This document shows positions 1 through 64,000 of a stretch of 64,000 nt of DNA, in pieces; the stretch's first letter is position 1, and every line of letters starts with the position of its first letter. The stretch is from Cyclobacterium sp. SYSU L10401 (GTDB taxonomy: Bacteria; Bacteroidota; Bacteroidia; Cytophagales; Cyclobacteriaceae). The stretch lies in the NCBI RefSeq assembly GCF_010993705.1, contig NZ_WOFO01000002.1, positions 496,001 through 560,000 of the forward strand. The letters run 5' to 3'. A model generated the notes under the pieces. That model was given only the letters and a program-made list of their open reading frames with translations, searched no databases and was not told the DNA's origin. The translations under genes and the position numbers were made by a program.

Positions 1-1344
1 GGCATCCCGCCAATCTTCCCGTTCACCATTCAGCAAGCCCCTAAAGGACTCCCCTTGCATGTCCTCCGGAATAGCCACCCCCGTATAGTCCAGAAAGGTA
101 GGCGCAAAATCGAGGTTCTGCACCAGCGCATCTATCACCGTACCCGGCTCAATTTCTGGCGGATAACGGACCATCAGCGGCATGCGCAGGGACTCTTCGT
201 ACATGAAGCGCTTGTCAAACCAACCGTGTTCACCCAGGTAAAAACCCTGATCGGAGGTGTACACCACAATGGTATTTTCGGCCAGCCCGGATTCATCCAG
301 GTAATCCAGCACCCTGCCTACCCCTTCATCCACCGCTGCAATGGTACCCAGGTAATCCTGCATGTACCGTTGATACCTCCATTTCATCAGTTCCTCCTCG
401 GACATATTGGAATACCTTTCTTTAAAATCCTCGTTGATAGGCCCATACACCTCATCCCATTCGGCCCGTTGGGCTTCGTTCATCCTGCCGATGGTCCTTT
501 CAAAGGCTTGAATGTCCCAACTGTTATTGTTTGGACCTACCACCGTGGGGCTGATGCCTAATTCTTCTATGGTCTCCGGGTAAAGTTTGGAGTCTCCGGC
601 CCAGTTCATGTGATCCAGAATATTCATTTCTGCTTCTTTGGCAGCCGTACCCCTGCCTTCGTAATCATCGAATAAGGTGGCAGGCTCCTCAAATTGCCTT
701 TGGGTAAATTCCTTATAGTGCCTGGGTGCGGGTTCCCATTCCCGATGGGGTGCCTTGTGGTGGTACAGCACACAAAAGGGCTTTTCCGGATCCCTGGTAT
801 TTTGCAACCAATCCAGGGTGGTATCTGTGATGATATCGGTCACATACCCTTCTTTTCTTACCGTCTCTCCTTCTATCAAAAAGTCGGGGTTGTAATAATG
901 TCCCTGCCCCGGCAGCACCATGGAAAAATCAAAGCCTTGGGGAATCCCATCCATATGAATCTTGCCTATCATGGCGGTCTGGTAACCATTGGCCTGCAGC
1001 AACTTGGGGAAGTTGTCCTGCTCCCAGTTAAAAGCCGCCATATTGTCTATTTTGCCATTCACAAAACTGTGTTTGCCGGTAAGCAACACCGCCCGGCTGG
1101 GGGCACAAATGGAATTGGTGACGGAGGCCCTTGTAAAAAGCGCCCCCTCATTGGCTATCCGATCAATGTTTGGCGTCTGGATCAATTGATCGCTGTAGGC
1201 ACTGATGGCCTGATAGGCGTGGTCATCGCTCATGATAAATACGATGTTGGGCGGGGATTTTTCTTCTTCCTGCTCTGTCTGGCAAGCCGACGCAGCGATA
1301 ATAAGTAATAGCAAGCAATAAGAGTAGCAACTAAGGGTTTTCAT
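1..1344 (-). CDS. S1-family sulfatase lipoprotein (3' end cut by window edge)
   Basis: The start is the ATG whose complement ends at 1344; about 448 residues are read before the window ends, so the C-terminus is missing. A hydrophobic leader ends in a lipobox-like AASAC (Cys about 21), followed by PPNIVFIMSDDHAYQ, the metal-binding N-terminal sulfatase signature. The CAPSR motif at about residue 80 is a Cys-type site for conversion to formylglycine. Further sulfatase landmarks are GKIHMDG, a KAPHREW stretch and a YTSDQGFYLGEHGW segment. It is a clear paralogue of the sulfatase at 45787-47412, with the same motif order and matching leader architecture. Inferred role: hydrolysis of sulfate esters on imported or surface-bound glycans from a periplasmic or surface anchor. 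The substrate cannot be read from sequence. Confidence 0.93.
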   Translation of the reverse strand, partial: MKTLSCYSYCLLLLIIAASACQTEQEEEKSPPNIVFIMSDDHAYQAISAYSDQLIQTPNIDRIANEGALFTRASVTNSICAPSRAVLLTGKHSFVNGKIDNMAAFNWEQDNFPKLLQANGYQTAMIGKIHMDGIPQGFDFSMVLPGQGHYYNPDFLIEGETVRKEGYVTDIITDTTLDWLQNTRDPEKPFCVLYHHKAPHREWEPAPRHYKEFTQRQFEEPATLFDDYEGRGTAAKEAEMNILDHMNWAGDSKLYPETIEELGISPTVVGPNNNSWDIQAFERTIGRMNEAQRAEWDEVYGPINEDFKERYSNMSEEELMKWRYQRYMQDYLGTIAAVDEGVGRVLDYLDESGLAENTIVVYTSDQGFYLGEHGWFDKRFMYEESLRMPLMVRYPPEIEPGTVIDALVQNLDFAPTFLDYTGVAIPEDMQGESFRGLLNGEREDWRDA

Positions 1345-1580
1345 ATGGGGCTTAATTTACCATTGGATTAAGGAAGTCATCTATTCCAAACCATTATCAA
1401 ATGGATGTCAATCAACATTTTGAAGGAATGAAGATAGGCAAAATAGTAGAAAATTTAAAAATAATACTTGGAATCCAAGCTCCCAATTAAACCCACCTGT
1501 TCATGACAGGTACCATGAAAGGAAAAAACGCCTCAAGCTATTTTATCTACATATTATTGTTTTGGTAAAATTAAAAACCC

Positions 1581-2900
1581 CTATAAATCAGTCAGGGCCG
1601 TTTGGTTTTTAACCCATAGTTGGATACCATTTTCGGCAGTCACCAGGTCAAATTGCCCGAAGCTACCCAACACTTCTGCCTTTCCTGAAAATGAGGGATG
1701 TTGAAATTCTGAGGACCTCCAATTTACTTTTAACCAATCCGAATCTTGAAGTGTCCGCTCCTCCAGGGGGCTTTCTATATCCTCTGCCAGATTTTCTGCC
1801 AGGAAGCCCTGCCGCTGATCTGGCAACCTGATTCTTAACCAGCCTGCGGTTTTACCCTCAATTCTAAATACTTCTCGCTTTCCCAACTTGTCCAAAACCA
1901 AACTGCGGGTGCTGGGGCCTTGTCGCAGATTGACCAGCTCCCCCTTTACCCTTGCCCAATTATTGAATAATACTGAGTCAGCCTTTGGTAACTTTGGCAA
2001 TTCTGGTGCATCCTGAAAGAAATAAATCGGATCCATGCTCTTCCATCCCCGGGCATAAATTCCAAAATGCAGGTGAGGTGCCGTGGTGCGGGCGTTGCCG
2101 GTATTGCCCACCGTACCCAGCGTATCACCAGGTTTTACCTTGGTGCCTGCGGCCACCAGCTGGCTATCAAGATGGGCATAATAAAAGGAATACCTTCCTG
2201 ATGAAATCCTTACGGTCTTTCCTCCCAATCGGTTATTACCCACCCGGGAAACCCTTCCCTTGCTGACCGCCAGTACCGGTGTACCTCTGTTTGCGAATAC
2301 ATCCACCCCTTCATGTTTTCTTCTACCCCCCTCTCTTGGATCCCCGAAAAAACTGGCAATATTCAAATGGCTCTTTTCCAATAAGGGAAAACTCAGGGTG
2401 GCAGCATAACTAATGGACAACTCTACCAAACCTCCCTTCAATAACTCGGGTTGTAGTCGAAGCAGGTAGCTCCCTTCCGACCTTACCGGATACCTGATGG
2501 TATTTTCTTTCCCCTCAGGTTTCAAATCCTCCAGGTCGTCACTTCCATTCACCTGAAATAAATCCATAAACCAGGTAGCGGTGGTATCCGAAAGTAACTT
2601 CAAATCTACCGTAATTTCCTGCCCCTCACTGGCCGAAAACAAAAAAGAAGCTGCCTCCGGCACAGCCGGATCAAACTGGGTCAACTCCCTATAGGGAAGT
2701 TCCACCCTATTGGAATCAGCTAGTGACCGCACTCCTACTCCTTCCCAATCCCTGACCATAGAATTGCCTTTCAGACTTGAAGCTTTAAGGTCCTGCAGGT
2801 ATTTGTCATAGGGGCTACCGGATCTCAGGAATTGTTCTATTTTTGTTCCCTGGCAGGACAGGCACAAAAATACCAGCAGGTATAGGAATAAATTTTTCAT
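1581..2900 (-). CDS. M23-family metallopeptidase lipoprotein with SH3-like domain
   Basis: 439 residues. The leader ends in a lipobox-like FLCLSC (Cys 17), suggesting lipid anchoring. The central LytM/M23 domain (about 190-290) shows the zinc ligands H..GVDVFA and the closing HLHFGIY, plus GTPVLAVSKGRVS and YYAHLDSQL, all typical of active M23 endopeptidases that cut peptidoglycan cross-links. A C-terminal SH3b-like segment (about 315-365, NLRQGPSTRSLVLDKLG) probably binds cell-wall peptide. The N-terminal 180 residues look like a beta-sandwich and are not assigned. It stands alone between the sulfatase and the DJ-1 gene with no operon partner evident. The role in envelope remodelling is inferred from the family. 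Confidence 0.9.
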   Translation of the reverse strand: MKNLFLYLLVFLCLSCQGTKIEQFLRSGSPYDKYLQDLKASSLKGNSMVRDWEGVGVRSLADSNRVELPYRELTQFDPAVPEAASFLFSASEGQEITVDLKLLSDTTATWFMDLFQVNGSDDLEDLKPEGKENTIRYPVRSEGSYLLRLQPELLKGGLVELSISYAATLSFPLLEKSHLNIASFFGDPREGGRRKHEGVDVFANRGTPVLAVSKGRVSRVGNNRLGGKTVRISSGRYSFYYAHLDSQLVAAGTKVKPGDTLGTVGNTGNARTTAPHLHFGIYARGWKSMDPIYFFQDAPELPKLPKADSVLFNNWARVKGELVNLRQGPSTRSLVLDKLGKREVFRIEGKTAGWLRIRLPDQRQGFLAENLAEDIESPLEERTLQDSDWLKVNWRSSEFQHPSFSGKAEVLGSFGQFDLVTAENGIQLWVKNQTALTDL

Positions 2901-2973
2901 ATTTCATTCAAAATGCAAAACGCCTGCCGTTTTAATAAGGCAGGCGCTCTTGATATTAATATCCAGCTGGTGA

Positions 2974-3534
2974 TTACAAGGTTTTCTGCTCTTCATGAAC
3001 TCCCTCACGAATCTCTTCTATGAGCTTCTTATTGAAAGCAGGCAGGTCCTCCGGTTTACGGGCAGTCACCAGGGCCGAATCGCAAACACATTCGCTGTCT
3101 GTCCAGGCTACTCCGGCATTGATCAGGTCGGTTTTGATAGAGGGCCAGGAAGTCATTTCCCTTCCTTCCAATGCACCTGTTTCGATCAACACCTGTGGAC
3201 CGTGGCAAATGGCACCTATCGGCTTGCCTGCTTCAAAAAAGGACTGAATAAAATCAATCGCTTCCTTGTTGGTCCGCAATTTGTCGGGATTGATCACCCC
3301 TCCGGGAATCATTAATGCATGGTAATCGGCGGGGTTGGCATCACTTAATGGCTTGTCTATTTTCACTTCCTCTGTCCAGTTGCCGCCTTTCCAACCTTTG
3401 ATAGACTTTGCTGGCGAAATCACATGAACAGTAGCTCCGACTTCCTCCAAAGCTTGTTTGGGGCTTTTCAATTCACTCTCCTCAAATCCGGTTTCGGTCA
3501 AAATAGCTACGAACTTGTCATTTAAAGTTGGCAT
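2974..3534 (-). CDS. DJ-1/PfpI family protein
   Basis: 186 residues from the chosen ATG (complement ends at 3534). A longer open frame reaches 3681, but those extra 49 residues lack family character, and DJ-1/PfpI proteins begin with a beta-strand like KFVAILTETGFEE. The nucleophile elbow AICHGP holds the conserved Cys; LMIPGGV and the Glu near the N-terminus complete the usual site. Members act as glyoxalase or deglycase-type stress enzymes or as proteases; sequence alone does not separate these. No clear operon partner: 261 bp separate it from mlaD upstream, and the M23 gene lies 73 bp downstream on the same strand. Confidence 0.9.
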   Translation of the reverse strand: MPTLNDKFVAILTETGFEESELKSPKQALEEVGATVHVISPAKSIKGWKGGNWTEEVKIDKPLSDANPADYHALMIPGGVINPDKLRTNKEAIDFIQSFFEAGKPIGAICHGPQVLIETGALEGREMTSWPSIKTDLINAGVAWTDSECVCDSALVTARKPEDLPAFNKKLIEEIREGVHEEQKTL

Positions 3535-3795
3535 GTTACAAAATAGTTTGGTTAATAATTGATTCCATTCCTTACCGATTGGAAATATCCAATCGGGCAG
3601 GACTAAAAACGGTCCAATTACCATGCCATTAACGTATTTGTTAATTAAACATGGTAAATCAGGGCATCGTAATTTGATCAAACCAGATATTCTTTTACGC
3701 CTGTTGCTTTAAACCCGCTCTACTGGAAAAAAAGTACGCACCAAGTGGAAATTATCGCGCACATAGGCACGAACTACCTGAAACGTGACGTCCAA

Positions 3796-4779
3796 TCAAT
3801 CCTGAATTGTCGCTTTCTTCTCCTCTTTTTCCAGCTTTTTGAAGTATCTTCTGAATAAAAAATTCGACCGCATGGCTTCCATATTGGTATTGAACTTCTC
3901 GGTGCTGGACTCCAGATTGATCAGTGTCTGCATCAGGGTAGCCCGGAACAGCGAGTCCTCCAAAATCAAGCCCGCAGTTCCCTCGCCAGCTTTCACTCCC
4001 TCGACCAGCTGATTGAGCTGCTGAAGGAGCCCCTGTGTCTCAGCCGTGGTCGATTCGATCTGCTCCAGGCTTTGCTCCACTCTTGCTGTCAGCACCGTAT
4101 CCGAAACCAAGGTACCTGCTAATCCATCTCCATTTTCGATGTTTTTCAGCAATTCCTTCCCTGTCAAGGACATCTGAGTAGCCTGATCTCCTGCACGTCG
4201 GAAAGCACGAACAGCACCTTTCATCTCCTCCAACATTAGCGTATCTGAAAGCGTATTCCAAAGACCCTGGTTTTGATTGATCTTTTCAGTGATTTCAGAT
4301 AGATTCATCAGCGTGTTTTGCAGGTAATCTCCCGAACTATTGAGTTGCCGAAGCATGTCCTCTGTTCCGATTTGTTCCAGGGGAATCAAGACATCTCCCT
4401 CTTCAATCGGCAAGGCATCTCCTTCCTGCGGGTGTATTTGCAAGATTTTGTTACCGATCAGTCCGTCGGTATTGATGGTGGTTCGGGCATTTTTGAGAAT
4501 GAAGGGAGTCATTTTGTTACGAATCAATAGGCCCACCTGTATCGTATTTTCATCCAATACATTGATATCACTTACGGTGCCTACATTCATCCCCTTGTAC
4601 AGCACATTGTTTCCAGGAAGTAACCCGTTCACCTCCTGCATTTCTACATAGATGTGCATGGATGTTCCCAGGATGTTCTGATTCCTCCCGATCATATAGA
4701 GCGAAAAGACGAGAAACAGTAAACCAGCAATCACGAGAGCTCCTAGCTTTGCATTGGATATTTTTTTGTCAGTACTCAT
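3796..4779 (-). CDS. mlaD: MlaD/MCE-domain lipid-transport protein
   Basis: 327 residues. One N-terminal membrane helix (about 12-30) is followed by an MCE domain (about 38-115) with the hallmark VNGLLPGNNVLYKGMNVGTV and GLIGNKILQI. The long C-terminal half (about 130-320) is helical and coiled-coil-like, as in MCE proteins that form a hexameric ring or tunnel across the periplasm. Its start codon overlaps the mlaF stop by 4 nt (ATGA), so the genes are translationally coupled. Predicted role: substrate-binding subunit of an Mla-type ABC system moving phospholipid between inner and outer membranes. Confidence 0.93.
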   Translation of the reverse strand: MSTDKKISNAKLGALVIAGLLFLVFSLYMIGRNQNILGTSMHIYVEMQEVNGLLPGNNVLYKGMNVGTVSDINVLDENTIQVGLLIRNKMTPFILKNARTTINTDGLIGNKILQIHPQEGDALPIEEGDVLIPLEQIGTEDMLRQLNSSGDYLQNTLMNLSEITEKINQNQGLWNTLSDTLMLEEMKGAVRAFRRAGDQATQMSLTGKELLKNIENGDGLAGTLVSDTVLTARVEQSLEQIESTTAETQGLLQQLNQLVEGVKAGEGTAGLILEDSLFRATLMQTLINLESSTEKFNTNMEAMRSNFLFRRYFKKLEKEEKKATIQD

Positions 4780-5522
4780 AGTCCTTCGAAGAATTCCCTC
4801 ACTTTGGGGTCGCGGTTTTTAATTAAGTTTTCAAATGTTCCTTCCGCATAATTTTTCCCTTCAATCAGCATGATGATTCGGTTGGCAGTCATTCGGATAC
4901 AATTCATGTCGTGCGATATGATGATGGAAGCGGTATTGTACTTTTCTTGAATCCGGTTCATCAATACACTGATTTCTCTACCGGTTATCGGGTCCAAACC
5001 TGTTGTCGGTTCATCATATAGGATAACCTTTGGCTTGAGAATGATTGTCCGGGCCAAAGCAATCCGCTTCCGCATCCCTCCGGAGAGTTCGGCAGGCATC
5101 ATATCGATGGTATGCAATAAACCCACGTCCTCCAATGCTTCTTTTACCGCCGATTCGGCGTTTTTGGCACGCTCCTCCTTCGTCCAATGCCGGCGAAGAG
5201 GAAATTCGAGATTTTTTCGAACCGTCATGGAGTCGTAAAGTGCATTGCTTTGGAATAAAAAGCCCACATCGGCGCGAAGCAAATCCATTTCGTCCTGATC
5301 CAGCAGACTAATATCCTGATCGAGAATAGTGATTCTACCACTGTCCGGTTCGATCAATCGGATAATGCATTTGATCAAAACGGATTTCCCGGAACCCGAC
5401 TTTCCGAGGATCACCAGATTCTCTCCCTCAGAAAGAGTAAGTGAAAAATCCCGAAGCACGTGATGCTGCCCAAAGGATTTGTTCAAGTTATTTACCTCGA
5501 TGATGGAGTCGCCCTTTGCCAT
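4776..5522 (-). CDS. mlaF: MlaF-like ABC transporter ATPase
   Basis: 248 residues from the ATG ending at 5522, four bases after the mlaE stop. The frame is open to an upstream ATG at 5552, but that would overlap mlaE by 26 nt and add a non-family extension. Walker A GKSGSGKS, signature LSGGMRKRIALAR, Walker B VILYDEPTTGLDP and the H-loop IISHD are all present, so the ATPase should be active. The GGMRKR form of the signature is typical of the MlaF/Mkl group. Gene order mlaE-mlaF-mlaD matches the family operon. Confidence 0.95.
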   Translation of the reverse strand: MAKGDSIIEVNNLNKSFGQHHVLRDFSLTLSEGENLVILGKSGSGKSVLIKCIIRLIEPDSGRITILDQDISLLDQDEMDLLRADVGFLFQSNALYDSMTVRKNLEFPLRRHWTKEERAKNAESAVKEALEDVGLLHTIDMMPAELSGGMRKRIALARTIILKPKVILYDEPTTGLDPITGREISVLMNRIQEKYNTASIIISHDMNCIRMTANRIIMLIEGKNYAEGTFENLIKNRDPKVREFFEGL

Positions 5523-5526
5523 AAAA

Positions 5527-6300
5527 TCAGGTAAGTCCCAGGACATCGGCAACTTGCACCGCGATCAAATCCAAAATAAACACCAAAAGCGAAGCCACAA
5601 TCACTGCCGTGGTGGCAGATCGTCCTACTCCTTCGGTTCCCTTTTGGGAATGATAGCCTTTGTAGCAGCCGACGATACCAATGGCAAATCCAAAGAAGAT
5701 TGTCTTGACCATAGCCGGTACAAAATCCCCAAAAATCAATACTTTGTAGGCCTGGTACCAATACAAGGGCCAACTGACATCCCCTTTCAGATTCGCTCCC
5801 AAATACCCTCCATACAATGAAATCGCAATGGCCAAACTGGAAAGAATGGGCACCATGACCGTAGAGGCCAAAACGCGGGTAACCACCAGGTATTTGAAGG
5901 GATTGGTTCCCGAGACCTCCATCGCATCTATCTGCTCGGTCACACGCATCGACCCCAGTTCCGCCCCAATTCCAGAGCCTATTTTACCCGCACAAATCAA
6001 GGCTGTAATTACGGGTGCGATCTCCCGGACCAGCGAAACAGACACCATGGATGGAAGCATAGACGCCGCCCCAAACTCCATCAAGGTAGGGCGTGACTGA
6101 ATGGTCAAAACCAGACCCATGATAAAAGCGGTGATACCCACGAGGGTAAAGGTCTTGTAACCAATAAAATAGCTTTGGTTCACAAACTCCTCCCACTCCT
6201 GCCGGGGCTTGCTGACTTCCCGGAAAAAACGGCCCGTAAATCGGGCTATTTCTCCTACTTCCTGAAAGAAAGGGGTGTTCAGTTTATTCAGTAGTGCCAT
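5527..6300 (-). CDS. mlaE: MlaE-like ABC transporter permease
   Basis: 257 residues with five or six hydrophobic segments. Recognisable MlaE landmarks include the amphipathic N-terminal interface helix before FIGYKTFTLVGI, REIAPVITALICAGKIGSGIGAE, and EQIDAMEVSGTNPFKYLV. The latter two are the conserved MlaE cytoplasmic loop and permease core. It is the first gene of the mlaE-mlaF-mlaD operon; the gap upstream holds a terminator of the preceding imu cassette, so the operon should have its own promoter between about 6301 and 6384. Confidence 0.95.
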   Translation of the reverse strand: MALLNKLNTPFFQEVGEIARFTGRFFREVSKPRQEWEEFVNQSYFIGYKTFTLVGITAFIMGLVLTIQSRPTLMEFGAASMLPSMVSVSLVREIAPVITALICAGKIGSGIGAELGSMRVTEQIDAMEVSGTNPFKYLVVTRVLASTVMVPILSSLAIAISLYGGYLGANLKGDVSWPLYWYQAYKVLIFGDFVPAMVKTIFFGFAIGIVGCYKGYHSQKGTEGVGRSATTAVIVASLLVFILDLIAVQVADVLGLT

Positions 6301-6383
6301 ACATTGCTTTCATCTCCCAAATTCATCAACTTTCCTGAGAAAAGCCGTTGCAAAGGTCAGGTCAATGTATGATAAAAATCAGG

Positions 6384-6426
6384 TAAAAAAAAAACAAAAC
6401 ACCCCTCCATATCCTGTCATAGGGAG
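6384..6426 (-). terminator. Rho-independent terminator after dnaE2
   Basis: On the minus strand an 8-bp stem with one mismatch (CTCCCTAT/ATATGGAG, six-base loop) is followed by GGGTGTTTTG and a run of ten T. It lies 60 bp past the dnaE2 stop and before mlaE, separating the two operons. Confidence 0.55.
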
Positions 6427-6486
6427 TTTTTGTTATTTCCCAAAACAAGAACTGACTTATGGGTGTAAGGGATTAATTAACCCCCC

Positions 6487-9400
6487 TCACTTGAAATCTC
6501 TGGAGGGAAACAGTTCCCCCTGTTGCCCCTTTTCTCCAGTAGAGGTTTGGGAAACTTCCCCGCCTGCTTCTCCCTTCCCTGTCGACCTGCGGTTTTGTTC
6601 CACCGAACTGGGTTGCAGCAGCTTGTTTAGGTTATGACAAGCGCGCACCACCACGTGGATTACCTCTCCTTCTATTTGTAGTTTCCCGGACACCATCAGC
6701 AGTTTGGACTGCAGGATAACGGATCGGTATTTCTCAAAGGTTTTGGCCCAAACCACCAGGTTGGCAAAACCGGTCTCGTCTTCAACGGTAATGAAAAGCA
6801 CCCCCTTGGCCGTACCTGGTCGCTGCCTTACGGTAATCAGGCCGCAAACCTTGACAAAAGCCCCGTCCTTCATTTTCCCCAAATGGGCCGTGGGGCTTAC
6901 GCGCAACTGATCCAATTGGTCGCGCAAAAGGCTTAAGGGGTGAGATTTCAGGGAAAGAGTAGTGGCGGCATAATCCCTAAGTACCTGCTCCATGGGGGGG
7001 ATGGCTGGCAGGGACACCTCCTTTTCCTGGGGCGTCTCCTGCACCTGCCCCGTAAACACACCGATGGGCCTTCCCTGAAGGGCCAACACTTCCCAAAGGG
7101 CTTGCCTGCGGTCGAGGCCCTGGGATCGAAAGGCATCGGCATCAGCCAGGCGCTCCAGGGCTGACTTGGGGACCCCGGCATTGATCAGGTCGGTGATATG
7201 GTCATAGGGTTTCTTCCGCTGCTCCACCAGCAGCTGCATGTCGGATTGATTCAATCCCTTCACCTGCCGGAATCCCAGACGAATGGACAGGTACTGACCG
7301 GATTTTTCCTCAAACACGTGGTCCCAAAAGGAGCGGTTTACATCCACCGGCCTTACTTCCACTCCGTGCTTGCGGGCATCGGTAACGATCTGTGCCGGTC
7401 GGTAAAAACCCATGGGTTGGCTATTGAGCAGGGCCGTAGCGAAAACATCCGGATAGTGGTACTTCAGCCAACAGGAAACGTACACCAGCAGGGCAAAACT
7501 GGCCGCATGGCTCTCAGGAAAACCGTAACTGCCAAATCCTTCCAGCTGACGAAACACCCGCCTGGCAAAATCCTCTTGGTAGCCCCGGGCCACCATGCCC
7601 CCCACCAGCTTTTTCTCGTACTGACTCACCAGCCCATGCGCCTTGAAGGTCGCCATGCTTCGCCGCAGTCCGTCTGCTTCCGCCGGGGTGAAGCCTGCCG
7701 CCACGATGGCAATCTCCATGGCCTGCTCCTGAAACAGGGGCACCCCAAGCGTCCGGCCCAGAATTTCCTCCAACTCCCGGGAGGGATATTCCACCGGCTC
7801 TTCTCCCCTGCGCCGTTTGAGGTAGGGATGCACCATGTCTCCCTGAATTGGTCCTGGCCGTACAATCGCCACTTCAATTACCAAATCGTAAAAGGTCTTG
7901 GGCCTCAAACGAGGCAGCATGGACATCTGCGCGCGACTCTCAATCTGGAAAACCCCCAGGGTATCCGCATGACTAATCATCTCATATACCTGGGGATCGT
8001 CCTGTGGAATATTGGCCAGGGTAAGCTGTGGTCCGTAATGGGACCGGACCAGGTCAAACGCCTTGCGTATGCAGGTCAACATGCCCAATGCCAGCACGTC
8101 CACTTTCAGAAAACCCAGGGCATCGATGTCGTCTTTGTCCCATTCGATGCAGGTCCGGTTTTCCATCTTCGCATGCAGTACCGGACAGAGGTTGGAGAGC
8201 TGATCCCGGGTGATCACAAAGCCCCCGGTATGCTGGCCCAACTGCCGGGGAAACCCCATGTACTGCCGGGTGAGGAGCAGCGTCTTTCGCAAATGGGAAT
8301 CCCGGGGATCAAATCCCTGAGAGGAAACTTTCTCGCCTTGCAGCCATTCTTTGGTCAGTTCGTGCCCTGACTTGGCAAGCCGGTCCACCGCATCCAACGA
8401 CAAGCCCATGGCTTTGCCCAGGTCCCGCACTGCTCCCTTCCAATGCAGTCGGGTGACGGTGGCCACAATGCCCGCCCGGTCCCGTCCGTACTTTTCGTAA
8501 ATGTACTGCATCACCTCCTCCCGGCGTTCGTGCTCAAAATCCACGTCGATATCCGGGGGCTCGTTCCGGGCATCGGACATAAAGCGGGCAAACAGCAACT
8601 TGAACTTGGAGGGGTCCACCGAAGTGATGCCCAGGCAATAGCAAACCACCGAATTGGCTGCCGAACCCCGCCCCTGACAGAGGATACCCCGCTTCCGGGC
8701 AAAACGCACCAGGTCGTATACGGTCAGAAAATAGGAGGCGTAGTCTTTCCGTGCAATGAATTCCAACTCCTGCCGGATGGTATTCCGAAGGGCTTCGGAG
8801 ATTTGCTCCCCGAAACTGCCCCGGGCTCCCTCCCAGGTACGCAATTCCAACTCCTCCTGTGGACTGCGTCCTTCACTGCTGATTTCCTCGGGGTATTGGT
8901 AGGTCAACTGATCCAGGGAAAACTCACAGGAGGCGGCAATTTCCACCGCCCGGCGAAGAGCAGCCGGGTACTCCCGAAACAGACGGTACATTTCTTCCCG
9001 GGATTTCAAGTACCGCTCGGCATTGGGATGCAGGCGAAATCCGGCATTTTGAATGGTACACTTTTCCCGGATGCAGGTCAGCACGTCCTGCAGCGCTCTT
9101 CTGCCCGGAGCATGGTAGTGCACATCGTTGACCGCCACCAGGGGAATTCCCAGGCTTTGCTCCAGCTGCGCCATCCGAAACAGCCGCTTCTGATCGCTGC
9201 CATTGTAGGCAAAAGCGGCGGCCAGGTAAAGGCTGTCGCCCAGGGCCTCCCGGTATTCTTCCAGGGAAGAATAAAAGGCCGGCTCAAAATCCAGGTTGGC
9301 ATTCAGGCTAGTTGGAGGGACTGCAATAAAAACACTATCCCGGGCATAGGCGTATACATCCGCTTTGTACAGGTGACAGATCCCCTTCTCTGCCCGAAGA

Positions 9401-9696
9401 TTGCCCAGGGTAAGCAGGGAAGATAGGCGCCCGTACGCGTCCCGGTCTTTGGGATAGGCCAACAGGCTGGGACCATCCAGCAAGTCCAGGCGGCAGGCCG
9501 GAATGAAGCGCAGGCCGGATTCCCTGGCTGCCGCGTGTGCCCGGACAATTCCCGCCAGGGTGTTTCTGTCGGTCAGGGCCAGGGCTTCGTACCCCAGCTG
9601 AATGGCCCGCTGCACCAATTCTTCCGGATGCGATCCTCCCCGCAGAAAGGAGAAGTTGGAGGTCACTTGCAATTCGCTATAGGCGGTTTCTTGCAT
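6487..9696 (-). CDS. dnaE2: Error-prone DNA polymerase DnaE2 (ImuC)
   Basis: 1069 residues, the usual length for DnaE2. The N-terminal PHP domain starts FSFLRGGSHPEELV with ALTDRNTLAG. The palm contains GRGSAANSVVCY and the catalytic aspartates in PDIDVDFEHERREEV (about 379-393), followed by the DnaE finger/thumb blocks LGQHTGGFVIT, DVLALGMLTC, GVFQIESRAQM and a late HhH region. An OB-fold (about 930-1010) with GLITVRQRPGTAKGV closes it. DnaE2 does translesion synthesis with ImuA and ImuB after DNA damage and lacks proofreading. It follows imuB with a 39-nt gap and probably shares its transcript. Confidence 0.96.
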   Translation of the reverse strand: MQETAYSELQVTSNFSFLRGGSHPEELVQRAIQLGYEALALTDRNTLAGIVRAHAAARESGLRFIPACRLDLLDGPSLLAYPKDRDAYGRLSSLLTLGNLRAEKGICHLYKADVYAYARDSVFIAVPPTSLNANLDFEPAFYSSLEEYREALGDSLYLAAAFAYNGSDQKRLFRMAQLEQSLGIPLVAVNDVHYHAPGRRALQDVLTCIREKCTIQNAGFRLHPNAERYLKSREEMYRLFREYPAALRRAVEIAASCEFSLDQLTYQYPEEISSEGRSPQEELELRTWEGARGSFGEQISEALRNTIRQELEFIARKDYASYFLTVYDLVRFARKRGILCQGRGSAANSVVCYCLGITSVDPSKFKLLFARFMSDARNEPPDIDVDFEHERREEVMQYIYEKYGRDRAGIVATVTRLHWKGAVRDLGKAMGLSLDAVDRLAKSGHELTKEWLQGEKVSSQGFDPRDSHLRKTLLLTRQYMGFPRQLGQHTGGFVITRDQLSNLCPVLHAKMENRTCIEWDKDDIDALGFLKVDVLALGMLTCIRKAFDLVRSHYGPQLTLANIPQDDPQVYEMISHADTLGVFQIESRAQMSMLPRLRPKTFYDLVIEVAIVRPGPIQGDMVHPYLKRRRGEEPVEYPSRELEEILGRTLGVPLFQEQAMEIAIVAAGFTPAEADGLRRSMATFKAHGLVSQYEKKLVGGMVARGYQEDFARRVFRQLEGFGSYGFPESHAASFALLVYVSCWLKYHYPDVFATALLNSQPMGFYRPAQIVTDARKHGVEVRPVDVNRSFWDHVFEEKSGQYLSIRLGFRQVKGLNQSDMQLLVEQRKKPYDHITDLINAGVPKSALERLADADAFRSQGLDRRQALWEVLALQGRPIGVFTGQVQETPQEKEVSLPAIPPMEQVLRDYAATTLSLKSHPLSLLRDQLDQLRVSPTAHLGKMKDGAFVKVCGLITVRQRPGTAKGVLFITVEDETGFANLVVWAKTFEKYRSVILQSKLLMVSGKLQIEGEVIHVVVRACHNLNKLLQPSSVEQNRRSTGKGEAGGEVSQTSTGEKGQQGELFPSRDFK

Positions 9697-9735
9697 GATT
9701 TGTCTGGATCAATAGGTTTGATAAATTGTCCCGGG

Positions 9736-11226
9736 TCAGGAAAAATAGCCGTGCAAAAACCATTGGGGTTCCCCTTTTCCGTAAAGTCCCAGCCGAAAAA
9801 GCCAGTACCTGCCCCCTTCCGTATCTTCCACACAGTAATAATCCCGGGGCGGCCCGGTTTGCAGCCACCATTCCTGCTCGATGCGCTCCGGTCCATCGGC
9901 ACAAACCACGCGAACCAGCTTGCCCTTATGCTTAAAATGCACCGGAGGGTAATCGGGCAAGGGTACCATGACCGTAATGGGTTCGGGTACAGGCAGCAGG
10001 TGCAGGGGACGTACCAAATCGGGCCAGCCCGTATCGGGTTTTTCGTCAAAGGAAAGCGCAGGCCGCACCGAATGTTCCGGCCAATGCCGCTCCTGAGGCA
10101 GGTACCGATGTATGCGGCCCGAACCCAACTTAGCAGCTACCCTGTCCAGGAGTTCTGCTACTGCTGCCGGGTCCCCCGAGCGATGCCAGAACTGCTCCTG
10201 TGGAAGCCGAACCTTTTCTACCAACAAGCCTTCGAGGGTAAACAACTCAATGCCCAAGGCTGGCTCCAACAAGGGGATTTTCAGGGCAAAGAGTCGGAAA
10301 AGGTGCATCGGATTGTGGGAAGCCCGGCCGGTGCCAATGGTGATTCCCACCGTTTTTCCGTCTACCCGCAGACCTTTGAATACCGCCTTGCGCAGCCCCT
10401 TCCCTTCCCTGCTCAGGCGCTGACAGAGGGTGTCCAGCAACTTTTGGAGAGCGATTTCGATGCCTTTGGCCGTGCGAATGGGCTCCAGGCAGGGCAACTG
10501 CTCTTCGAAGGGAACCCGGGGCTGTACCGGTTGAAAGGCTTCCTCTTCCCTACCCAGGGCCTGCCCCAACCGAAGCAGCAGCCCCTCCCCAAATCGCCTG
10601 CGCAAGGTAGCCGCCGGCAGGTCGATAAACTGCTGGATTTGCCGGAAACCCAGTTTTTCCAGCCCCTCCAGTATCCGCGATTCCAGGCGAAGAGCAGCCG
10701 GAGGCAAGGGCAGCAAGGCTTCCCGCTGCCCTCCCACTTCGGCTATGCCGCCCTGCTCGCCATACCGGGCCAATGCCCAGGCCACCCCAATGGTATCGGC
10801 GATGGCAGCCCGTACCCGGTAGCCTTTGCCTTCCAGGGCGGATACCAGGTCCTTCAGGTAGGCAGATTCGCCTCCCCAGAGATGTGGACAACCCGAAATA
10901 TCCAGCATCAGTCCGGAAGGAGGATCGGCAGCGGGAAGCGGAGTGTACCGCAAGCACCACTCGGCCAGCCGGTAGAGGAGCCGCTTTCCCCAACCGGGCC
11001 TGTCGGGAAAGACCACTATATCTGGAAAAATGGCCCGGGCATCTGCCACGGCCCTTCCCGGACGAATGCCCCGTGCAAAGGCTTCCCGACTGCTAGCCTG
11101 CACGATGGCCCGACCCCGTTCGTTGCCGGCCAATACGAAGGGCTTTCCCCGGAGTTCCGGATGTCGAATGGCCATCCGGTCCGTGGTCAGGTGACAAAAC
11201 CAGAGGGATAGAAAACGCTTAGGCAT
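9736..11226 (-). CDS. imuB: ImuB, Y-family polymerase-like mutasome subunit
   Basis: 496 residues. It begins LSLWFCHLTTDR, where Y-family polymerases have their first catalytic acidic pair; acids are not conserved there, as is normal for the non-catalytic ImuB. GLMLDISGCPHLWGGE, AIADTIGVAWALARYG and IQQFIDLPAATLRRRFGEGL match the ImuB finger and little-finger regions, and the C-terminal EQEWWLQTGPPRDYYCVEDTEGGRYWLFR is the DUF6504-like tail. The start overlaps the imuA stop by 8 nt. It likely bridges DnaE2 to the sliding clamp and ImuA. Confidence 0.94.
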   Translation of the reverse strand: MPKRFLSLWFCHLTTDRMAIRHPELRGKPFVLAGNERGRAIVQASSREAFARGIRPGRAVADARAIFPDIVVFPDRPGWGKRLLYRLAEWCLRYTPLPAADPPSGLMLDISGCPHLWGGESAYLKDLVSALEGKGYRVRAAIADTIGVAWALARYGEQGGIAEVGGQREALLPLPPAALRLESRILEGLEKLGFRQIQQFIDLPAATLRRRFGEGLLLRLGQALGREEEAFQPVQPRVPFEEQLPCLEPIRTAKGIEIALQKLLDTLCQRLSREGKGLRKAVFKGLRVDGKTVGITIGTGRASHNPMHLFRLFALKIPLLEPALGIELFTLEGLLVEKVRLPQEQFWHRSGDPAAVAELLDRVAAKLGSGRIHRYLPQERHWPEHSVRPALSFDEKPDTGWPDLVRPLHLLPVPEPITVMVPLPDYPPVHFKHKGKLVRVVCADGPERIEQEWWLQTGPPRDYYCVEDTEGGRYWLFRLGLYGKGEPQWFLHGYFS

Positions 11227-11965
11227 ACTTTCTGCTGTTTTGGGTAATTGCTTGCCGCTTCTCCTCCCGGAAAACTTCCTGAAAACCCTGCCCGTCCCAT
11301 TGCAGCTGCCAGTCGCCCGGTCTTCCGTTTCGGACCTTCATCAAGCCTACCTTCCAGGTAGGAACGCCCAGTCCCGGCATGCCCGTCGGCATGGGTGTCG
11401 GAACCGGGGCCACCTTCCAGCGGGTAGCACAGGCCAGGGCATGCAGACTACGGGGCTGATGGCGGTGCACGAAGCCGGTGACACGGCTCCGCTCTACTGC
11501 CAATTGCAGGCGCTGGGATTCGGAGAAACCCAACTCCCTGATTTCCCCGACCACCGCTACCAGGGCTTCGCAACTGAGGGCCTGCTCCAGTGTCCACAGC
11601 AGGTCTTTTTCCCTGGGTACGTTCACAAACACTACCCGTTCGGGGGCTACCCCAAAACGCTTCAGGGCAGGAGGAAAGACCTGTGGGCGGGTCCCCAGCC
11701 AAAGGCAAAATCCACCTTTTTGCAGCAGCATGCCCAGAAGCACGGCCAAAAAGCCCTGGGTGGAAGCCGCCTCGGATGGGGTACGACTGATAAATTCGTG
11801 GTTGGCGGCCAGGGGAAATACTCCGCCCGGGAAAGCCGCATGCAAGGGACCCAGCTGCAGCCTGGAATCCGGTTGCTGCCCTTTTGGGGGAAGGTATCCT
11901 TCCAGGGCCATGATTTCCTGCTTTAACGCCCGCAGCCGGTCCATTTTATCACTATTTCCTTTCAT
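11219..11965 (-). CDS. imuA: ImuA, RecA-like/SulA-related mutasome protein
   Basis: 248 residues from the ATG ending at 11965; a GTG nine bases upstream (11974) is in frame and also possible. It has the reduced RecA-like fold of ImuA: FPGGVFPLAANHEFIS, GFCLWLGTRP, VNVPREKDLLWTLEQALSCEALVAVVGEI, but lacks a proper Walker A lysine. This distinguishes it from RecA and matches bacterial ImuA. It is the first gene of the imuA-imuB-dnaE2 operon. Its start lies about 20 bp from a palindromic operator shared with the divergent S24 regulator, so repression and damage induction are expected. Confidence 0.9.
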   Translation of the reverse strand: MKGNSDKMDRLRALKQEIMALEGYLPPKGQQPDSRLQLGPLHAAFPGGVFPLAANHEFISRTPSEAASTQGFLAVLLGMLLQKGGFCLWLGTRPQVFPPALKRFGVAPERVVFVNVPREKDLLWTLEQALSCEALVAVVGEIRELGFSESQRLQLAVERSRVTGFVHRHQPRSLHALACATRWKVAPVPTPMPTGMPGLGVPTWKVGLMKVRNGRPGDWQLQWDGQGFQEVFREEKRQAITQNSRKYA

Positions 11966-11986
11966 CGTTTTCACAGAATGCCTATA

Positions 11987-12007
11987 TTTGACACGATTCG
12001 TGTCAAA
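11987..12007. promoter_or_regulatory. Palindromic operator between imuA and S24 regulator
   Basis: Arms TTTGACACGA and TCGTGTCAAA form a perfect 10+10 inverted repeat around one central base, in the 70-bp gap between the divergent imuA and regulator starts. Position and symmetry are those expected of the binding site of the adjacent XRE/S24 protein, allowing it to repress both itself and the mutasome operon. Assignment to that protein is inference. Confidence 0.8.
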
Positions 12008-12035
12008 TCGTTGACTCTAATACTAGCAAACTTCA

Positions 12036-12839
12036 ATGAAAAAGTCAAAAAACTTTTTTCCAGGTAACCTGAAATTTCTCCGGGAGCGGAAGGGCTTGAC
12101 CCAGCAAGGGCTGGCAGCCGAACTGGAACTAACCCGTTCCAAACTCAATGCCCTGGAATCCGGGCAGACCAAGGCGCCCTCCCCGGAGGATTTTCTGGTC
12201 ATTTCCAGTTATTTCGGTATCAGCATCGACAGCCTGATAAGGATAGACCTGCGTACGCTGGGGGAGCTGAAATTGCGGGAGCTGGAAGCCGGAAACGACG
12301 TGTACATGCGGGGCGGCAACCTGCGGGTGTTGGCCATCAGCGTGGACAAAGGCAACCAGGAAAACGTGGAATACGTGCCCATCAAAGCCAAAGCAGGCTA
12401 CCTTTCCGGATACAACGATCCCGAGTTTATTGCCTCCCTTCCCCGATTTTCCCTACCCAACCTTCCCCGGCAGGGTACCTACCGGATTTTCCCCACCGTG
12501 GGGGATTCCATGTTGCCCATTCCGGGGGGAAGCGACATCATCACGAGGTACCAGGACGACTGGACGGCCCTAAAGCCGGATAGCCCCTGCGTGGTGATAC
12601 TGAGTGGGCAGCAGGATTTTGTATTTAAGTTGGTGACGGTACAGGCCGCAGGGCAGCTGCTGCTACGCTCCCTAAACCCGATCTTTGAGCCCTACACCGT
12701 GCCTGTGGGCGAGGTAGCGGAGATCTGGAAATTTCATGCCTACACCAGCAAAGAAATCCCCGAGCCCGAAACCGACCTGCAGCAACTGGTCCGGGCGGTT
12801 AGGGACATGCAGCTGGAGATGAAGGGAAGGAAGGGGTAG
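12036..12839 (+). CDS. XRE-family regulator with S24 (LexA/CI-like) autoprotease domain
   Basis: 267 residues. The N-terminal HTH (about 10-65) reads LKFLRERKGLTQQGLAAELE and LNALESGQTKAP. The C-terminal S24 region (about 125-235) has IKAKAGYLSGY, whose Ala-Gly is a plausible self-cleavage site, VGDSMLPI with the candidate nucleophilic Ser, and FVFKLV with the candidate general-base Lys. It is therefore likely a RecA-triggered, self-cleaving repressor, as for LexA and phage CI. Divergent from imuA across a palindromic operator, it probably controls the mutagenesis cassette and itself. True LexA has a different N-terminal winged helix, so I do not call it lexA. Confidence 0.9.
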   Translation: MKKSKNFFPGNLKFLRERKGLTQQGLAAELELTRSKLNALESGQTKAPSPEDFLVISSYFGISIDSLIRIDLRTLGELKLRELEAGNDVYMRGGNLRVLAISVDKGNQENVEYVPIKAKAGYLSGYNDPEFIASLPRFSLPNLPRQGTYRIFPTVGDSMLPIPGGSDIITRYQDDWTALKPDSPCVVILSGQQDFVFKLVTVQAAGQLLLRSLNPIFEPYTVPVGEVAEIWKFHAYTSKEIPEPETDLQQLVRAVRDMQLEMKGRKG

Positions 12840-13322
12840 GGATTCAGGGAAAAGGAAATTAGCCTGGTGAATTAAGATAAAATCAAGGAGATACATCGAA
12901 AAATGAACACCTTTCGGAGTGAGTCAAAAACCGGTTGCTATAATAGCAATGTGCGGTTAATCCATTCCTAAAAGTGGAGGGCCAAACCTTCACTAAAAAG
13001 GATACTACCAGATCGGTTCGCCTCCTGAAGGCTACTTCCCACAGCAAATCCAGCACGATAGGGGTTGAAATCCAACTGAAATAATACAAATGGTTGCACG
13101 CTTCTGGAATGATAATTCGGTTCAACTTAGAACCAACATTCAATATAGCGGGCCCATTTATAAACAGAATTGGGGGTTAATTTTTTAGTGATTGCTTATT
13201 AGATTTACTATGTAATTGGACAGGATGTAGCAACCAACCGATCAAAAGAATAAAAGTTTCCTTCCAAACAATTCACACTTGGAAGGAAGCCCCATGCAGC
13301 GTTTAGCTAGCCCACTCAAATC
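12840..13322. other. Intergenic region, 483 bp
   Basis: No convincing gene. An 86-codon minus-strand frame (12883-13143) shows no recognisable motif and could be chance or an old relic. Base composition shifts from GC-rich (imu cassette) to AT-rich across this stretch. It includes the promoter area of the small membrane gene at 13323, without a clear consensus match. Confidence 0.5.
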
Positions 13323-13538
13323 ATGAACATTTCCTTCAAAAACAGAATACTAAGAAATCGATTTATAATCGGAAGTATTGGCATGGCCCTTTTATTTATG
13401 GCATTTGGATCGTACGGATCGTTTAACCCCTTTGAAATCGGTTTTTATACCTCCATAGGCGCTGGAATCGGATGGTTTTATATAAGCTATTATGGCTTTA
13501 AATGGTTGCTGGGCAGGATGGGCAGGAATAAAACCTGA
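13323..13538 (+). CDS. Small two-helix membrane protein
   Basis: 71 residues. Two hydrophobic segments, about 14-32 (FIIGSIGMALLFMAFGSYG) and 40-62 (FYTSIGAGIGWFYISYYGF), with basic ends (KNRILRNR; LLGRMGRNK) predict an integral inner-membrane protein. A strong terminator follows 40 bp downstream, supporting a real single-gene transcript. I do not recognise the family and assign no function. It converges on another small membrane gene (13695-13874). Confidence 0.6.
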   Translation: MNISFKNRILRNRFIIGSIGMALLFMAFGSYGSFNPFEIGFYTSIGAGIGWFYISYYGFKWLLGRMGRNKT

Positions 13539-13578
13539 ATAATTGGTTTATTCACATCCCATCTAAAAAATTTTCATT

Positions 13579-13615
13579 AATAACAGGTCCAAAAAATTGG
13601 ACCTGTTATTTTTTT
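13579..13615 (+). terminator. Rho-independent terminator
   Basis: A perfect 14-bp stem (AATAACAGGTCCAA/TTGGACCTGTTATT) with an AAAA loop is followed by at least five T. It ends the transcript of the small membrane gene at 13323-13538; the A-run 5' of the stem could make it work on both strands. Confidence 0.9.
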
Positions 13616-13694
13616 GGCTCTAAATCCACCAACCTAATGGGGTTTAACCAAAAATTTAGTATTTGGTATTACCAAGTTAGGGCACAACCTTGAA

Positions 13695-13874
13695 TTAACT
13701 TTGCTGCTTTTTCCTGTTTACCAAAATAAACCAATAAATCAATGTACCTATAAAAACAAAGGCACTAAATAAAATTCCCCAGCCGTACAAATAGTGTTCA
13801 GAAAGGACTTTTAAAGAAGCAAAAACAATGACTCCTAGCGCAGATAATCCCAAAGTAACTAATAACGGTTTCAT
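13695..13874 (-). CDS. Small two-helix membrane protein downstream of Cys-rich lipoprotein
   Basis: 59 residues, starting MKPLLVTLGLSALGV and ending LVNRKKQQS. Two hydrophobic segments (about 3-20 and 32-51) separated by a short polar loop (KVLSEHYLYG) indicate a membrane hairpin with a basic cytoplasmic tail. It starts three bases after the stop of the lipoprotein gene at 13878-14525, so the two are almost certainly co-transcribed and probably act together. Family not recognised. The tight coupling suggests an accessory, immunity or anchoring partner, which is only a hypothesis. Confidence 0.6.
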   Translation of the reverse strand: MKPLLVTLGLSALGVIVFASLKVLSEHYLYGWGILFSAFVFIGTLIYWFILVNRKKQQS

Positions 13875-13877
13875 AAT

Positions 13878-14525
13878 CTATTTACTGATTTCTTTAATGG
13901 CACATCCTAATCCATCTCCAACTACACAAAAGGGACTTAACACCCAACACCCAAACGTTCCAACTGGGTCATTATCCCAATCATCAAAAAGCTTATCTAT
14001 AGCGCTATCCATACAATTTCCCCATCCTTTCAAACTCGGACCGTCTGAATTTAATCCCAACTTTTCTGAATTATAGATAAACTGATTTCCGGTATTTAAT
14101 GATCTGAATGAAATTGAAGGTCTACTTTTATTTTTAGCACTATATTCATTAAAATTAGCCAAAATAAAATCAGATTCTTTTCCGGAATCCAAGACTTGTA
14201 CGAACACCTCTTCATTATCGTCTTTAAAGGTGAAAGAGACTGCTGACCTACCATTTTCATATTCAAACAATCCAACATCGCCTAAATTATTTGAAACTCT
14301 CAATGATATACTTGACGGATTCTTATCCTTTGATTTTTGATTTAAAGAACTTAATGCACTAATAACTAAAGGATCTTCTGGAGAAAGATTTTTAAAATTC
14401 TTTACATGATTTTGAGAATCAATTGAATCTTGGAAATTAGAATTAATATCTTCTTCCATAAAATCACCACAAGACCAAAACACCATCATAGGCAAAACTA
14501 AGATTAGTTTAACAATAGTTTTCAT
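13878..14525 (-). CDS. Putative lipoprotein with Cys/Gly-rich C-terminus
   Basis: 215 residues from the ATG ending at 14525; the frame extends further upstream, but only this start gives a signal sequence (MKTIVKLILVLPMMVFWSC) with a lipobox-like Cys at 19. The middle is acidic and polar with no known domain. The last about 45 residues change character: GNCMDSAIDKLFDDW, then GTFGCWVLSPFCVVG and DGLGCAIKEISK, giving four cysteines in a hydrophobic, Gly-rich setting reminiscent of small pore-forming or bacteriocin-like peptides. Local composition is markedly AT-rich, suggesting transfer. Not assigned to a family; secretion to the envelope is likely, function unknown. Confidence 0.65.
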   Translation of the reverse strand: MKTIVKLILVLPMMVFWSCGDFMEEDINSNFQDSIDSQNHVKNFKNLSPEDPLVISALSSLNQKSKDKNPSSISLRVSNNLGDVGLFEYENGRSAVSFTFKDDNEEVFVQVLDSGKESDFILANFNEYSAKNKSRPSISFRSLNTGNQFIYNSEKLGLNSDGPSLKGWGNCMDSAIDKLFDDWDNDPVGTFGCWVLSPFCVVGDGLGCAIKEISK

Positions 14526-14813
14526 GTTAGTAAGATTTAAATAAAAATAAGACCAATCAGGCTCGTAAATTACCTGGCTACTCACTTGTTTTATGTCGTT
14601 TTTAACTTTCACATCGCCGACGTTGGGTGGCAAACCCTAAAAAACCCTTATAAATATAAAATGGTGAATTTGTTTATTATATTGACAAAATGATGGAAAT
14701 AAAGTAGTAAAATAATAAATAATAATCAAATTTTTACATAAAAAATATTGAAATTTTCACTTCTCTTTAAACTATGCTATAGCATTTTAAATACCTCCGA
14801 ATACTGATCTTTA

Positions 14814-16403
14814 TTACTCCCCTCCAAAAAAACCCTTCCAGACTTCCGCCTTTAGGGCCTTGTCCTCGGTACCGGTATACATCAGCAGGCGGTAGCGGAT
14901 GGTTTCCGATTCACCGGCGGCAAGGCCCCAGTCACCCAGTATTTGCCGGGAAGGTCCCAGACCCATTTGGCTGTCTACACGCCAGGGTGTGGGGAAGGTG
15001 GCGTTGTCCGGATGATCCAAAATGGCAATCCGGGCAAAGTCCTCCCGCCCGTCCAACTTTATCCCAATATCGCTCCAAATGGCCCGCTGCCCTTCCAATT
15101 CCATGCCCTCGTGTCCTGAGGCACTTACAATCTCTCCCACCGTCTCCGGCACCCAGGGCATGCGAACAAAAAGACCGCCCACATAGAATTTGCCCATCAC
15201 TACATCCATTTTGGCCTCCCCCTGCCATTCCAGGTCCAACAGGTAACGATCGGCATAGGCCTGCAGGGACCAGTTTTGGGTTTCTACCATCAGTACGTTT
15301 CCTTCCTCGTCCAGCATCTCGTACACGGTTTGCCAACGAACCCTTTCCGCATCGTCCTGAAGAACGTCTGCCGATACCCGTCGCCAATAATCCCGGTTCC
15401 AGTTCATAAAGAAATCGCGCTCGTTTACCCGCTTTAAGCCCCAGTAAATGCCCGTTTGGTGGGGATGGTGGTCCGGTCGGTATTCGGTCATCTCCCCCTT
15501 ACCGTCCGGAACCAGAATGGGATGCAGGTAGGGCCGTTCTTCCGGTTTTGCCCATTGGGTCAGGATGGGTGCTGTTTTGTCTCCCGCATGGACGGCGATA
15601 CGACCTGGCTGCCGATCCTGTTCGATACGAAGGGAAAGGGGATTCCCGGCCCGGGGCTCCTCAGAGGAAGGCAGCAGGTTGACCACCGGCACCTCCCCCT
15701 CCATTGGTGTGATTTCCAGGTTTCCCTGCTGTATGCGGATGTTACGAAACCGGATGGAAAAACTTCCCTGCGGATCGTTTTCATTGTTGGCATGCAGCTG
15801 CAGACCGATAAAGCCCCGGAGGTAGCGGTCGTCTTCCAGCTGGGCTACGGGTACACCGTTTACCCATGTTCGAAGTATCGGGCCCACTGCTTCTATGCGG
15901 TAATGGTTCCATTGGTAACCGTTTTTATCGTCCCGTTTGAAAGCGGCCTTTGCTTCCGGGCCCATTTTTTCCGGCGGGTAAATCCATCCGCGCTCGGCCC
16001 CTTCTTCGTAGATGGCCCCGCTCCACTGCTGGGGCTTGGGATCGACTTCCATCTGATAGCCGTGCACCCGGCCGTTTTTGTATTCGGGATAACTCTGAGA
16101 TCGAAATTGAATGCCTGAATTGTTCATCAGCGTATCCACGGATACCTCGAGCTCGAGCACAAAATCACCAAATTCCTTATCGGTGCACAAAAATCCATTG
16201 GGTTGGCCCGGAACGGTACTCCCGACAATCATCCCCTCTTTCACCTCCCAGTTATGGGCTCCATTTAATTCGGTCCAGCCGCTAAGGTCCTTGCCGTTGA
16301 AAAGGGATTGCCAGACCGGTTCCTGAGCCAATAAGGCAAATGGAGGCAGGACGGTTGCAAACAGGAGCAGTAAGAAGGAAGCAATGCGTGGTATAGTCAT
16401 CAT
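14814..16403 (-). CDS. DUF1080 (3-keto-disaccharide hydrolase-like) and DUF6807 fusion
   Basis: 529 residues with a cleavable signal peptide (…FALLAQ). Residues about 30-225 form a DUF1080/LamG-type domain: SLFNGKDLSGWTE, NNSGIQFRSQSY, GYQMEVDPKPQQWSGAIYE, HYRIEAVGPILRTWVNGV. Residues about 260-525 match the DUF6807 (PmoA-like) family: HPILVPDGKGEMTEYRPDHHPHQTGIYWG is the conserved core (motif near 295-325), with VWKGFF at the end. DUF1080 members hydrolyse 3-keto-glycosides. It lies 39 bp after a quinoprotein dehydrogenase and likely shares its operon, a plausible oxidise-then-cleave pair. Confidence 0.88.
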   Translation of the reverse strand: MMTIPRIASFLLLLFATVLPPFALLAQEPVWQSLFNGKDLSGWTELNGAHNWEVKEGMIVGSTVPGQPNGFLCTDKEFGDFVLELEVSVDTLMNNSGIQFRSQSYPEYKNGRVHGYQMEVDPKPQQWSGAIYEEGAERGWIYPPEKMGPEAKAAFKRDDKNGYQWNHYRIEAVGPILRTWVNGVPVAQLEDDRYLRGFIGLQLHANNENDPQGSFSIRFRNIRIQQGNLEITPMEGEVPVVNLLPSSEEPRAGNPLSLRIEQDRQPGRIAVHAGDKTAPILTQWAKPEERPYLHPILVPDGKGEMTEYRPDHHPHQTGIYWGLKRVNERDFFMNWNRDYWRRVSADVLQDDAERVRWQTVYEMLDEEGNVLMVETQNWSLQAYADRYLLDLEWQGEAKMDVVMGKFYVGGLFVRMPWVPETVGEIVSASGHEGMELEGQRAIWSDIGIKLDGREDFARIAILDHPDNATFPTPWRVDSQMGLGPSRQILGDWGLAAGESETIRYRLLMYTGTEDKALKAEVWKGFFGGE

Positions 16404-16442
16404 TTTTTTTGGGTTTATGGTGGTAGTAACCTCGGGAGTCCA

Positions 16443-18635
16443 TCAATCGGGCAGGGCAAAGGCAATGACCGAATCTCCGTGGGGGGTGCCGTTTTTCCCT
16501 CCCCCGCCGGCAGTAATGACCAGGTATTGTTTTCCCTCTACCTGGTAGACACTGGGGGTGGCATAGCCTCCTGCGGGGAGTTGGTATTCCCAGAGTACCT
16601 GACCGGAAAAGGTATCAAAGGCCCGGATCTTTTCATCGGGCGTTCCTGCAATAAATACCAGGTTCCCGGCAGTTGCCACCGGACCACCAAAACTTTTGGC
16701 CCCGGTGTTTCGAATGCCTTTGGCCACCAATTCGGGGTATTCCCCCAGCGGGACCTTCCACAGGATTTCACCCTTATCCAGGTCTACGGCGTTAAGGGTT
16801 CCCCAAGGCGGAGCGATGGCGGGATAGCCATTCTGGTCTACAAAGAAGGGGGCTACATTGGCGTAGCGGGGTGCCCGGCTGGTATTGGAAGTACCGGTTC
16901 CAGCCGGAGTTTCTTTTGGGTCTTCGGCACTGTGCTGCAGGTATGCGATTAGGTCATCCAGCTGCCTATCCGAAAACTGGCCAAAAGCGGGCATCATGCC
17001 CCGGCCATAGCGCAATACGGATTTGATGGAATCCCGGCTGAGCTCCAGGTTTTGAAGAGGTGGAAATAAGGGAGGATTCCCTACCTTGTTTAGCCCGTGG
17101 CAGGCGGTACAGGAAGTATTGTAAATCATTTTTCCGCGCTGGAGCGGCGAGGCCGTTGCCGTATCCAGGTTATCGGTCACTGGCACCAGGCTATGGATGG
17201 TGGGTGCCTCGTTAATATTCACGTAAAGGACATTGGTGGCCGGATCAAAAGCCGCACCACCCCATTCGGCACCGCCCTGATGACCGGGCATGGTGATTAC
17301 CCCTGCCCGGGAGGCCGGGGTATACAGAGAGCCGGTTTCATGCTGTCGAAAGATATTTAAAACATATTCCCGGGTTTCGGGCGTAATGTTACTCAGGTCC
17401 GCTTCGCGAAGGCTGGTCCGGTTGAGTGGAGGTGGTTTTAGCGGAAAGGGTTGGGTGGGCCAGGCTTCTTCCCCAGGCACCTTCGAGGGAGGCACGGGCA
17501 GATCAACTACCGGAAACACCGGTTCGCCGGTTTCCCTATCCAGAACAAAGGTAAATCCCTGCTTGGTCAGTTGTACCACGATGTCCCGGGCCGTACCCTC
17601 TGCCGTGACGGTGGCCAATATGGGGGCTGGAGGCAGGTCGTAATCCCAGATGTCGTGACGCAGGGTTTGGTAATGCCAGATGCGCTTGCCGGTGCTGGCA
17701 TCGAGGGCGATCACGCAATTGGCAAAAAGGTTTTCCCCCTTGCGCATGCCCCCGTAGATAAAATCCGGCGCAGGGGAACCGGTGGCCAGGAAAACCCAGC
17801 CCCTTTCCTCATCCACGGTTAGCCCGCCCCAGGGATTGGTACCGCCATAGCTTACGCCATCTTCAAATTTCCAGGTATCGTACCCAAATTCCCCCGGCTG
17901 GGGAATGGTATGAAAGATCCATCGAAACTCCCCGGTAAGGGCATCGTAGCCCCGCACGTCTCCGGGGGTGGAGGGAGCTCCTTCGGGCGTTCTTCCTCCG
18001 ATGATGAGCATGTCTTTATACACCATGCCCTGGGTGGTGGCCTCAAAGTCTACTTCTTCCGGGTCCTGGGGCAGGTTTTTGCGCAAATCAATCCAGCCGT
18101 TTTCGCCAAAAGTCGTGATAAGGGTACCGGTAAGGGGGTCGATGGCGTAGACCCGGTCCTTTACGAAGTTCAGGATGCGTTTATTTTCTCCCTTTTCGTC
18201 TTCCCAATAAGTAAGGCCTCTATTTCTACCCCGAAAGGGGCGTTCGTCTTCCCGGTACTGATTTGGACGGAATACCCACACTTCCTCTCCTGTGGTGGCA
18301 TCCAATGCGACGGCATTTACTTCCGGCGTGGTGAAATAAAGCAGACCGTCTATAATGATGGGATTGGCATACATGCCCGGTCCCACGGGATTGCCGTGCT
18401 GGTATTCCCAGACTTTTTCGAGATCCTGAACGTTTCCGGTATGGATTTGGTCAAGGTCGGAATATTGGATCCCCGAGGAATGGCCCCTGTAAATGCCCCA
18501 ATCCTGGTGGTTATTGAGGCGGTTGGCCTGTTGGGTATGCGTTGATTTTTCTGACTCCTTTGGGGAACAGGCGAGTAAAAACAGGTAGCAAAGAAGAAAA
18601 GGTAAGGTCAGGCTTTTTGGGTGGTGTTTTCTCAT
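16443..18635 (-). CDS. PQQ-dependent dehydrogenase lipoprotein with inserted cytochrome c domain
   Basis: 730 residues. A lipobox-like LLAC (Cys 23) ends the leader. The quinoprotein beta-propeller starts DWGIYRGHSSGIQYSDL and contains the repeated W-motif blades (GEVWVFRPN, GKRIWHYQT, GEILWKVPLGEYP, GQVLWEYQLPAGGYATPSVY). About residues 497-575 carry a class I cytochrome c: CTACHG haem site and RGMMPAFG supplying the likely axial Met. The haem domain sits inside the propeller rather than at the end. It should oxidise a sugar or alcohol in the periplasm and pass electrons through haem. Upstream of and probably co-transcribed with the DUF1080-DUF6807 gene. Confidence 0.92.
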   Translation of the reverse strand: MRKHHPKSLTLPFLLCYLFLLACSPKESEKSTHTQQANRLNNHQDWGIYRGHSSGIQYSDLDQIHTGNVQDLEKVWEYQHGNPVGPGMYANPIIIDGLLYFTTPEVNAVALDATTGEEVWVFRPNQYREDERPFRGRNRGLTYWEDEKGENKRILNFVKDRVYAIDPLTGTLITTFGENGWIDLRKNLPQDPEEVDFEATTQGMVYKDMLIIGGRTPEGAPSTPGDVRGYDALTGEFRWIFHTIPQPGEFGYDTWKFEDGVSYGGTNPWGGLTVDEERGWVFLATGSPAPDFIYGGMRKGENLFANCVIALDASTGKRIWHYQTLRHDIWDYDLPPAPILATVTAEGTARDIVVQLTKQGFTFVLDRETGEPVFPVVDLPVPPSKVPGEEAWPTQPFPLKPPPLNRTSLREADLSNITPETREYVLNIFRQHETGSLYTPASRAGVITMPGHQGGAEWGGAAFDPATNVLYVNINEAPTIHSLVPVTDNLDTATASPLQRGKMIYNTSCTACHGLNKVGNPPLFPPLQNLELSRDSIKSVLRYGRGMMPAFGQFSDRQLDDLIAYLQHSAEDPKETPAGTGTSNTSRAPRYANVAPFFVDQNGYPAIAPPWGTLNAVDLDKGEILWKVPLGEYPELVAKGIRNTGAKSFGGPVATAGNLVFIAGTPDEKIRAFDTFSGQVLWEYQLPAGGYATPSVYQVEGKQYLVITAGGGGKNGTPHGDSVIAFALPD

Positions 18636-18995
18636 TCAGGTTTTTTTAACAAACAGTAGGTACGTATCTTTTTTTCTCCGGATAGCAAGACAATGGCCAA
18701 ATACCCTTCCCATAAAAAAGGCACTCGGGCTCTTCCAGGATATTCTTCCGACTTGCTGTTGCAAATTATCGCATAAGTTGCACTAGTGAAAGTTACAAAT
18801 TACCTAGAAAAAAGTCGCTAATAGCGGAATTAATTTTGTTTTCCTGCAATTCCAGGAAAGATCGCCCAACGGGTTAACAACCAATTGCCCCAAATTTTTC
18901 ATAAACAGGCTCAAATGCATTTTCACTGGCATTGAATTTGTAAAAAAGTACCTGAAATCTTAAATTAAGCATTTCTTCATTAAAAAAATCTAGCT
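18636..18995. other. Divergent intergenic region, 360 bp
   Basis: Separates the divergent quinoprotein operon and cupin gene, so it should hold promoters for both. TAATTTTG at 18831-18838 fits the Bacteroidetes -7 box (TAnnTTTG) on the plus strand, but no good -33 TTG sits at 19-21 bp, so the call is weak. Nothing else seen. Confidence 0.35.
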
Positions 18996-19514
18996 TTGTT
19001 TCCGCCAAAAAAGCTATATTTTCAAGACGACGGTGTTATCCCTAACAGCGCGCTCCCCCTTTTACTCTATCAGAATATGTTAGAAGAAAAGGGAGAACAA
19101 GCGGCAAGGTGGCTGGAAGAAACATTTGCTTCCAACAATTGGACCAACAGCTGGCGATGGGGCGTATATGATTTTCACCACTACCACAGCAATACACACG
19201 AAGTATTGGGAGTCTATAGTGGACAGGCTCTCATTCTGCTGGGCGGAGAAAAAGGTGAAAAGGTGAAGGTGAAACCGGGAGATGTCATCATCATTCCCGC
19301 GGGTGTGGGCCATAAGTGCCTAAGTCACGACAATCAATTTACGGTAGTGGGTGCCTATCCCAATGGCAGGAGTCCGGACCTGCTAAAAGGAGAAAAGGGA
19401 GAACGGCCAAAAGCGGATCAAAACATTGCGCAAGTCCCTTTACCAGAAGCCGATCCCCTGCTGGGAAAAGACAAGGGATTGATAAAGATTTGGGACAAGC
19501 AAGGTCGTCTTTGA
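18996..19514 (+). CDS. Cupin-domain protein (YjlB-like)
   Basis: 172 residues if a TTG at 18996 is the start. No ATG exists before residue 28 and a stop lies only four codons upstream, yet the N-terminal YFQDDGVIPNSALPLLLY block is a conserved start of the YjlB-like cupin group, so the TTG is preferred over the internal ATG. Cupin features: FHHYHSNTHEVLGVYSG (His and Glu metal ligands of motif 1), VKPGDVIIIPAGVGHKC (motif 2). A small cytosolic beta-barrel; specific reaction unknown. The gene is divergent from the quinoprotein operon. Confidence 0.85.
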   Translation: MFPPKKLYFQDDGVIPNSALPLLLYQNMLEEKGEQAARWLEETFASNNWTNSWRWGVYDFHHYHSNTHEVLGVYSGQALILLGGEKGEKVKVKPGDVIIIPAGVGHKCLSHDNQFTVVGAYPNGRSPDLLKGEKGERPKADQNIAQVPLPEADPLLGKDKGLIKIWDKQGRL

Positions 19515-19641
19515 CCCCTGTAATCCATTTTCCAGAAAAACCTGAATTAAATAGGCTATTTGCGGTATTCGACGAATCAACGTTTCATTTTTACAAGCGG
19601 TGCAGCAAAAGGAAAATCAACGCATTTCCGAAAAGCAGCGC

Positions 19642-21117
19642 TTAATTCCTGGCTTTAGCCTGCTTTTTTTGCAAAACCACTTCCATGGTATAATTTCCTC
19701 GTTTTGGTAAACGGATGCTTCCTCGATCTTGATCTATTTTGTTCCAGCGCTTGCCGTCAATCCGTACTTTTTTTATATCGTAATTGAGATCCTCCAATAA
19801 CAAGGGAAACAGCTTTTCAGTAGTCGCTGAATTGATGTGATAAAACAGGGTAACAGGCTGCTCATTGACCCAATAATCCAGGTAGAGCATGTTCAAGAAT
19901 CCGTTTTCTACAGCATGATAGGAAGTTTTTGTCACCACCCCTTTACTGCTGTTGATAAAATTACCTTGTTTATCCACACTCAAATAGGTTCCACCTTTTT
20001 GTTTATCAATAAAGTTATTGTTCCAGAAAGAAGCGCCCCTTTTAAAATTACTCAAGGATTCTTCCTCGCCAAAAAGGGCGTAAAGGTACAGTTGAAACAT
20101 ATTGCCATAGGCTTGCACCCACCAAGGGCTGTCATCGCTATGACTTTCCGGATTGTCAACTCTGAGTTTATGGTACCAAATCCCAGCGTCTTTGTCAAAA
20201 GCGTATTTTAAAAGATGCCCGTTCAGTCTTAAGGCCTCCTCCTTATAGTTTTCTTTTCCGGTAAGCGCATACAGGCGCATAAGCATCCAGGCCACTTCCA
20301 CATTATGGCCTGTATTCATCATTTCGTTCCTTTGTTGAAGGGAATTCCAATTTCGATCGTAGCCCTCCATAATCCAGCCGCTTTTTCTATCCTTCATCTG
20401 GGACAAAGTCATCTCCAGTAGTTGTTCACTTTTCTGTAGGTACTTTTCCTCCCGCGTAGCAGCGTATAGGTAGAGTAAATAACCCGAAACAGGTGCCAAT
20501 TGGGGAGAAAAAACCTTATTCGAGTTTTGGATACGGAAGTCTCGATTCAATCTTCGGAAATAACCACCGTCATTTTCATTATCCCAGGCATGGTTTTCCA
20601 TAATGTCGATACTTTTGTCCAGGTAATGTTTCACCTCTTTATCCCGGGTTACGATATAATACATGGCCAGGCCAGTAATGGCATAGGCGTGCATGAACAT
20701 ATCCTTGTCCATAGAAACGGCATTTCCTGAGCGATCCAGTTCATGGAACCAGCCACCGTATTGGTGATCCCAGCCGTGTTTGATTAAATAATCAAAGGTT
20801 TCCTGAGCCAGTTCGAGGTAATTTTCATCTCCTGTTACATGGTAGCCCACTGCATAGGAAAAAAGATGCCGCGCGATCATGCCCGGATATTTCTCCTGCT
20901 TTTCCCCTACTTTCCAATCTTTATCGAGAAGGGTGTGGAACGATCCAAATTCCTTGTCCCGGGCAAAGTTAGTCCAGGGTTCCAGTACATCGTCTATTAC
21001 CTGTTGTTTCCAATAATCGCCACGCATTAGATCCTGTGCATAAAGCGAATGGCTGATAACTAAAAAAAATGGGATGAAAATAAATGTTAAATAGGGTTTA
21101 AAAATCGGTTTCTTCAT
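19642..21117 (-). CDS. Secreted AGE-family (N-acylglucosamine 2-epimerase-like) protein
   Basis: 491 residues with a signal peptide (…ISHSLYAQ). The body is an (alpha/alpha)6 barrel of the AGE/cellobiose-epimerase type: RHLFSYAVGY, YGGWFHELD, FMHAYAITGLAMYYI, NDGGYFRRLNRD, MNTGHNVEVAWML, and GGTYLSVD. The conserved His of TGHNVEVAW is present. Family members epimerise mannose/glucose units or N-acyl amino sugars; a periplasmic location and the last about 70 residues (a beta-rich tail starting near NEQPVTLFYH) are unusual for the cytosolic epimerases, so substrate and exact reaction stay open. Confidence 0.85.
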   Translation of the reverse strand: MKKPIFKPYLTFIFIPFFLVISHSLYAQDLMRGDYWKQQVIDDVLEPWTNFARDKEFGSFHTLLDKDWKVGEKQEKYPGMIARHLFSYAVGYHVTGDENYLELAQETFDYLIKHGWDHQYGGWFHELDRSGNAVSMDKDMFMHAYAITGLAMYYIVTRDKEVKHYLDKSIDIMENHAWDNENDGGYFRRLNRDFRIQNSNKVFSPQLAPVSGYLLYLYAATREEKYLQKSEQLLEMTLSQMKDRKSGWIMEGYDRNWNSLQQRNEMMNTGHNVEVAWMLMRLYALTGKENYKEEALRLNGHLLKYAFDKDAGIWYHKLRVDNPESHSDDSPWWVQAYGNMFQLYLYALFGEEESLSNFKRGASFWNNNFIDKQKGGTYLSVDKQGNFINSSKGVVTKTSYHAVENGFLNMLYLDYWVNEQPVTLFYHINSATTEKLFPLLLEDLNYDIKKVRIDGKRWNKIDQDRGSIRLPKRGNYTMEVVLQKKQAKARN

Positions 21118-21236
21118 TTTCTTAAAATTACTCGTAATTAAAATCGCATTACCTTAGCGGTTCAAATTCAATACTAAATGTTTATGGTGCAAGAATCAAT
21201 AGAGGATTCATTTATCTATGGAATTACGCTCCATAA

Positions 21237-21270
21237 GTACCCAAAACCAGTTGGATTTCTGGTTGGGTAC
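21237..21270. repeat. Inverted repeat downstream of Uma2 gene
   Basis: GTACCCAAAACCAG and CTGGTTGGGTAC flank an eight-base loop, with a two-base bulge. It sits in the 262-bp gap between the Uma2 gene and the AGE gene. There is no T-run on either side, so it is not a typical terminator; an old element end is possible. Confidence 0.4.
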
Positions 21271-21379
21271 CAGCTTATCCCAGGTCATATGCCAATATAT
21301 TTATCATTGGTAGATTTGTCAATAACTTCCGCAGGATCCACAAGTTTGGCTTAAGCCATATAAGCATTGGTATTAAAAA

Positions 21380-21988
21380 CTACTCAATACCCCCAAAAAA
21401 CTCCTCCAAATCCAGTTTAAACCTCTTGATCACCTTGGATTCCACCACATCTCCTGAAGTAAAAAGCCGTGAGGGGATGTATTTTCCGTCGACAAGGCTG
21501 TAGATAAGCAAATCCTGCGTCTCGGGGTGGATGATCCAATATTCCCAGACACCGTTGGACTCGTAGAGATTAAATTTATATTTCAGTTCGACTTTACTAT
21601 TACCGGGGGATAGAATTTCCACGATCAGGTCGGGGGCTCCGATACAGCCCCGCTCATCCAGTTTTTCGGTATCGCAAATCACGCAGATATCCGGCTGTAC
21701 CACATCGTGGATTTCCTTATCCTCTTTAGATTTTTTCGGGAATCGGACATCAAAGGGTGCGGAATAAACCTCGCATATTTTTCCTTTTAAAAACCCTGCC
21801 AATCGATAGGATAATTCGACAGATACTTTTTGGTGAATCCTTTTCGGGGCAGCAGCTGCTTTTTTAAAAATTTTCCCTCTGATTAATTCTACCACTTCCT
21901 CCATCTGCCAGGTCAAGTAGTCGGCATAGGAATGGTTGGTGTATTCCAGATCCGGTTCTTTGACGGTATCGTCCTTTTTGGCATTCAT
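21380..21988 (-). CDS. Uma2-family (DUF820) endonuclease-like protein, copy 1
   Basis: 202 residues. The Uma2 fold, a PD-(D/E)xK nuclease relative, is seen from YADYLTWQMEEVVELIRGKIFKKAAAAP through VQPDICVICD and GAPDLIVEILSPGNSKVELKYKFNLYE to EYWIIHPETQDLLIY. The catalytic signature is D in PDLIVEIL with E and, downstream, K (ELKYKF). Copy 2 (24628-25236) is nearly identical, and three relics lie at 36.4, 38.0 and 43.0 kb. Immediately upstream is a collapsed sulfatase copy, just as copy 2 neighbours the intact sulfatase. The cellular role of bacterial Uma2 proteins is not established. Confidence 0.9.
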   Translation of the reverse strand: MNAKKDDTVKEPDLEYTNHSYADYLTWQMEEVVELIRGKIFKKAAAAPKRIHQKVSVELSYRLAGFLKGKICEVYSAPFDVRFPKKSKEDKEIHDVVQPDICVICDTEKLDERGCIGAPDLIVEILSPGNSKVELKYKFNLYESNGVWEYWIIHPETQDLLIYSLVDGKYIPSRLFTSGDVVESKVIKRFKLDLEEFFGGIE

Positions 21989-22013
21989 GGAATAAATATA
22001 ATAAATTCAGCCA

Positions 22014-22528
22014 TTATTTGCCATCCTCAACCCACCTTTCGCCGCTTAGGAAATAGGGCAATGGCATCATCGATGATGCGCTGGGGATAGCCCAATCCAG
22101 CTCCGGAATCAGTCCCACATCCCGGGTCTCCACCATCCAGCGATCCATTTCTTCAGACATGCTTTTCACCCTGGCTTTGGAGGCCGACTGTTCGACAAGG
22201 CTATCTACCTGCCAGGGGTCTGCTCCTGTATCAAAGAATTGTTCCAGGGGTTTGGGTTCGTAAAATAGGGATTGAATTTCATTGGTATTCCCAGCCTCAT
22301 AAGCCGCCTCATAGGCCCGCCAATTGGCTTGCACCTGGTAGCCGTACCAGGAATCCCTGCCCCTGGGTCTGTGGGGCATAAAGTATTGGATATAATAGTA
22401 CTTTCCATCGGTCACTGCCCTGGAGAAATCATAGCGTTCGGTCATTCTATCCCTGAAAAAATGAACGAATTCAGGGGATTCAGTGGATTCCTTCCCAAAA
22501 AGGACCGTCCCTGCATGATAGCAAAATT
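22014..22528 (-). pseudogene. Collapsed copy of the 25421-27346 sulfatase
   Basis: The longest frame (22014-22445) begins at an internal Met, and nucleotide similarity to the intact gene continues to about 22528. It matches YDFSRAVTDGK…RPRGRDS…QVQANWRAYEAAYE and WMVETRDVGLIPE of the intact protein. Directly after GLIPE about 480 bp of the intact gene are missing, and the final stretch is read out of frame (the DNA encoding LGYPQRIIDDAIALFP appears as WAIPSASSMMPLP). The N-terminal half with the formylglycine site is absent. It cannot be a working sulfatase. Confidence 0.88.
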
Positions 22529-23063
22529 GTACAACCGGCCTAATAGCCTGTCTTCATTAATATTTGGGAATGCGGTCAGGGGTACCAAGTACGATTACGA
22601 ACAAAATGGTTATAGCAGTGATCATCCCAAGGTAAGCATAGAAAACCAAGTTGATGAGGATCAATCTGAAATAAGCATAGAACTCCCCAAAGGCGTATAT
22701 GCCGGTAGTAGCATTGGTTTTAAGTTTGAAACTTTGCCTTAATTCATAGGATAATAACTTTTTTTCAGCGGTAACTCTTGTCAGACGGTTTAGAACCGTC
22801 AGACAAGTAATCACTTACGACCTGGGAGTCTCGCAATGATTAACATGCTGTTTTAAAAGTTAGCGGTTTAGCCATTCTGCTGTAGGGAAAAAATGAATCG
22901 CTTTGCTTTTACCTGTCTTCGACTGATTAAACCAACATTTTACCAATAACCTTTAGCATTTAATCCTGTATTAAAAGAGTTTTACTTTACAGGTATAAAT
23001 TTTTTTAGTGTAATAGTGTTGTTTATTTTATTTATTATAAATAAATTTTTAAGAAAAATAATT
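22529..23063. other. Intergenic region with ambiguous coding relic and hairpin
   Basis: 22557-22814 can be read as an 85-residue minus frame with a membrane helix (LVFYAYLGMITAITILFVIV) or on the plus strand as a C-terminal-looking segment ending GVYAGSSIGFKFETLP and a stop at 22742. I cannot decide between them. A near-perfect inverted repeat (14-bp arms, one mismatch, three-base loop) lies at 22777-22807. The rest (22840-23060) is AT-rich and empty. Confidence 0.4.
22777..22807. repeat. Inverted repeat, 14-bp arms
   Basis: CTTGTCAGACGGTT and AACCGTCAGACAAG pair with a single mismatch around TAG. There is no T-tract on either side, so a terminator role is doubtful; it may be a mobile-element end or protein site. 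Confidence 0.55.
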
Positions 23064-23394
23064 ATGAGTACTTTTACCCCCCCCCCCCGCAATATTTAAA
23101 TCGGCCAAGGTTTATTCTATTCTTAGTTTTGGCATCTATCTTTGTTGAAGATTTAATTGGACAAACTGTAAATATTTCAGGTCCGACAACTGTTTGCCCT
23201 AATAATTTCCACCCAAGTGGGAACCCAAACCTTAATGGGCATAATTATATGATAATCAGGAAAAATTGGTGCGTACAGCAGAATCAAGATCGGGAAAAGT
23301 GAACCTGGATACAAATAATTTGCAACCTGGCACTTATTTTCTTCATATCTATAATGGAAAAGAAGTTTTGTCCAAACAGATAATCGTTAAATAG
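23064..23394 (+). pseudogene. Relic of a T9SS-secreted surface protein with a poly-C tract after the start
   Basis: After ATG AGT ACT TTT comes A followed by 12 C. With 12 C the frame stops after 11 codons; with 10 or 13 C it opens into a signal peptide (FILFLVLASIFVEDLIGQ) and a surface-protein-like VNISGPTTVCPNN. In a third frame the end reads NLDTNNLQPGTYFLHIYNG and SKQIIVK before a TAG at 23392, a canonical type IX secretion C-terminal sorting domain. The middle is missing, so this is an internal deletion with frame change on top of the tract. It was probably a large secreted adhesin or enzyme. Confidence 0.72.
23077..23088 (+). repeat. Homopolymeric poly-C tract (12 C)
   Basis: Twelve consecutive C start five codons into the T9SS-substrate relic. 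Tract length decides whether the signal peptide is in frame, the layout of slipped-strand phase variation. Assembly error in homopolymers must be kept in mind. Confidence 0.9.
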
Positions 23395-23435
23395 CTGGAT
23401 TATGTTATGACCCAGCCAATAAAACTATAACCGAA

Positions 23436-24026
23436 ATGTCACTATCAAAAAAATGTATGCTCTTCGCTTTAATGGGCTTTTTGATGATTGCCCAGAATAA
23501 GTTGAGTGCTCAATCTGAGCCGGAGACCGAGGCCGATATTTTCACGGCGAAAAACTCCGTACATGCCGAACTACTTGGGAACTCCGGTTTGTATGGCCTA
23601 CATTATGGAAGGATTTTTCATCAAAAGGATAAGCTAAAGCTAGTGGCCAGTTTGGGTTTCTCTTTGCAATTTCAAAGAGAAATCCAACCCATTCACTCTG
23701 GCTATGTGATACCTATTTTCCCGGTGGAGGTTACGGCCTTTTGGGGAAGGTCTAGGCACCATTTGGAAGTAGGTATCGGCTATACTGCTGCGCTAAACAG
23801 ACGCTTCATCTTTGATGAGAATTATCCAAATAACATAAGAGAACAGGTATATTTAAATCAAGCTTTGGTACCCAGGATTGGGTATAGGTATCAAAAACCA
23901 GAAGGAGGGTTTTTATTCAGGGTTGGATACACTCCCATTATTGACATTAGTAGTTCGAATTCCTCAGAAAACATATTCAATATTTTCCCATATTGGTTTG
24001 GAATCAGTTTAGGACATAGTTTTTAA
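23436..24026 (+). CDS. Outer-membrane beta-barrel-like protein
   Basis: 196 residues with a signal peptide (…AQNKLSAQ). The mature part is a series of amphipathic strands with aromatic girdles (LYGLHYGRIF, KLVASLGFSLQF, HHLEVGIGYTAAL, LVPRIGYRY, FLFRVGYTPII) and ends in Phe (WFGISLGHSF), the usual terminal residue of outer-membrane barrels. It probably has eight strands. Function unknown. A 48-bp echo of its start (ATG TCA CTA GCC AAA AAA…, 24030-24077, ending in a stop) follows directly, a remnant of a second copy. Confidence 0.75.
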   Translation: MSLSKKCMLFALMGFLMIAQNKLSAQSEPETEADIFTAKNSVHAELLGNSGLYGLHYGRIFHQKDKLKLVASLGFSLQFQREIQPIHSGYVIPIFPVEVTAFWGRSRHHLEVGIGYTAALNRRFIFDENYPNNIREQVYLNQALVPRIGYRYQKPEGGFLFRVGYTPIIDISSSNSSENIFNIFPYWFGISLGHSF

Positions 24027-24068
24027 AAGATGTCACTAGCCAAAAAAATATATTCTGCGCTCTCTTTT

Positions 24069-24245
24069 CTATCCTGAAAAGGTCTTGGCGGACAAACTAT
24101 ATGCCACCCCATAATACGGTTCGGCAATTGTGATTGTAGAAACCCTAAACATTGAAATGGGAAAGGACCTGAACTTCTTCAGACCGATTTCAGGCCGGTT
24201 CTTGATAAGGTAAATACAAATATTCGTATCCAAAAGGTATTTCAA
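24069..24245 (-). pseudogene. vapC: Truncated VapC PIN-domain toxin
   Basis: 58 residues from a TTG whose bases overlap the vapB stop (TTGA, 4-nt overlap). KYLLDTNICIYLIKNRPE is the classic VapC N-terminus with the first PIN aspartate, and STITIAEPYYGVAYS holds the second acidic residue. It stops at TAG (24069-24071) after AKTFSG, about 70 residues short of a usual VapC, so the distal acidic residues of the RNase site are gone. The toxin is almost surely inactive. Confidence 0.85.
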
Positions 24246-24475
24246 AACGTTTCTCTTTGCTGGATGGGAGGTTGGTTTCGTCCTTCTTCGAAATAATCAT
24301 CCGAAAATGAGGTAAGACTCTGCGTTACCATTTCCCATGAACTGGCTTTAGGGCTGAAAAATAGCGAGGATCCTATCCTGCGGATGTAGAATTGCTTTTC
24401 ATCCGTATTGAATTCCTTTGGCAATCTGAGGGCCTGACTATTTCCACTCTTAAATACTTTAGCTGTCTTTTCCAT
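24242..24475 (-). CDS. vapB: VapB-like antitoxin (AbrB/SpoVT fold)
   Basis: 77 residues from the ATG ending at 24475. KTAKVFKSGNSQALRLPKEF is the swapped-hairpin AbrB-type DNA-binding motif of VapB antitoxins; the acidic C-terminus (SFSDDYFEEGRNQ) should wrap its toxin. The cognate vapC directly downstream is truncated, so this is an orphan antitoxin that may still act as a repressor. Its upstream sequence (24480-24600) is repeated, without vapB, at 36.3 and 52.6 kb. Confidence 0.88.
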   Translation of the reverse strand: MEKTAKVFKSGNSQALRLPKEFNTDEKQFYIRRIGSSLFFSPKASSWEMVTQSLTSFSDDYFEEGRNQPPIQQRETF

Positions 24476-24627
24476 AATCAATTCCGAAGGTTTTGTATAT
24501 ACGCATTAGTATACACAGATATACGAAATGAAACGAACCCAGTTGTTTGTAAATCAACGACTTTCCTGAAAATTCTCAGCCGGCAAAAAATATTTTTTTC
24601 GGTAGGACACAGGTAATTTTCAGATCC

Positions 24628-25236
24628 CTACTCGATATCTTCAAAAAACTCCTCCAAATCAAGTATAAACCCTTCGATCACTTTTGACTCCACCACATCC
24701 CCAGAGGTAAGCAGACGTGAGGGTACATAATTTCCATCAATCAGGCTATAGATGAGTAAATCCCGGGTTTCGGCATGGATAATCCAATATTCCTGCACCC
24801 CATTTGCCTCATAAAGCTCAAATTTATGTCTCAGTTCGGTTTTGCTATTGCCCGGAGAAAGGATTTCCACAATCAGATCAGGAGCTCCAATGCAGCCCCG
24901 ATCATCCAATTTTTCCAAATCGCAAATCACACAGATATCGGGCTGAACAACATCGTAAATTTTTTTATCTTCTTTGGAAGACCTTGTAAACCGCACATCG
25001 AATGGGGCGGAATAAACCTGGCATTTTTTTCCTCTCATAAAATTACCTAACCTTAGAAATAGCTCCCCGGAAACTTTTTGATGAATCCTTTTCGGAGCAG
25101 CGGCCGCTTTTTTAAAAATTTTCCCCTTGATCAATTCGACCGCTTCATCCATCTGCCAGGTCAGGTAGTCGGCATAGGAATAGTTGCCGTATGCCAAATC
25201 CGGTTCTTCGACTATATCGGGTTTTTTGGTATCCAT
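24628..25236 (-). CDS. Uma2-family (DUF820) endonuclease-like protein, copy 2
   Basis: 202 residues, same length and nearly the same sequence as copy 1: YADYLTWQMDEAVELIKGKIFKK…, VQPDICVICD, GAPDLIVEILSPGNSKTELRHKF, EYWIIHAETRDLLIY. The candidate nuclease acids are kept, while the downstream basic residue context is RHKF rather than KYKF. It lies 184 bp from the intact sulfatase (25421-27346), the same order as copy 1 and its collapsed sulfatase, showing a segmental duplication. The degenerate vapBC unit lies on its other side. Confidence 0.9.
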   Translation of the reverse strand: MDTKKPDIVEEPDLAYGNYSYADYLTWQMDEAVELIKGKIFKKAAAAPKRIHQKVSGELFLRLGNFMRGKKCQVYSAPFDVRFTRSSKEDKKIYDVVQPDICVICDLEKLDDRGCIGAPDLIVEILSPGNSKTELRHKFELYEANGVQEYWIIHAETRDLLIYSLIDGNYVPSRLLTSGDVVESKVIEGFILDLEEFFEDIE

Positions 25237-25420
25237 GATATAAATATACCGATTTTAAGCCTTTGAAGAAAGATTGACATCGTCCTTAAGGAAATTTAGC
25301 TCCTGATTTTCAAAAAAGGGCAAAAGGCCGGGTTTCGGGTACTTGTTACATCAGGAGGAAAAGTATACTCTGTATTTCATTAGGTGTAAAATAGTTCTAT
25401 TCAGCCCCTATCATTTCCTT

Positions 25421-27346
25421 TCAATACACCTTTCTCCGTTTTGGAAAAAGTGCGATCGCATCATCGATGATGCGCTGGGGATAGCCCAATTCGGCGCCGG
25501 GATCACCTTCGGCAAATTCCTTTTCTTTAAAATGCTGCCAGTCTTCCAGTTTAAGGCGATCATCAGTATAACTGTATTGAAAAGCATTGAGGGCCTGGAG
25601 TAAAACGTAGCCGTTATCGGTAGCGTTTGCTTCCTTCATGATGGCTTCAAAGGCTGCCTCAGGGTCTCCACACACTCCAAGCGCCTGGGCAGCCATGATT
25701 CTATTGGCTGCAGATTCATCCTCCCGGATCATGGCCCTTAAACTATTCTGAATCCTGTCGCTTTGATCCGGATGAAGAAAAACCCCATAAGCTCCCCAAT
25801 AACGGATGATGGGGTCATTCCTTTTCAAATACTTCAGTAAATGTCCAGCTTTATCAGCCGTAGCAGCCTTCGCTGCTTTCAGTATTTTCCGGATCTGATA
25901 ATCCTTACTTTGCGCATATTCATAAAGGGTGGCATGTTTCTTACCTGTTCCTACCAGTTCATGAAACATGGGCTCCGGAATCAGTCCCACATCCCTGGTC
26001 TCCACCATCCAGCGATCTAGTTCTTTAGACAGGCTTTTCACCCTGGCTTTGGATGCCGGCTGTTCGACAAGGTTATCTACCTGCCAGGGGTCTGCCTCTG
26101 TATCAAAGAATTGTTCATGGGGTTTGGGTTCATAAAATTGGGACTGAACTTCATTGGTATTCCCTGCTTCATAAGCCGCTTCATAGGCCCGCCAATTGGC
26201 TTGCACCTGGTAGCCATACCGGGAATCCCTGCCCCTGGGTCTATGGGGCATAAAGTTTCGGATATAATAGTCCTTTCCGTCGGTCACTGCCCTGGAGAAA
26301 TCATAGCGTTCGGCCATTCTATCCCTGAAAAAATGGACAAAATCAGGGGATTCAGTGGATTCCTTCCCCAGAAAGGACCTTCCTTGCATGATGGTAGGAA
26401 TGTCACAACCGGTAATGGAAAGCAGGGTTGGTGCCAAATCCACAAAACTTACCAGGGATTCATCCACACTTCCGGAAGGCAGCGGCGACAAGTGTTCCCA
26501 TTTTTCAGGAAGGTGTACCATCATGGGCACCTGGGTGCCTACATTGTAAATGTACCGCTTGGAGCGGGACAATTGCCCGCCATGATCCGAATAGAAAAAA
26601 ACAACCGTATTTTCTGCAAGGCCTGCCGCTTCCAGTTCCTCCAACAATTCCCCTACCTGAGCATCCATCAAAGTGATCAGGTCGTGAAACCTCGCCCAAT
26701 CTTCCCTGATTTCGGGTAGATCGGGGTGGTAAGGGGGCAATTCGATATCCGCCGGATCAATCCGGGGCTTTTCCGGGATCATTCCATTTTCTACATAGGA
26801 TTGGATCCTTTCCTCGTTAAGCTGACTTTCGTGGGTAACCGTAAGATTGAAAACAGCAAAAAATGGCTGCGCCTCTTCCCTGTTTTTATAATGCGCATCG
26901 TTACTGGATTCGTCCCAAAGATCGGGGTCATTGATGAAATTGGAATTGTAATCTTTCTTGCTGTTGTTGGTACAATAATAGCCTGCCTCCCTTAAAATTT
27001 TAGGGTAGGCTGGAATCTGTTCCGGCAACTGCACCCTAGTGCGCATTTGGTGCGTGCCGGTGGTAGAAGCATACATTCCCGACAGGATGGTGGCCCGGGC
27101 TACCGCACAAACAGGGGCATTGGCAAAGGCATGACTATATTGGATAGACCTTTTGGCCAGTCTATCCAGGTTTGGTGTATGTGCCTGTGCAAAGCCATAG
27201 CTTCCCAAGTAAGGGCTGATGTCCTCACAGGTGATCCAGAGTACGTTGGGTCGGTCTGGGGTCATTTGCCGGGCCAGGACTCCCTTGCTGAGCAAAAGAA
27301 TAAGCAGGACCAGCGATACCCTTCCAAAACGATCTAAACCAATCAT
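25421..27346 (-). CDS. S1-family sulfatase with atypical CAVAR site
   Basis: 641 residues with a signal peptide. NVLWITCEDISPYLGSYG and TPNLDRLAKRSIQYSHAF begin the alkaline-phosphatase fold. The formylglycine motif reads CAVAR (80-84): Cys and Arg are kept, but the usual Pro and Ser/Thr are Val and Ala. VVFFYSDHGGQLSRSKRYIY carries the later metal ligands. The C-terminal about 170 residues (from about 470) contain HEAT-like helices (NDPIIRYWGAYGVFL, ANRIMAAQALGVCGDPEAA), resembling heparan N-sulfatase-like bacterial enzymes. The start overlaps the previous sulfatase stop by 4 nt. Confidence 0.93.
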   Translation of the reverse strand: MIGLDRFGRVSLVLLILLLSKGVLARQMTPDRPNVLWITCEDISPYLGSYGFAQAHTPNLDRLAKRSIQYSHAFANAPVCAVARATILSGMYASTTGTHQMRTRVQLPEQIPAYPKILREAGYYCTNNSKKDYNSNFINDPDLWDESSNDAHYKNREEAQPFFAVFNLTVTHESQLNEERIQSYVENGMIPEKPRIDPADIELPPYHPDLPEIREDWARFHDLITLMDAQVGELLEELEAAGLAENTVVFFYSDHGGQLSRSKRYIYNVGTQVPMMVHLPEKWEHLSPLPSGSVDESLVSFVDLAPTLLSITGCDIPTIMQGRSFLGKESTESPDFVHFFRDRMAERYDFSRAVTDGKDYYIRNFMPHRPRGRDSRYGYQVQANWRAYEAAYEAGNTNEVQSQFYEPKPHEQFFDTEADPWQVDNLVEQPASKARVKSLSKELDRWMVETRDVGLIPEPMFHELVGTGKKHATLYEYAQSKDYQIRKILKAAKAATADKAGHLLKYLKRNDPIIRYWGAYGVFLHPDQSDRIQNSLRAMIREDESAANRIMAAQALGVCGDPEAAFEAIMKEANATDNGYVLLQALNAFQYSYTDDRLKLEDWQHFKEKEFAEGDPGAELGYPQRIIDDAIALFPKRRKVY

Positions 27347-28977
27347 TTTAACGTACTTCCTTCGATGGGTTTTGGAAATTCCCGCATGGGACTGTAGCGC
27401 AGGTAAGAATCAAACACTTCCGGATCGGGGCCTACTACCCGGGGATCTTCTGTTTCCCGTAACTCGGCCAGGAGGGCCTGCCTCAATTCCTCTTTGATTT
27501 CAGCATATTCCGGATCGTCGGCCAGGTTATTCATGCAACCGGGATCTGATTGGATATTATAAAGTTGCACTTCCGGATTTTTTTCGAAGGCTGCTTCAAA
27601 AAACGGCCGCACATCCTCCTCATCCCGGTTTTCTACCAGATAGGATTTGGTAGGAGCCGCATCCACATCGGTAAAGGCCCAATCGGAATGGTGCTCGCCC
27701 TCTTCGTCAATCCCATAAAGGGGCAGCAACTCGTTTTCGTTTTCCGGATCAATACGTTGGGGAGCTCCTGCCGGCCAGCGATCGGGTTTCATATTCCATA
27801 TCAGCAAGTGGTCCTGGCTGCGGATGACCCGTTGTGGGTAGCCCCAATTTTGGTAACGAGATGCAGAATGACGTTCACGACCTGAAAAAGCATATTTCCT
27901 GGAGGGATCTATGTCACCATGCTCCTCGGACTCCAATAAATGCCGGAGACTTTTTCCGGTGATGGGCAACATGCCTTCATCACTGGTTTCGGTCAGATCC
28001 AGAATGGTAGGGGCTAAATCGATAAAATTAATGGGATCATTCACCACTCGCCCGCCTGGAAATGCCTGTGGATACCTGACAGCAAAGGGGACATGGATAC
28101 CATAATCGTAGCCATTGGCCTTCGCTCTCGGGAAAGCCATACCGTTATCGGAAGTGACGATGATGATGGTATTTTCCAATTCGCCTGTTTCTTCCAGGTA
28201 TTCCAACATGTATTGCAGGTGCTGGTCAAACCATTCGATTTCGACGGCATAGTCCAAAAGATCGCCCCTTACAATGGGGTGGTCGGGCAGAAAGCCGGGA
28301 ACTTCCACATCGGAAAGTTTTTTATCGGTGCGTTTCCAGGAATCCTGCTCAAAGGCACGGTGGGGTTCCGTGGCACCGTACCAAAAGAAAAAAGGATCAT
28401 CGGCTTCCCTTACATTTTCCATGAAATACTTAAAGTTTTCAAAATAATTCAGGGTATTTATCTGATTGGCAGGTCGGGCATCTCCTTCGGTTCCTGGTTC
28501 ATAGCGGATATTGCTATGAGCAATTCCGGCAGCATCGGTTTCCCTCCATAGGGAGTCATTTTCATCCCGGGCATACCGGAAAGGGGAGACTCCCTTTCCG
28601 GTTCGACCCGTGATATAGCCATTTTTATCCAGCAAATCCACAAAAGGCACATGCTTCTTTAGCCAGGGGGCTGCATGCTGTCCGGATTGCTCGTTTTGCC
28701 AATGGTGGCGGCCGGTAATGATGCTGCTCCGTGAAGGGGCACATCCGGGTGAACCGGCGATACAATTGGTAAAATAAACCCCTTCCCTTGCTACCCTGTC
28801 AAAGGCAGGAGTCTGGACAAATTTACTGCCCGCAAAGCTGGTATGGGCAAAGGACTGGTCATCGCTGATCACAAATAGGATATTGGGGGAGCGTATCTCC
28901 CTTTCTTCCTCTGTGGACGAACAGGCAAAAATCAATGGAGCAGCAAATAGGGCAATTATTTTGAGCACATTTTTCAT
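27343..28977 (-). CDS. S1-family sulfatase lipoprotein
   Basis: 544 residues. Leader with lipobox-like FACS (Cys 19), then SPNILFVISDDQSFAHTS with metal-binding Asp residues. Formylglycine motif CAPSR at 79-83. VTSDNGMAFPRAKANGYDYGIHVP gives the distal ligands. Heparan N-sulfatase-like layout overall. It is translationally coupled (ATGA) to the following sulfatase and lies just downstream of susD, so both sulfatases probably belong to the same PUL transcript as the SusC/SusD at 29-34 kb. Confidence 0.94.
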   Translation of the reverse strand: MKNVLKIIALFAAPLIFACSSTEEEREIRSPNILFVISDDQSFAHTSFAGSKFVQTPAFDRVAREGVYFTNCIAGSPGCAPSRSSIITGRHHWQNEQSGQHAAPWLKKHVPFVDLLDKNGYITGRTGKGVSPFRYARDENDSLWRETDAAGIAHSNIRYEPGTEGDARPANQINTLNYFENFKYFMENVREADDPFFFWYGATEPHRAFEQDSWKRTDKKLSDVEVPGFLPDHPIVRGDLLDYAVEIEWFDQHLQYMLEYLEETGELENTIIIVTSDNGMAFPRAKANGYDYGIHVPFAVRYPQAFPGGRVVNDPINFIDLAPTILDLTETSDEGMLPITGKSLRHLLESEEHGDIDPSRKYAFSGRERHSASRYQNWGYPQRVIRSQDHLLIWNMKPDRWPAGAPQRIDPENENELLPLYGIDEEGEHHSDWAFTDVDAAPTKSYLVENRDEEDVRPFFEAAFEKNPEVQLYNIQSDPGCMNNLADDPEYAEIKEELRQALLAELRETEDPRVVGPDPEVFDSYLRYSPMREFPKPIEGSTLK

Positions 28978-29080
28978 GGATTAGATGCTTGGTTTTAAAT
29001 TTGTGGATTGTTAATTGGTTTTAATATAATCAAACATTTTGTTTTTCCCTATAGCTGTCAAAATAGAAGGATGTCACCCA

Positions 29081-30790
29081 TTACTCGGCTGCATAGCCGG
29101 GATTTTGCGCCAGTTGGGCACCGGTATTCCTTTCGATCTCAGAAAATGGGATTGGGAACAGGTTGTGATACGGCTGTACGTCCACGCCGAAATTGGTCAC
29201 ATCGGGCCTGCCTTCGCAGTACCGGCTTGTTCGTTCGTAGAGTAGGCCCAGCCGGCTAAGGGTAAGGCGCCTTTTTTCTTCCACTCCGAGTTCACGCATG
29301 CGTTCATCCAAAATAAAATCGATGTCCACCTCTCCGGGACTTACCGGTCTGGCATTGGCTCTGTCCCTGACCACATTGATGTCGCTGGCTGCCTCTGAGG
29401 GTTGATTGTTGCCTATGAAGGCTTCAGCTCTAAGCAGATAGGTTTCGGCCAGGCGTATATGGTATTGGTCACTGTAGGTGGTTCCAGCTGTAGAAGAGTT
29501 CAGCAGTTTTAAGGTGGCATCTACATAGAGCTCTGGCGGATGTTGTCCAGGCGTGGTGACTTTGGATTGGTAAGGATAGAAATGCCTGATGGTATCATCC
29601 AAAGATCGCCTGAACAAGGGCATGTGATCGGATATGTTTTGACCGTACCATTCGGATTCCGGGTTGTTAAAGGCCACATCCCGGATAAAATTATGCTCCG
29701 AATTCCGCATGTCGTCCCAGTCGTAATGCCATATCCCATAATTGAAATGGTTTGTCCCCCTGAACCTGCCAATTCCCCGGCCTCCGGTATAATCCGATAC
29801 GCCCTGGGACAGGAAAGGGGCAACTCCTGAGGGATCTCTGACAATAAAACTCCAGGGTCTGGGGGCATGGTCTCTTTCCAGTTGGGGGCCTATTTTTGAA
29901 GAGGAAGAAATGGCTCCTCCAGGAATGTCCACTTCGTATTGCCACACCCAAATTCCTTCGGTATTTCCTACGCCTCTGTTTTGGTTGTATCTCCTGAAAA
30001 GGTCCCAGTACACATCTCCAGGCTCACTGGCAAGGGAGCCAAATCGTTCGGTCATCAATGCCGTATTGGGATCATCAATGACCATACTGGCTGCTGTAAT
30101 CGCATCGGTCCACCTTTCCAAAGACACATAAACCTCTGCTAAAATATGGTAAGCTGCCAGGTTATTGACCTCTCCATCCCTTACTGCGGTGATCCCAGGC
30201 AAGTTAGCGGCTGCAAATTCCAAATCTTCGGCGGCCTGCAGGTAAACTTCCTCGCGGCTTGCCCTGACATAATCTGTTTTGGGAGTACTTACTTCTTCCA
30301 GCTCGAGGGGCACTCCACCAAAAAGGTGGGCCAGATTCCGGTAGGCAAAGCCCCTGAACAATTTCGCCTGTGCCTCAATCAGTGTTTTTTCCTGATCGGT
30401 CATGACTGAATTTTCCATTCGGTTTAAGATGATGTTGGCACCTGATATCACCCGGTAGTATTGTCGCCAATGGAATTCCACCATTCCGCTGGTAGGCAAT
30501 AAAGTGGCCAAATAAGAACCGAATCGCACATTGAGTTGGTTGGCTGCATTATACCCCAGGTCTGTTCCATAGATATAATCCAAAGGCCGGTGCTCTCCAT
30601 CGGATAAAATCACCCTGGATTGGTCATAAAGCGCATATACAGCAGCATTGAAATCCGAAAAGGTAATGTAAGAATTTTCAGGGCTGGCAAAATCCAATGG
30701 GACTTCTTCCAAAATGGCAGATTCATCACAACTTGAAATCCCAATTACCAGAATGATCGCATAGAGTATGATATAATTGAATACTTTCAT
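29081..30790 (-). CDS. SusD/RagB-family glycan-binding lipoprotein
   Basis: 569 residues. The leader ends in ISSC (Cys 20), giving a surface lipoprotein. SusD helices with TPR-like packing are seen: IEAQAKLFRGFAYRNLAHLFGGVPL, NNLAAYHILAEVYVSLERWTDAITAASMVI, and the C-terminal block RLAETYLLRAEAFIGNN, followed by FILDERMRELGVEEKRRLTLSRLG. It caps the adjacent SusC pore 18 bp upstream and captures oligosaccharide at the cell surface. Confidence 0.95.
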   Translation of the reverse strand: MKVFNYIILYAIILVIGISSCDESAILEEVPLDFASPENSYITFSDFNAAVYALYDQSRVILSDGEHRPLDYIYGTDLGYNAANQLNVRFGSYLATLLPTSGMVEFHWRQYYRVISGANIILNRMENSVMTDQEKTLIEAQAKLFRGFAYRNLAHLFGGVPLELEEVSTPKTDYVRASREEVYLQAAEDLEFAAANLPGITAVRDGEVNNLAAYHILAEVYVSLERWTDAITAASMVIDDPNTALMTERFGSLASEPGDVYWDLFRRYNQNRGVGNTEGIWVWQYEVDIPGGAISSSSKIGPQLERDHAPRPWSFIVRDPSGVAPFLSQGVSDYTGGRGIGRFRGTNHFNYGIWHYDWDDMRNSEHNFIRDVAFNNPESEWYGQNISDHMPLFRRSLDDTIRHFYPYQSKVTTPGQHPPELYVDATLKLLNSSTAGTTYSDQYHIRLAETYLLRAEAFIGNNQPSEAASDINVVRDRANARPVSPGEVDIDFILDERMRELGVEEKRRLTLSRLGLLYERTSRYCEGRPDVTNFGVDVQPYHNLFPIPFSEIERNTGAQLAQNPGYAAE

Positions 30791-30808
30791 GATTCTTTAT
30801 TTTAATGA

Positions 30809-33800
30809 TTAAAAACTGACATCCAACCCTGCTGAAAAGCCCTTCATCACAGGCAAGCCAGAGGGATCCAAGCCGCTTCCTGTTTCAGGATCCCAGCCTA
30901 CCCAATCTGTCCAGGTAGCCAGGTTTTTCCCACTTACAAATAGTTTCAGCCCCTGGATTCCAAACTGCTGAATAAGGTTTTGATTAAACCTGTATGCCAG
31001 GGTAACGTCCTGAAGCCTTACGAAACTTCGACTATCGTAAAACCGGTAATCGATACCCGCCACCTGATCCTGTGCCCTGTACTTGGCATCAGGATTGGAC
31101 GGGGTCCAGTAATCAGCTTCCACAAATAGGTTAGACCTTCGTGCATTATCAGATTGCTGTAAACTTGGATTATTTGCCCCCAAATAACCATTCTTGCCTC
31201 CTTGAATGGAATTAATAAAAAAGCGGAAGGTGAAATTTTTATAGCTGAATTCATTCATCAATCCGAATCTAAAGGCCGGTTCGTTTCTGCCAATGATCAC
31301 CCGGTCATTGGCATCCACTACTCCATCGTTATTTTGATCTATTATCTCATGGGTTCCTACAAAAAATCCCGGAGGGGGTTCTTCACCCAATTGAATGATT
31401 CCAGCTGATTCATAGTCATAAATGGAATTGATGGATTCTCCAATAAACAAGCCACTGCCGATCAAATCGTCTTCTACCCCATCCCCGTCAGCATCCAGGC
31501 CTAATAAAGAAACGATTCGGTTTCTATTGGAGGAAATATTAAAATTGGAATTCCAGTTAAATACGCCTGAATTCATTACATCACCTTTCAAAACGAATTC
31601 CACACCCCGATTAGCGATCTCACCAACGTTCGTAGAGATATTGTTAAAGCCCGTTATTTCTGGGATATTGATGCTGTAGAGCAAATCATTGGTGGTATTT
31701 TGATAATAATCCAAGGTACCAGTTAGGCGGCTATCGAACAAAGAAAAGTCAAACCCAAAATTATATCCTGTAGTGGTCTCCCAGGACAAATCTGCATTGG
31801 AAAGGGTGGTAACGCGCTGGCCAAAAATGGTGGATCCCCCTTCACCAAAAACATATGCCGGATACAAAGAGACCCTTGCCAGAGAAGCGTACCTACTGGT
31901 GAGGTTACCGTTGGTTCCGTAGGAGCCCCTGAACTTCAGGTAGCTGAATACGGATTGGTCCATAAAACCTTCTTCACTGAGCACCCAACCCACACCCAAA
32001 GAGGGGAATATCCCGAATTTGTTGTTTTCAGAAAACCCGGAAAAACCATCCCTCCGCACGGTGGCTGTGATCAGGTACTTTTCACTGAAATCATAATTGA
32101 TCCGACCGGTTTGGTACAGGTAACTTTCATCCCAGGCGCTGGACTGGATCAACTGCAGCTGTCCCAGGCTGAGGTCATTGTATCCCAGGCCTAAATTAGC
32201 GTAGTTGGTACCATTTGCCTGAGTACTTTCATTTTTAAGCTCCCTTCGTCCAGCCACCATGGTCAGGTTGATGGTGTGATCGTTGTTGAAGGTTCTTCGG
32301 TAAGTTAATATATTATCCAAAGTCCAGTCATAGGCATGGTAGTTACGCTTAAAGGCTAAACCGGCTGCTCCGGCACCATATTCATTGCTCCTATAATGTC
32401 TCCTCCAGGTATAATTATTTCCGAAATTTACACGGAAGTTCAATCCTTCTATATAGGGTATTTCAATATCTGCGTAAACATTTGCAAATAGGTTATTCCT
32501 TTTGTCAAAATCATTGGATAAGGGACTCAGGAAGGGATTTGCGCGTATGGCACCATCTGGATTGAGGATGACATTACCCTCTTCATCAAAGGGAACAACC
32601 AGGGGAGGAAAAGAGGTGATATTTCCCATTGCCGGGATTTCGCCGGAATTATCTGCAAAGGAACCAAATGTCTGTACCCCAAAACGAAAACCTTCTAAAA
32701 TTTGGTGATCCAGGTTAATTCTTGCGGTGATCCGTTCGAACTGATCGTTCATGATAAAGCCTTCCTGCTTGGTATAACCACCGGAAAGGAAATAGGAGGT
32801 AGCTTCGGTGGCTCCCCTGACACTCAAATTATGATTGTTTATAAAGCCTCTCTGGGTTGCGGCATCCCACCAGTCAAAATCTGTCCCGTTTTGAAATCCC
32901 TCAAATACAGCGGGTTCAAATAGGGCCGCCACATTGTAATCGGGGTTAGGTTGGGTATAATCTGGCGGAAGGTAGGACTGTTGCCAGTCCTGATCCCGGA
33001 CTTTTTGAAGAAAGCCCTCCCTGTCCATTAATTCCGGTCTGTTGGTGGGGGTTTGGCTGGTGTAGGTTCCTGTATAATTAAAAATGGGTTTTTGTTCTAC
33101 TTTGCCACTTTTGGTAGTGATCATGATCACCCCGTTGGCCGCCTGTGCCCCAAATATGGCCATGCTGCTGGCATCTTTCAGCACATCGATCGACTCAATG
33201 TCATTGGGATTCAGGTCACTTAGGCTTCCGGTAAAAATAATGCCATCCACCACGATCAACACGTCCTGGTTTCCACTCAGGGTAGTTCTTCCCCTGACGG
33301 AAATGGATGGATTCTGCCCTGCCCTGTTGACTTGTCCCACATTTAGGCCGGGAACTGAACCCTGGAGCGATTGGGCAATATTGACATTGGGGGATTCCCG
33401 GAATGCTTCAATATCTGCTCTTACTACAGAACCGGTTACATCTCTTTTCTTTTGGGTACCATACCCGATCACCACCACTTCCTCCAGGGATGAAGCATCC
33501 TCAGACAGACTGATGTTAATGGTGGTTTGGGAGCCGACTGCCACAGTTTTTGATTCATATCCAATGTATGAAAACACCAAGGTTGCTTCATCCGGAACGG
33601 TAAAGGAGTAGTTACCATCTATATCCGTAACGGTACCCGTGCTGGTACCAAGCACTGTTATCGAAGCTCCTGGTAAAGGCTCTCCGTTTTCATCGGTTAC
33701 CTTTCCGGAAATATCAACCGCAAGATCTCCAAAATCAATGGTAACTGAAGTATTTCCTTTCTCAAGTATTCCGACATGAATATTTTCATTTACCTGGGTG

Positions 33801-34123
33801 AAACTTAGCGAAGCCTGCCCTCCAATAGCACTGAGAAGCTTATACAGGGAAATCCTGCGTTCATCAATATTGATACGCTTTTCCAGATCCAGCATATCAT
33901 GGTTGTAGGTAAATTTAAAATCCGTTTTGGATTCAATGGCAGCAAAGAAGCTGGTTAAAGGGGCATCTTCCAGATGAATGGATACCTTTACCTGCTCAAT
34001 ATTTTTTCGTTGCGCATTTCCTGTATTGGCCAGCAGCACCGTACAAAAAAGCAACTGAATCAAGAAACCATGTAACATTCGCCTGGACAGCATAATAAGT
34101 TGTCTCCGTATATTTTTTTTCAT
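30809..34123 (-). CDS. SusC/RagA TonB-dependent transporter with STN domain
   Basis: 1104 residues from the ATG ending at 34123. The frame is open further upstream, but MKKNIRRQLIML starts a normal signal sequence (…LLANTGNAQ). Order: STN domain (about 50-125, VSIHLEDAPLTSFFAAIE), carboxypeptidase-like beta-sandwich (VSGKVTDENGEPLPGASITV type), plug with EEVVVIGYGTQKKRDVTGSV, then a 22-strand barrel ending in FSAGLDVSF. The STN domain signals import to the FecR anti-sigma encoded upstream. Operon: sigma-fecR-susC-susD-sulfatase-sulfatase. Confidence 0.96.
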   Translation of the reverse strand: MKKNIRRQLIMLSRRMLHGFLIQLLFCTVLLANTGNAQRKNIEQVKVSIHLEDAPLTSFFAAIESKTDFKFTYNHDMLDLEKRINIDERRISLYKLLSAIGGQASLSFTQVNENIHVGILEKGNTSVTIDFGDLAVDISGKVTDENGEPLPGASITVLGTSTGTVTDIDGNYSFTVPDEATLVFSYIGYESKTVAVGSQTTINISLSEDASSLEEVVVIGYGTQKKRDVTGSVVRADIEAFRESPNVNIAQSLQGSVPGLNVGQVNRAGQNPSISVRGRTTLSGNQDVLIVVDGIIFTGSLSDLNPNDIESIDVLKDASSMAIFGAQAANGVIMITTKSGKVEQKPIFNYTGTYTSQTPTNRPELMDREGFLQKVRDQDWQQSYLPPDYTQPNPDYNVAALFEPAVFEGFQNGTDFDWWDAATQRGFINNHNLSVRGATEATSYFLSGGYTKQEGFIMNDQFERITARINLDHQILEGFRFGVQTFGSFADNSGEIPAMGNITSFPPLVVPFDEEGNVILNPDGAIRANPFLSPLSNDFDKRNNLFANVYADIEIPYIEGLNFRVNFGNNYTWRRHYRSNEYGAGAAGLAFKRNYHAYDWTLDNILTYRRTFNNDHTINLTMVAGRRELKNESTQANGTNYANLGLGYNDLSLGQLQLIQSSAWDESYLYQTGRINYDFSEKYLITATVRRDGFSGFSENNKFGIFPSLGVGWVLSEEGFMDQSVFSYLKFRGSYGTNGNLTSRYASLARVSLYPAYVFGEGGSTIFGQRVTTLSNADLSWETTTGYNFGFDFSLFDSRLTGTLDYYQNTTNDLLYSINIPEITGFNNISTNVGEIANRGVEFVLKGDVMNSGVFNWNSNFNISSNRNRIVSLLGLDADGDGVEDDLIGSGLFIGESINSIYDYESAGIIQLGEEPPPGFFVGTHEIIDQNNDGVVDANDRVIIGRNEPAFRFGLMNEFSYKNFTFRFFINSIQGGKNGYLGANNPSLQQSDNARRSNLFVEADYWTPSNPDAKYRAQDQVAGIDYRFYDSRSFVRLQDVTLAYRFNQNLIQQFGIQGLKLFVSGKNLATWTDWVGWDPETGSGLDPSGLPVMKGFSAGLDVSF

Positions 34124-34136
34124 AATATTGAATAGT

Positions 34137-34245
34137 TTAAGTGATTGATAACTTGAACGCTTGCCTTTATTTCCTGAAAACATATGAAGGCAAGTTCAGG
34201 CAGGACACCTCTCTCCCCAGAAAGGGTCCTGCCCTTGTTTTATCC
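34137..34245 (+). ncRNA. Candidate antisense RNA in the susC leader (first PUL)
   Basis: A GC-rich hairpin (GGCAGGAC/GTCCTGCC, 34199-34233) followed by CTTGTTTTATCC points in the plus direction, opposite to susC. A Bacteroidetes-like promoter fits upstream: TTG at 34100-34102, 20 bp, TAATATTG at 34123-34130 (7 of 8 to TAnnTTTG). The predicted transcript of about 110 nt would lie wholly antisense to the susC 5' leader. The 60-kb locus has the same arrangement. Existence is inferred. Confidence 0.33.
34199..34233 (+). terminator. Hairpin antisense to susC leader (terminator-like)
   Basis: Stem GGCAGGAC/GTCCTGCC with a 19-base loop and a T-containing tail only on the plus strand. It lies 76 nt upstream of the susC start, between fecR and susC. 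Confidence 0.5.
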
Positions 34246-34270
34246 AGTATCCAATTTTTTCATGTTTTTG

Positions 34271-35302
34271 TTATTTTGGGTTGTACAATGTTACTTTTCT
34301 GTTTTCTATATGGTATTGCATGCCAGAAGTGATAAATATCCCCCTTAATACATTTTCAAGGGTTTCCTCTTTGTAAATACCGGAATACTTCCATTCCCTG
34401 GACACTTTCCCATTTGAGCTTACTTCTACGCCGTACCAATTTTCAATTTTTCGCTTCACCTCCCGAAATGAAGCTGACCTGAAAACCAAAATTCTGTCTT
34501 TCCATCCGGTCACTTCCAATGAATCAAAGCTTGTTTTGGAAAATTTCCCATCTTCTTTGATGGCCAGCATTTCTGCAGGGTTTAACCGAACCTGATTGCC
34601 CTTCTGGTCATTTACCTGCACTTTGCCGCTTACCAAGGCTACGGACAGGTCTTTGTCCGCCTCTTTTACATTGAAAGAGGTACCTAGGACTTTAATTTCG
34701 GTATTTTTGGCAAAAACACTGAAGGAAGACCCATTCTTTTTGACTTCAAAAAAAGCTTCCCCTTTCAATCTGACCCAGCGATCTCCCTGATTAAATGATT
34801 TCGGATACTCCATTTCACTGCCGGAATTGAGGAATACCCTGCTGCTGTCTGCCAGAGTAATGATAGATCTTTTTCCCAGAGGGACCGTTCTCCTCACAGT
34901 GATTTCTTCCTTTTCGACGGGAACTTCCGGTTGCACTCCCACAATCATATGGGAATGGACCATCCAGCCACAAAACCCAAAAATCAGGATGGCTGCAATA
35001 TTTTTAAGGGGATAGAACGAAAACCAGGATTTATTTTTGAGTTTCCTCTCAGGTATTGGATGTCCAGCTTTGATAATGTTCTCAAAGCTTTCCACATACA
35101 TTTCATCTGAAAGTTCAGGAGAATTGGCATATTTAACAGATCTTATGATGGATGCTGCTTCTAAAACCATATCTCTCTTTTCAGGATGTTGTTGCAGCCA
35201 CTTTTCCCAAAAATGCCGGGTGTTTTTATCCGGATTTTTCACCCATTGGATAAAAAATTCTTCTAAAAGAAAATCAATGATATCGTAGTCCTTATACTTC
35301 AT
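34271..35302 (-). CDS. FecR-family anti-sigma/signal transducer
   Basis: 343 residues from the ATG ending at 35302 (MKYKDYDIIDFL; the frame is open 24 bp further). Cytoplasmic N-terminal part with FIQWVKNPDKNTRHFWEKW, a single membrane helix around IAAILIFGFCGWMVHSHMI, FecR domain (RRTVPLGKRSIITLADSSRVFLNSGSEMEYP, GEAFFEVKKNGSSFSVFAKNTEIKVLGTSFNV) and C-terminal DUF4974 (SFREVKRKIENWYGVEV, LENVLRGIFITSGMQYHI). It is 40 bp downstream of its sigma factor and precedes the STN-bearing SusC, so it should relay substrate import to the sigma factor. Confidence 0.95.
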   Translation of the reverse strand: MKYKDYDIIDFLLEEFFIQWVKNPDKNTRHFWEKWLQQHPEKRDMVLEAASIIRSVKYANSPELSDEMYVESFENIIKAGHPIPERKLKNKSWFSFYPLKNIAAILIFGFCGWMVHSHMIVGVQPEVPVEKEEITVRRTVPLGKRSIITLADSSRVFLNSGSEMEYPKSFNQGDRWVRLKGEAFFEVKKNGSSFSVFAKNTEIKVLGTSFNVKEADKDLSVALVSGKVQVNDQKGNQVRLNPAEMLAIKEDGKFSKTSFDSLEVTGWKDRILVFRSASFREVKRKIENWYGVEVSSNGKVSREWKYSGIYKEETLENVLRGIFITSGMQYHIENRKVTLYNPK

Positions 35303-35342
35303 TTTTAATTTAACCAGTCTAAACAATCGGCTTGATTCGTTA

Positions 35343-35975
35343 TTATTTTTGCAAAATGTCTTTTAAGGTCGCCAAACCGCGGTAAATGATTTTTCTTGCC
35401 GATTTTACTTCGCTGAACTCCATGGTATCAGCAATTTCCCTGTAACTCAACCCCTCTTCATACAGTAATAAAATGGCCTGCCTTTGCCTGGTTGTAAGCT
35501 CAGTTAAGGCCTTTTTGATTTTTTGCCTGCATTCCTCATCCCTTTCCCGATGTATCAATACCGACTCATGGGATAAGGTTATCGGGAAGTAGTTATCGTT
35601 TTGATCCAAACCATCCTTTCCTAATTTTGAATCCTTTTTCAGTTTTCGGATAATTTCCCGCTGCAGGGATTTGAACAAATACCCCTTTATATTTTGAACG
35701 GTACTCAAGCTGCCCCTTTTGTCTCGTAACTGAATAAAAATATTTTGCACACAATCCTGGATCAAACCGGTATCACAGGTGATCTGGGAGCCGTACCGGA
35801 ACATGCTTTTTACATGAATTCTGTAGATATAATTAAAAGCCAATTCATTTCCCTTGTCAAAAGCGGACCATACCTCTTCATCTGTTTTGTTCTCAAATTG
35901 CAGCAGAGAATCATTTTGCTTCAAAGACAAAACCAGGTTGGTTGGGGATAAATTTTCCTTCTTTTGGGGTTTCAT
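35343..35975 (-). CDS. ECF RNA polymerase sigma factor (FecI-like)
   Basis: 210 residues. Region 2 (about 35-105): EVWSAFDKGNELAFNYIYR, LIQDCVQNIFIQLRDKRGSL, NIKGYLFKSLQREIIRKLKK. Region 4 (about 150-205): LTTRQRQAILLLYEEGLSYREIADTM and SARKIIYRGLATLKDIL. A Bacteroidetes PUL-type ECF factor, first gene of sigma-fecR-susC-susD-sulfatases. It is expected to be held by the FecR protein and released when the STN-SusC senses its glycan. Confidence 0.94.
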   Translation of the reverse strand: MKPQKKENLSPTNLVLSLKQNDSLLQFENKTDEEVWSAFDKGNELAFNYIYRIHVKSMFRYGSQITCDTGLIQDCVQNIFIQLRDKRGSLSTVQNIKGYLFKSLQREIIRKLKKDSKLGKDGLDQNDNYFPITLSHESVLIHRERDEECRQKIKKALTELTTRQRQAILLLYEEGLSYREIADTMEFSEVKSARKIIYRGLATLKDILQK

Positions 35976-36176
35976 TGGGTTTAATAAATTCGGCTTGCTA
36001 TGGTAAGGAGTACCCTTCCATTTAAAATGACCCCATAATATTGTAAAAATTTAAAAAAAATTTGAGAATTATAAAGGTTATTTTAACAATTAATAGAATT
36101 TCCTACCGATTGCTATCGAAGTTGGACGCATAGATTTTGATACGGGGGAGATTAAATTGAAATCAACTCGCCTTTT

Positions 36177-36403
36177 TGTGTTCCCCCCTATGGCTTTGGT
36201 CAAAAATATAAAAGCCAGGATGGCCGGATATTCGGGAAATTTTCAGGAATTGAAATGGCATAGGGACCTTATCTTTTTCAGGACGATTTCAGGCTTCGTT
36301 TTGATAAGGTATATACAAATAATACATAAAATGGCACGAAATAAAAGCAAAACAGGTTTACTGTAAATTAACTGCTTGCCTGAATTCTTTTAGCCCGCAA
36401 ACG
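36177..36403 (-). repeat. Collapsed vapBC relic (copy 2 of dispersed repeat)
   Basis: On the minus strand TTTGTATATACCTTATCAAA and following bases match the interior of vapC at 24.2 kb (CIYLIK.KPEI.LKK). The other part (ACGAAATAAAAGCAAAACAG…AACTGCTTGCCTG…CCCGCAAAC) matches the region upstream of vapB at 24.5 kb. vapB and the vapC start are missing, with the join at the short shared TTTGTATATAC-like sequence. The same collapsed form occurs at 52476-52690. Confidence 0.75.
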
Positions 36404-36443
36404 AATACATTTCTACCGGGTGGAAGAGGGAAAGGTTAAAACA

Positions 36444-36570
36444 CTACTCGATATCCCCAAAAAACTCCTCCAAATCCAGTTTAAACCGATTGACTCCGCC
36501 ATATCGTGAGAGGTCAGCAAGCGCAAAGAATGGTATTTTCCGTCGATAAGGCTGTAGATCAGCAAATCCA
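36444..36570 (-). pseudogene. Uma2 C-terminal relic
   Basis: The end encodes the same …LEEFFGDIE-type tail (CCAAAAAACTCCTCCAAATC) and the DLLIYSL-type segment as the intact Uma2 genes, but an internal frame shift and deletion break it. Only about 40 codons remain. It lies just beside the collapsed vapBC relic, as Uma2 copy 2 lies beside vapB. Confidence 0.8.
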
Positions 36571-36806
36571 AAACACCCATCATCAAGCCCTGAAAGTAGT
36601 CCGCCCATTCAAACCTGTACTGATCAATGGTACCCGAAGCTCAAACGGGCCTATGGGAATGCCTGGTGCTTCACTTCCTGTTTGTCTGCTTTTCCAATTA
36701 ATACGTAGTCACCATCCAGCCGATCGGCATAGATTTCAATAGATCACTAACTACGTGCAGTTATTGAGGGGGTAAGACAAAGCATTACCAATTCCACAGT
36801 AATTGT
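36571..36806. other. Intergenic sequence, part of the 35976-36806 gap
   Basis: The gap between the sigma factor and the amidohydrolase is 831 bp. 35976-36176 is AT-rich promoter territory for the sigma operon, then come the vapBC relic and Uma2 relic. 36571-36806 has no intact gene; broken coding-like pieces without a recognisable family remain. Confidence 0.4.
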
Positions 36807-37814
36807 TTAGCTCAAGTGGAAAAGTTGTGCCGCATTACCGCCGAGTATTGCTGCCTGCTCCTGTGCCGAGAGGTGCGAAAGATACCCCAGCAGGTCTTGA
36901 CGGTAGCCGTGGTAGGAATCTGGTGTTGCATCTCCATTAAACCCTCCGCCATAAATCATCCGCTTGGCGCCCCAGGCGCTGGTCAATTGGCGGATGATCG
37001 GCCGTATATCCTGATGCGGATAGCGCTCTTCTGTAGGAATCGACGAAAGCTTCATCACCGTGTTGGGAAAGTCAGCCCAGCGTATTACCCTGGCATGCTC
37101 CTCCGGTGATCCCTGAAACGGACGCCCAAGATGGTCGATGATCACAGTGGTGTCAGCGAATTCCCGAATGTAAGGCTCGAAGCCTGGAGCATAGCGGGGT
37201 TCGAAATGCAGTTGCACAGCAACCCCGGCATCGGCTACACTACGCCACCATTTACGGAGTTCCGGTTTCCCAAACGGGGGCAACCGATCTGGAGCGTAAG
37301 CATGAACCCGGGAGGCAATAATTTTCCCTTCGCGATCCTTTAAAAATGATGGCATGGCAGCCAGCGATTTCGGCCGGTCAGCAAAAAACAGGCAGGTACC
37401 CTTCAGTCGACCCCCACCAACTTCCAGGCAATGGTCCAGGTAGCGATGGTCGTCCTGGTAGGGTTCCGGATGGACGACAATCGCGTACGATACCCCTGCG
37501 CCTTCCATACAGCTCAGCAGATGTTCCGGGGTGGCAGCGGAAACGGGTCGGTAAGGTCCATTGGGATGATACGGGAATTCCTGACTGTCAGCGCCAGCAA
37601 AACAGTGTAGATGGGTATCGACGACCGATGGATTATTCCGGGTCTTATCCAATCCCGACATCGAGGTCAGCGCAAGGCCCGCAAGTGATCCGCCTAAGAT
37701 ACCCAAACAGTCACGGCGGCTGATGCCATTGATCGGGTTGCTTCGTTTTGACGGGCTTCGTTGCCCGCCGAAATAAACGGCTAATGAGTCGTTAGTGGTG
37801 GCAAAAGGTTTCAT
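36807..37814 (-). CDS. Amidohydrolase-family TIM-barrel protein with Tat signal
   Basis: 335 residues from the ATG ending at 37814. A twin-arginine signal GISRRDCLGILGGSLAGLAL (about 30-50) predicts folded export. The barrel begins VVDTHLHCFAG (metal HxH), continues VQLHFEPRYAPG, VIIDHLGRPF and MIYGGGFNGD. The last block usually reads YGTDxP; here GGG replaces GTD, so the usual catalytic Asp position is altered and shifted (GFNGD). Amidohydrolase-2 relatives include lactonases and decarboxylases acting on sugar acids or aromatic acids. It stands alone on this strand between relics. Confidence 0.85.
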   Translation of the reverse strand: MKPFATTNDSLAVYFGGQRSPSKRSNPINGISRRDCLGILGGSLAGLALTSMSGLDKTRNNPSVVDTHLHCFAGADSQEFPYHPNGPYRPVSAATPEHLLSCMEGAGVSYAIVVHPEPYQDDHRYLDHCLEVGGGRLKGTCLFFADRPKSLAAMPSFLKDREGKIIASRVHAYAPDRLPPFGKPELRKWWRSVADAGVAVQLHFEPRYAPGFEPYIREFADTTVIIDHLGRPFQGSPEEHARVIRWADFPNTVMKLSSIPTEERYPHQDIRPIIRQLTSAWGAKRMIYGGGFNGDATPDSYHGYRQDLLGYLSHLSAQEQAAILGGNAAQLFHLS

Positions 37815-38034
37815 TCTCAAGGCTATATGGGTTTGGGATTACATGAGTAAAAGTTACTACAGTCTTGTTTAAAAGCCAAATAAATAGAAGAATGAACCGG
37901 TATTAATTTTTTCTTAGCAAAGCATTTGGCTTGAGTAGATACACACGTACTGTTTCAACGGGTTTATCGGGATTCATCCATTATTCCGCCCCTAAACCGG
38001 ACGCTGTCCCAATTTCAATTCCCGTTTACGTCAA

Positions 38035-38155
38035 AGATAATTTGACAGGTGCTTTTTGTTGGAAACGTTTCGGATGCTGCGCTGCTTTTTTTTAAAGACC
38101 TTACCTTCAATCAGTTCCGGCCACTCTCTTGTGTTCCGGGTTAGGTAGTCGACCA
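38035..38155 (-). pseudogene. Uma2 N-terminal relic (divergent)
   Basis: The minus strand reads LVDYLTRNTREWPELIEGKVFKKKQRSIRNVS, matching YADYLTWQMEEVVELIxGKIFKK of the intact copies at lower similarity. No start codon region and no nuclease core remain. It is older or from a different Uma2 lineage than the other copies. Confidence 0.65.
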
Positions 38156-38175
38156 GGGATGCCGGGTGTAATCCC

Positions 38176-38206
38176 AATCCGATTCATTCACGGAATCGGA
38201 TTTTTT
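38176..38206 (+). terminator. Orphan Rho-independent terminator
   Basis: A perfect 10-bp stem (AATCCGATTC/GAATCGGATT) with a seven-base loop is followed by four more T. No intact plus-strand gene precedes it, so it probably belonged to a lost gene. Confidence 0.7.
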
Positions 38207-38371
38207 GGCTCCAATAGAACAAACGAAGTGATTTTCGCACATAGAAAGCGGACCAGTTGGGTGAAAAATGCCTTTACGGATGCGATCAAGACGCTCAGAC
38301 CGCCCGCCGTCGGTAGCGGTTGCTGCCAGCGCATGCATCGAACCGGGCATCTGCTGCCTCCATGGGTATCG

Positions 38372-39076
38372 CTAAACAAGCACAGCGAAATCCGGCAATA
38401 AACCGGGCATGACTACGTGTACGGCATAGTGCGATAGCTGCAGGTAAAAGGGGTTTCCCGCACGCACCTGCCTTTCCATAAAGTTGATACCCCTTCGTGT
38501 GATGGAGGCGCTACGCTTGGGATCATTGGTAAGAAATACCGCCTCCCATTTATCGTCCTTTCCGGTCATTAAATTGCCGTGTGCATTCCGGATATCGCCG
38601 TCGCTTTCGTCAAAGCCCAAATCTTCGGGGAAAATTTCCGCCCGCAAATCCCATTTACCAAAGTGTGCGGCCCGGTACCGGGCATCAATGCCTTTCAGCA
38701 TCGATGGAATGGTCAACTGGGGAGCATTCGACCGGGGATCATGCGTAGCCGGGAAGGTCTCGTCCCCCAGCCTCGCGGGCGTTTGTCCAAATAGGATGCT
38801 CCTTCGGGTAGGCGAGCAAATGGCCGCAGGCGCATAGGCACGAGTAAAGCGCATCCCCTCCCGGGCCAGGCGATCCATGGAAGGCGTTTCAAAAAAATCG
38901 CTTTTGGATGCCGGAATACGGTCGTCCATGCCGATGGAAGTGCTACTCCACCCCTGGTCATCGGTGAGGATAAATATGAAATTGGGAGGATTTATCTGTT
39001 TTGAAGTCGAAAAGCTGCTACTAGCTGCCGTGCACAGCAACAACAAAAGGGGAAAAACAAAACAAGCATTTTTCAT
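38372..39076 (-). pseudogene. Truncated duplicate of the 52728-54140 sulfatase
   Basis: 234 residues closely matching the first half of the intact paralogue: FIFILTDDQGWSSTSIGMDD, CSPTR formylglycine site, AHFGKWDLRAEIFPEDLGFD and RRGINFMERQV. After LSHYAVHV the frame leaves the family and ends MPGLLPDFAVLV. About half of the catalytic domain and all distal metal ligands are missing, so it should be inactive. Upstream sequence is shared with the intact copy too (39110-39170 against 54425-54480), so the duplication included the promoter side. Confidence 0.9.
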
Positions 39077-39285
39077 GATAAGTAGATTTGCCTATAATTT
39101 GGTTCATTTTGATCAAAAAACAGTCCTTCACCCTACTCTTTAGCGGATGGATCTGGCTTTGTATCCCCTACCCTAATTTTCCGTTCCAGAAACTACTCCC
39201 TAACTTGTTGTTTTTCCGATTCGTATATTTTATATGAATTAGTTTGTTCTTTTCAAAAGAATCATCTGAAAGAGTATCTGGTATT

Positions 39286-40638
39286 CTACCAAAGTTCTTC
39301 TCCGTAAGACCATCCTTCGCGAACAGGTTCTTTAATATATGCATCTAGCTCTGGACGACCAATGGCCTTCATGTTTTTTTCGTCGTATTTAATGGTTCCG
39401 CCAAACCGTTGAGCAAGTACACCAACCAATCCCATTTCGGTTAAGTCTGCACCATAATCGAAGTTTGAGCCCGGTAAGGTGTCGTTTTTAATGGCAGCCA
39501 CCCACTCTTGTACGGGTTTTTCTTCTTCCACTCTTGGAATGGTTTCTGCTGGTTTATTCTTTTGGAAATCGATCCATTCTTCTTCAGGAACAAGTAACCG
39601 GGGATTATTTGGACGACCTCCATGGTAAAGTGTCTTTTTCGAACCAATCATGATCATCCCATTTTCCGGCATTTCTTCAAGCCCATACTCCTCCTTCAAT
39701 TCGGGTTTGCCCATGCCTTCAATCCATTTCATGGTAACAGGTGGTTTCGTACCGCGAGCTCCAAATTGCCAGGTTATCGTTGATTCCTGTGCAATCATAC
39801 TATGATCAGGAACTTCAGGGTTTGGTATCACTGCATCTACGGTATGTGGCATGCCCAGATCCAATGCCCAAAAAGGAGCGTCTAAGGTATGACAACACCA
39901 GTCGGCCATTGCTCCGCTACCAAAATCGTAAAAAGTTCTCCATGACTTAGGTGCATATTCATTATTAAAAGGACGATCAGCTGCGGGACCTTTCCATAAA
40001 TCCCAATCCAATTCTTTGGGTACTTCATGTACTGGAAATGGGAACCCCTCCGGCTTCGAAAAATATCCATCCGGACTAAAAGTTGTTGGGCCTCCCCATC
40101 TAATTACTTCTTTTACCTCTCCAAGAACACCTGCATCATACCATTCTTTTACTAATCTGATTCCGTGGGTTGTATGCCCTTGATTTGCCATTTGCGAAAC
40201 AATACCATAATGTTTTGCTGCTTTTTTCATGGTACGGCATTGCCAAATATTATGCACCAGTGGTTTTTCGACCAATACATGTTTCCCAAGTTGCATGGCA
40301 GCCATTGCCGCTGGGAAATGGGTGTGGTCAGGCGTAGCTATCATAACGGCATCAATTTCGTTGGCCATTTCGTCAAACATCCGCCTGAAATCTTTGTATT
40401 TTTTAGCTTTAGGCACCGTTTTGTAGGCATTTTCAGTCATTCTGTCGTCAACGTCACACATGGCCACAATATCCTCTACGGCAACCTGGCTCCAACTCGC
40501 ACGACCTCTGGCTCCTACACCAATCATTGCAAAACGCAATTTTGTACTTGGCGGACGTTCGATAAAATTAGGAATAAATAATGCTCCTAAACTGGCTGTT
40601 GAAGCTGATTTTAGAAACGTTCTTCTTGTTGATTTCAT
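39286..40638 (-). CDS. Gfo/Idh/MocA-family oxidoreductase with Tat-like signal
   Basis: 450 residues from the ATG ending at 40638 (MKSTRRTFLKSASTASLG, a twin-arginine-type leader); the frame continues upstream without signal character. NAD(P)-binding fold: LRFAMIGVGARGRASW, VAMCDVD, AVMIATPDHTHFPAAMAAMQLGKHVLVEKPLVHN, with the typical EKP catalytic Lys. The C-terminal domain contains WRTFYDFGSGAMADWCCHTLD. Family members oxidise or reduce sugar C-OH groups, and exported Bacteroidetes versions also include NAD-dependent glycosidases. Substrate not inferable. Confidence 0.92.
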   Translation of the reverse strand: MKSTRRTFLKSASTASLGALFIPNFIERPPSTKLRFAMIGVGARGRASWSQVAVEDIVAMCDVDDRMTENAYKTVPKAKKYKDFRRMFDEMANEIDAVMIATPDHTHFPAAMAAMQLGKHVLVEKPLVHNIWQCRTMKKAAKHYGIVSQMANQGHTTHGIRLVKEWYDAGVLGEVKEVIRWGGPTTFSPDGYFSKPEGFPFPVHEVPKELDWDLWKGPAADRPFNNEYAPKSWRTFYDFGSGAMADWCCHTLDAPFWALDLGMPHTVDAVIPNPEVPDHSMIAQESTITWQFGARGTKPPVTMKWIEGMGKPELKEEYGLEEMPENGMIMIGSKKTLYHGGRPNNPRLLVPEEEWIDFQKNKPAETIPRVEEEKPVQEWVAAIKNDTLPGSNFDYGADLTEMGLVGVLAQRFGGTIKYDEKNMKAIGRPELDAYIKEPVREGWSYGEELW

Positions 40639-41051
40639 TATATTCTTTGATTTGGGTATAACTTGACTATCTAATTTAAAAATCCAAATTAGTGATTTTT
40701 GAGCGAATTTTAGCACCGGCAATAAAGCAAAAGCTATTTAATCGTAGCCTATTTGGTTTAACTTCAGTCAAATCACCTAATTTTTTTGACTTTTGGGCGT
40801 AAAATGACTGTGATTTGTATAGGTTGAGTTAACAGAAGAAACCTCAACCATATACTCCTGGGTTGATCCTCATATTTTTTCCTCTTTCCTTTTTTGATGC
40901 CACTTCGATCAGCTTATCAATTTGCTCCCGGTCGGCTTTGTAACAATGATCTTCATATAATTTTATTTCTATTTGATGTCCACATCTGGTTATTTTGGCC
41001 GGATATCGAGATATTCCAGTCAATAAATGACTGGTGTTCTTTCTGTAAGGC
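40639..41051. other. Intergenic region, 413 bp
   Basis: The promoter side of the oxidoreductase gene lies at its left end. A minus-strand frame over 40844-41212 contains KLYEDHCYKADREQIDKLIEVASKKERGKN, which looks protein-like but matches no family I know and overlaps the transposase relic; I leave it unassigned. Confidence 0.35.
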
Positions 41052-41288
41052 CGGAAAGGATATAATTTTGACTTTTTAAATGGATTCCCACAGTTCCAAT
41101 CCTCGGGGGAAATTAAAACTGCAGATAGACCGGCCGAGGTCTTGGATAAAAATCTATATTTAGTACTCAGTAAACAGATCCACTGGGATGAGCTGGTGAA
41201 CATGTACAACAAACGAAACTCACCTAAAGCAACCGGCAGGCCTGCCCTTTACCCAAGAGTCTTGATCGGAGCAGTGATTATTAAGCAT
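41052..41288 (+). pseudogene. Transposase N-terminal relic (IS5/IS1182-like, DUF772)
   Basis: The reading FLNGFPQFQSSGEIK, LDKNLYLVLSKQIHWDELVNMY and TGRPALYPRVLIGAVIIKH is the N-terminal DUF772 region of IS5/IS1182-type transposases. No ATG precedes it. After IIKH the sequence passes directly into the antisense of a sulfatase relic, so the catalytic DDE part is gone. The IS end is the breakpoint that removed the sulfatase's C-terminus. Confidence 0.75.
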
Positions 41289-41790
41289 ACCGAACACCAC
41301 CTAAATAGGCTGTCCACTTGGTTCCGCGAAAAGTAAAATTAGGCCTGTGGTAAGTATCATCAATTTTATCATTGTCATCAGCCCTACTATTGGTGGTCTT
41401 TTGCAGCTCCTCCTCGGGATGGGTTCCCACAAACTGGGACCCGTTATCGCTGGCAAATAGCATGATGGTGTTTTCCTTAAGCCCCAACCTTTCCAGTTCA
41501 TCCAAAAGTTGTCCAATATAATGATTCAATTTGTGTACATAATCGCCATAAAGTCCAGCTTTGGTTTTACCAATAAAACTGGGATGCACGGAAAGAGGAA
41601 TATGAGTAATTTAAGGGGAGAAATAAAGAAAAAAGGTTTACTACTTTGTGCGGTTTTATACACTTGAAGATAATGGATACTCTTTTCCGTCAAGTAAGGT
41701 AAAAAGTCTTCCAATGGAATTTTTTTTAGGTCTTCTGTCCAGGTCGCCGCTTCAATCGTATATAAATCATGCAGGATAGCCCCCATAATC
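41289..41790 (-). pseudogene. Sulfatase relic (GALNS-like middle part)
   Basis: Two minus frames (41526-41786 and 41281-41589) form one sulfatase segment split by a frameshift near 41600-41640: KPFFFISPL then HPSFIGKTKAGLYGDYVHKLNHYIGQLLDELERLGL, NTIMLFASDNGSQFVG and FRGTKWTAYLGGVRY. The N-terminus with the formylglycine motif and the C-terminus are missing. It is not the same subfamily as the intact neighbours by eye; closest in style to N-acetylgalactosamine-6-sulfatase-like enzymes. Confidence 0.82.
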
Positions 41791-41896
41791 CTATTGTCGT
41801 TAAAAATCCAACTTGGAACATTTTTGGCTGGGTGTAAATTATTGGGAAGGCAATAATCCCAACCGAAGTTTTAAAGCTCATTTAGTTATAAGTAGC

Positions 41897-42526
41897 ATGG
41901 TAAAACTATTTTGGATTTATATGTTCCTCCTGGCAGGTTCGGACCATCAGCAAGAGGGGCCAGACGACCAGCATGTCATCTATGTAAGCAGTATTAGCTG
42001 GCATACCGGGATAGTGGTGCCGGGATACGTTTTCCCTGATAGCCTGTGGAGGGAGGACCATAACTTTGCAGCAACTTCTTATCTGGAAATTGGATGGGGC
42101 GATAGAGATTTTTTTACCCACGAAGGGTTCAATCTCTGGTTTGCATTTAAGGCTGTATTTTGGCCTACTTCTTCAGTACTGCATATTAATCCCATCCATG
42201 GGCGGGTAGAAAACCATTATTTCGATACGGATGTGGTAAGGATAACACTCAATGAGGAACAACTTCAAAGGCTCAGGGGCTATCTTGTGGCGGAACTTGA
42301 ACTGGATGAAAATGGGAAAATAATTCCAGTCGCAGAAGGCATATATCGTGCAAGTAATTTTTACAAAGGAAGCTCATCCTACTATTTTCCAAACAATTCA
42401 AATGTTTGGGTAGCAAGGGCGCTTAAGAGGGCAGGCTTTTCAATCGGCCCAATCTGGCACCAAACTACCGGAAGCATATTGAACAAAGTCCAGGATTTTG
42501 GTGATCTGGTGGTGGAAGGTGATTAG
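41897..42526 (+). CDS. DUF2459 (TIGR02117-like) protein
   Basis: 209 residues from the ATG at 41897, which gives a signal or anchor sequence (MVKLFWIYMFLLAGS); an upstream start at 41813 would add an unlikely polar extension. VIYVSSISWHTGIVVPGYVFPD, YLEIGWGDRDFFTHEG and WPTSSVLHINPIHGRVENHYF match the DUF2459 family, with conserved His in HTGI and the GWGD motif. Its function is not known; catalytic activity (NlpC/P60-like) has been suspected from the fold. One of the few intact genes in the relic-rich stretch. Confidence 0.85.
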   Translation: MVKLFWIYMFLLAGSDHQQEGPDDQHVIYVSSISWHTGIVVPGYVFPDSLWREDHNFAATSYLEIGWGDRDFFTHEGFNLWFAFKAVFWPTSSVLHINPIHGRVENHYFDTDVVRITLNEEQLQRLRGYLVAELELDENGKIIPVAEGIYRASNFYKGSSSYYFPNNSNVWVARALKRAGFSIGPIWHQTTGSILNKVQDFGDLVVEGD

Positions 42527-43027
42527 AAGAACATGTTCGCCTGGCTTTCATCTTTTCCAGGATTGAAGGTGATTATAAACATCAGTGGTTGATCGTCATA
42601 GGGATTTTCAAATTCGAATACTGAATCTAGAGGCTCACCCGGCTGGCTGATTTTTTGCTCGCAGACAAATCTTTCCACTTGAAATTGATATAAATTCCAC
42701 TTTCCTTTATCGCTGGCTTCAAGGTGGAATTCATTATCGGTGTTTTCCATCTTTAATTTTTGCTCTTGGATAAAAGCCCCGGACATTCTTGCCGCTTCCC
42801 AGGTATTTATGGTACTGAAAATGGCATCGGTTACCCCATTTTGAGCCAGCTGGTTAAGCTTCAGGTTAAAGGCAAATCTGGCATCAAAACCTGCTGCCCG
42901 AGCCAGGTAACCATTCGGTGTCTTCAATACTTGTTTGTGCATTCATACTAAACCATCCCAGCATGGCGGGGAGCAGGTTGCGCCGGTAATAATCTTGGTT
43001 CATCAATCTGTACTGGGTTTGACTTTC
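42523..43027 (-). pseudogene. C-terminal relic of a large secreted hydrolase
   Basis: QYRLMNQDYYRRNLLPAMLG and SIEDTEW continue, after a single extra C near 42906 (TTACCTGG for expected TTACTGG), into LARAAGFDARFAFNLKLNQL, STINTWEAARMSGAF and a beta-rich tail ending QANMFF. The 'TEW-LLARAAGFDA' order is restored when that base is removed. It looks like the C-terminal third of a PUL-type glycan hydrolase; the catalytic part is absent, so the family is not assigned. Its 5' side is fused in frame to a Uma2 fragment. Confidence 0.7.
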
Positions 43028-43183
43028 CCGAATCCCTTTCGGTATGGCCACAGCTTTTTTAAAAATCTTCTCTTTGATCAGTTCCACCACTTCCTCCATC
43101 TGCCAGGTCAGGTAGTCGGCATAGGAATGGTTGGTGTATTCCAAATCCGGCTCTTTGACAGTATCGGGTTTTTTGCCTTCCAT
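43028..43183 (-). pseudogene. Uma2 N-terminal relic fused to hydrolase relic
   Basis: The first 52 residues (…EPDLEYTNHSYADYLTWQME…IKEKIFKKAVAIPKGIR) match intact Uma2 copy 1 almost exactly; then the frame runs without a stop into the hydrolase relic. The start codon and upstream TATTTATTCC are kept as in copy 1, so a 99-residue chimera could be expressed, but it lacks the nuclease core. Confidence 0.85.
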
Positions 43184-43346
43184 GGAATAAATATACTGAA
43201 AATAACTAAAAAATTAACAATGATATTAAACACCTTTAGGAATTTGGTTGACATTATATTTTTGTAAAAAAAACAAAGCTTTGAACTACTATCCCCCTCA
43301 AAATTTTTCAAATTCTTCAGACTTTTTGTATCTTTAGAAAGCAATT

Positions 43347-43378
43347 TTTGTACTGTAACTTACTAAAAAATAGTTTTT
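43347..43378 (+). promoter_or_regulatory. Candidate Bacteroidetes promoter for the aldo/keto reductase relic
   Basis: TTTG at 43347-43350 and TAGTTTTT at 43371-43378 are spaced by 20 bp, close to the -33 TTTG / -7 TAnnTTTG consensus (last G replaced by T). It lies 77 bp upstream of the ATG at 43455. Confidence 0.4.
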
Positions 43379-43454
43379 TAAGCTAAAAGCAGCCACAATT
43401 TTTACTTTATAGAATGTTAGTCAACAAAAGGGGAACATAAACTATAGGATAATT

Positions 43455-44099
43455 ATGATGGATAACTTCAACATCAATCGCAGAAAATTTATTTCAGTCG
43501 GTGCCGCCTTAAGTTTGGGGATTCTTTTACTGGGAAAGGCAAGTGCTACTAACCCACCGGCCCCTAAACTGCAACCGGATATCCTACCTGAATGGCGCAA
43601 CATACAAGCAGGCATGGCCTATCGCCGGTTGGGAAATACCGGTTTGATGATCTCCGAAGTGGTCAATGGTGGCGACCCTGTCCGGCTAGGTAACCTGCGG
43701 ATGACCGAAATTGCCATGGAACGTGGATTGAATTATCTGGATATGGCGCCTTCTTACGGTAATGGCGAATGTGAAGAAAGTTATGGTAAAATCATCGACA
43801 ATAGTGCTAAACGCGAAAAGGTATTCATGACCACCAAAATAAGCGGCATGGGCATCATCGCCATGAAAGCAGCTATGGCTGTAGCTACCCAGCATAAAGC
43901 ACTGCAGCCCATACCCGAGTGGCGCATTCAAAAAGTTCAAAGGATTGTGCCCGGAGAGATGAAAGCCCCGGTAAAAGCCTAAATGTGGGCCTTACAGAAC
44001 CAAAACATATCCGCAGTAATTTCCAATCTTTGGGATGAACAACATGTAAACGACAACCTATCGGTAGCCAGTAAAAAGTTAGAATTGCAGCCGGGTTAA
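43455..44099 (+). pseudogene. Aldo/keto reductase with internal deletion and stop
   Basis: A twin-arginine-type leader (NINRRKFISVGAALSLG) precedes AYRRLGNTGLMISEVVNGG, GLNYLDMAPSYGNGECEESYGK with the catalytic Asp and Tyr, then FMTTKISG runs directly into GMGIIAMKAAM, which normally lies about 100 residues later. A TAA at 43980-43982 interrupts the frame, yet it continues in the same phase as MWALQNQNISAVISNLWDEQHVN to a TAA at 44097. The loss of the barrel's centre makes it non-functional. Confidence 0.85.
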
Positions 44100-44226
44100 C
44101 CGTTTAATGGGTTCCGGGAGGATGAATCCCGGCGAGGATTCAAGCTTGAATAGTGCCTGATCCGAAAGTGTGTTTTTATATTGATATAACGCCTTTAATT
44201 CCTGGAAAAGGTAACTCCTGAAATCA

Positions 44227-45771
44227 CTAAAAAAGAATACCCGTTCGTGCTTTTTCCTTAACCACTTCAAATTGGATCCTTAACTCCTCCAATGCGCTCT
44301 TTTTTGAAGGGTCTCCCAACAGATTGACATGTTCCTCCGGATCATTATAGTGATCATAAAGCTCTTCATTATTTCCTGTTGCATCATCTCCCCATCGGGT
44401 GTACCGCCATTGATTGGTCCTGATGGAAGCAGCAGCCCCACCGTTGGTGATGGTATAGGCGTAATTCTTGTTTTTTTCATATTCACCTGCCTTTAAAAAC
44501 CCGGCCAAACTCTCTCCCTGAAGGATGGATGGCTTTTCGTTGGCAAACCCAGCCAATTCTGCTAAAGTTGGATATAGATCAATCAATTCCGTAATGGAAT
44601 TATTCGTGGTTCCGTACTTCTCTTCGTACTTATTTCCCGGTACCGAAATGATCAACGGTGCCGCCACACTTCCCTCCCAAAGGCTGGATTTTGACCAACA
44701 ATCATGCTCTCCCAAATTATACCCATGGTCCGACATGAAAATGACAATGGTCTCTTTCCTCAAGTCCATCCGGTCAAGGGCATCCAGTAACCGGCCCACC
44801 TGCTGGTCCATGAAACGGACACTGGCCATATAAGCCCTTATGGTCTTTCTTTGCTGTATCGCATCCATTCCCCAGACTTTCTCATTTTGTCTTCTCAAAG
44901 CCGGCTCAGGAACATTTTCACCAATAGTAAATGAAGACAAAACGGTCTCATGGACCGGATAAGGAGAAAAACTGCTTTCAGGGGCAATCAGGGGCACATG
45001 AGGCCTGACAAATCCAACCGCCAGAAAAAACGGGGCCTCATTTTTCACTTTGACCTTGTTGGTCGCATGAGGAGCTACTTTTCCAACCCGGTTTTCCAAA
45101 ATGGCAATGGCCTGGCTCGCTGCCAGGTAATCCGTCTGCGTACCCTCCAGACTATCGGCAATGACCATTTGGGCAAAATTTGATCCATAATGAAGGTTCT
45201 TAGGTGAAAGTAGCTCCAAATGGCCCTGGCTTAGGGTTTCCGGACCAAGCACATTGTACGCATAATCCCAGGAATCAGGCTCATCCCCTCCCGGGTCACC
45301 CCTTTCTATACCACCAGGAACACCCATATGAAAAATCTTGGAAACCCTGGCTGTATAATAACCCCGCTCCCTGAAAAACCCTGCCATAGAAGGATGGTTG
45401 GCCAAGGCTGCAGTTTCTTTTTTATAGCTACCCGGTTGGTCATTGTTTCCCAATACCCCATTGGTCTGGGGGTACAAACCGCTCATGAAGGAGGCCCTGG
45501 AAGGGCCACAAAGCGGAAATTGGCTATAGGCCCGGGAAAACCTTACCCCTTCCCTGGCAAGCCTATCAAGATTCGGGGTGTGATTATCGATATCCATATA
45601 GGGTCCAATCCGGGTATTGAGATCATCCGAAACAATTAACAGGATATTAGGCTTTTGTGCATGAAGGTTCAAGCCTATAAAACACATACCTACCGTAAGG
45701 AAAAACGTATAAAACCTACTTTTTCTGCAATTTACCGCCAAGATGCATGCTGGTAATTCCTGAATTTTCAT
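44227..45771 (-). CDS. S1-family sulfatase, iduronate-2-sulfatase-like
   Basis: 514 residues. A hydrophobic signal (about 20-39, ending NLHAQ) is preceded by a polar N-terminal extension, so the true start could be internal. KPNILLIVSDDLNTRIGPY, CGPSR at 88-92 (Cys-type formylglycine site), FMSGLYPQTNGV, VIFMSDHGYNLGEHDCWSKSSLWEGSVAAPLIISVPG. The SDDLNTRIG and GEHDCWSKSSLWE blocks are typical of iduronate-2-sulfatase-like enzymes (S1_7-type). 15 bp separate it from the upstream sulfatase, so they are co-transcribed. Confidence 0.94.
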   Translation of the reverse strand: MKIQELPACILAVNCRKSRFYTFFLTVGMCFIGLNLHAQKPNILLIVSDDLNTRIGPYMDIDNHTPNLDRLAREGVRFSRAYSQFPLCGPSRASFMSGLYPQTNGVLGNNDQPGSYKKETAALANHPSMAGFFRERGYYTARVSKIFHMGVPGGIERGDPGGDEPDSWDYAYNVLGPETLSQGHLELLSPKNLHYGSNFAQMVIADSLEGTQTDYLAASQAIAILENRVGKVAPHATNKVKVKNEAPFFLAVGFVRPHVPLIAPESSFSPYPVHETVLSSFTIGENVPEPALRRQNEKVWGMDAIQQRKTIRAYMASVRFMDQQVGRLLDALDRMDLRKETIVIFMSDHGYNLGEHDCWSKSSLWEGSVAAPLIISVPGNKYEEKYGTTNNSITELIDLYPTLAELAGFANEKPSILQGESLAGFLKAGEYEKNKNYAYTITNGGAAASIRTNQWRYTRWGDDATGNNEELYDHYNDPEEHVNLLGDPSKKSALEELRIQFEVVKEKARTGILF

Positions 45772-45786
45772 TTTCTTTTAATCAGC

Positions 45787-47412
45787 TTATTGCCTGTTGT
45801 TTATATATTCCAAATAAGCATCCAGGTATTTTTGATTCATTTCATCAGAATCCCCATACTCCTTCCGTAGATCCTCCAATTTTTGGTGCAATTCTTCCCT
45901 CACTTCCGCATAGGAAGGATCATCATAGACATTGTTCATTTCATTGGGATCCTTTTCAAGGTCATACATTTCCCATTCATCGATGTCATAATAGAAATGC
46001 ATCAGTTTATACCTTTCCGTGGCCACGCCGTAATGCCTCTTGACCATGTGGACAGAGGGGTACTCATAATAGGTATAATAAACTGCATCCCGCCATTCGT
46101 CGGATTGGCCGCTCACCAGGCTCCTGAAAGACTCACCTTGCATTTCCGGGGCATCTTCTACCCCTGCATAGTCCAGCAGGGTAGGCGCAAAATCCAGGTT
46201 TTGGACCAGTTTATCGATTTCAGTCCCCGGCTTAATTTCCTTGGGGTATCGGACCAATAAGGGTGTTCGAAAAGATTGCTCGTACATAAACCTTTTGTCA
46301 AACCAGCCATGCTCTCCCAGGTAAAATCCCTGGTCAGAAGTGTAGATCACAATGGTGTTCTCTGCCAGCCCATTTTCTTCCAGGTAGTCCAATACCTCGC
46401 CCACCCCATCGTCCACGGATTTGATGGTTCTCAGGTAATCCTTGATGTACCTGTTGAATTTCCAAACTCCGATTTCTCTTTCCTTTTCCTTATCCTGAAA
46501 GGCAACCCCTTCAGCCTGGGGATAAGCATCCAAAAAAGCCTGGTTTTTTGGATTGTAGGCCTCCCTCCATTGGGTCCTCTGCTCCTCTGTGAACCTTTCC
46601 AGTTCATTGGAAAAACCCGTTTCGTTGCCATCCGGGTCTACCTCAAATTTAAAGTCATGGCCCCACCTGGCATGACCGTCAATTTCCATTTCCTGGGTCT
46701 TGGCGGCTGTTCCCCTACCCTCGTAGTTGGTCTCATCGTCAAAATAAGTAGCCGGTGGCGTGAAGGTTTTATCGTCGTACAAGGTCAGGTATTTTGGTGC
46801 AGGCTTCCAATTTCGGTGAGGGGCCTTTTGGTTATAAATCATCAGAAAGGGCTTGTCCTGGTCCCGACCTTCTTTTAGCCAATCCAAGGCAAATTGGGTG
46901 GTGAGTTCGGTAACATACCCTTCAAAACGCTTCCTTTCTCCATTAACCAGAAAATCGGGGTTATAATAATGACCCTGCCCGGGCAGTACCATAGAGTGGT
47001 CAAATCCCTGGGGCAAACCATCCAGGTGGATCTTTCCTATCATGGCCGTATTGTAACCCGCCTTTTGAAGCATCTTGGCGAAATTATTCTGGTCCCAGTC
47101 AAAGGGTTGGACATTGTCCACTTTCCCATTGAGAAAACTGTGTTTTCCCGTCAAAACTACCGCACGGCTGGGGGCACAAATGGAATTGGTAACCGAGGCC
47201 CGGGTAAAAATCGCCCCTTCCTTAGCCAGCCGGTCAATTTGGGGCGTTTCATTTAATCCATGACCATAGGCACTGATGGCCTGATAGGCGTGGTCATCAC
47301 TCATGATAAAAACGATATTGGGAGGGGAGGTTTTATCCTTCTCTTCTGTGTTGCAGGCCGTCGCCAGTAGGGTGCCTAAAAGAACACCAACAATTATACT
47401 ATTCCTTTTCAT
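45787..47412 (-). CDS. S1-family sulfatase lipoprotein (paralogue of the one at window start)
   Basis: 541 residues. Lipobox-like LATAC (Cys 20). PPNIVFIMSDDHAYQAISAYG, CAPSR at 79-83, GKIHLDGLPQGFDHSMVLPGQGHYYNPDF, KAPHRNWKPAPKY, YTSDQGFYLGEHGWFDKRFMYE. Much of this is shared word for word with the 1-1344 sulfatase, so they are paralogues of one subfamily and likely act on similar linkages. Located between susD (145 bp upstream) and the iduronate-type sulfatase, consistent with a susC-susD-sulfatase-sulfatase operon. Confidence 0.95.
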   Translation of the reverse strand: MKRNSIIVGVLLGTLLATACNTEEKDKTSPPNIVFIMSDDHAYQAISAYGHGLNETPQIDRLAKEGAIFTRASVTNSICAPSRAVVLTGKHSFLNGKVDNVQPFDWDQNNFAKMLQKAGYNTAMIGKIHLDGLPQGFDHSMVLPGQGHYYNPDFLVNGERKRFEGYVTELTTQFALDWLKEGRDQDKPFLMIYNQKAPHRNWKPAPKYLTLYDDKTFTPPATYFDDETNYEGRGTAAKTQEMEIDGHARWGHDFKFEVDPDGNETGFSNELERFTEEQRTQWREAYNPKNQAFLDAYPQAEGVAFQDKEKEREIGVWKFNRYIKDYLRTIKSVDDGVGEVLDYLEENGLAENTIVIYTSDQGFYLGEHGWFDKRFMYEQSFRTPLLVRYPKEIKPGTEIDKLVQNLDFAPTLLDYAGVEDAPEMQGESFRSLVSGQSDEWRDAVYYTYYEYPSVHMVKRHYGVATERYKLMHFYYDIDEWEMYDLEKDPNEMNNVYDDPSYAEVREELHQKLEDLRKEYGDSDEMNQKYLDAYLEYINNRQ

Positions 47413-47556
47413 TAACTTTAAATTAGGTTTATTATCGATTCCCGCATTTATATCCCTATATGCAAGGGTTTTCCAACCTTCAAATGGATCCTTTTCTCGA
47501 ATAAATTTCCAAAAAAACAGAAAATAAAAGCCTCAGGTAATTTGAACCATGATGAT

Positions 47557-49002
47557 CTAATATCCTTCATTTTGAGTTAAATTTGAATTTCGTTCAATTT
47601 CAGTTTGTGGAATAGGGTACCTTACCTGATGGTCCATAGCGGCTTTACCCCGATCTCTTGCCATTTCAATAAATTTGCCGTGACGTATCAGATCTTGCCT
47701 TCGTAATGCCTCTGTATGGAATTCCCTGCCTCTTTCGTCTAATATAAAATTCCTGAAATCTTCCTTGGCTGGAAAATCGCCTACTGTGAAAGTGGAAACG
47801 CCAGCGGCTTCCCTTATCCTATTCAACAAATCTACAGATTCTTGGTTTGGGCCATTGATTTCGTTCAAAGCCTCCGATCTGGAAAGTAGGATATCTGCAT
47901 ACCTGATAAATGGAAAATCATCTGACGAACGGCTAATCCCCTGACTCGGATATTCAGGGAATTTCATACTCCGTGCATTATCATTGCCTAAAACAATTGT
48001 CTCACCTTGTTCATTGACAAACTCAAATAAAAATGCGTTTAACCTTTCATCCTCAGGCTCAAAAAGTTCTAGAAAAGCAGACCATATTTTATACTCTGCA
48101 GCAAATATGGCACGTGGAGGATATTGCCATTGATAGCCTCTGGGAACGACATGACTTAGCCAGCCATCTCCGGTATTATCATCCGGATTATCTGACATAA
48201 CGGCCACAAAGATGAATTCGTTGTCTCTTTGGTTTTCGGGACTGAACAACTCTGTTCTATCACCTTGGATAAACAAATCATATACCCCAAGGTCCATCAC
48301 CTCTCTGGCGGCAGATGCAGCTTCAGGCCAATTTTTGGTCATCATATAAAACTTGGTCAAGGCTCCAAGTGCAGCCCCTTTAGTGGCACGCCCGTATTCA
48401 GCATTCCTAGGTTCCACAGGCAATGCATCCGCCGCAGCTATGAATTCATCTGCAATGAATGACGTTATTTCTTCTTCAGAAGCCCTTGCCGGACGATCCG
48501 TTACAGTAGTTTGGCTATCGGTAATTAGGGGGACAGGCCCGAATAAATCATACAAGAGAAAATAGTTGAATGCCCTTAAAAACCTGGCTTCTGCAATTGT
48601 TTCCCTTTTTCTATCCTCATTCATTTCAATAGCATTTGCATTATCCAGTACAACATTTGTCCTGAAAATCGTACGGTAACGACGTTCCCACATACTCCTA
48701 ATCCATTGGTGCGAACTTGTCCAGGTGAATTCTTCAATGGGTTCGTTGAAGGTAAATATCCCGCCGCCACGTTCCAAGGCAATATCGGTGTTTACTTCCT
48801 GTAGCGTTACCCCATCTCGCTTTATATCGCTATACCTTATTTCACCGTACACCGAATTAAGAACTACATCAAGATCATCGCCTGTGTTGAAAAAATCATT
48901 GGGACTCAAGACGGTAAAGGTTTCTTCTTCCAATAGGTCTTCGCATGAAATGAGCACTGAACAAATCATTGCCAACCAAATAAGTGATTTTATCTTTTTC
49001 AT
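47557..49002 (-). CDS. SusD/RagB-family glycan-binding lipoprotein
   Basis: 481 residues from the ATG ending at 49002 (MKKIKSLIWLAMICSVLISC, lipobox LISC, Cys 20); the longer frame upstream lacks signal character. TPR-like helices: TIAEARFLRAFNYFLLYDLFGPVPL, GRATKGAALGALTKFYMMTKNWPEAASAAREVM, FIRYADILLSRSEALNEIN, FILDERGREFHTEALRRQDLIRHG and the closing PQTEIERN. It pairs with the SusC 103 bp upstream. No sigma/FecR genes adjoin this PUL. Confidence 0.95.
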   Translation of the reverse strand: MKKIKSLIWLAMICSVLISCEDLLEEETFTVLSPNDFFNTGDDLDVVLNSVYGEIRYSDIKRDGVTLQEVNTDIALERGGGIFTFNEPIEEFTWTSSHQWIRSMWERRYRTIFRTNVVLDNANAIEMNEDRKRETIAEARFLRAFNYFLLYDLFGPVPLITDSQTTVTDRPARASEEEITSFIADEFIAAADALPVEPRNAEYGRATKGAALGALTKFYMMTKNWPEAASAAREVMDLGVYDLFIQGDRTELFSPENQRDNEFIFVAVMSDNPDDNTGDGWLSHVVPRGYQWQYPPRAIFAAEYKIWSAFLELFEPEDERLNAFLFEFVNEQGETIVLGNDNARSMKFPEYPSQGISRSSDDFPFIRYADILLSRSEALNEINGPNQESVDLLNRIREAAGVSTFTVGDFPAKEDFRNFILDERGREFHTEALRRQDLIRHGKFIEMARDRGKAAMDHQVRYPIPQTEIERNSNLTQNEGY

Positions 49003-49105
49003 CTGTTTATATTTTTTTTTATTGGTCAGATGGAATCTTTGACGATTAAAATAATCATTGCCCTGTGTGTTTAATGATGATTTTAATCGTGTCGATTTCA
49101 TATTT

Positions 49106-52100
49106 TCAAAAATTTACATTAATTCCGATTGCATATGTTCTGGCAAGTGGGTAAGCACTATAATCAATCCTTAAATTCGAAGTTCCCAAAGAGTTGATAT
49201 CTGGATTGTAACCACTATAATTGGTCCAAGTGACCAGGTTTTGACCTGAGGCGAACAAAAGCAATGATGAAATACCCTTAATATTTAAGTTTGGAAATCC
49301 GTAGGATATCCTGGCACTTCTTAATCTTACAAAAGAAGCTTCTTCTACTACCCTGCTATTGAAATCATAGGTACGGGAAGGGTTAACAAAAGAGGGTTGT
49401 TCATTCGTTGGGTTATCAGGGGTCCACCTGTCCAATACATAGGTTTGTCTGTTTCTTAAATCGTCGATTGGGTTTTCAGAATCAATTTTGGTGAAGTTTG
49501 CCAATTGAAAACCAAATTTACCTTCTAAGAATAAATCCAGCGAGAAGCCTTTATAGGATAAGGTGTTGTTTAGCCCTAAGGTAAGATCAGGAAACGGGTC
49601 TCCTATTATGGTTCTATCCTGATCATTTATTACATTATCACCGTTTAAATCCCTGAATTTTCTACTGCCGACAGCACCATTTGTCTGAGAAGGTGAATTG
49701 GCCAACTCCTCTGCAGTCTGGATGATCCCATCGAACACGTGACCATAATAAGCATTGACAGGCTGGCCCACTTCCAATATCGTATAATCTTGCATGAACC
49801 TGGTACCGCCTTGAAGAATTCTTGGCAGCTGACCAAGATTAGTAACCTCATTCTTTACTGTGGCCATATTTATATCAGTAATCCATGAAAAATTACCAAC
49901 GAAGTTCCTTGATGATAGTGAAAGTTCAAAACCACTATTTCTGGTATCTCCTACATTTTGCAAAGAATTGCCAAAACCTGTGGTGGTAGGAATGGGTAAG
50001 AGCAATAATAGGTCCCTGGTATTGTTCTGAAAGTATTCCACTGAACCGGATATTCTTCCGGAAAGCATACCAAAATCGACTCCCAGGTTAAAGGATTCCG
50101 TTGTTTCCCATTTTAGATCTGGATTTGCCAATTGGGTAGGCGCAATAGATTGAAATTCATCCCCATTAAAAACGGAGATTGGTCCTGACCCCAAAAGAAC
50201 AAGCGATCTTCCATTATCAATTTCCTGGTTGCCGCTCACCCCAAAACTAGTCCTTAATTTAAAATCGGAAACAAAACCGTCCTCTGGGAAGAAAGCCTCG
50301 TTGGATAGGTTCCACGCAAGGGCTCCTGATGGGAAGTAGGCGAATTTGTTGTTCGCACCAAATCTGGAAGACCCATCCGCCCTAAATGATGCCGTCATCA
50401 AAAAACGTTCATCATAAGAATAGTTCATCCTGCCAAAACCTGAGACAATATTGTTTTTCCCTTTAAATGACCCGACTTCATATAGCAATGGATCTCCGGA
50501 ACCTAAATTATTTGGCCCAAAGGATGTGGTTGGAAAATCCATGGCACTTGCATTAAACCCTAAATTCATGAATTCCTGATAGGAATAACCACCAAGCAAA
50601 TTTAATTTGTGCTGACCATTAAATATCTTATTGTAATCCAATGTGAATTCATAAACATAACTATTGTTTTCTCTCAAGTTTTGCGTTGCCTGACCTTGTC
50701 TCAAAAGTCCAATTTGAGTCACAACATCATCGAAACTATCACTTCTAGCAATGCCCTGATCCAAACCAAAATTTAGTTTTGCCTTCAGATCACTGATGAC
50801 CTCATATTCCAAAAATCCATTACCAAACAGTCGGGTTCTTCTTTCAAATCGATCCATCGTTCGTGCCTGGGCCACCGGATTGCTTAAATCCTGAAGGCTG
50901 GTTGAATAGGCCCCATCGCTATTGAATATCGGTTCTGTTGGTGGTAATTGCAATGCCGCCGCAATCACCCCGGCTGTAGCGTTTACTCCAAGACCAAGTG
51001 GCACTTGATCCTCTTTGACATAGCTATTATTGAAATTGACCCCTATTTTTAACTTATCACCCACAGAATGAGTTAAATTTATGCGGCCGGAAAACCTTTT
51101 AAAACCAGAACTTATTACGATGCCGTCTTGATCAAATGCATTCAAGGATAGGTAATATTGGGTATCTTCAGACCCTCCCGAAAAAGAAAGCCGATGCTCC
51201 TGAATGGGTGCGGAACGGAAAATCTCATTTTGCCAATTGGTACCTGCCCCTATGGAAGTGAAGTCATTTTGACTAAAAATCGGTTCAAGGCCCCTATCGC
51301 TGTACACGTCATTGTAAAATGACATGTATTGTTGGGCATTCATCATATCTAATGTTTTCGTAGCAGATTGAATGCTGGTCGTGGCATTATAACTTATCGT
51401 TAAAGGACTATTTTGCTTTCCATTTTTGGTGGTTATCAGGACAACTCCGTTTGACCCTCTTGCTCCATAAATCGAGGTAGCCGAGGCATCCTTTAACACT
51501 TCTATGGATTTTATATCAGAAGGATTTAAGGAATTTTCCGGGTTGGCTCCTGGAAGTCCGTCAATTACATAAAGCGGTTCATTTCCTGCGGTTATGGAAT
51601 TAGAGCCTCTAATTCTAATAGAAAAATTTCCTCCAGGTCTGGCGCTTGCCTGTGTCACCTGAACACCCGGAAGCCTTCCCTGAATGATCTGCTCTACCGA
51701 TCCCTGGGAATCCGTATTCAATTTATCCGCCTGAATGGAACTGACGGATCCCGTAAGGTCACTTTTTTTGACTGTTCCATATCCTACGACCACCACTTCA
51801 TCCAATGAAGAGGCATCCTGTAACAGGGTGATATCTATGGTGGTTTGGGTGCCTACGGCTACTGTTTTTGATTCATAGCCAATGTAGGAAAACACCAGGT
51901 CTGCTTCCTCCGGGACGGTAATGGAATAGTTACCATCTATATCGGTGACAGTCCCCGAGCTCGTTCCAAGCACGGTAATCGAAGCCCCTGGTAAAGGCGC
52001 TCCGTTTTCATCGGTTACCGTTCCTGAGATTTGAATGTCTACATGTAAAGGCATCGGGGCCTCTCCAGAACCTGGTAAGTTTATGAAATGTGGACTGATG

Positions 52101-52288
52101 TTGTTGGAAAGAACATTCGTTCCTCCATTGTTAATGGATAAGCCGGAAGCGGTAAGTTGGCCAATAAAAAGCAGAGACAAACAATATCCGTAAATCACCT
52201 TTCTAGCAGGTATCCTTTTTTGACTTATCTTTTTCAGATAGAAGCAAAAATCAATTTTCTTCCTGCTGAAATAAGTATTTATTTTCAT
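49106..52288 (-). CDS. SusC/RagA TonB-dependent transporter lacking STN domain
   Basis: 1060 residues. A signal region (CLSLLFIGQLTASG) is followed directly by the carboxypeptidase-like domain (QISGTVTDENGAPLPGASIT), then the plug (DEVVVVGYGTVKKSDLTGSV, IRGSNSITAGNEPLYVIDG, SIEVLKDASATSIYGARG) and barrel ending in AIGINVNF. Unlike the two other SusC proteins here it has no STN signalling domain, and no sigma/FecR pair sits beside it, so it should be regulated by another route. First gene of the second PUL. Confidence 0.96.
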   Translation of the reverse strand: MKINTYFSRKKIDFCFYLKKISQKRIPARKVIYGYCLSLLFIGQLTASGLSINNGGTNVLSNNISPHFINLPGSGEAPMPLHVDIQISGTVTDENGAPLPGASITVLGTSSGTVTDIDGNYSITVPEEADLVFSYIGYESKTVAVGTQTTIDITLLQDASSLDEVVVVGYGTVKKSDLTGSVSSIQADKLNTDSQGSVEQIIQGRLPGVQVTQASARPGGNFSIRIRGSNSITAGNEPLYVIDGLPGANPENSLNPSDIKSIEVLKDASATSIYGARGSNGVVLITTKNGKQNSPLTISYNATTSIQSATKTLDMMNAQQYMSFYNDVYSDRGLEPIFSQNDFTSIGAGTNWQNEIFRSAPIQEHRLSFSGGSEDTQYYLSLNAFDQDGIVISSGFKRFSGRINLTHSVGDKLKIGVNFNNSYVKEDQVPLGLGVNATAGVIAAALQLPPTEPIFNSDGAYSTSLQDLSNPVAQARTMDRFERRTRLFGNGFLEYEVISDLKAKLNFGLDQGIARSDSFDDVVTQIGLLRQGQATQNLRENNSYVYEFTLDYNKIFNGQHKLNLLGGYSYQEFMNLGFNASAMDFPTTSFGPNNLGSGDPLLYEVGSFKGKNNIVSGFGRMNYSYDERFLMTASFRADGSSRFGANNKFAYFPSGALAWNLSNEAFFPEDGFVSDFKLRTSFGVSGNQEIDNGRSLVLLGSGPISVFNGDEFQSIAPTQLANPDLKWETTESFNLGVDFGMLSGRISGSVEYFQNNTRDLLLLLPIPTTTGFGNSLQNVGDTRNSGFELSLSSRNFVGNFSWITDINMATVKNEVTNLGQLPRILQGGTRFMQDYTILEVGQPVNAYYGHVFDGIIQTAEELANSPSQTNGAVGSRKFRDLNGDNVINDQDRTIIGDPFPDLTLGLNNTLSYKGFSLDLFLEGKFGFQLANFTKIDSENPIDDLRNRQTYVLDRWTPDNPTNEQPSFVNPSRTYDFNSRVVEEASFVRLRSARISYGFPNLNIKGISSLLLFASGQNLVTWTNYSGYNPDINSLGTSNLRIDYSAYPLARTYAIGINVNF

Positions 52289-52475
52289 TACAGTGGGGTT
52301 TTATGTTAGTGAATAAAATTACCAGGATATTTTAGTTTTATTATCCAATATTTTACCCATCCTGTGTAATATGTTAGCCCAGGCTTGACAAAAGGTTTAA
52401 ATTTTTAACGCATGAAATCAATACTTCTAGCAATTTTATTTTTTGGGGAATTGGGCACTTTGTACATCCAATTTA
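52289..52475. other. susC upstream region
   Basis: Leader and promoter area of the second susC, AT-rich. No convincing -33/-7 pair and, unlike the two STN-type susC leaders, no GC-rich antisense hairpin. Confidence 0.4.
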
Positions 52476-52690
52476 TGTGTCCCCCTATTTCTGTGCTCAA
52501 AAAGTAAAAGAAGGGGGATGGCGGAATATTCGGGGAATTTCCAGGCACTGAAATCTGAACATTTTCAGGAGAATTTCAGGCTCCGTCTTGAAAAGGTATA
52601 TACAAATAATACATATAAAGCCACGAAATAAAAGCAAGACAAGTTTGCTGTAAATTAACTGCTTGGCTGAATTCGTTTGGCCTGCAAACA
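52476..52690 (-). repeat. Collapsed vapBC relic (copy 3 of dispersed repeat)
   Basis: Strongly similar along its length to 36177-36403: shared GGTATATACAAATAATACAT, the ACGAAATAAAAGCAAGACAAG part from upstream of vapB, and CTGTAAATTAACTGCTTG. It lacks vapB and the vapC start exactly as the 36-kb copy does, so both descend from one deletion event or repeated deletion at the same short match. It lies between the sulfatase and the second susC. Confidence 0.75.
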
Positions 52691-52727
52691 AGGATTGAAC
52701 CAGGAATTACCTCCCGCAAACAACCGA

Positions 52728-54140
52728 TCAATAAGTGCTTAATTTATTGAACAATTCCGGGTTTACCTCCTGCAGGTAGGCCCGAAGCTTGCTGTCCAGT
52801 TCCTCCGCCTTTTTGGGCTGGGATGCGTACAAATCCTTTGTTTCGCCAAGATCATCGGGCAGGTGATACAATTCCAGTTTGCCGGTTTTCCAAAACCGAA
52901 TGACTTTATAGTCTTCCTGAATCAGGGCTGAGTGGGGATAGCCATCGCTGTACCGATGAAAAACCAGGAAATCATTTTTTCTCCGAACCTCCCCGATTCC
53001 TTCCGATTGCAACACACCCGCAAAACTTCCTCCATCGAGGTTATCCGGTAGCCGACCGGTATATCCGGCGAGGGTGGCGAGGGTCGGCAAAATATCCCAA
53101 CCGCCTACTGGCTCCTGACTCGTACTACCGGGTATTATCCCAGGACCCTTTACGATAAATGGAACCCGTATTCCCCCTTCGTAGAGGGTCCATTTGCCTG
53201 CGCGAAGCGGTGCATTCCGCAGGGGGAGTTCGAAGGCATCCGGGTGTTGCAGTTTTTTCCGGGAGGGTACCGGGGGCAGCATTTCCACGGATCCGTTATC
53301 CGCCATCAATAGGATATAGGTATTTTCGGAGATGCCCAGGGAAGCAACCTTGTCCAAAACCTGCCCGATGGTGGCATCCATGTCCTCCAACATCCCTGCC
53401 CAGGCCGGATGGGTGTGCTTCACTCCTTTTGGTTTGTTCTGGTATTTCTCCAGTGTTGCTTCCCGGGTTTGCATGTCAACATGTGGGGCGTAATGTGAAA
53501 GCTGCAGGTAAAAGGGGTTTCCCGCGTCCACCTGCCTTTCCATAAAGTTGATACCTCTCCGAGTGATGGAGGAGCTACGCTTGGGATCATTGGTAAGAAA
53601 CACCGCCTCCCACTTATCGTCTTTTGCCGTCATTAAATTGCCGTGTGCATTCCGGGTATCGCCGTCGCTTTCGTCAAAGCCCAGATCTTCGGGAAAAATC
53701 TCCGCCCGCAAATCCCACTTGCCAAAATGGGCCGCCCGATACCGGGGATCAATGTTTTTCAGCAAAGCCGGAATGGTCAGCTGTGGAGAATTCAATCGGG
53801 GATCATGCGTAGCCGGGAAGGTCTTGTCCCCCAGCCTGGCAGGCGTTTGTCCAAACAGGATGCTCCTTCGGGTGGGCGAGCAGATGGCCGCAGGCGCATA
53901 GGCACGGGTAAAGCGCATTCCTTCCCGGGCCAGGCGATCAATGGAAGGAGTTTCAAAAAAATCACTTTTGGACGCCGGAATCCGGTCATCCATCCCAATG
54001 GAGGTGCTACTCCAACCCTGGTCATCGGTGAGGATAAAGATAAAATTGGGAGTATTTGCCTGTTTTGGAGTAGGAAAGGTGCTACTAGCTGCCGTACACA
54101 GTAGCAATAAAAGTGGGAAAATAAAACAAGAGCTTTTCAT
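52728..54140 (-). CDS. S1-family sulfatase (intact parent of the 38372-39076 copy)
   Basis: 470 residues with a signal peptide (FIFPLLLLLCTAASS). PNFIFILTDDQGWSSTSIGMDD, formylglycine motif CSPTR (87-91), AHFGKWDLRAEIF, LSHYAPHVDM, ILLMADNGSVEM and KWTLYEGGIRVPFIVKGPG give a full arylsulfatase A-type site. Ends GLQEVNPELFNKL-like. It is the only minus-strand gene between the two vapBC/SusC units here and probably has its own promoter. Confidence 0.95.
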   Translation of the reverse strand: MKSSCFIFPLLLLLCTAASSTFPTPKQANTPNFIFILTDDQGWSSTSIGMDDRIPASKSDFFETPSIDRLAREGMRFTRAYAPAAICSPTRRSILFGQTPARLGDKTFPATHDPRLNSPQLTIPALLKNIDPRYRAAHFGKWDLRAEIFPEDLGFDESDGDTRNAHGNLMTAKDDKWEAVFLTNDPKRSSSITRRGINFMERQVDAGNPFYLQLSHYAPHVDMQTREATLEKYQNKPKGVKHTHPAWAGMLEDMDATIGQVLDKVASLGISENTYILLMADNGSVEMLPPVPSRKKLQHPDAFELPLRNAPLRAGKWTLYEGGIRVPFIVKGPGIIPGSTSQEPVGGWDILPTLATLAGYTGRLPDNLDGGSFAGVLQSEGIGEVRRKNDFLVFHRYSDGYPHSALIQEDYKVIRFWKTGKLELYHLPDDLGETKDLYASQPKKAEELDSKLRAYLQEVNPELFNKLSTY

Positions 54141-54871
54141 AATTAGCAGATTCGCTTATAGCTAAACGTTTGGATACTTGTAATTTACCATTTCAAGCGT
54201 TTCTGTTTACGGAAGCGCATTACCCCTTTCCAAAAAAGTATCATAAAATGGCTGTCATCCGTGACGGTTTGAAATATAAATTACAGACCAATAAGAAATT
54301 ACGGCTGGATACGTTCGGTATTCCGCTCATCCCGAATGTTATGTTTCTCATTTCTCAACTGATTTTTTACCTTTAACGAAGGAAATTTACTGATTTTAGC
54401 CCACAGTTTGGTTCTTTAATATCAAAAAACAGTCCTTCTATCTTATTTTGCAGAGGATGGATCGGGCTTGGTATTCCCCCTGTAGCAATTGACACTGGGA
54501 GATTGTACCATGGCCTTCCTTTCTGTTTCGCAGATTACTTATCTTGACCGAGCCAACCAAGACGTTCCGGGGAATCTGGATACAACCGATAACGCAATAA
54601 TTAATGGAGTAAGGCTCCATATAAAACAAAAACAAAGGCTCTAATCCTGAAACTAAACATTGGTTTGGACTGGAATTTTAGCTGCATGGTATGGCTTTTT
54701 GGTGTTCGTTTGCACAATGCCATGCACTTGTACTTTTTTAAATTGCAAAAAAGTCTTCTAAGGACCCATCATTGCTGCATTTTTATACTTTATCAGAAGA
54801 AGCTCATTCAAAACCGCAAAATCGATATTTTTTGCCTTTGCTTTGGAATAGCTCCGGGTGTATAATTCGTC
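54141..54871. other. Intergenic region, 731 bp
   Basis: 54425-54480 (AAAAAACAGTCCTTC… and GGATGGATCGGGCTT) matches sequence upstream of the truncated sulfatase copy (39110-39170), but here about 245 bp (54165-54410) separate it from the gene, an insertion relative to the other copy. The remaining sequence shows short open frames only, no recognisable gene. Confidence 0.55.
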
Positions 54872-54904
54872 AAAAAAAACGGGAAACCAAGAGCTTCCCG
54901 TTTT
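54872..54904 (-). terminator. Rho-independent terminator of the third PUL
   Basis: Minus strand: AAACGGGAA/TTCCCGTTT stem with a nine-base loop, then TTTTTTTT. It lies 14 bp past the susD stop and closes the susC-susD transcript. The plus strand also has TTTTC after the stem, so it may be bidirectional. Confidence 0.85.
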
Positions 54905-54917
54905 CTTTACCACATAG

Positions 54918-56720
54918 TTAATATCCAGGGTTTTGTTGGAGAGGGGGTTGGGTTCGGTCTATTTCGTGTTGTGGAATGGGCCGAACCAGGTGAATCTCGG
55001 ATAAGGCTCCATTTGCCTTGGTCCAGAAATTGTATTTTTTTGTTCGTTCCAACAACGTTCCCGTCCGTTTGAGATCAAACCAACGGTTGAATTCACCCAT
55101 TAACTCCCTGGCACTTTCGTCCAAAATCATGTCAATGGAAATCGTGGCGGCGGTAGCGCGATAGGATTCGGTTTCCAAAGAACTGAGGATTTCAGGAAAT
55201 TTGGCCTTTTGAGGTTCTACACCTTCCCCTACAGCCCGATCCAAAACGCTATTATAATATACCTCAGCACCTCCCAAGGCTCCTCCGGTAGCTCCTTTTA
55301 CAATGGCTTCGGCTGCTAATAAATATGCTTCAGCAGACCTGAATAGCGCGAAATCAAATGTTCCATGTCCATCTCCATAAGGAATATTGGGTTCCCAGAA
55401 TTTCCACATGGAGGGCCTGAATGCTGTGAGTCTCGAAATGGCCTCTCCGCTGATTATTTGTTCGTGATTCATGACGGCATATTTCTTGGTTCCCCCTTCG
55501 TCAATTCCCTTATCCTCACCATATGCTGGCCTATTCCATGGGGTCCAATACGCAACCGTGTCACCAATATCATAACTTACAGTCAGGCTTGGATCTTCAA
55601 AACTATAAGCATAATCATTAACGGGCTGAAGGGCATAAATCACACGCAAAAAATTATGCGCATAGCGACTATCTACCTGAGGATCAAACATTCTATAAAG
55701 AGCTGGTGTTGGTTCATTCTGGCCCAGGTTTCGGTTATAATCACTAGTCCTACCCCGACTTCCTACCAGTTCCCCATTTCCTGGAAAAATGGAATGGTAG
55801 TAATTTCCAGGTTCTCTATTATTACCCTCCATTGCGTTGGTTAGAACATCATTGTTGTATTGAATGGCAAATACCACTTCACTGTTTCTCGCATCCTGGG
55901 GACCGGAATATTGAGTCAGTGGATTTTCAGAACGAATGGGAAATAGCGTGTTGTATGAGTCCACCAAAGGATAGGCTTCAATAACTTTATCCGCATACTC
56001 CAGGGCTTTGTCAAAATCATCCGGACTTCCACCCAAAGAGTTATTAAAATTCCAGCCACGAGTCAAATAAACTTTTGCTAAAAGAAACTGGGCTGCTCCT
56101 TTGGTTGCCCTGCCATATTCACTGGCCTCTACAGGCAGATCGGCCTCTGCTTCAGTCAGGTCTTTTAAGATCTGGCTGTAAACATTAGCAGCTGATTCTC
56201 TTACTACATTCGTATTGGCGGTGATGGTTTCCTCTAGCGGCATGGGGACATCTCCCCAGGTCTGCACCAGATAAAAATAAGTCAATGCCCGTAGAAATTT
56301 GGCCTCGCCGACCCTTGCAGCTTTTTGGGACGGATTGGCATACGTAATGTCCTTGGCCCGGTTGATGGCTGCATTGGTCCTGCCAATTTGCCGGTAAAAT
56401 ATATCCCATGGTGCGATGAAGGTTTCCGAGGTAATATTTAAGTAGGTATCCAGGGCCGGTCCCTGACCTACGGCTTTTTCCGTCCAAAGGCCATTTTGAA
56501 AAAGGTCAGTTCCTGGCAAGGCAAGTGGATATTGAAGAATAAAATCCCGCAAAAGCGGGTAGCAGGATTTGATTAAATCCTCATAGCCGGCTTCTGTGGT
56601 CACATAAGAATCTGTCGTGATATTTGAGATTGATTCTTCTTTAAGGAAATCCTGGCATCCTGTTCCGCCCAACATCAGCAGAAAAAACAGGATTGCATAG
56701 AAAAGGTTATATTTTTTCAT
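54918..56720 (-). CDS. SusD/RagB-family glycan-binding lipoprotein
   Basis: 600 residues. Lipobox GGTGC (Cys 22). AARVGEAKFLRALTYFYLVQTWGDVPMPLEET, ASEYGRATKGAAQFLLAKVYLTRGWNF, FRSAEAYLLAAEAIVKG, DMILDESARELMGEFNRWFDLKRTGTLLER and RPIPQHEIDRTQ match SusD order. Terminator directly after. It pairs with the SusC 32 bp upstream; no sulfatase or hydrolase gene follows in this operon, unlike the other two. Confidence 0.95.
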   Translation of the reverse strand: MKKYNLFYAILFFLLMLGGTGCQDFLKEESISNITTDSYVTTEAGYEDLIKSCYPLLRDFILQYPLALPGTDLFQNGLWTEKAVGQGPALDTYLNITSETFIAPWDIFYRQIGRTNAAINRAKDITYANPSQKAARVGEAKFLRALTYFYLVQTWGDVPMPLEETITANTNVVRESAANVYSQILKDLTEAEADLPVEASEYGRATKGAAQFLLAKVYLTRGWNFNNSLGGSPDDFDKALEYADKVIEAYPLVDSYNTLFPIRSENPLTQYSGPQDARNSEVVFAIQYNNDVLTNAMEGNNREPGNYYHSIFPGNGELVGSRGRTSDYNRNLGQNEPTPALYRMFDPQVDSRYAHNFLRVIYALQPVNDYAYSFEDPSLTVSYDIGDTVAYWTPWNRPAYGEDKGIDEGGTKKYAVMNHEQIISGEAISRLTAFRPSMWKFWEPNIPYGDGHGTFDFALFRSAEAYLLAAEAIVKGATGGALGGAEVYYNSVLDRAVGEGVEPQKAKFPEILSSLETESYRATAATISIDMILDESARELMGEFNRWFDLKRTGTLLERTKKYNFWTKANGALSEIHLVRPIPQHEIDRTQPPLQQNPGY

Positions 56721-56752
56721 TTTTTTACTGTTTTAAGTATCAGAAAGGAAAA

Positions 56753-59700
56753 TTAAAAAGATGCACTTACCCCAAATTGGAAAATGGAATGGGGAACATC
56801 ATCTTGATAGGTTCCTGAATTAAATTCCGGATCCATCCACATATTTTTTTCCTTTGTGAAAATAAATACGTTGTTTGCCTGACCATACAATCTTAAATTA
56901 CTGAATTTGATGGTGTTGAGTAAACCAGGAGGAAACGTATATCCTAGGGTGATATTTGAAATCCTCCAAAAACTTGCGTCCTTATATTGAATAGCCTCCC
57001 TGAAAGGATTGTTTTGCCATACACCATAATAGTCGTCAGTAGGATTGCTTTCTGTCCAATAATTCAAATTCAACCTATTGTACCGGTTACTACCCAGGTC
57101 CCCCATAGTACCCTGCAACAAGCTATTTCTAAACTGAACCCCTTGGCGGGTATATATAAAAATTGAGAGGTCCCAGTTTTTATAAGTAAACATATTATTA
57201 AATCCAGCCATCCATTTGGGCAATTGATTTCCCAATATCACCCGGTCATCTATTCCCTCGGAAGAGGAAATCAACCCATCATTGTTTTGATCTACCACTT
57301 TTACAGAACCAGGTACTTGTCCATAGGACAAGGCTTCCTCAGCTTCATCCAACTGCCAAATACCGTCAAATTCGTAGTAATAGTTTGACCTTAGGGAATG
57401 CCCGACAAAAAGTCGGTTGGCGATGTCTTCCTGCACAGTGCCTCCATACAACTCTAAAATTTCATTGTGATTGGAAGAGAAATTAACGGTAGTATTCCAC
57501 CTGAAATTTTGGGTTTGAACATTGACTGAATTGATGGTCACTTCAATTCCCCGGTTCAGCAATTTACCAACATTAGAGGTTATCGCACCAAATCCAAGGG
57601 ATGTAGGAATTGCCACATTCTGAATTAAATCATTGGTCTTTTTTGTGTACAATTCGACCTCAGCATTGATCCTATTTTCCATGAACCCCATGTTTACACC
57701 CAAATTAAATTCCTCACTGTTTTCCCACCTCAATTGAGAATTCCCGATATTTCTTGGTGCGTAGCCATAAGCTGGATTGCCATCAAAATCATAAGCGGTC
57801 CTGTTTAAATATGCCTGTGTACTGTAGGGTGCAACCACGTCATTACCTACGCGACCATAACTTAATCTGATTTTCAAATCCGAAAATAAATTCATGTTTT
57901 GGATAAAGGCTTCGTCTCCAATCCTGTAGGCAATGGCTGCAGATGGAAAAAAGGCCCATTGGTTACCTTCTGCTAAAACTGAGGAACCATCATACCTTCC
58001 AGTGAGGGTTAACAGGTACTTCTCGTTAAATATATAATTAAACCTACCCATATAGGACAGAATGGATCTTTCTACCAGATCACTCAACACCCCGTTAATT
58101 TGGGCAGCGGTATTTAATGCATAAAAACTAGAATTGTATGCCAGGTTTTCTACCCGTATCCTGGATGTTTCAAACCTTTCCTGAAGGGCACTCTGTACCG
58201 CCGTGAAATTCAAATCATGTAATCCCCTTTTCAATTTATAATTCAAGATATTGTCCCAGGTATAGGATCCATTAAAGTTAAAGTCGTTGCCGGCGCTGGG
58301 AAGTCTATTCAACCGGCTTTTTGAATCCGCTCCTCTGAATTCGCCTCTCCTGCTATTAAAAACAGAAGCCGACATGGAAGACTTGAATGAAAACCCTTCA
58401 AAAGGTGTCAACTCAACATACGCATTTCCAAGAAAGCTGGAAACCCTTGTTTCATCCTGAAAATTTTTAGCGGCTACCTCTGTCAGGGGATTATTGACCT
58501 GGGTATCTTTGATTCCCATCCAGAACGCGTATCCATCCACATTTTTATCATTGGTTTCAGTGGGGTTACTCAAATCGTCGTAATAGATGGTACCGGTAGG
58601 TCTCGCCCTATAGGCATTCCTTAGTGTCTCAAAAGAACCAGTATTCAGAATACTGTAGGTATAGTAGGTGTTAAACCCTACTTTAACCACCTCGTTTAAT
58701 TTGCTGTCGGCACTTCCTTTTAGGTTAAACCTTTCGAAACCAGTATGGAGTACATTGCCTTTTTCATTCAAATAACCCGCCGAAAAATAATGAGTGGTAT
58801 TCTCATTCCCTCCGGAAAGAGCAACCACATGACTGGTTTGAAGGGAAGGGTCAGTAACCTGATCCACCCAATTAACCGACCTCCCATTTTGCACGTTCTC
58901 CAGTTGTGCCGTTGTCCAAATCACCTGGGCGTTCGGGTTTTCTGCCAGGACCACGTCATTGTAGGCGGTGTAAAATTCTTGTGCATTCATAAGATCAGGC
59001 AAAAAAGCCGGGGCTTTCACCCCTGCGTATCCTTCATACGTAACTTTTGTTTTCCCTTGAACCCCCTTCTTAGTTGTGATAATGATCACTCCGTTGGCAC
59101 CTCTGGCACCGTATATCGCAGAGGAGGAGGCATCTTTTAATACATCCATGGAAGCGATGTCACTGGGATTTAAGGTATTCAGTCTCCCTCCCATGACACC
59201 ATCAATGACAACCAGCGGTTCGTTGCTGAAGCCAATTGATTGCAGCCCCCGTATATCAATGGTGTAATCAGAACCTGGCCGGGAATTGATTTTATTCACA
59301 TTAACACCGGCTACCTGCCCCTGAAGTGCTCTTGCCGCCTGAACCGGGTTTTGCCTGATAATATCTTCCGAATCTATGGAACCTACCGCTCCGGTCAAAT
59401 CACTTTTTTTAACTTCTCCATATCCTACTACTACGACCTCCTCGAGAGCAGATGCATCAGGTTCCAAACTAATGTTTAAACTGGATTGATTGCTAATCGT
59501 GACGTTTTTAGCAACATATCCAATATAAGAAAACACCAAAATGGCTCCTTCGTCGACCGTCAGTGAATAATTTCCGTCTAAATCAGTAACAGTTCCGGAG
59601 CTTGTACCAAGTACCGTAACCGTTGCTCCTGGCAATGGTTCTCCATTTTCATCCGTTACCTTTCCGGAAACCGTGATGTCTTCATATTCCACCAAGTTAA

Positions 59701-60076
59701 TCAGTCCCTCTTTCTCATATTTTTTGACATGAATCGTTTCGTTTACCTGCTTGAAACGTAAGCTGGACTGGGTAGCAATGGAAACCAGCAGGTCGTACAG
59801 GCTTTCGCCCCTGCTTTCCAAAGTTATCAAAGGGCTGTCCCGAATCTCACGGCCGGCAAAAACAAAATTGAAATCCGTAATCTTTTCAAGCTCTTTAAAA
59901 GCTGTTTCTACCTTTACTTCGTTCAAAGAAAGGTATACGCTTACCTCTTCAATACTTTTCACCTGGGCATTGCCATTCCAGGCAAGCAGCAAACTCATGC
60001 TGAGGCATTGTAGGGTAAAAGCCATGGTAAATAATTTGCTCATGTAGATTACATGCTTAAGTAGGTATTTTTTCAT
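56753..60076 (-). CDS. SusC/RagA TonB-dependent transporter with STN domain
   Basis: 1107 residues from the ATG ending at 60076 (MKKYLLKHVIYMSKLF…); the frame is open 63 bp upstream without signal character. STN domain (about 45-125, VYLSLNEVKVETAFKELEKI), carboxypeptidase-like domain (VSGKVTDENGEPLPGATVTV), plug (EEVVVVGYGEVKKSDLTGAV, IDIRGLQSIGFSNEPLVVIDG), barrel ending FQFGVSASF. The STN domain fits the adjoining fecR and sigma genes. Operon: sigma-fecR-susC-susD. Confidence 0.96.
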   Translation of the reverse strand: MKKYLLKHVIYMSKLFTMAFTLQCLSMSLLLAWNGNAQVKSIEEVSVYLSLNEVKVETAFKELEKITDFNFVFAGREIRDSPLITLESRGESLYDLLVSIATQSSLRFKQVNETIHVKKYEKEGLINLVEYEDITVSGKVTDENGEPLPGATVTVLGTSSGTVTDLDGNYSLTVDEGAILVFSYIGYVAKNVTISNQSSLNISLEPDASALEEVVVVGYGEVKKSDLTGAVGSIDSEDIIRQNPVQAARALQGQVAGVNVNKINSRPGSDYTIDIRGLQSIGFSNEPLVVIDGVMGGRLNTLNPSDIASMDVLKDASSSAIYGARGANGVIIITTKKGVQGKTKVTYEGYAGVKAPAFLPDLMNAQEFYTAYNDVVLAENPNAQVIWTTAQLENVQNGRSVNWVDQVTDPSLQTSHVVALSGGNENTTHYFSAGYLNEKGNVLHTGFERFNLKGSADSKLNEVVKVGFNTYYTYSILNTGSFETLRNAYRARPTGTIYYDDLSNPTETNDKNVDGYAFWMGIKDTQVNNPLTEVAAKNFQDETRVSSFLGNAYVELTPFEGFSFKSSMSASVFNSRRGEFRGADSKSRLNRLPSAGNDFNFNGSYTWDNILNYKLKRGLHDLNFTAVQSALQERFETSRIRVENLAYNSSFYALNTAAQINGVLSDLVERSILSYMGRFNYIFNEKYLLTLTGRYDGSSVLAEGNQWAFFPSAAIAYRIGDEAFIQNMNLFSDLKIRLSYGRVGNDVVAPYSTQAYLNRTAYDFDGNPAYGYAPRNIGNSQLRWENSEEFNLGVNMGFMENRINAEVELYTKKTNDLIQNVAIPTSLGFGAITSNVGKLLNRGIEVTINSVNVQTQNFRWNTTVNFSSNHNEILELYGGTVQEDIANRLFVGHSLRSNYYYEFDGIWQLDEAEEALSYGQVPGSVKVVDQNNDGLISSSEGIDDRVILGNQLPKWMAGFNNMFTYKNWDLSIFIYTRQGVQFRNSLLQGTMGDLGSNRYNRLNLNYWTESNPTDDYYGVWQNNPFREAIQYKDASFWRISNITLGYTFPPGLLNTIKFSNLRLYGQANNVFIFTKEKNMWMDPEFNSGTYQDDVPHSIFQFGVSASF

Positions 60077-60195
60077 ATCTTTACAGCGTTTGTTTTGCAT
60101 AAATAAACAGTTTTCGGATGAGGGATGGCCGTCCCGCATTCCGCTTACACTCGGGGACTTACTTGTTGATGCAAGTAGGTCCCCTTTTCTTTTTG
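60045..60195 (+). ncRNA. Candidate antisense RNA across the susC start (third PUL)
   Basis: A perfect hairpin-forming sequence (GGGGACTTACTTG/CAAGTAGGTCCCC, one mismatch, 60153-60184) followed by TTTTCTTTTT reads in the plus direction, opposite to susC. Upstream on the same strand, TTG at 60008-60010, a 21-bp spacer and TAATTTG at 60032-60038 approximate a Bacteroidetes promoter. The transcript, about 150 nt, would cover the susC start codon and leader. Antisense RNAs of this layout (DonS type) are known from Bacteroides PULs. Existence here is inferred. Confidence 0.4.
60153..60184 (+). terminator. Hairpin with U-tract antisense to susC leader
   Basis: 13-bp stem with one mismatch and a six-base loop, then TTTTCTTTTT on the plus strand only. 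It starts 77 nt upstream of the susC ATG, almost the same distance as its counterpart at 34199. Confidence 0.7.
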
Positions 60196-60223
60196 ACTCT
60201 TATTTTTTCTTAATAGGCAGTAC

Positions 60224-61333
60224 TTAGTTAAACACCAGGGTTACCCGGTCTTTGTCGATGGTAAACTCAAAACGGGCCGAATAGCTCAGCCCCTCCAATA
60301 CGTTTTTCAGGGTTTGGTCCTGAAACCGGCCCGAAACTTCCAGATTCGGATGGGGTGAATTGGAAAACCGAATGGAAACACCGTACCAGTTTTCCAACAC
60401 CCGTTTTATCTCCCACATGGGGCTTTGGTCAAAGACAATGGTTTTTTTGGTCCATGCCAGGACCCGGTCCTGATCAAAAATTACCCGTTTCATCTCCTGA
60501 TGATTTAAATCAATTTCCAACCCCTCTCCTTTTTGCAAGTTGACCGGCTGGGAAAGAACCGAGTCCCGCTGAACAAGCACCCTACCCGTAAGAAGCGATA
60601 TATCCAGGGATTTGTTATCGTATGCTTTGATATTAAAGGAGGTACCCAGGGCAGTGGTGGAAACAGGGCCTGTTCTGACAGTGAATGGCCGTTCTGTTTC
60701 TTTTGCTATTTCAAAAAATGCCTCACCCCGCAATTCCACAATGCGCTGATGGGGCTCGAAATTTTTGATATACCGGAGCGAACTTCCCGAGTTTAGAATC
60801 ACCTTGGAACCGTCCTGTAAGGTCAAATTGGATTTTACCCCCGGGGGGGCCACGTGCTCCTCGTAAACCACAGGAATTTCCACGATCTTCGGGACAGGCT
60901 GGGGGAAAAATACATTAACCAGGAACGACAGTGTAAAAGCAACAACCAATATGCCCACCAACCGGTAAAATTGCATTGACCTGTGGTAACCAGTTGACTT
61001 TCTGCTTTCGAAATGCCTTAGGGTACTTGAGGAATCGAGTGGAATGACTTTTTTGTCCTGAATTTCCAACTGCAGTTTATCCACGGCTTGGTCAATGTGA
61101 TTCCAAGTATCCTCTATGCGCCCTTCTTCTACTTCCCTAGCCCGTCTGGACATATTCAGCACCAGTCTCCTGGCCTGCATCATTTCCTTTTGCTTCCTGG
61201 GATTTTCCCTGGTATACCCTTCCCAATACGTTTTGGTAGCCCTGTCAGGGGACAAGACCCATTTTTGGAATTCGGGGTCCAATACAAAATCTTCTGTCGT
61301 ATAATCTCGCTTGCACATAAAATTGGTATTCAT
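60224..61333 (-). CDS. FecR-family anti-sigma/signal transducer
   Basis: 369 residues. N-terminal cytoplasmic part (DPEFQKWVLSPDRATKTYWEGYTRENPRKQKEM), one membrane helix around LVGILVVAFTLSFLVNVFF, FecR domain (HVAPPGVKSNLTLQDGSKVILNSGSSLRYI, GEAFFEIAKETERPFTVRTGPVSTTALGTSFNI) and C-terminal DUF4974 (WEIKRVLENWYGVSI, LKNVLEGLSYSARFEFTID). It transmits the state of the STN-SusC to the sigma factor encoded 571 bp upstream. Confidence 0.95.
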   Translation of the reverse strand: MNTNFMCKRDYTTEDFVLDPEFQKWVLSPDRATKTYWEGYTRENPRKQKEMMQARRLVLNMSRRAREVEEGRIEDTWNHIDQAVDKLQLEIQDKKVIPLDSSSTLRHFESRKSTGYHRSMQFYRLVGILVVAFTLSFLVNVFFPQPVPKIVEIPVVYEEHVAPPGVKSNLTLQDGSKVILNSGSSLRYIKNFEPHQRIVELRGEAFFEIAKETERPFTVRTGPVSTTALGTSFNIKAYDNKSLDISLLTGRVLVQRDSVLSQPVNLQKGEGLEIDLNHQEMKRVIFDQDRVLAWTKKTIVFDQSPMWEIKRVLENWYGVSIRFSNSPHPNLEVSGRFQDQTLKNVLEGLSYSARFEFTIDKDRVTLVFN

Positions 61334-61735
61334 ACAAAGGAGACAAGGGAATGAAAAAGTTATCCTTCGAAAAGAAAAATATTTTAAATATTTTTTAAAA
61401 ATAGCTATAAACTAAGGATCAAAAGCCCTTAGTGCCTGTATTAACCGTCTGTAAAACGATTAAAACAGAATATCCATCTAAGCATCCATCCAACCCTCAT
61501 CAGCGGAACTCTCTTAAATAAGACAGCCTTTTCCTAAAGTAAAAATTATTTTTGCAGGCATGTAAATTTATAACATATTGTTTTATTGGTATTTAGTTAA
61601 GGAAACCCTTACCGGCATTGGTCGGGAAAGACTCTTTCCCCGTGAAGGTAGATTTGTGTGCGATCGGATTTGGGGCGTCAAAAAGCTTCCTTCCTCAGCC
61701 CGATTGCCAGCGTATAAAAACGGAATGAACGAAAA

Positions 61736-61767
61736 AATCCCCCTTCGCCCCCTTAGCAAGGGGGATT
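61736..61767. repeat. Short inverted repeat (AATCCCCCTT/AAGGGGGATT)
   Basis: Perfect 10-bp arms around a 12-base loop. Its sibling lies at 61861-61892. Confidence 0.8.
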
Positions 61768-61860
61768 AGTTCACGATCGGATTTACAGTATTTCAAACGC
61801 CTTGCCTACCCTCAGCCCGACCACATTACCCAATTTCAGCAAAAAATCTCCTTTTCAGCA

Positions 61861-61892
61861 AATCCCCCTTTACCAAAAGGGGCTGGGGGATT
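61861..61892. repeat. Short inverted repeat, terminator-like
   Basis: AATCCCCC pairs with GGGGGATT, with an inner CCCTT/AAGGG stem. It lies just past the sigma-factor stop on its transcript side and may act as its terminator; TTTTTT follows on the plus strand. Confidence 0.7.
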
Positions 61893-61904
61893 TTTTAAGG
61901 CATT

Positions 61905-62504
61905 TCAAATAAAAAAGAATAACCCTACCAGCATTGAAACCACATACTTTTTCAGACTACTGATGGCTTTCCAGGCAAGTGTATATACCGACCGCAGGTT
62001 GATGCCCATCATTTTTGAAACTTCCTCATAGGAAAACTGCTCAAAATACAGCAACTGTATGGCCTGCTTTTGCCGGAGGGGCAATTTCTCTAGCCCGGCC
62101 GCCAATTTGATTTGAAGGCTTTTTTCCTGCTGCACCCCAATGAGTTCACCCTCCTTGGATTCAAGGGATAATAGATGCGGGCCATCTTCCCCCAGTTCTT
62201 CCCATTTCCATTTGGATCGCTTCTTGCTTTCCCGGTATATTTTATTGGAGAGGGACCTGAAAAGGTACACTTTTACATGATCTGCTTTCGGAAGATTTTG
62301 GTGGTACTTCCACAAATCAATAAAAACTTCCTGAATACAGTCCTGCACAAAATCGGCATCATTCACCAAGGCCAGGCCATACTTGAAAAGTTCATAGGCA
62401 AATAAACGGTACAAGCCTTCCAAACCCTCTCGTTCTCCATTTCGTAACGATAGCCAAAGCTCATTGCGGTCACTAAAGGAAATAGGGTTTTCCTGGTATT
62501 TCAC
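61905..62504 (-). CDS. ECF RNA polymerase sigma factor (FecI-like)
   Basis: 199 residues. The start is GTG at 62504; no in-frame ATG precedes it. Region 2: LRNGEREGLEGLYRLFAYELFKYG, DADFVQDCIQEVFIDLWKYHQNL, HVKVYLFRSLSNKIYRESKKRSK. Region 4: LEKLPLRQKQAIQLLYFEQFSYEEVSKMMGINLRSVYTLAWKAISSLKK. The last ten residues (MLVGLFFFI) are hydrophobic, unusual for a sigma factor. Drives the third PUL together with the fecR downstream. Confidence 0.93.
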   Translation of the reverse strand: MKYQENPISFSDRNELWLSLRNGEREGLEGLYRLFAYELFKYGLALVNDADFVQDCIQEVFIDLWKYHQNLPKADHVKVYLFRSLSNKIYRESKKRSKWKWEELGEDGPHLLSLESKEGELIGVQQEKSLQIKLAAGLEKLPLRQKQAIQLLYFEQFSYEEVSKMMGINLRSVYTLAWKAISSLKKYVVSMLVGLFFFI

Positions 62505-62900
62505 GATGGTTATTTTGGGTAAATGTTTAATTCAACTCCTAATGATCGGTATAAATTTAAAAATTAGCAAATCTTGTTAAGAAAAACCCTTTTATTTGGT
62601 AACCGACGTACAATCAAACGAAGGAATGGTCATGTTGCCATCGAAAAAATCCTTTCCCTTCCGGTTTTTTTACAGAATGGTATTTTTAGACAAACTGATC
62701 CTGTTTCCTCATTTTGTGCCGAAAACAACATACCTTGCGGCAGGGCGAACGCAGCAATCTCCTCATAAATAAGGGCTACCCTTTTTTTTAACCTAAAAAT
62801 TCTCTAAAATTATACCAAACCAGAGGTAAACCTCCTCGTCCAATCCAACAGGAAAAGAGCTGGACCCGAAAAAAACCTTTACCACACTCCTTCGAAAACC
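62505..62900. other. Divergent intergenic region, 396 bp
   Basis: Holds promoters for the sigma factor (minus) and the amidohydrolase (plus). No good -33/-7 pair is evident on either strand, and no gene. Confidence 0.4.
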
Positions 62901-64000
62901 ATGAAAATAATGACCAAAATAGGCAAACCATTTGCTTTTTCTTTCTGTCTTTTCACCCTCGTGTTTTGCGGTCAATCACCGAAAAACAATAATGTAACGC
63001 CTGAAACCATGGAAGAAAGCTACTATTCCCTGGAAGATTTTGACCGAATAGAAAAAATCGATGCCCATTTGCACCTGAGAACGGATTTCGACACCGTCTT
63101 TATACGTCAGGCAGCCCGGGATAAGTTTAGGCTGCTGAACGTAAGTGTGTATACCTCTCCAAACCTGACACCGGAAGCGCAGGAAAATTTTTCGTTGAAA
63201 CTCATTGGCGAATTTCCGGATATCGTTACCTATGGCACGACCTTTTCCCTGGAGGGATTTACGGACAACGATTGGGAAAGGAAAACCCTGGACTATTTGG
63301 AAAAATCCATTGCCAGGGGAGCTATAGCGGTAAAGGTGTGGAAAAATATTGGCATGGAGTTGAAAAATGAAAAAGACGAACTGGTAATGATTACCGATCC
63401 TGCCTTCGATTCCATCCTTCAGTTGTTGGTGGAAAAAGACATTACCTTGCTAGGCCATCTCGGGGAACCGAAAAATACCTGGTTGCCGCTGGAAGAAATG
63501 ACGGTGCAGGGGGACCGGGAATATTTTCGGGAAAACCCCAGATACCACATGTATCATTTCCCGGATTTACCTTCGTATGAGGAGCAGATTAGCGCCCGGG
63601 ATCAACTGCTCGCCAATATTCCGGATCTAAGATTTGTCGGGGCGCATTTGGGAAGCCTGGAATACGATGTAAACGAACTGGCAAAAAGACTGGATTCCTA
63701 TCCCAACATGGCGGTGGATATGGCAGAAAGAATTTCCCACCTGCAACACCAGGCCGTAACCAATTGGAAAGGAGTGCGCGACTTTATCATCGAGTACCAG
63801 GACCGACTCATCTATGGAACGGATTTGCGGGCCGGAGCATCGGACATACAGGCGAAGGGATTGACGAAACCGGAAGAAATTTCGGAACATGCCCATCAGG
63901 TTTGGTTAAGTCATTGGCAATTTTTTACCGGGGATGAAGAGATGCAGGTACCAAAAGTCACCGGTAGCTTTAAAGGATTGAAATTGCCCAAGACGGTGGT
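62901..64000 (+). CDS. Amidohydrolase-family TIM-barrel lipoprotein (3' end cut)
   Basis: At least 366 residues from the ATG at 62901; the window ends before the stop. Leader with lipobox-like LVFCG (Cys 23). IEKIDAHLHLRTDFD contains the HxH metal pair; IAVKVWKNIG (candidate Lys), LLGHLGEPKNTW, FVGAHLGSLEYD and DRLIYGTDLRAG supply the further His and Asp ligands in family order. Unlike the 36807-37814 paralogue, the GTD motif is intact. Amidohydrolase-2 relatives hydrolyse lactones or decarboxylate acids; substrate unknown. Divergent from the sigma factor, no operon partner visible. Confidence 0.9.
   Translation, partial: MKIMTKIGKPFAFSFCLFTLVFCGQSPKNNNVTPETMEESYYSLEDFDRIEKIDAHLHLRTDFDTVFIRQAARDKFRLLNVSVYTSPNLTPEAQENFSLKLIGEFPDIVTYGTTFSLEGFTDNDWERKTLDYLEKSIARGAIAVKVWKNIGMELKNEKDELVMITDPAFDSILQLLVEKDITLLGHLGEPKNTWLPLEEMTVQGDREYFRENPRYHMYHFPDLPSYEEQISARDQLLANIPDLRFVGAHLGSLEYDVNELAKRLDSYPNMAVDMAERISHLQHQAVTNWKGVRDFIIEYQDRLIYGTDLRAGASDIQAKGLTKPEEISEHAHQVWLSHWQFFTGDEEMQVPKVTGSFKGLKLPKTV

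Follow-up and report, generated by a model that had tools for sequence, protein, structure and literature searches.

The window, a stretch of 64,000 nucleotides from a Cyclobacterium-like genome, contains a susC-like gene preceded by an inverted repeat whose T tract faces in the direction opposite to the gene. The question raised by this locus is whether the repeat marks the end of a cis-antisense RNA directed against susC, and where such an RNA would begin.

The locus and its hairpin

The minus strand carries the genes for a sigma factor, FecR, SusC and SusD (Table 1), and the FecR shares 90% identity with the C. salsum protein. The PUL thus contains sigma and anti-sigma genes, and the predicted antisense element is directed against the 5' part of a susC homolog. 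In the ORF list susC starts at 60139, at an in-frame ATG upstream of 60076. This longest-ORF start is probably wrong, and the true start is most likely 60076 (M-K-K-Y-L-L), where the orthologs begin as well. According to an earlier note on this DNA no plus-strand gene ends at the hairpin; judged by the ORF list alone this is correct, all listed ORFs longer than 160 aa between 49000 and 64000 being on the minus strand.

The plus-strand gap sequence at 60153-60194 reads GGGGACTTACTTG-TTGATG-CAAGTAGGTCCCC, then TTTTCTTTTT, and has the G+C-rich stem and following T tract of an intrinsic terminator. It is the stem with a U-tract that had been described as opposing susC 77 nt before its ATG, and it was recovered at that distance from the likely ATG (60076) and in that orientation, with 14 pairs. 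Two of these are G.U pairs on the plus strand, which the minus strand reads as A.C mismatches. The hairpin at 60153-60184 heads the list of 13 terminator-like sites found between 57000 and 64000. The segment 60140-60200 folds with -25 kcal/mol (z -5.6), and none of 200 shuffles was equally good. In 12 orthologs 98.2% of the cells of the terminator helix are paired, seven of the 14 pairs have changed on both sides, and the covariation score was matched by none of 500 shuffles. Rfam gave nothing at the curated cut-off for 59400-60800; three matches were all far below it, one over the hairpin being RUF1 with 16.6 bits against a cut-off of 70.

Table 1. Positions and strands of the features discussed, in coordinates of the window.
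Feature	Position	Strand	Remarks
Hairpin in the fecR-susC gap of the second PUL, antisense-facing (GGCAGGAC...GTCCTGCC, then CTTGTTTT)	34199..34233	+	locus L005
susD	54918..56720	-	Pfam SusD families
susC-like TonB-dependent receptor (putative antisense target)	56753..60076	-	Pfam Plug and CarboxypepD_reg domains
TTG-N21-TAATTTG of the earlier note, inside the susC coding sequence	60008..60038	+	present, poorly conserved; judged not to be the promoter
-7-like box TATCTTTA of the predicted antisense promoter, overlapping the susC start codon	60076..60083	+	conservation
Predicted cis-antisense RNA, about 104-106 nt, complementary to the susC 5'UTR	60089..60194	+	5' end predicted
5' hairpin of the predicted antisense RNA	60115..60143	+	11 pairs; covariation in 12 orthologs
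Terminator stem-loop of the predicted antisense RNA	60153..60184	+	14 pairs; fold; covariation
Terminator T tract	60185..60194	+	TTTTCTTTTT after the stem
Mini-ORF motif TGCCTATT-AAG-AAA-AAA-TAA	60200..60219	-	ATT in the window; ATG in orthologs L017 and L019
fecR-type anti-sigma factor	60224..61333	-	Pfam FecR, FecR_C
ECF-type sigma factor	61905..62504	-	Pfam Sigma70_r2, r4, r4_2

Terminators in the fecR-susC gaps and their strand

The survey included 217 loci around FecR matches from the own genome, genus, family, order, class and phylum. They comprised the best FecR_C matches (at first a single one from each genome), the FecR orthologs found in the genus and 60 hand-picked places; the sample is thus non-random, and its 28 genus loci are close relatives. 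Removal of seven duplicates and of L015, a weak match inside susC, left 209 loci, and a further 14 without a downstream ORF, 11 with one that was not SusC-like and 17 with gaps shorter than 25 nt were left out, so that 167 gaps were compared.

A hairpin of -14 kcal/mol or better abutting a T tract and facing antisense to susC was present in 101 of the 167 gaps. Sense-facing terminators at the same cut were found in ten, and the dinucleotide-shuffle expectation was 3.3. With the laxer cut of -10 kcal/mol the numbers were 114 antisense, 23 sense and 27.5 in shuffles. At this cut, antisense terminators occurred in 11/14 gaps of the own genome, 26/28 of the genus, 26/41 of the family, 12/22 of the order and 38/53 of the class, and were nearly absent from the other classes of the phylum (1/9, a small sample from among loci L077-L103). 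These counts come from a folding-based finder, used in place of a first one (score ≥16) that missed bulged hairpins; the first finder gave 89 antisense against six sense terminators among the 167 gaps and agrees on the strand. Also the fecR-susC gap of the second PUL (L005) has an antisense-facing hairpin, contained in a longer helix of -22.3 kcal/mol.

The strand was tested with a stem search that scores G.U and A.C alike. This strand-symmetric search found a stem in 115 of the 167 gaps. When the 115 stems were read on the antisense strand, they included 110 G.U and 23 A.C positions (45 and 8, respectively, in the order and class loci alone). In 80 of the 115 a T tract came after the stem on the antisense strand, compared to two on the sense strand, and the stem was more stable on the antisense strand in 84 and on the sense strand in 23. 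The wobble bias together with the strand of the T tracts therefore indicates that selection most likely acts on a plus-strand RNA.

A start-codon box and the predicted antisense RNA

The promoter consensus of the primary sigma factor of Bacteroidota consists of TTTG at -33 and TAnnTTTG at -7. Scanning of the antisense strand for TAnnTTTG produced a sharp peak at the susC start, with 41 matches in a 20-nt bin and 13 in the next-best bin. The motif of the peak is CATAnnTTT(G/A), of which CAT is the start codon read backwards. CATAnnTTT was present at the first ATG of 87/167 loci compared to 2/187 control ORFs, and the full CATAnnTTTG at 35/167 compared to 1/187, the controls being the first ATGs of 187 long ORFs taken from 400 kb of own-genome sequence. 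When any ATG within the first 30 codons was accepted, CATAnnTTT was found in 95/167 loci. These include the window locus, where the box TATCTTTA sits at the third in-frame ATG and has one mismatch to TAnnTTTG, its last base being A and that of the consensus G. The segment TATCTTTACA is identical in 12/12 orthologs, the stretches of which had been located by the pattern CATAnnTTT.

The window box has no -33 TTG at N18-21. Such a TTG was matched in one of 36 own-genome and genus loci, 5/30 family and order loci and 10/28 class loci. In 113 upstream regions of the own genome (400 kb) TAnnTTTG showed a mild excess on the sense strand (30 vs 23 antisense), and with TTG 18-22 bases before it the numbers were eight and two. 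A promoter scan, which seeks TTGACA/TATAAT, gave no site at the predicted antisense promoter. In one class-level genome (L164, L167 and L173) ACAAAG precedes the CATAnnTTTG box on the antisense strand, so that the sense leader could form a small CAAAG...CTTTG hairpin around the susC start codon.

The box and the terminator tend to occur together. Both were present in 83 of the 167 loci, the box only in 12, the terminator only in 24 and neither in 48. Outside the own-genome and genus loci the corresponding numbers were 49, 9, 20 and 38 (odds ratio about 10; p-value 6e-8, which is optimistic because of kinship, the loci not being independent). In the own genome, where the control covered 30 of 57 SusC matches, the pair was found at 7/9 fecR-linked susC loci and at 0/21 other susC loci; the 21 loci without fecR had the box alone in four cases and the antisense terminator alone in three. 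The pair is also incomplete at some own FecR loci, as three of the 14 lack a terminator of -12 kcal/mol and six lack the box. The second PUL has no CATAnnTTT box at its susC start codons.

Of 63 genomes sampled from other genera of the class, 30 had at least one locus with both elements, and in one class-level genome 13 of 19 loci had both; the layout is thus no special case of Cytophagales. None of the nine genomes from other classes had both at a locus. The comparison of sequences says that the layout is old and tied to FecR-linked susC genes, and the near-absence of antisense terminators from the few gaps of other classes hints that it arose within the class.

The predicted RNA was measured from a start 6 nt past the -7 box up to the T tract, which gives 104 nt at the window locus. 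The segment 60089-60194 folds with -40.5 kcal/mol (z -5.5), and in its 5' hairpin four of the 11 pairs have changes on both sides, with 95.4% of the cells paired in the 12 orthologs. Among the 83 loci with box and terminator the predicted lengths were 60-160 nt in 82 (median 110) and 78-128 nt in 65.

We consider it likely that the site encodes a DonS-type cis-antisense RNA which is transcribed from a start-codon promoter and damps susC. A cis-antisense RNA of DonS-like layout had been proposed in the earlier note, and the comparison supports it by the terminator, the strand-specific wobbles, the covariation, the linked box and, within the own genome, the near-limitation of the pair to fecR-linked susC genes. 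We infer that the RNA is transcribed, where precisely its 5' end lies, the position of the sense promoter, and the repression with its route. RNA polymerase would start on the plus strand at a promoter with its -7 box on the susC start codon, transcribe about 105 nt antisense to the susC 5'UTR and stop at the intrinsic terminator that separates the leader from the end of fecR. Over its whole length the product would be complementary to the susC leader, from just downstream of fecR to about 13 nt short of the AUG, and would pair with the leader but not with the AUG. In the absence of the FecR signal, susC/D would most likely be held down by this pairing, either by blocking of ribosome loading or by exposure of the duplex to RNase. 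The terminator would prevent antisense polymerase from running into the sense promoter and fecR, and mutual exclusion of sense and antisense transcription at the start codon might aid the repression. Several of the results above count against this reading: the lack of a -33 TTG, the final A of the box, the mild sense-strand excess of TAnnTTTG, the own FecR loci that have no box or no terminator, the 27.5 gaps expected from shuffles at the laxer cut, and the box or terminator at some own susC loci without fecR.

The stem, the T tract and the strand bias could be accounted for by a terminator alone, and 24 of the 167 gaps have a terminator without the box. The hairpin would then only stop stray antisense transcription, begun inside susC or further away, from reaching the susC promoter and fecR, and no dedicated RNA would exist. 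This is unlikely, as the start-codon box and the terminator are associated and their spacing varies little (82 of the 83 predicted lengths within 60-160 nt), a second hairpin between the two covaries too, and in the own genome such terminators occur at only three of the 21 susC loci that lack fecR. On the minus strand the inverted repeat can fold too, less well, and could in principle be a 5' stabiliser or attenuator in the leader of the susC mRNA. Such a sense-strand role is highly improbable and was rejected by the wobble test: the mispairs are mostly G.U on the antisense and A.C on the sense strand (110 vs 23), the antisense stem is the stabler one in 84 vs 23 of the 115 gaps, and sense T tracts follow in two.

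The place where the RNA starts separates the preferred reading from that of the earlier note, in which an antisense RNA covers the susC start codon from a promoter TTG-N21-TAATTTG inside susC. The pattern is literally present at 60008-60038, and TTG-N20-22-TAATTTG also occurs in 6/12 orthologs, but it was found in only 1/30 other own-genome and genus loci and in 0/116 family, order and class loci. It sits in conserved coding sequence, and its -7 part, TAATTTG, is one base shorter than TAnnTTTG. A start there is very unlikely, and the site was rejected as a promoter on its poor conservation in the other loci. The search for conservation of the gap in related genomes, proposed in the same note, had a divided outcome: the antisense terminator is conserved (101/167 gaps, with covariation in the 12 orthologs) and the -7 box named there hardly is. 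The RNA predicted from the start-codon box begins about 13 nt upstream of the ATG, and would cover the 5'UTR instead of the start codon.

A mini-ORF, a hairpin loop and known systems

Between fecR and the antisense terminator, 55 of the 167 gaps contain a mini-ORF of the form TGCCTATG-(NNN)0-5-stop. Its spread is patchy: own genome 6/14, genus 24/28, family 7/41, order 1/22, class 17/53 and other classes 0/9. The stops were tested with 48 CC(T/C)ATG sites, 14 near-identical loci having been left out. A stop in frame 0 followed within one codon in 24 and within five codons in 42 of the sites, compared to two and seven within one codon and 17 and 14 within five codons in the other two frames. 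By comparison, 309 further ATGs in these gaps gave 39 and 130, respectively. The bias towards stops in frame 0 and the varying number of codons speak for the TGCCTATG motif being a translated mini-ORF. GCCTATG was also considered as the -10 element of the susC promoter, but was dropped as the main reading since early stops are enriched in frame 0; it may have an additional promoter role. A literature search on mini-ORFs and leader peptides, weakened by unspecific matches, found no paper on this layout outside Bacteroides among the titles and beginnings of abstracts that it returned.

Of 107 antisense hairpins, 29 have the loop GTTRNCGC and three its reverse complement. By group, the loop in either orientation occurred in 2/11 hairpins of the own genome, 19/26 of the genus, 5/23 of the family, 0/11 of the order and 6/32 of the class, three of the last being reversed. 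Hairpins with TGTTRnCGCA are those of L018-L026, L032-L037, L040-L042, L056, L065, L066, L081, L082, L187 and L205, and the reverse complement is in L100, L169 and L178. Neither the loop nor its complement was present in the 69 strong terminators (score ≥18) in 464 kb of the own genome, which include the window hairpin. As the hits are mostly in close genus loci, the loop is suggestive but not general.

It is possible, though doubtful, that an old switch of three parts is common to the FecR-controlled susC leaders of the class Bacteroidia, some lineages having all of it and others only pieces. It would consist of the mini-ORF TGCCTATG-(NNN)0-5-stop just after fecR, of the antisense RNA with its -7 box on the susC start codon and its terminator adjoining the mini-ORF, and in part of the leaders of a hairpin loop (TGTTGnCGCA or its complement) for sense-antisense pairing. 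If this is true, sense and antisense transcription would be mutually exclusive at the start codon, and how open the leader is to the antisense RNA would depend on whether the mini-ORF is translated. The mini-ORF accompanies the antisense layout in some of the leaders.

The landmarks of the layout are fixed: the box is on the start codon, the terminator at the far end of the leader, and the predicted product stops short of the AUG. They make the mechanism testable by small changes in tractable Bacteroidota, and annotation could use them to search for such RNAs without RNA-seq.

CopA/CopT and Hok/Sok are antisense systems with U-turn recognition loops, and UUGR in hairpin loops would fit the U-turn motif of such loops. 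The gaps resemble these systems in the recurrent GTTRNCGC loop, in part with UUGR, in 29/107 antisense hairpins. They differ in that 75 of the 107 hairpins are without the loop, and the window loop TTGATG is no strict match.

The closest known layout is that of the DonS family in Bacteroides, which according to the text available from PMC7366714 consists of cis-antisense RNAs of 78-128 nt encoded against susC homologs. The family was described in Bacteroides fragilis (Cao et al. 2016, as cited in the available parts of PMC7366714 and PMC11697453), and its mechanism is called unknown in the available part of PMC11697453. The window RNA is likewise encoded against the susC homolog of a PUL, and its predicted length of 104-106 nt falls within 78-128 nt, both ends being predicted. 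It differs in belonging to another order, Cytophagales, in being a prediction and in having a promoter without a -33 match; the two are likened by layout, not by sequence.

For B. thetaiotaomicron, the accessible texts report first ten (PMC7366714) and then 32 (PMC10994844) PUL-associated antisense RNAs, found by RNA-seq and some by Northern blot (PMC7366714, PMC10994844). They share with the window RNA the DonS-like orientation to susC homologs and differ in having been seen as RNA, that of the window being a prediction. Their correlations with the PULs are, in the accessible text of PMC10994844, both negative and positive, and the positive pairs count against the repression reading. A literature search on PUL antisense RNAs, judged by titles and the beginnings of abstracts, found none on this layout outside Bacteroides; beyond the papers cited, the literature searches listed PMC5635687, PMC10861873, PMC12857756, PMC7841849, PMC6338047 and PMC5698469. 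The PUL antisense RNAs in the parts of the cited papers available to us are from Bacteroides, and the present comparison extends the layout beyond that genus.
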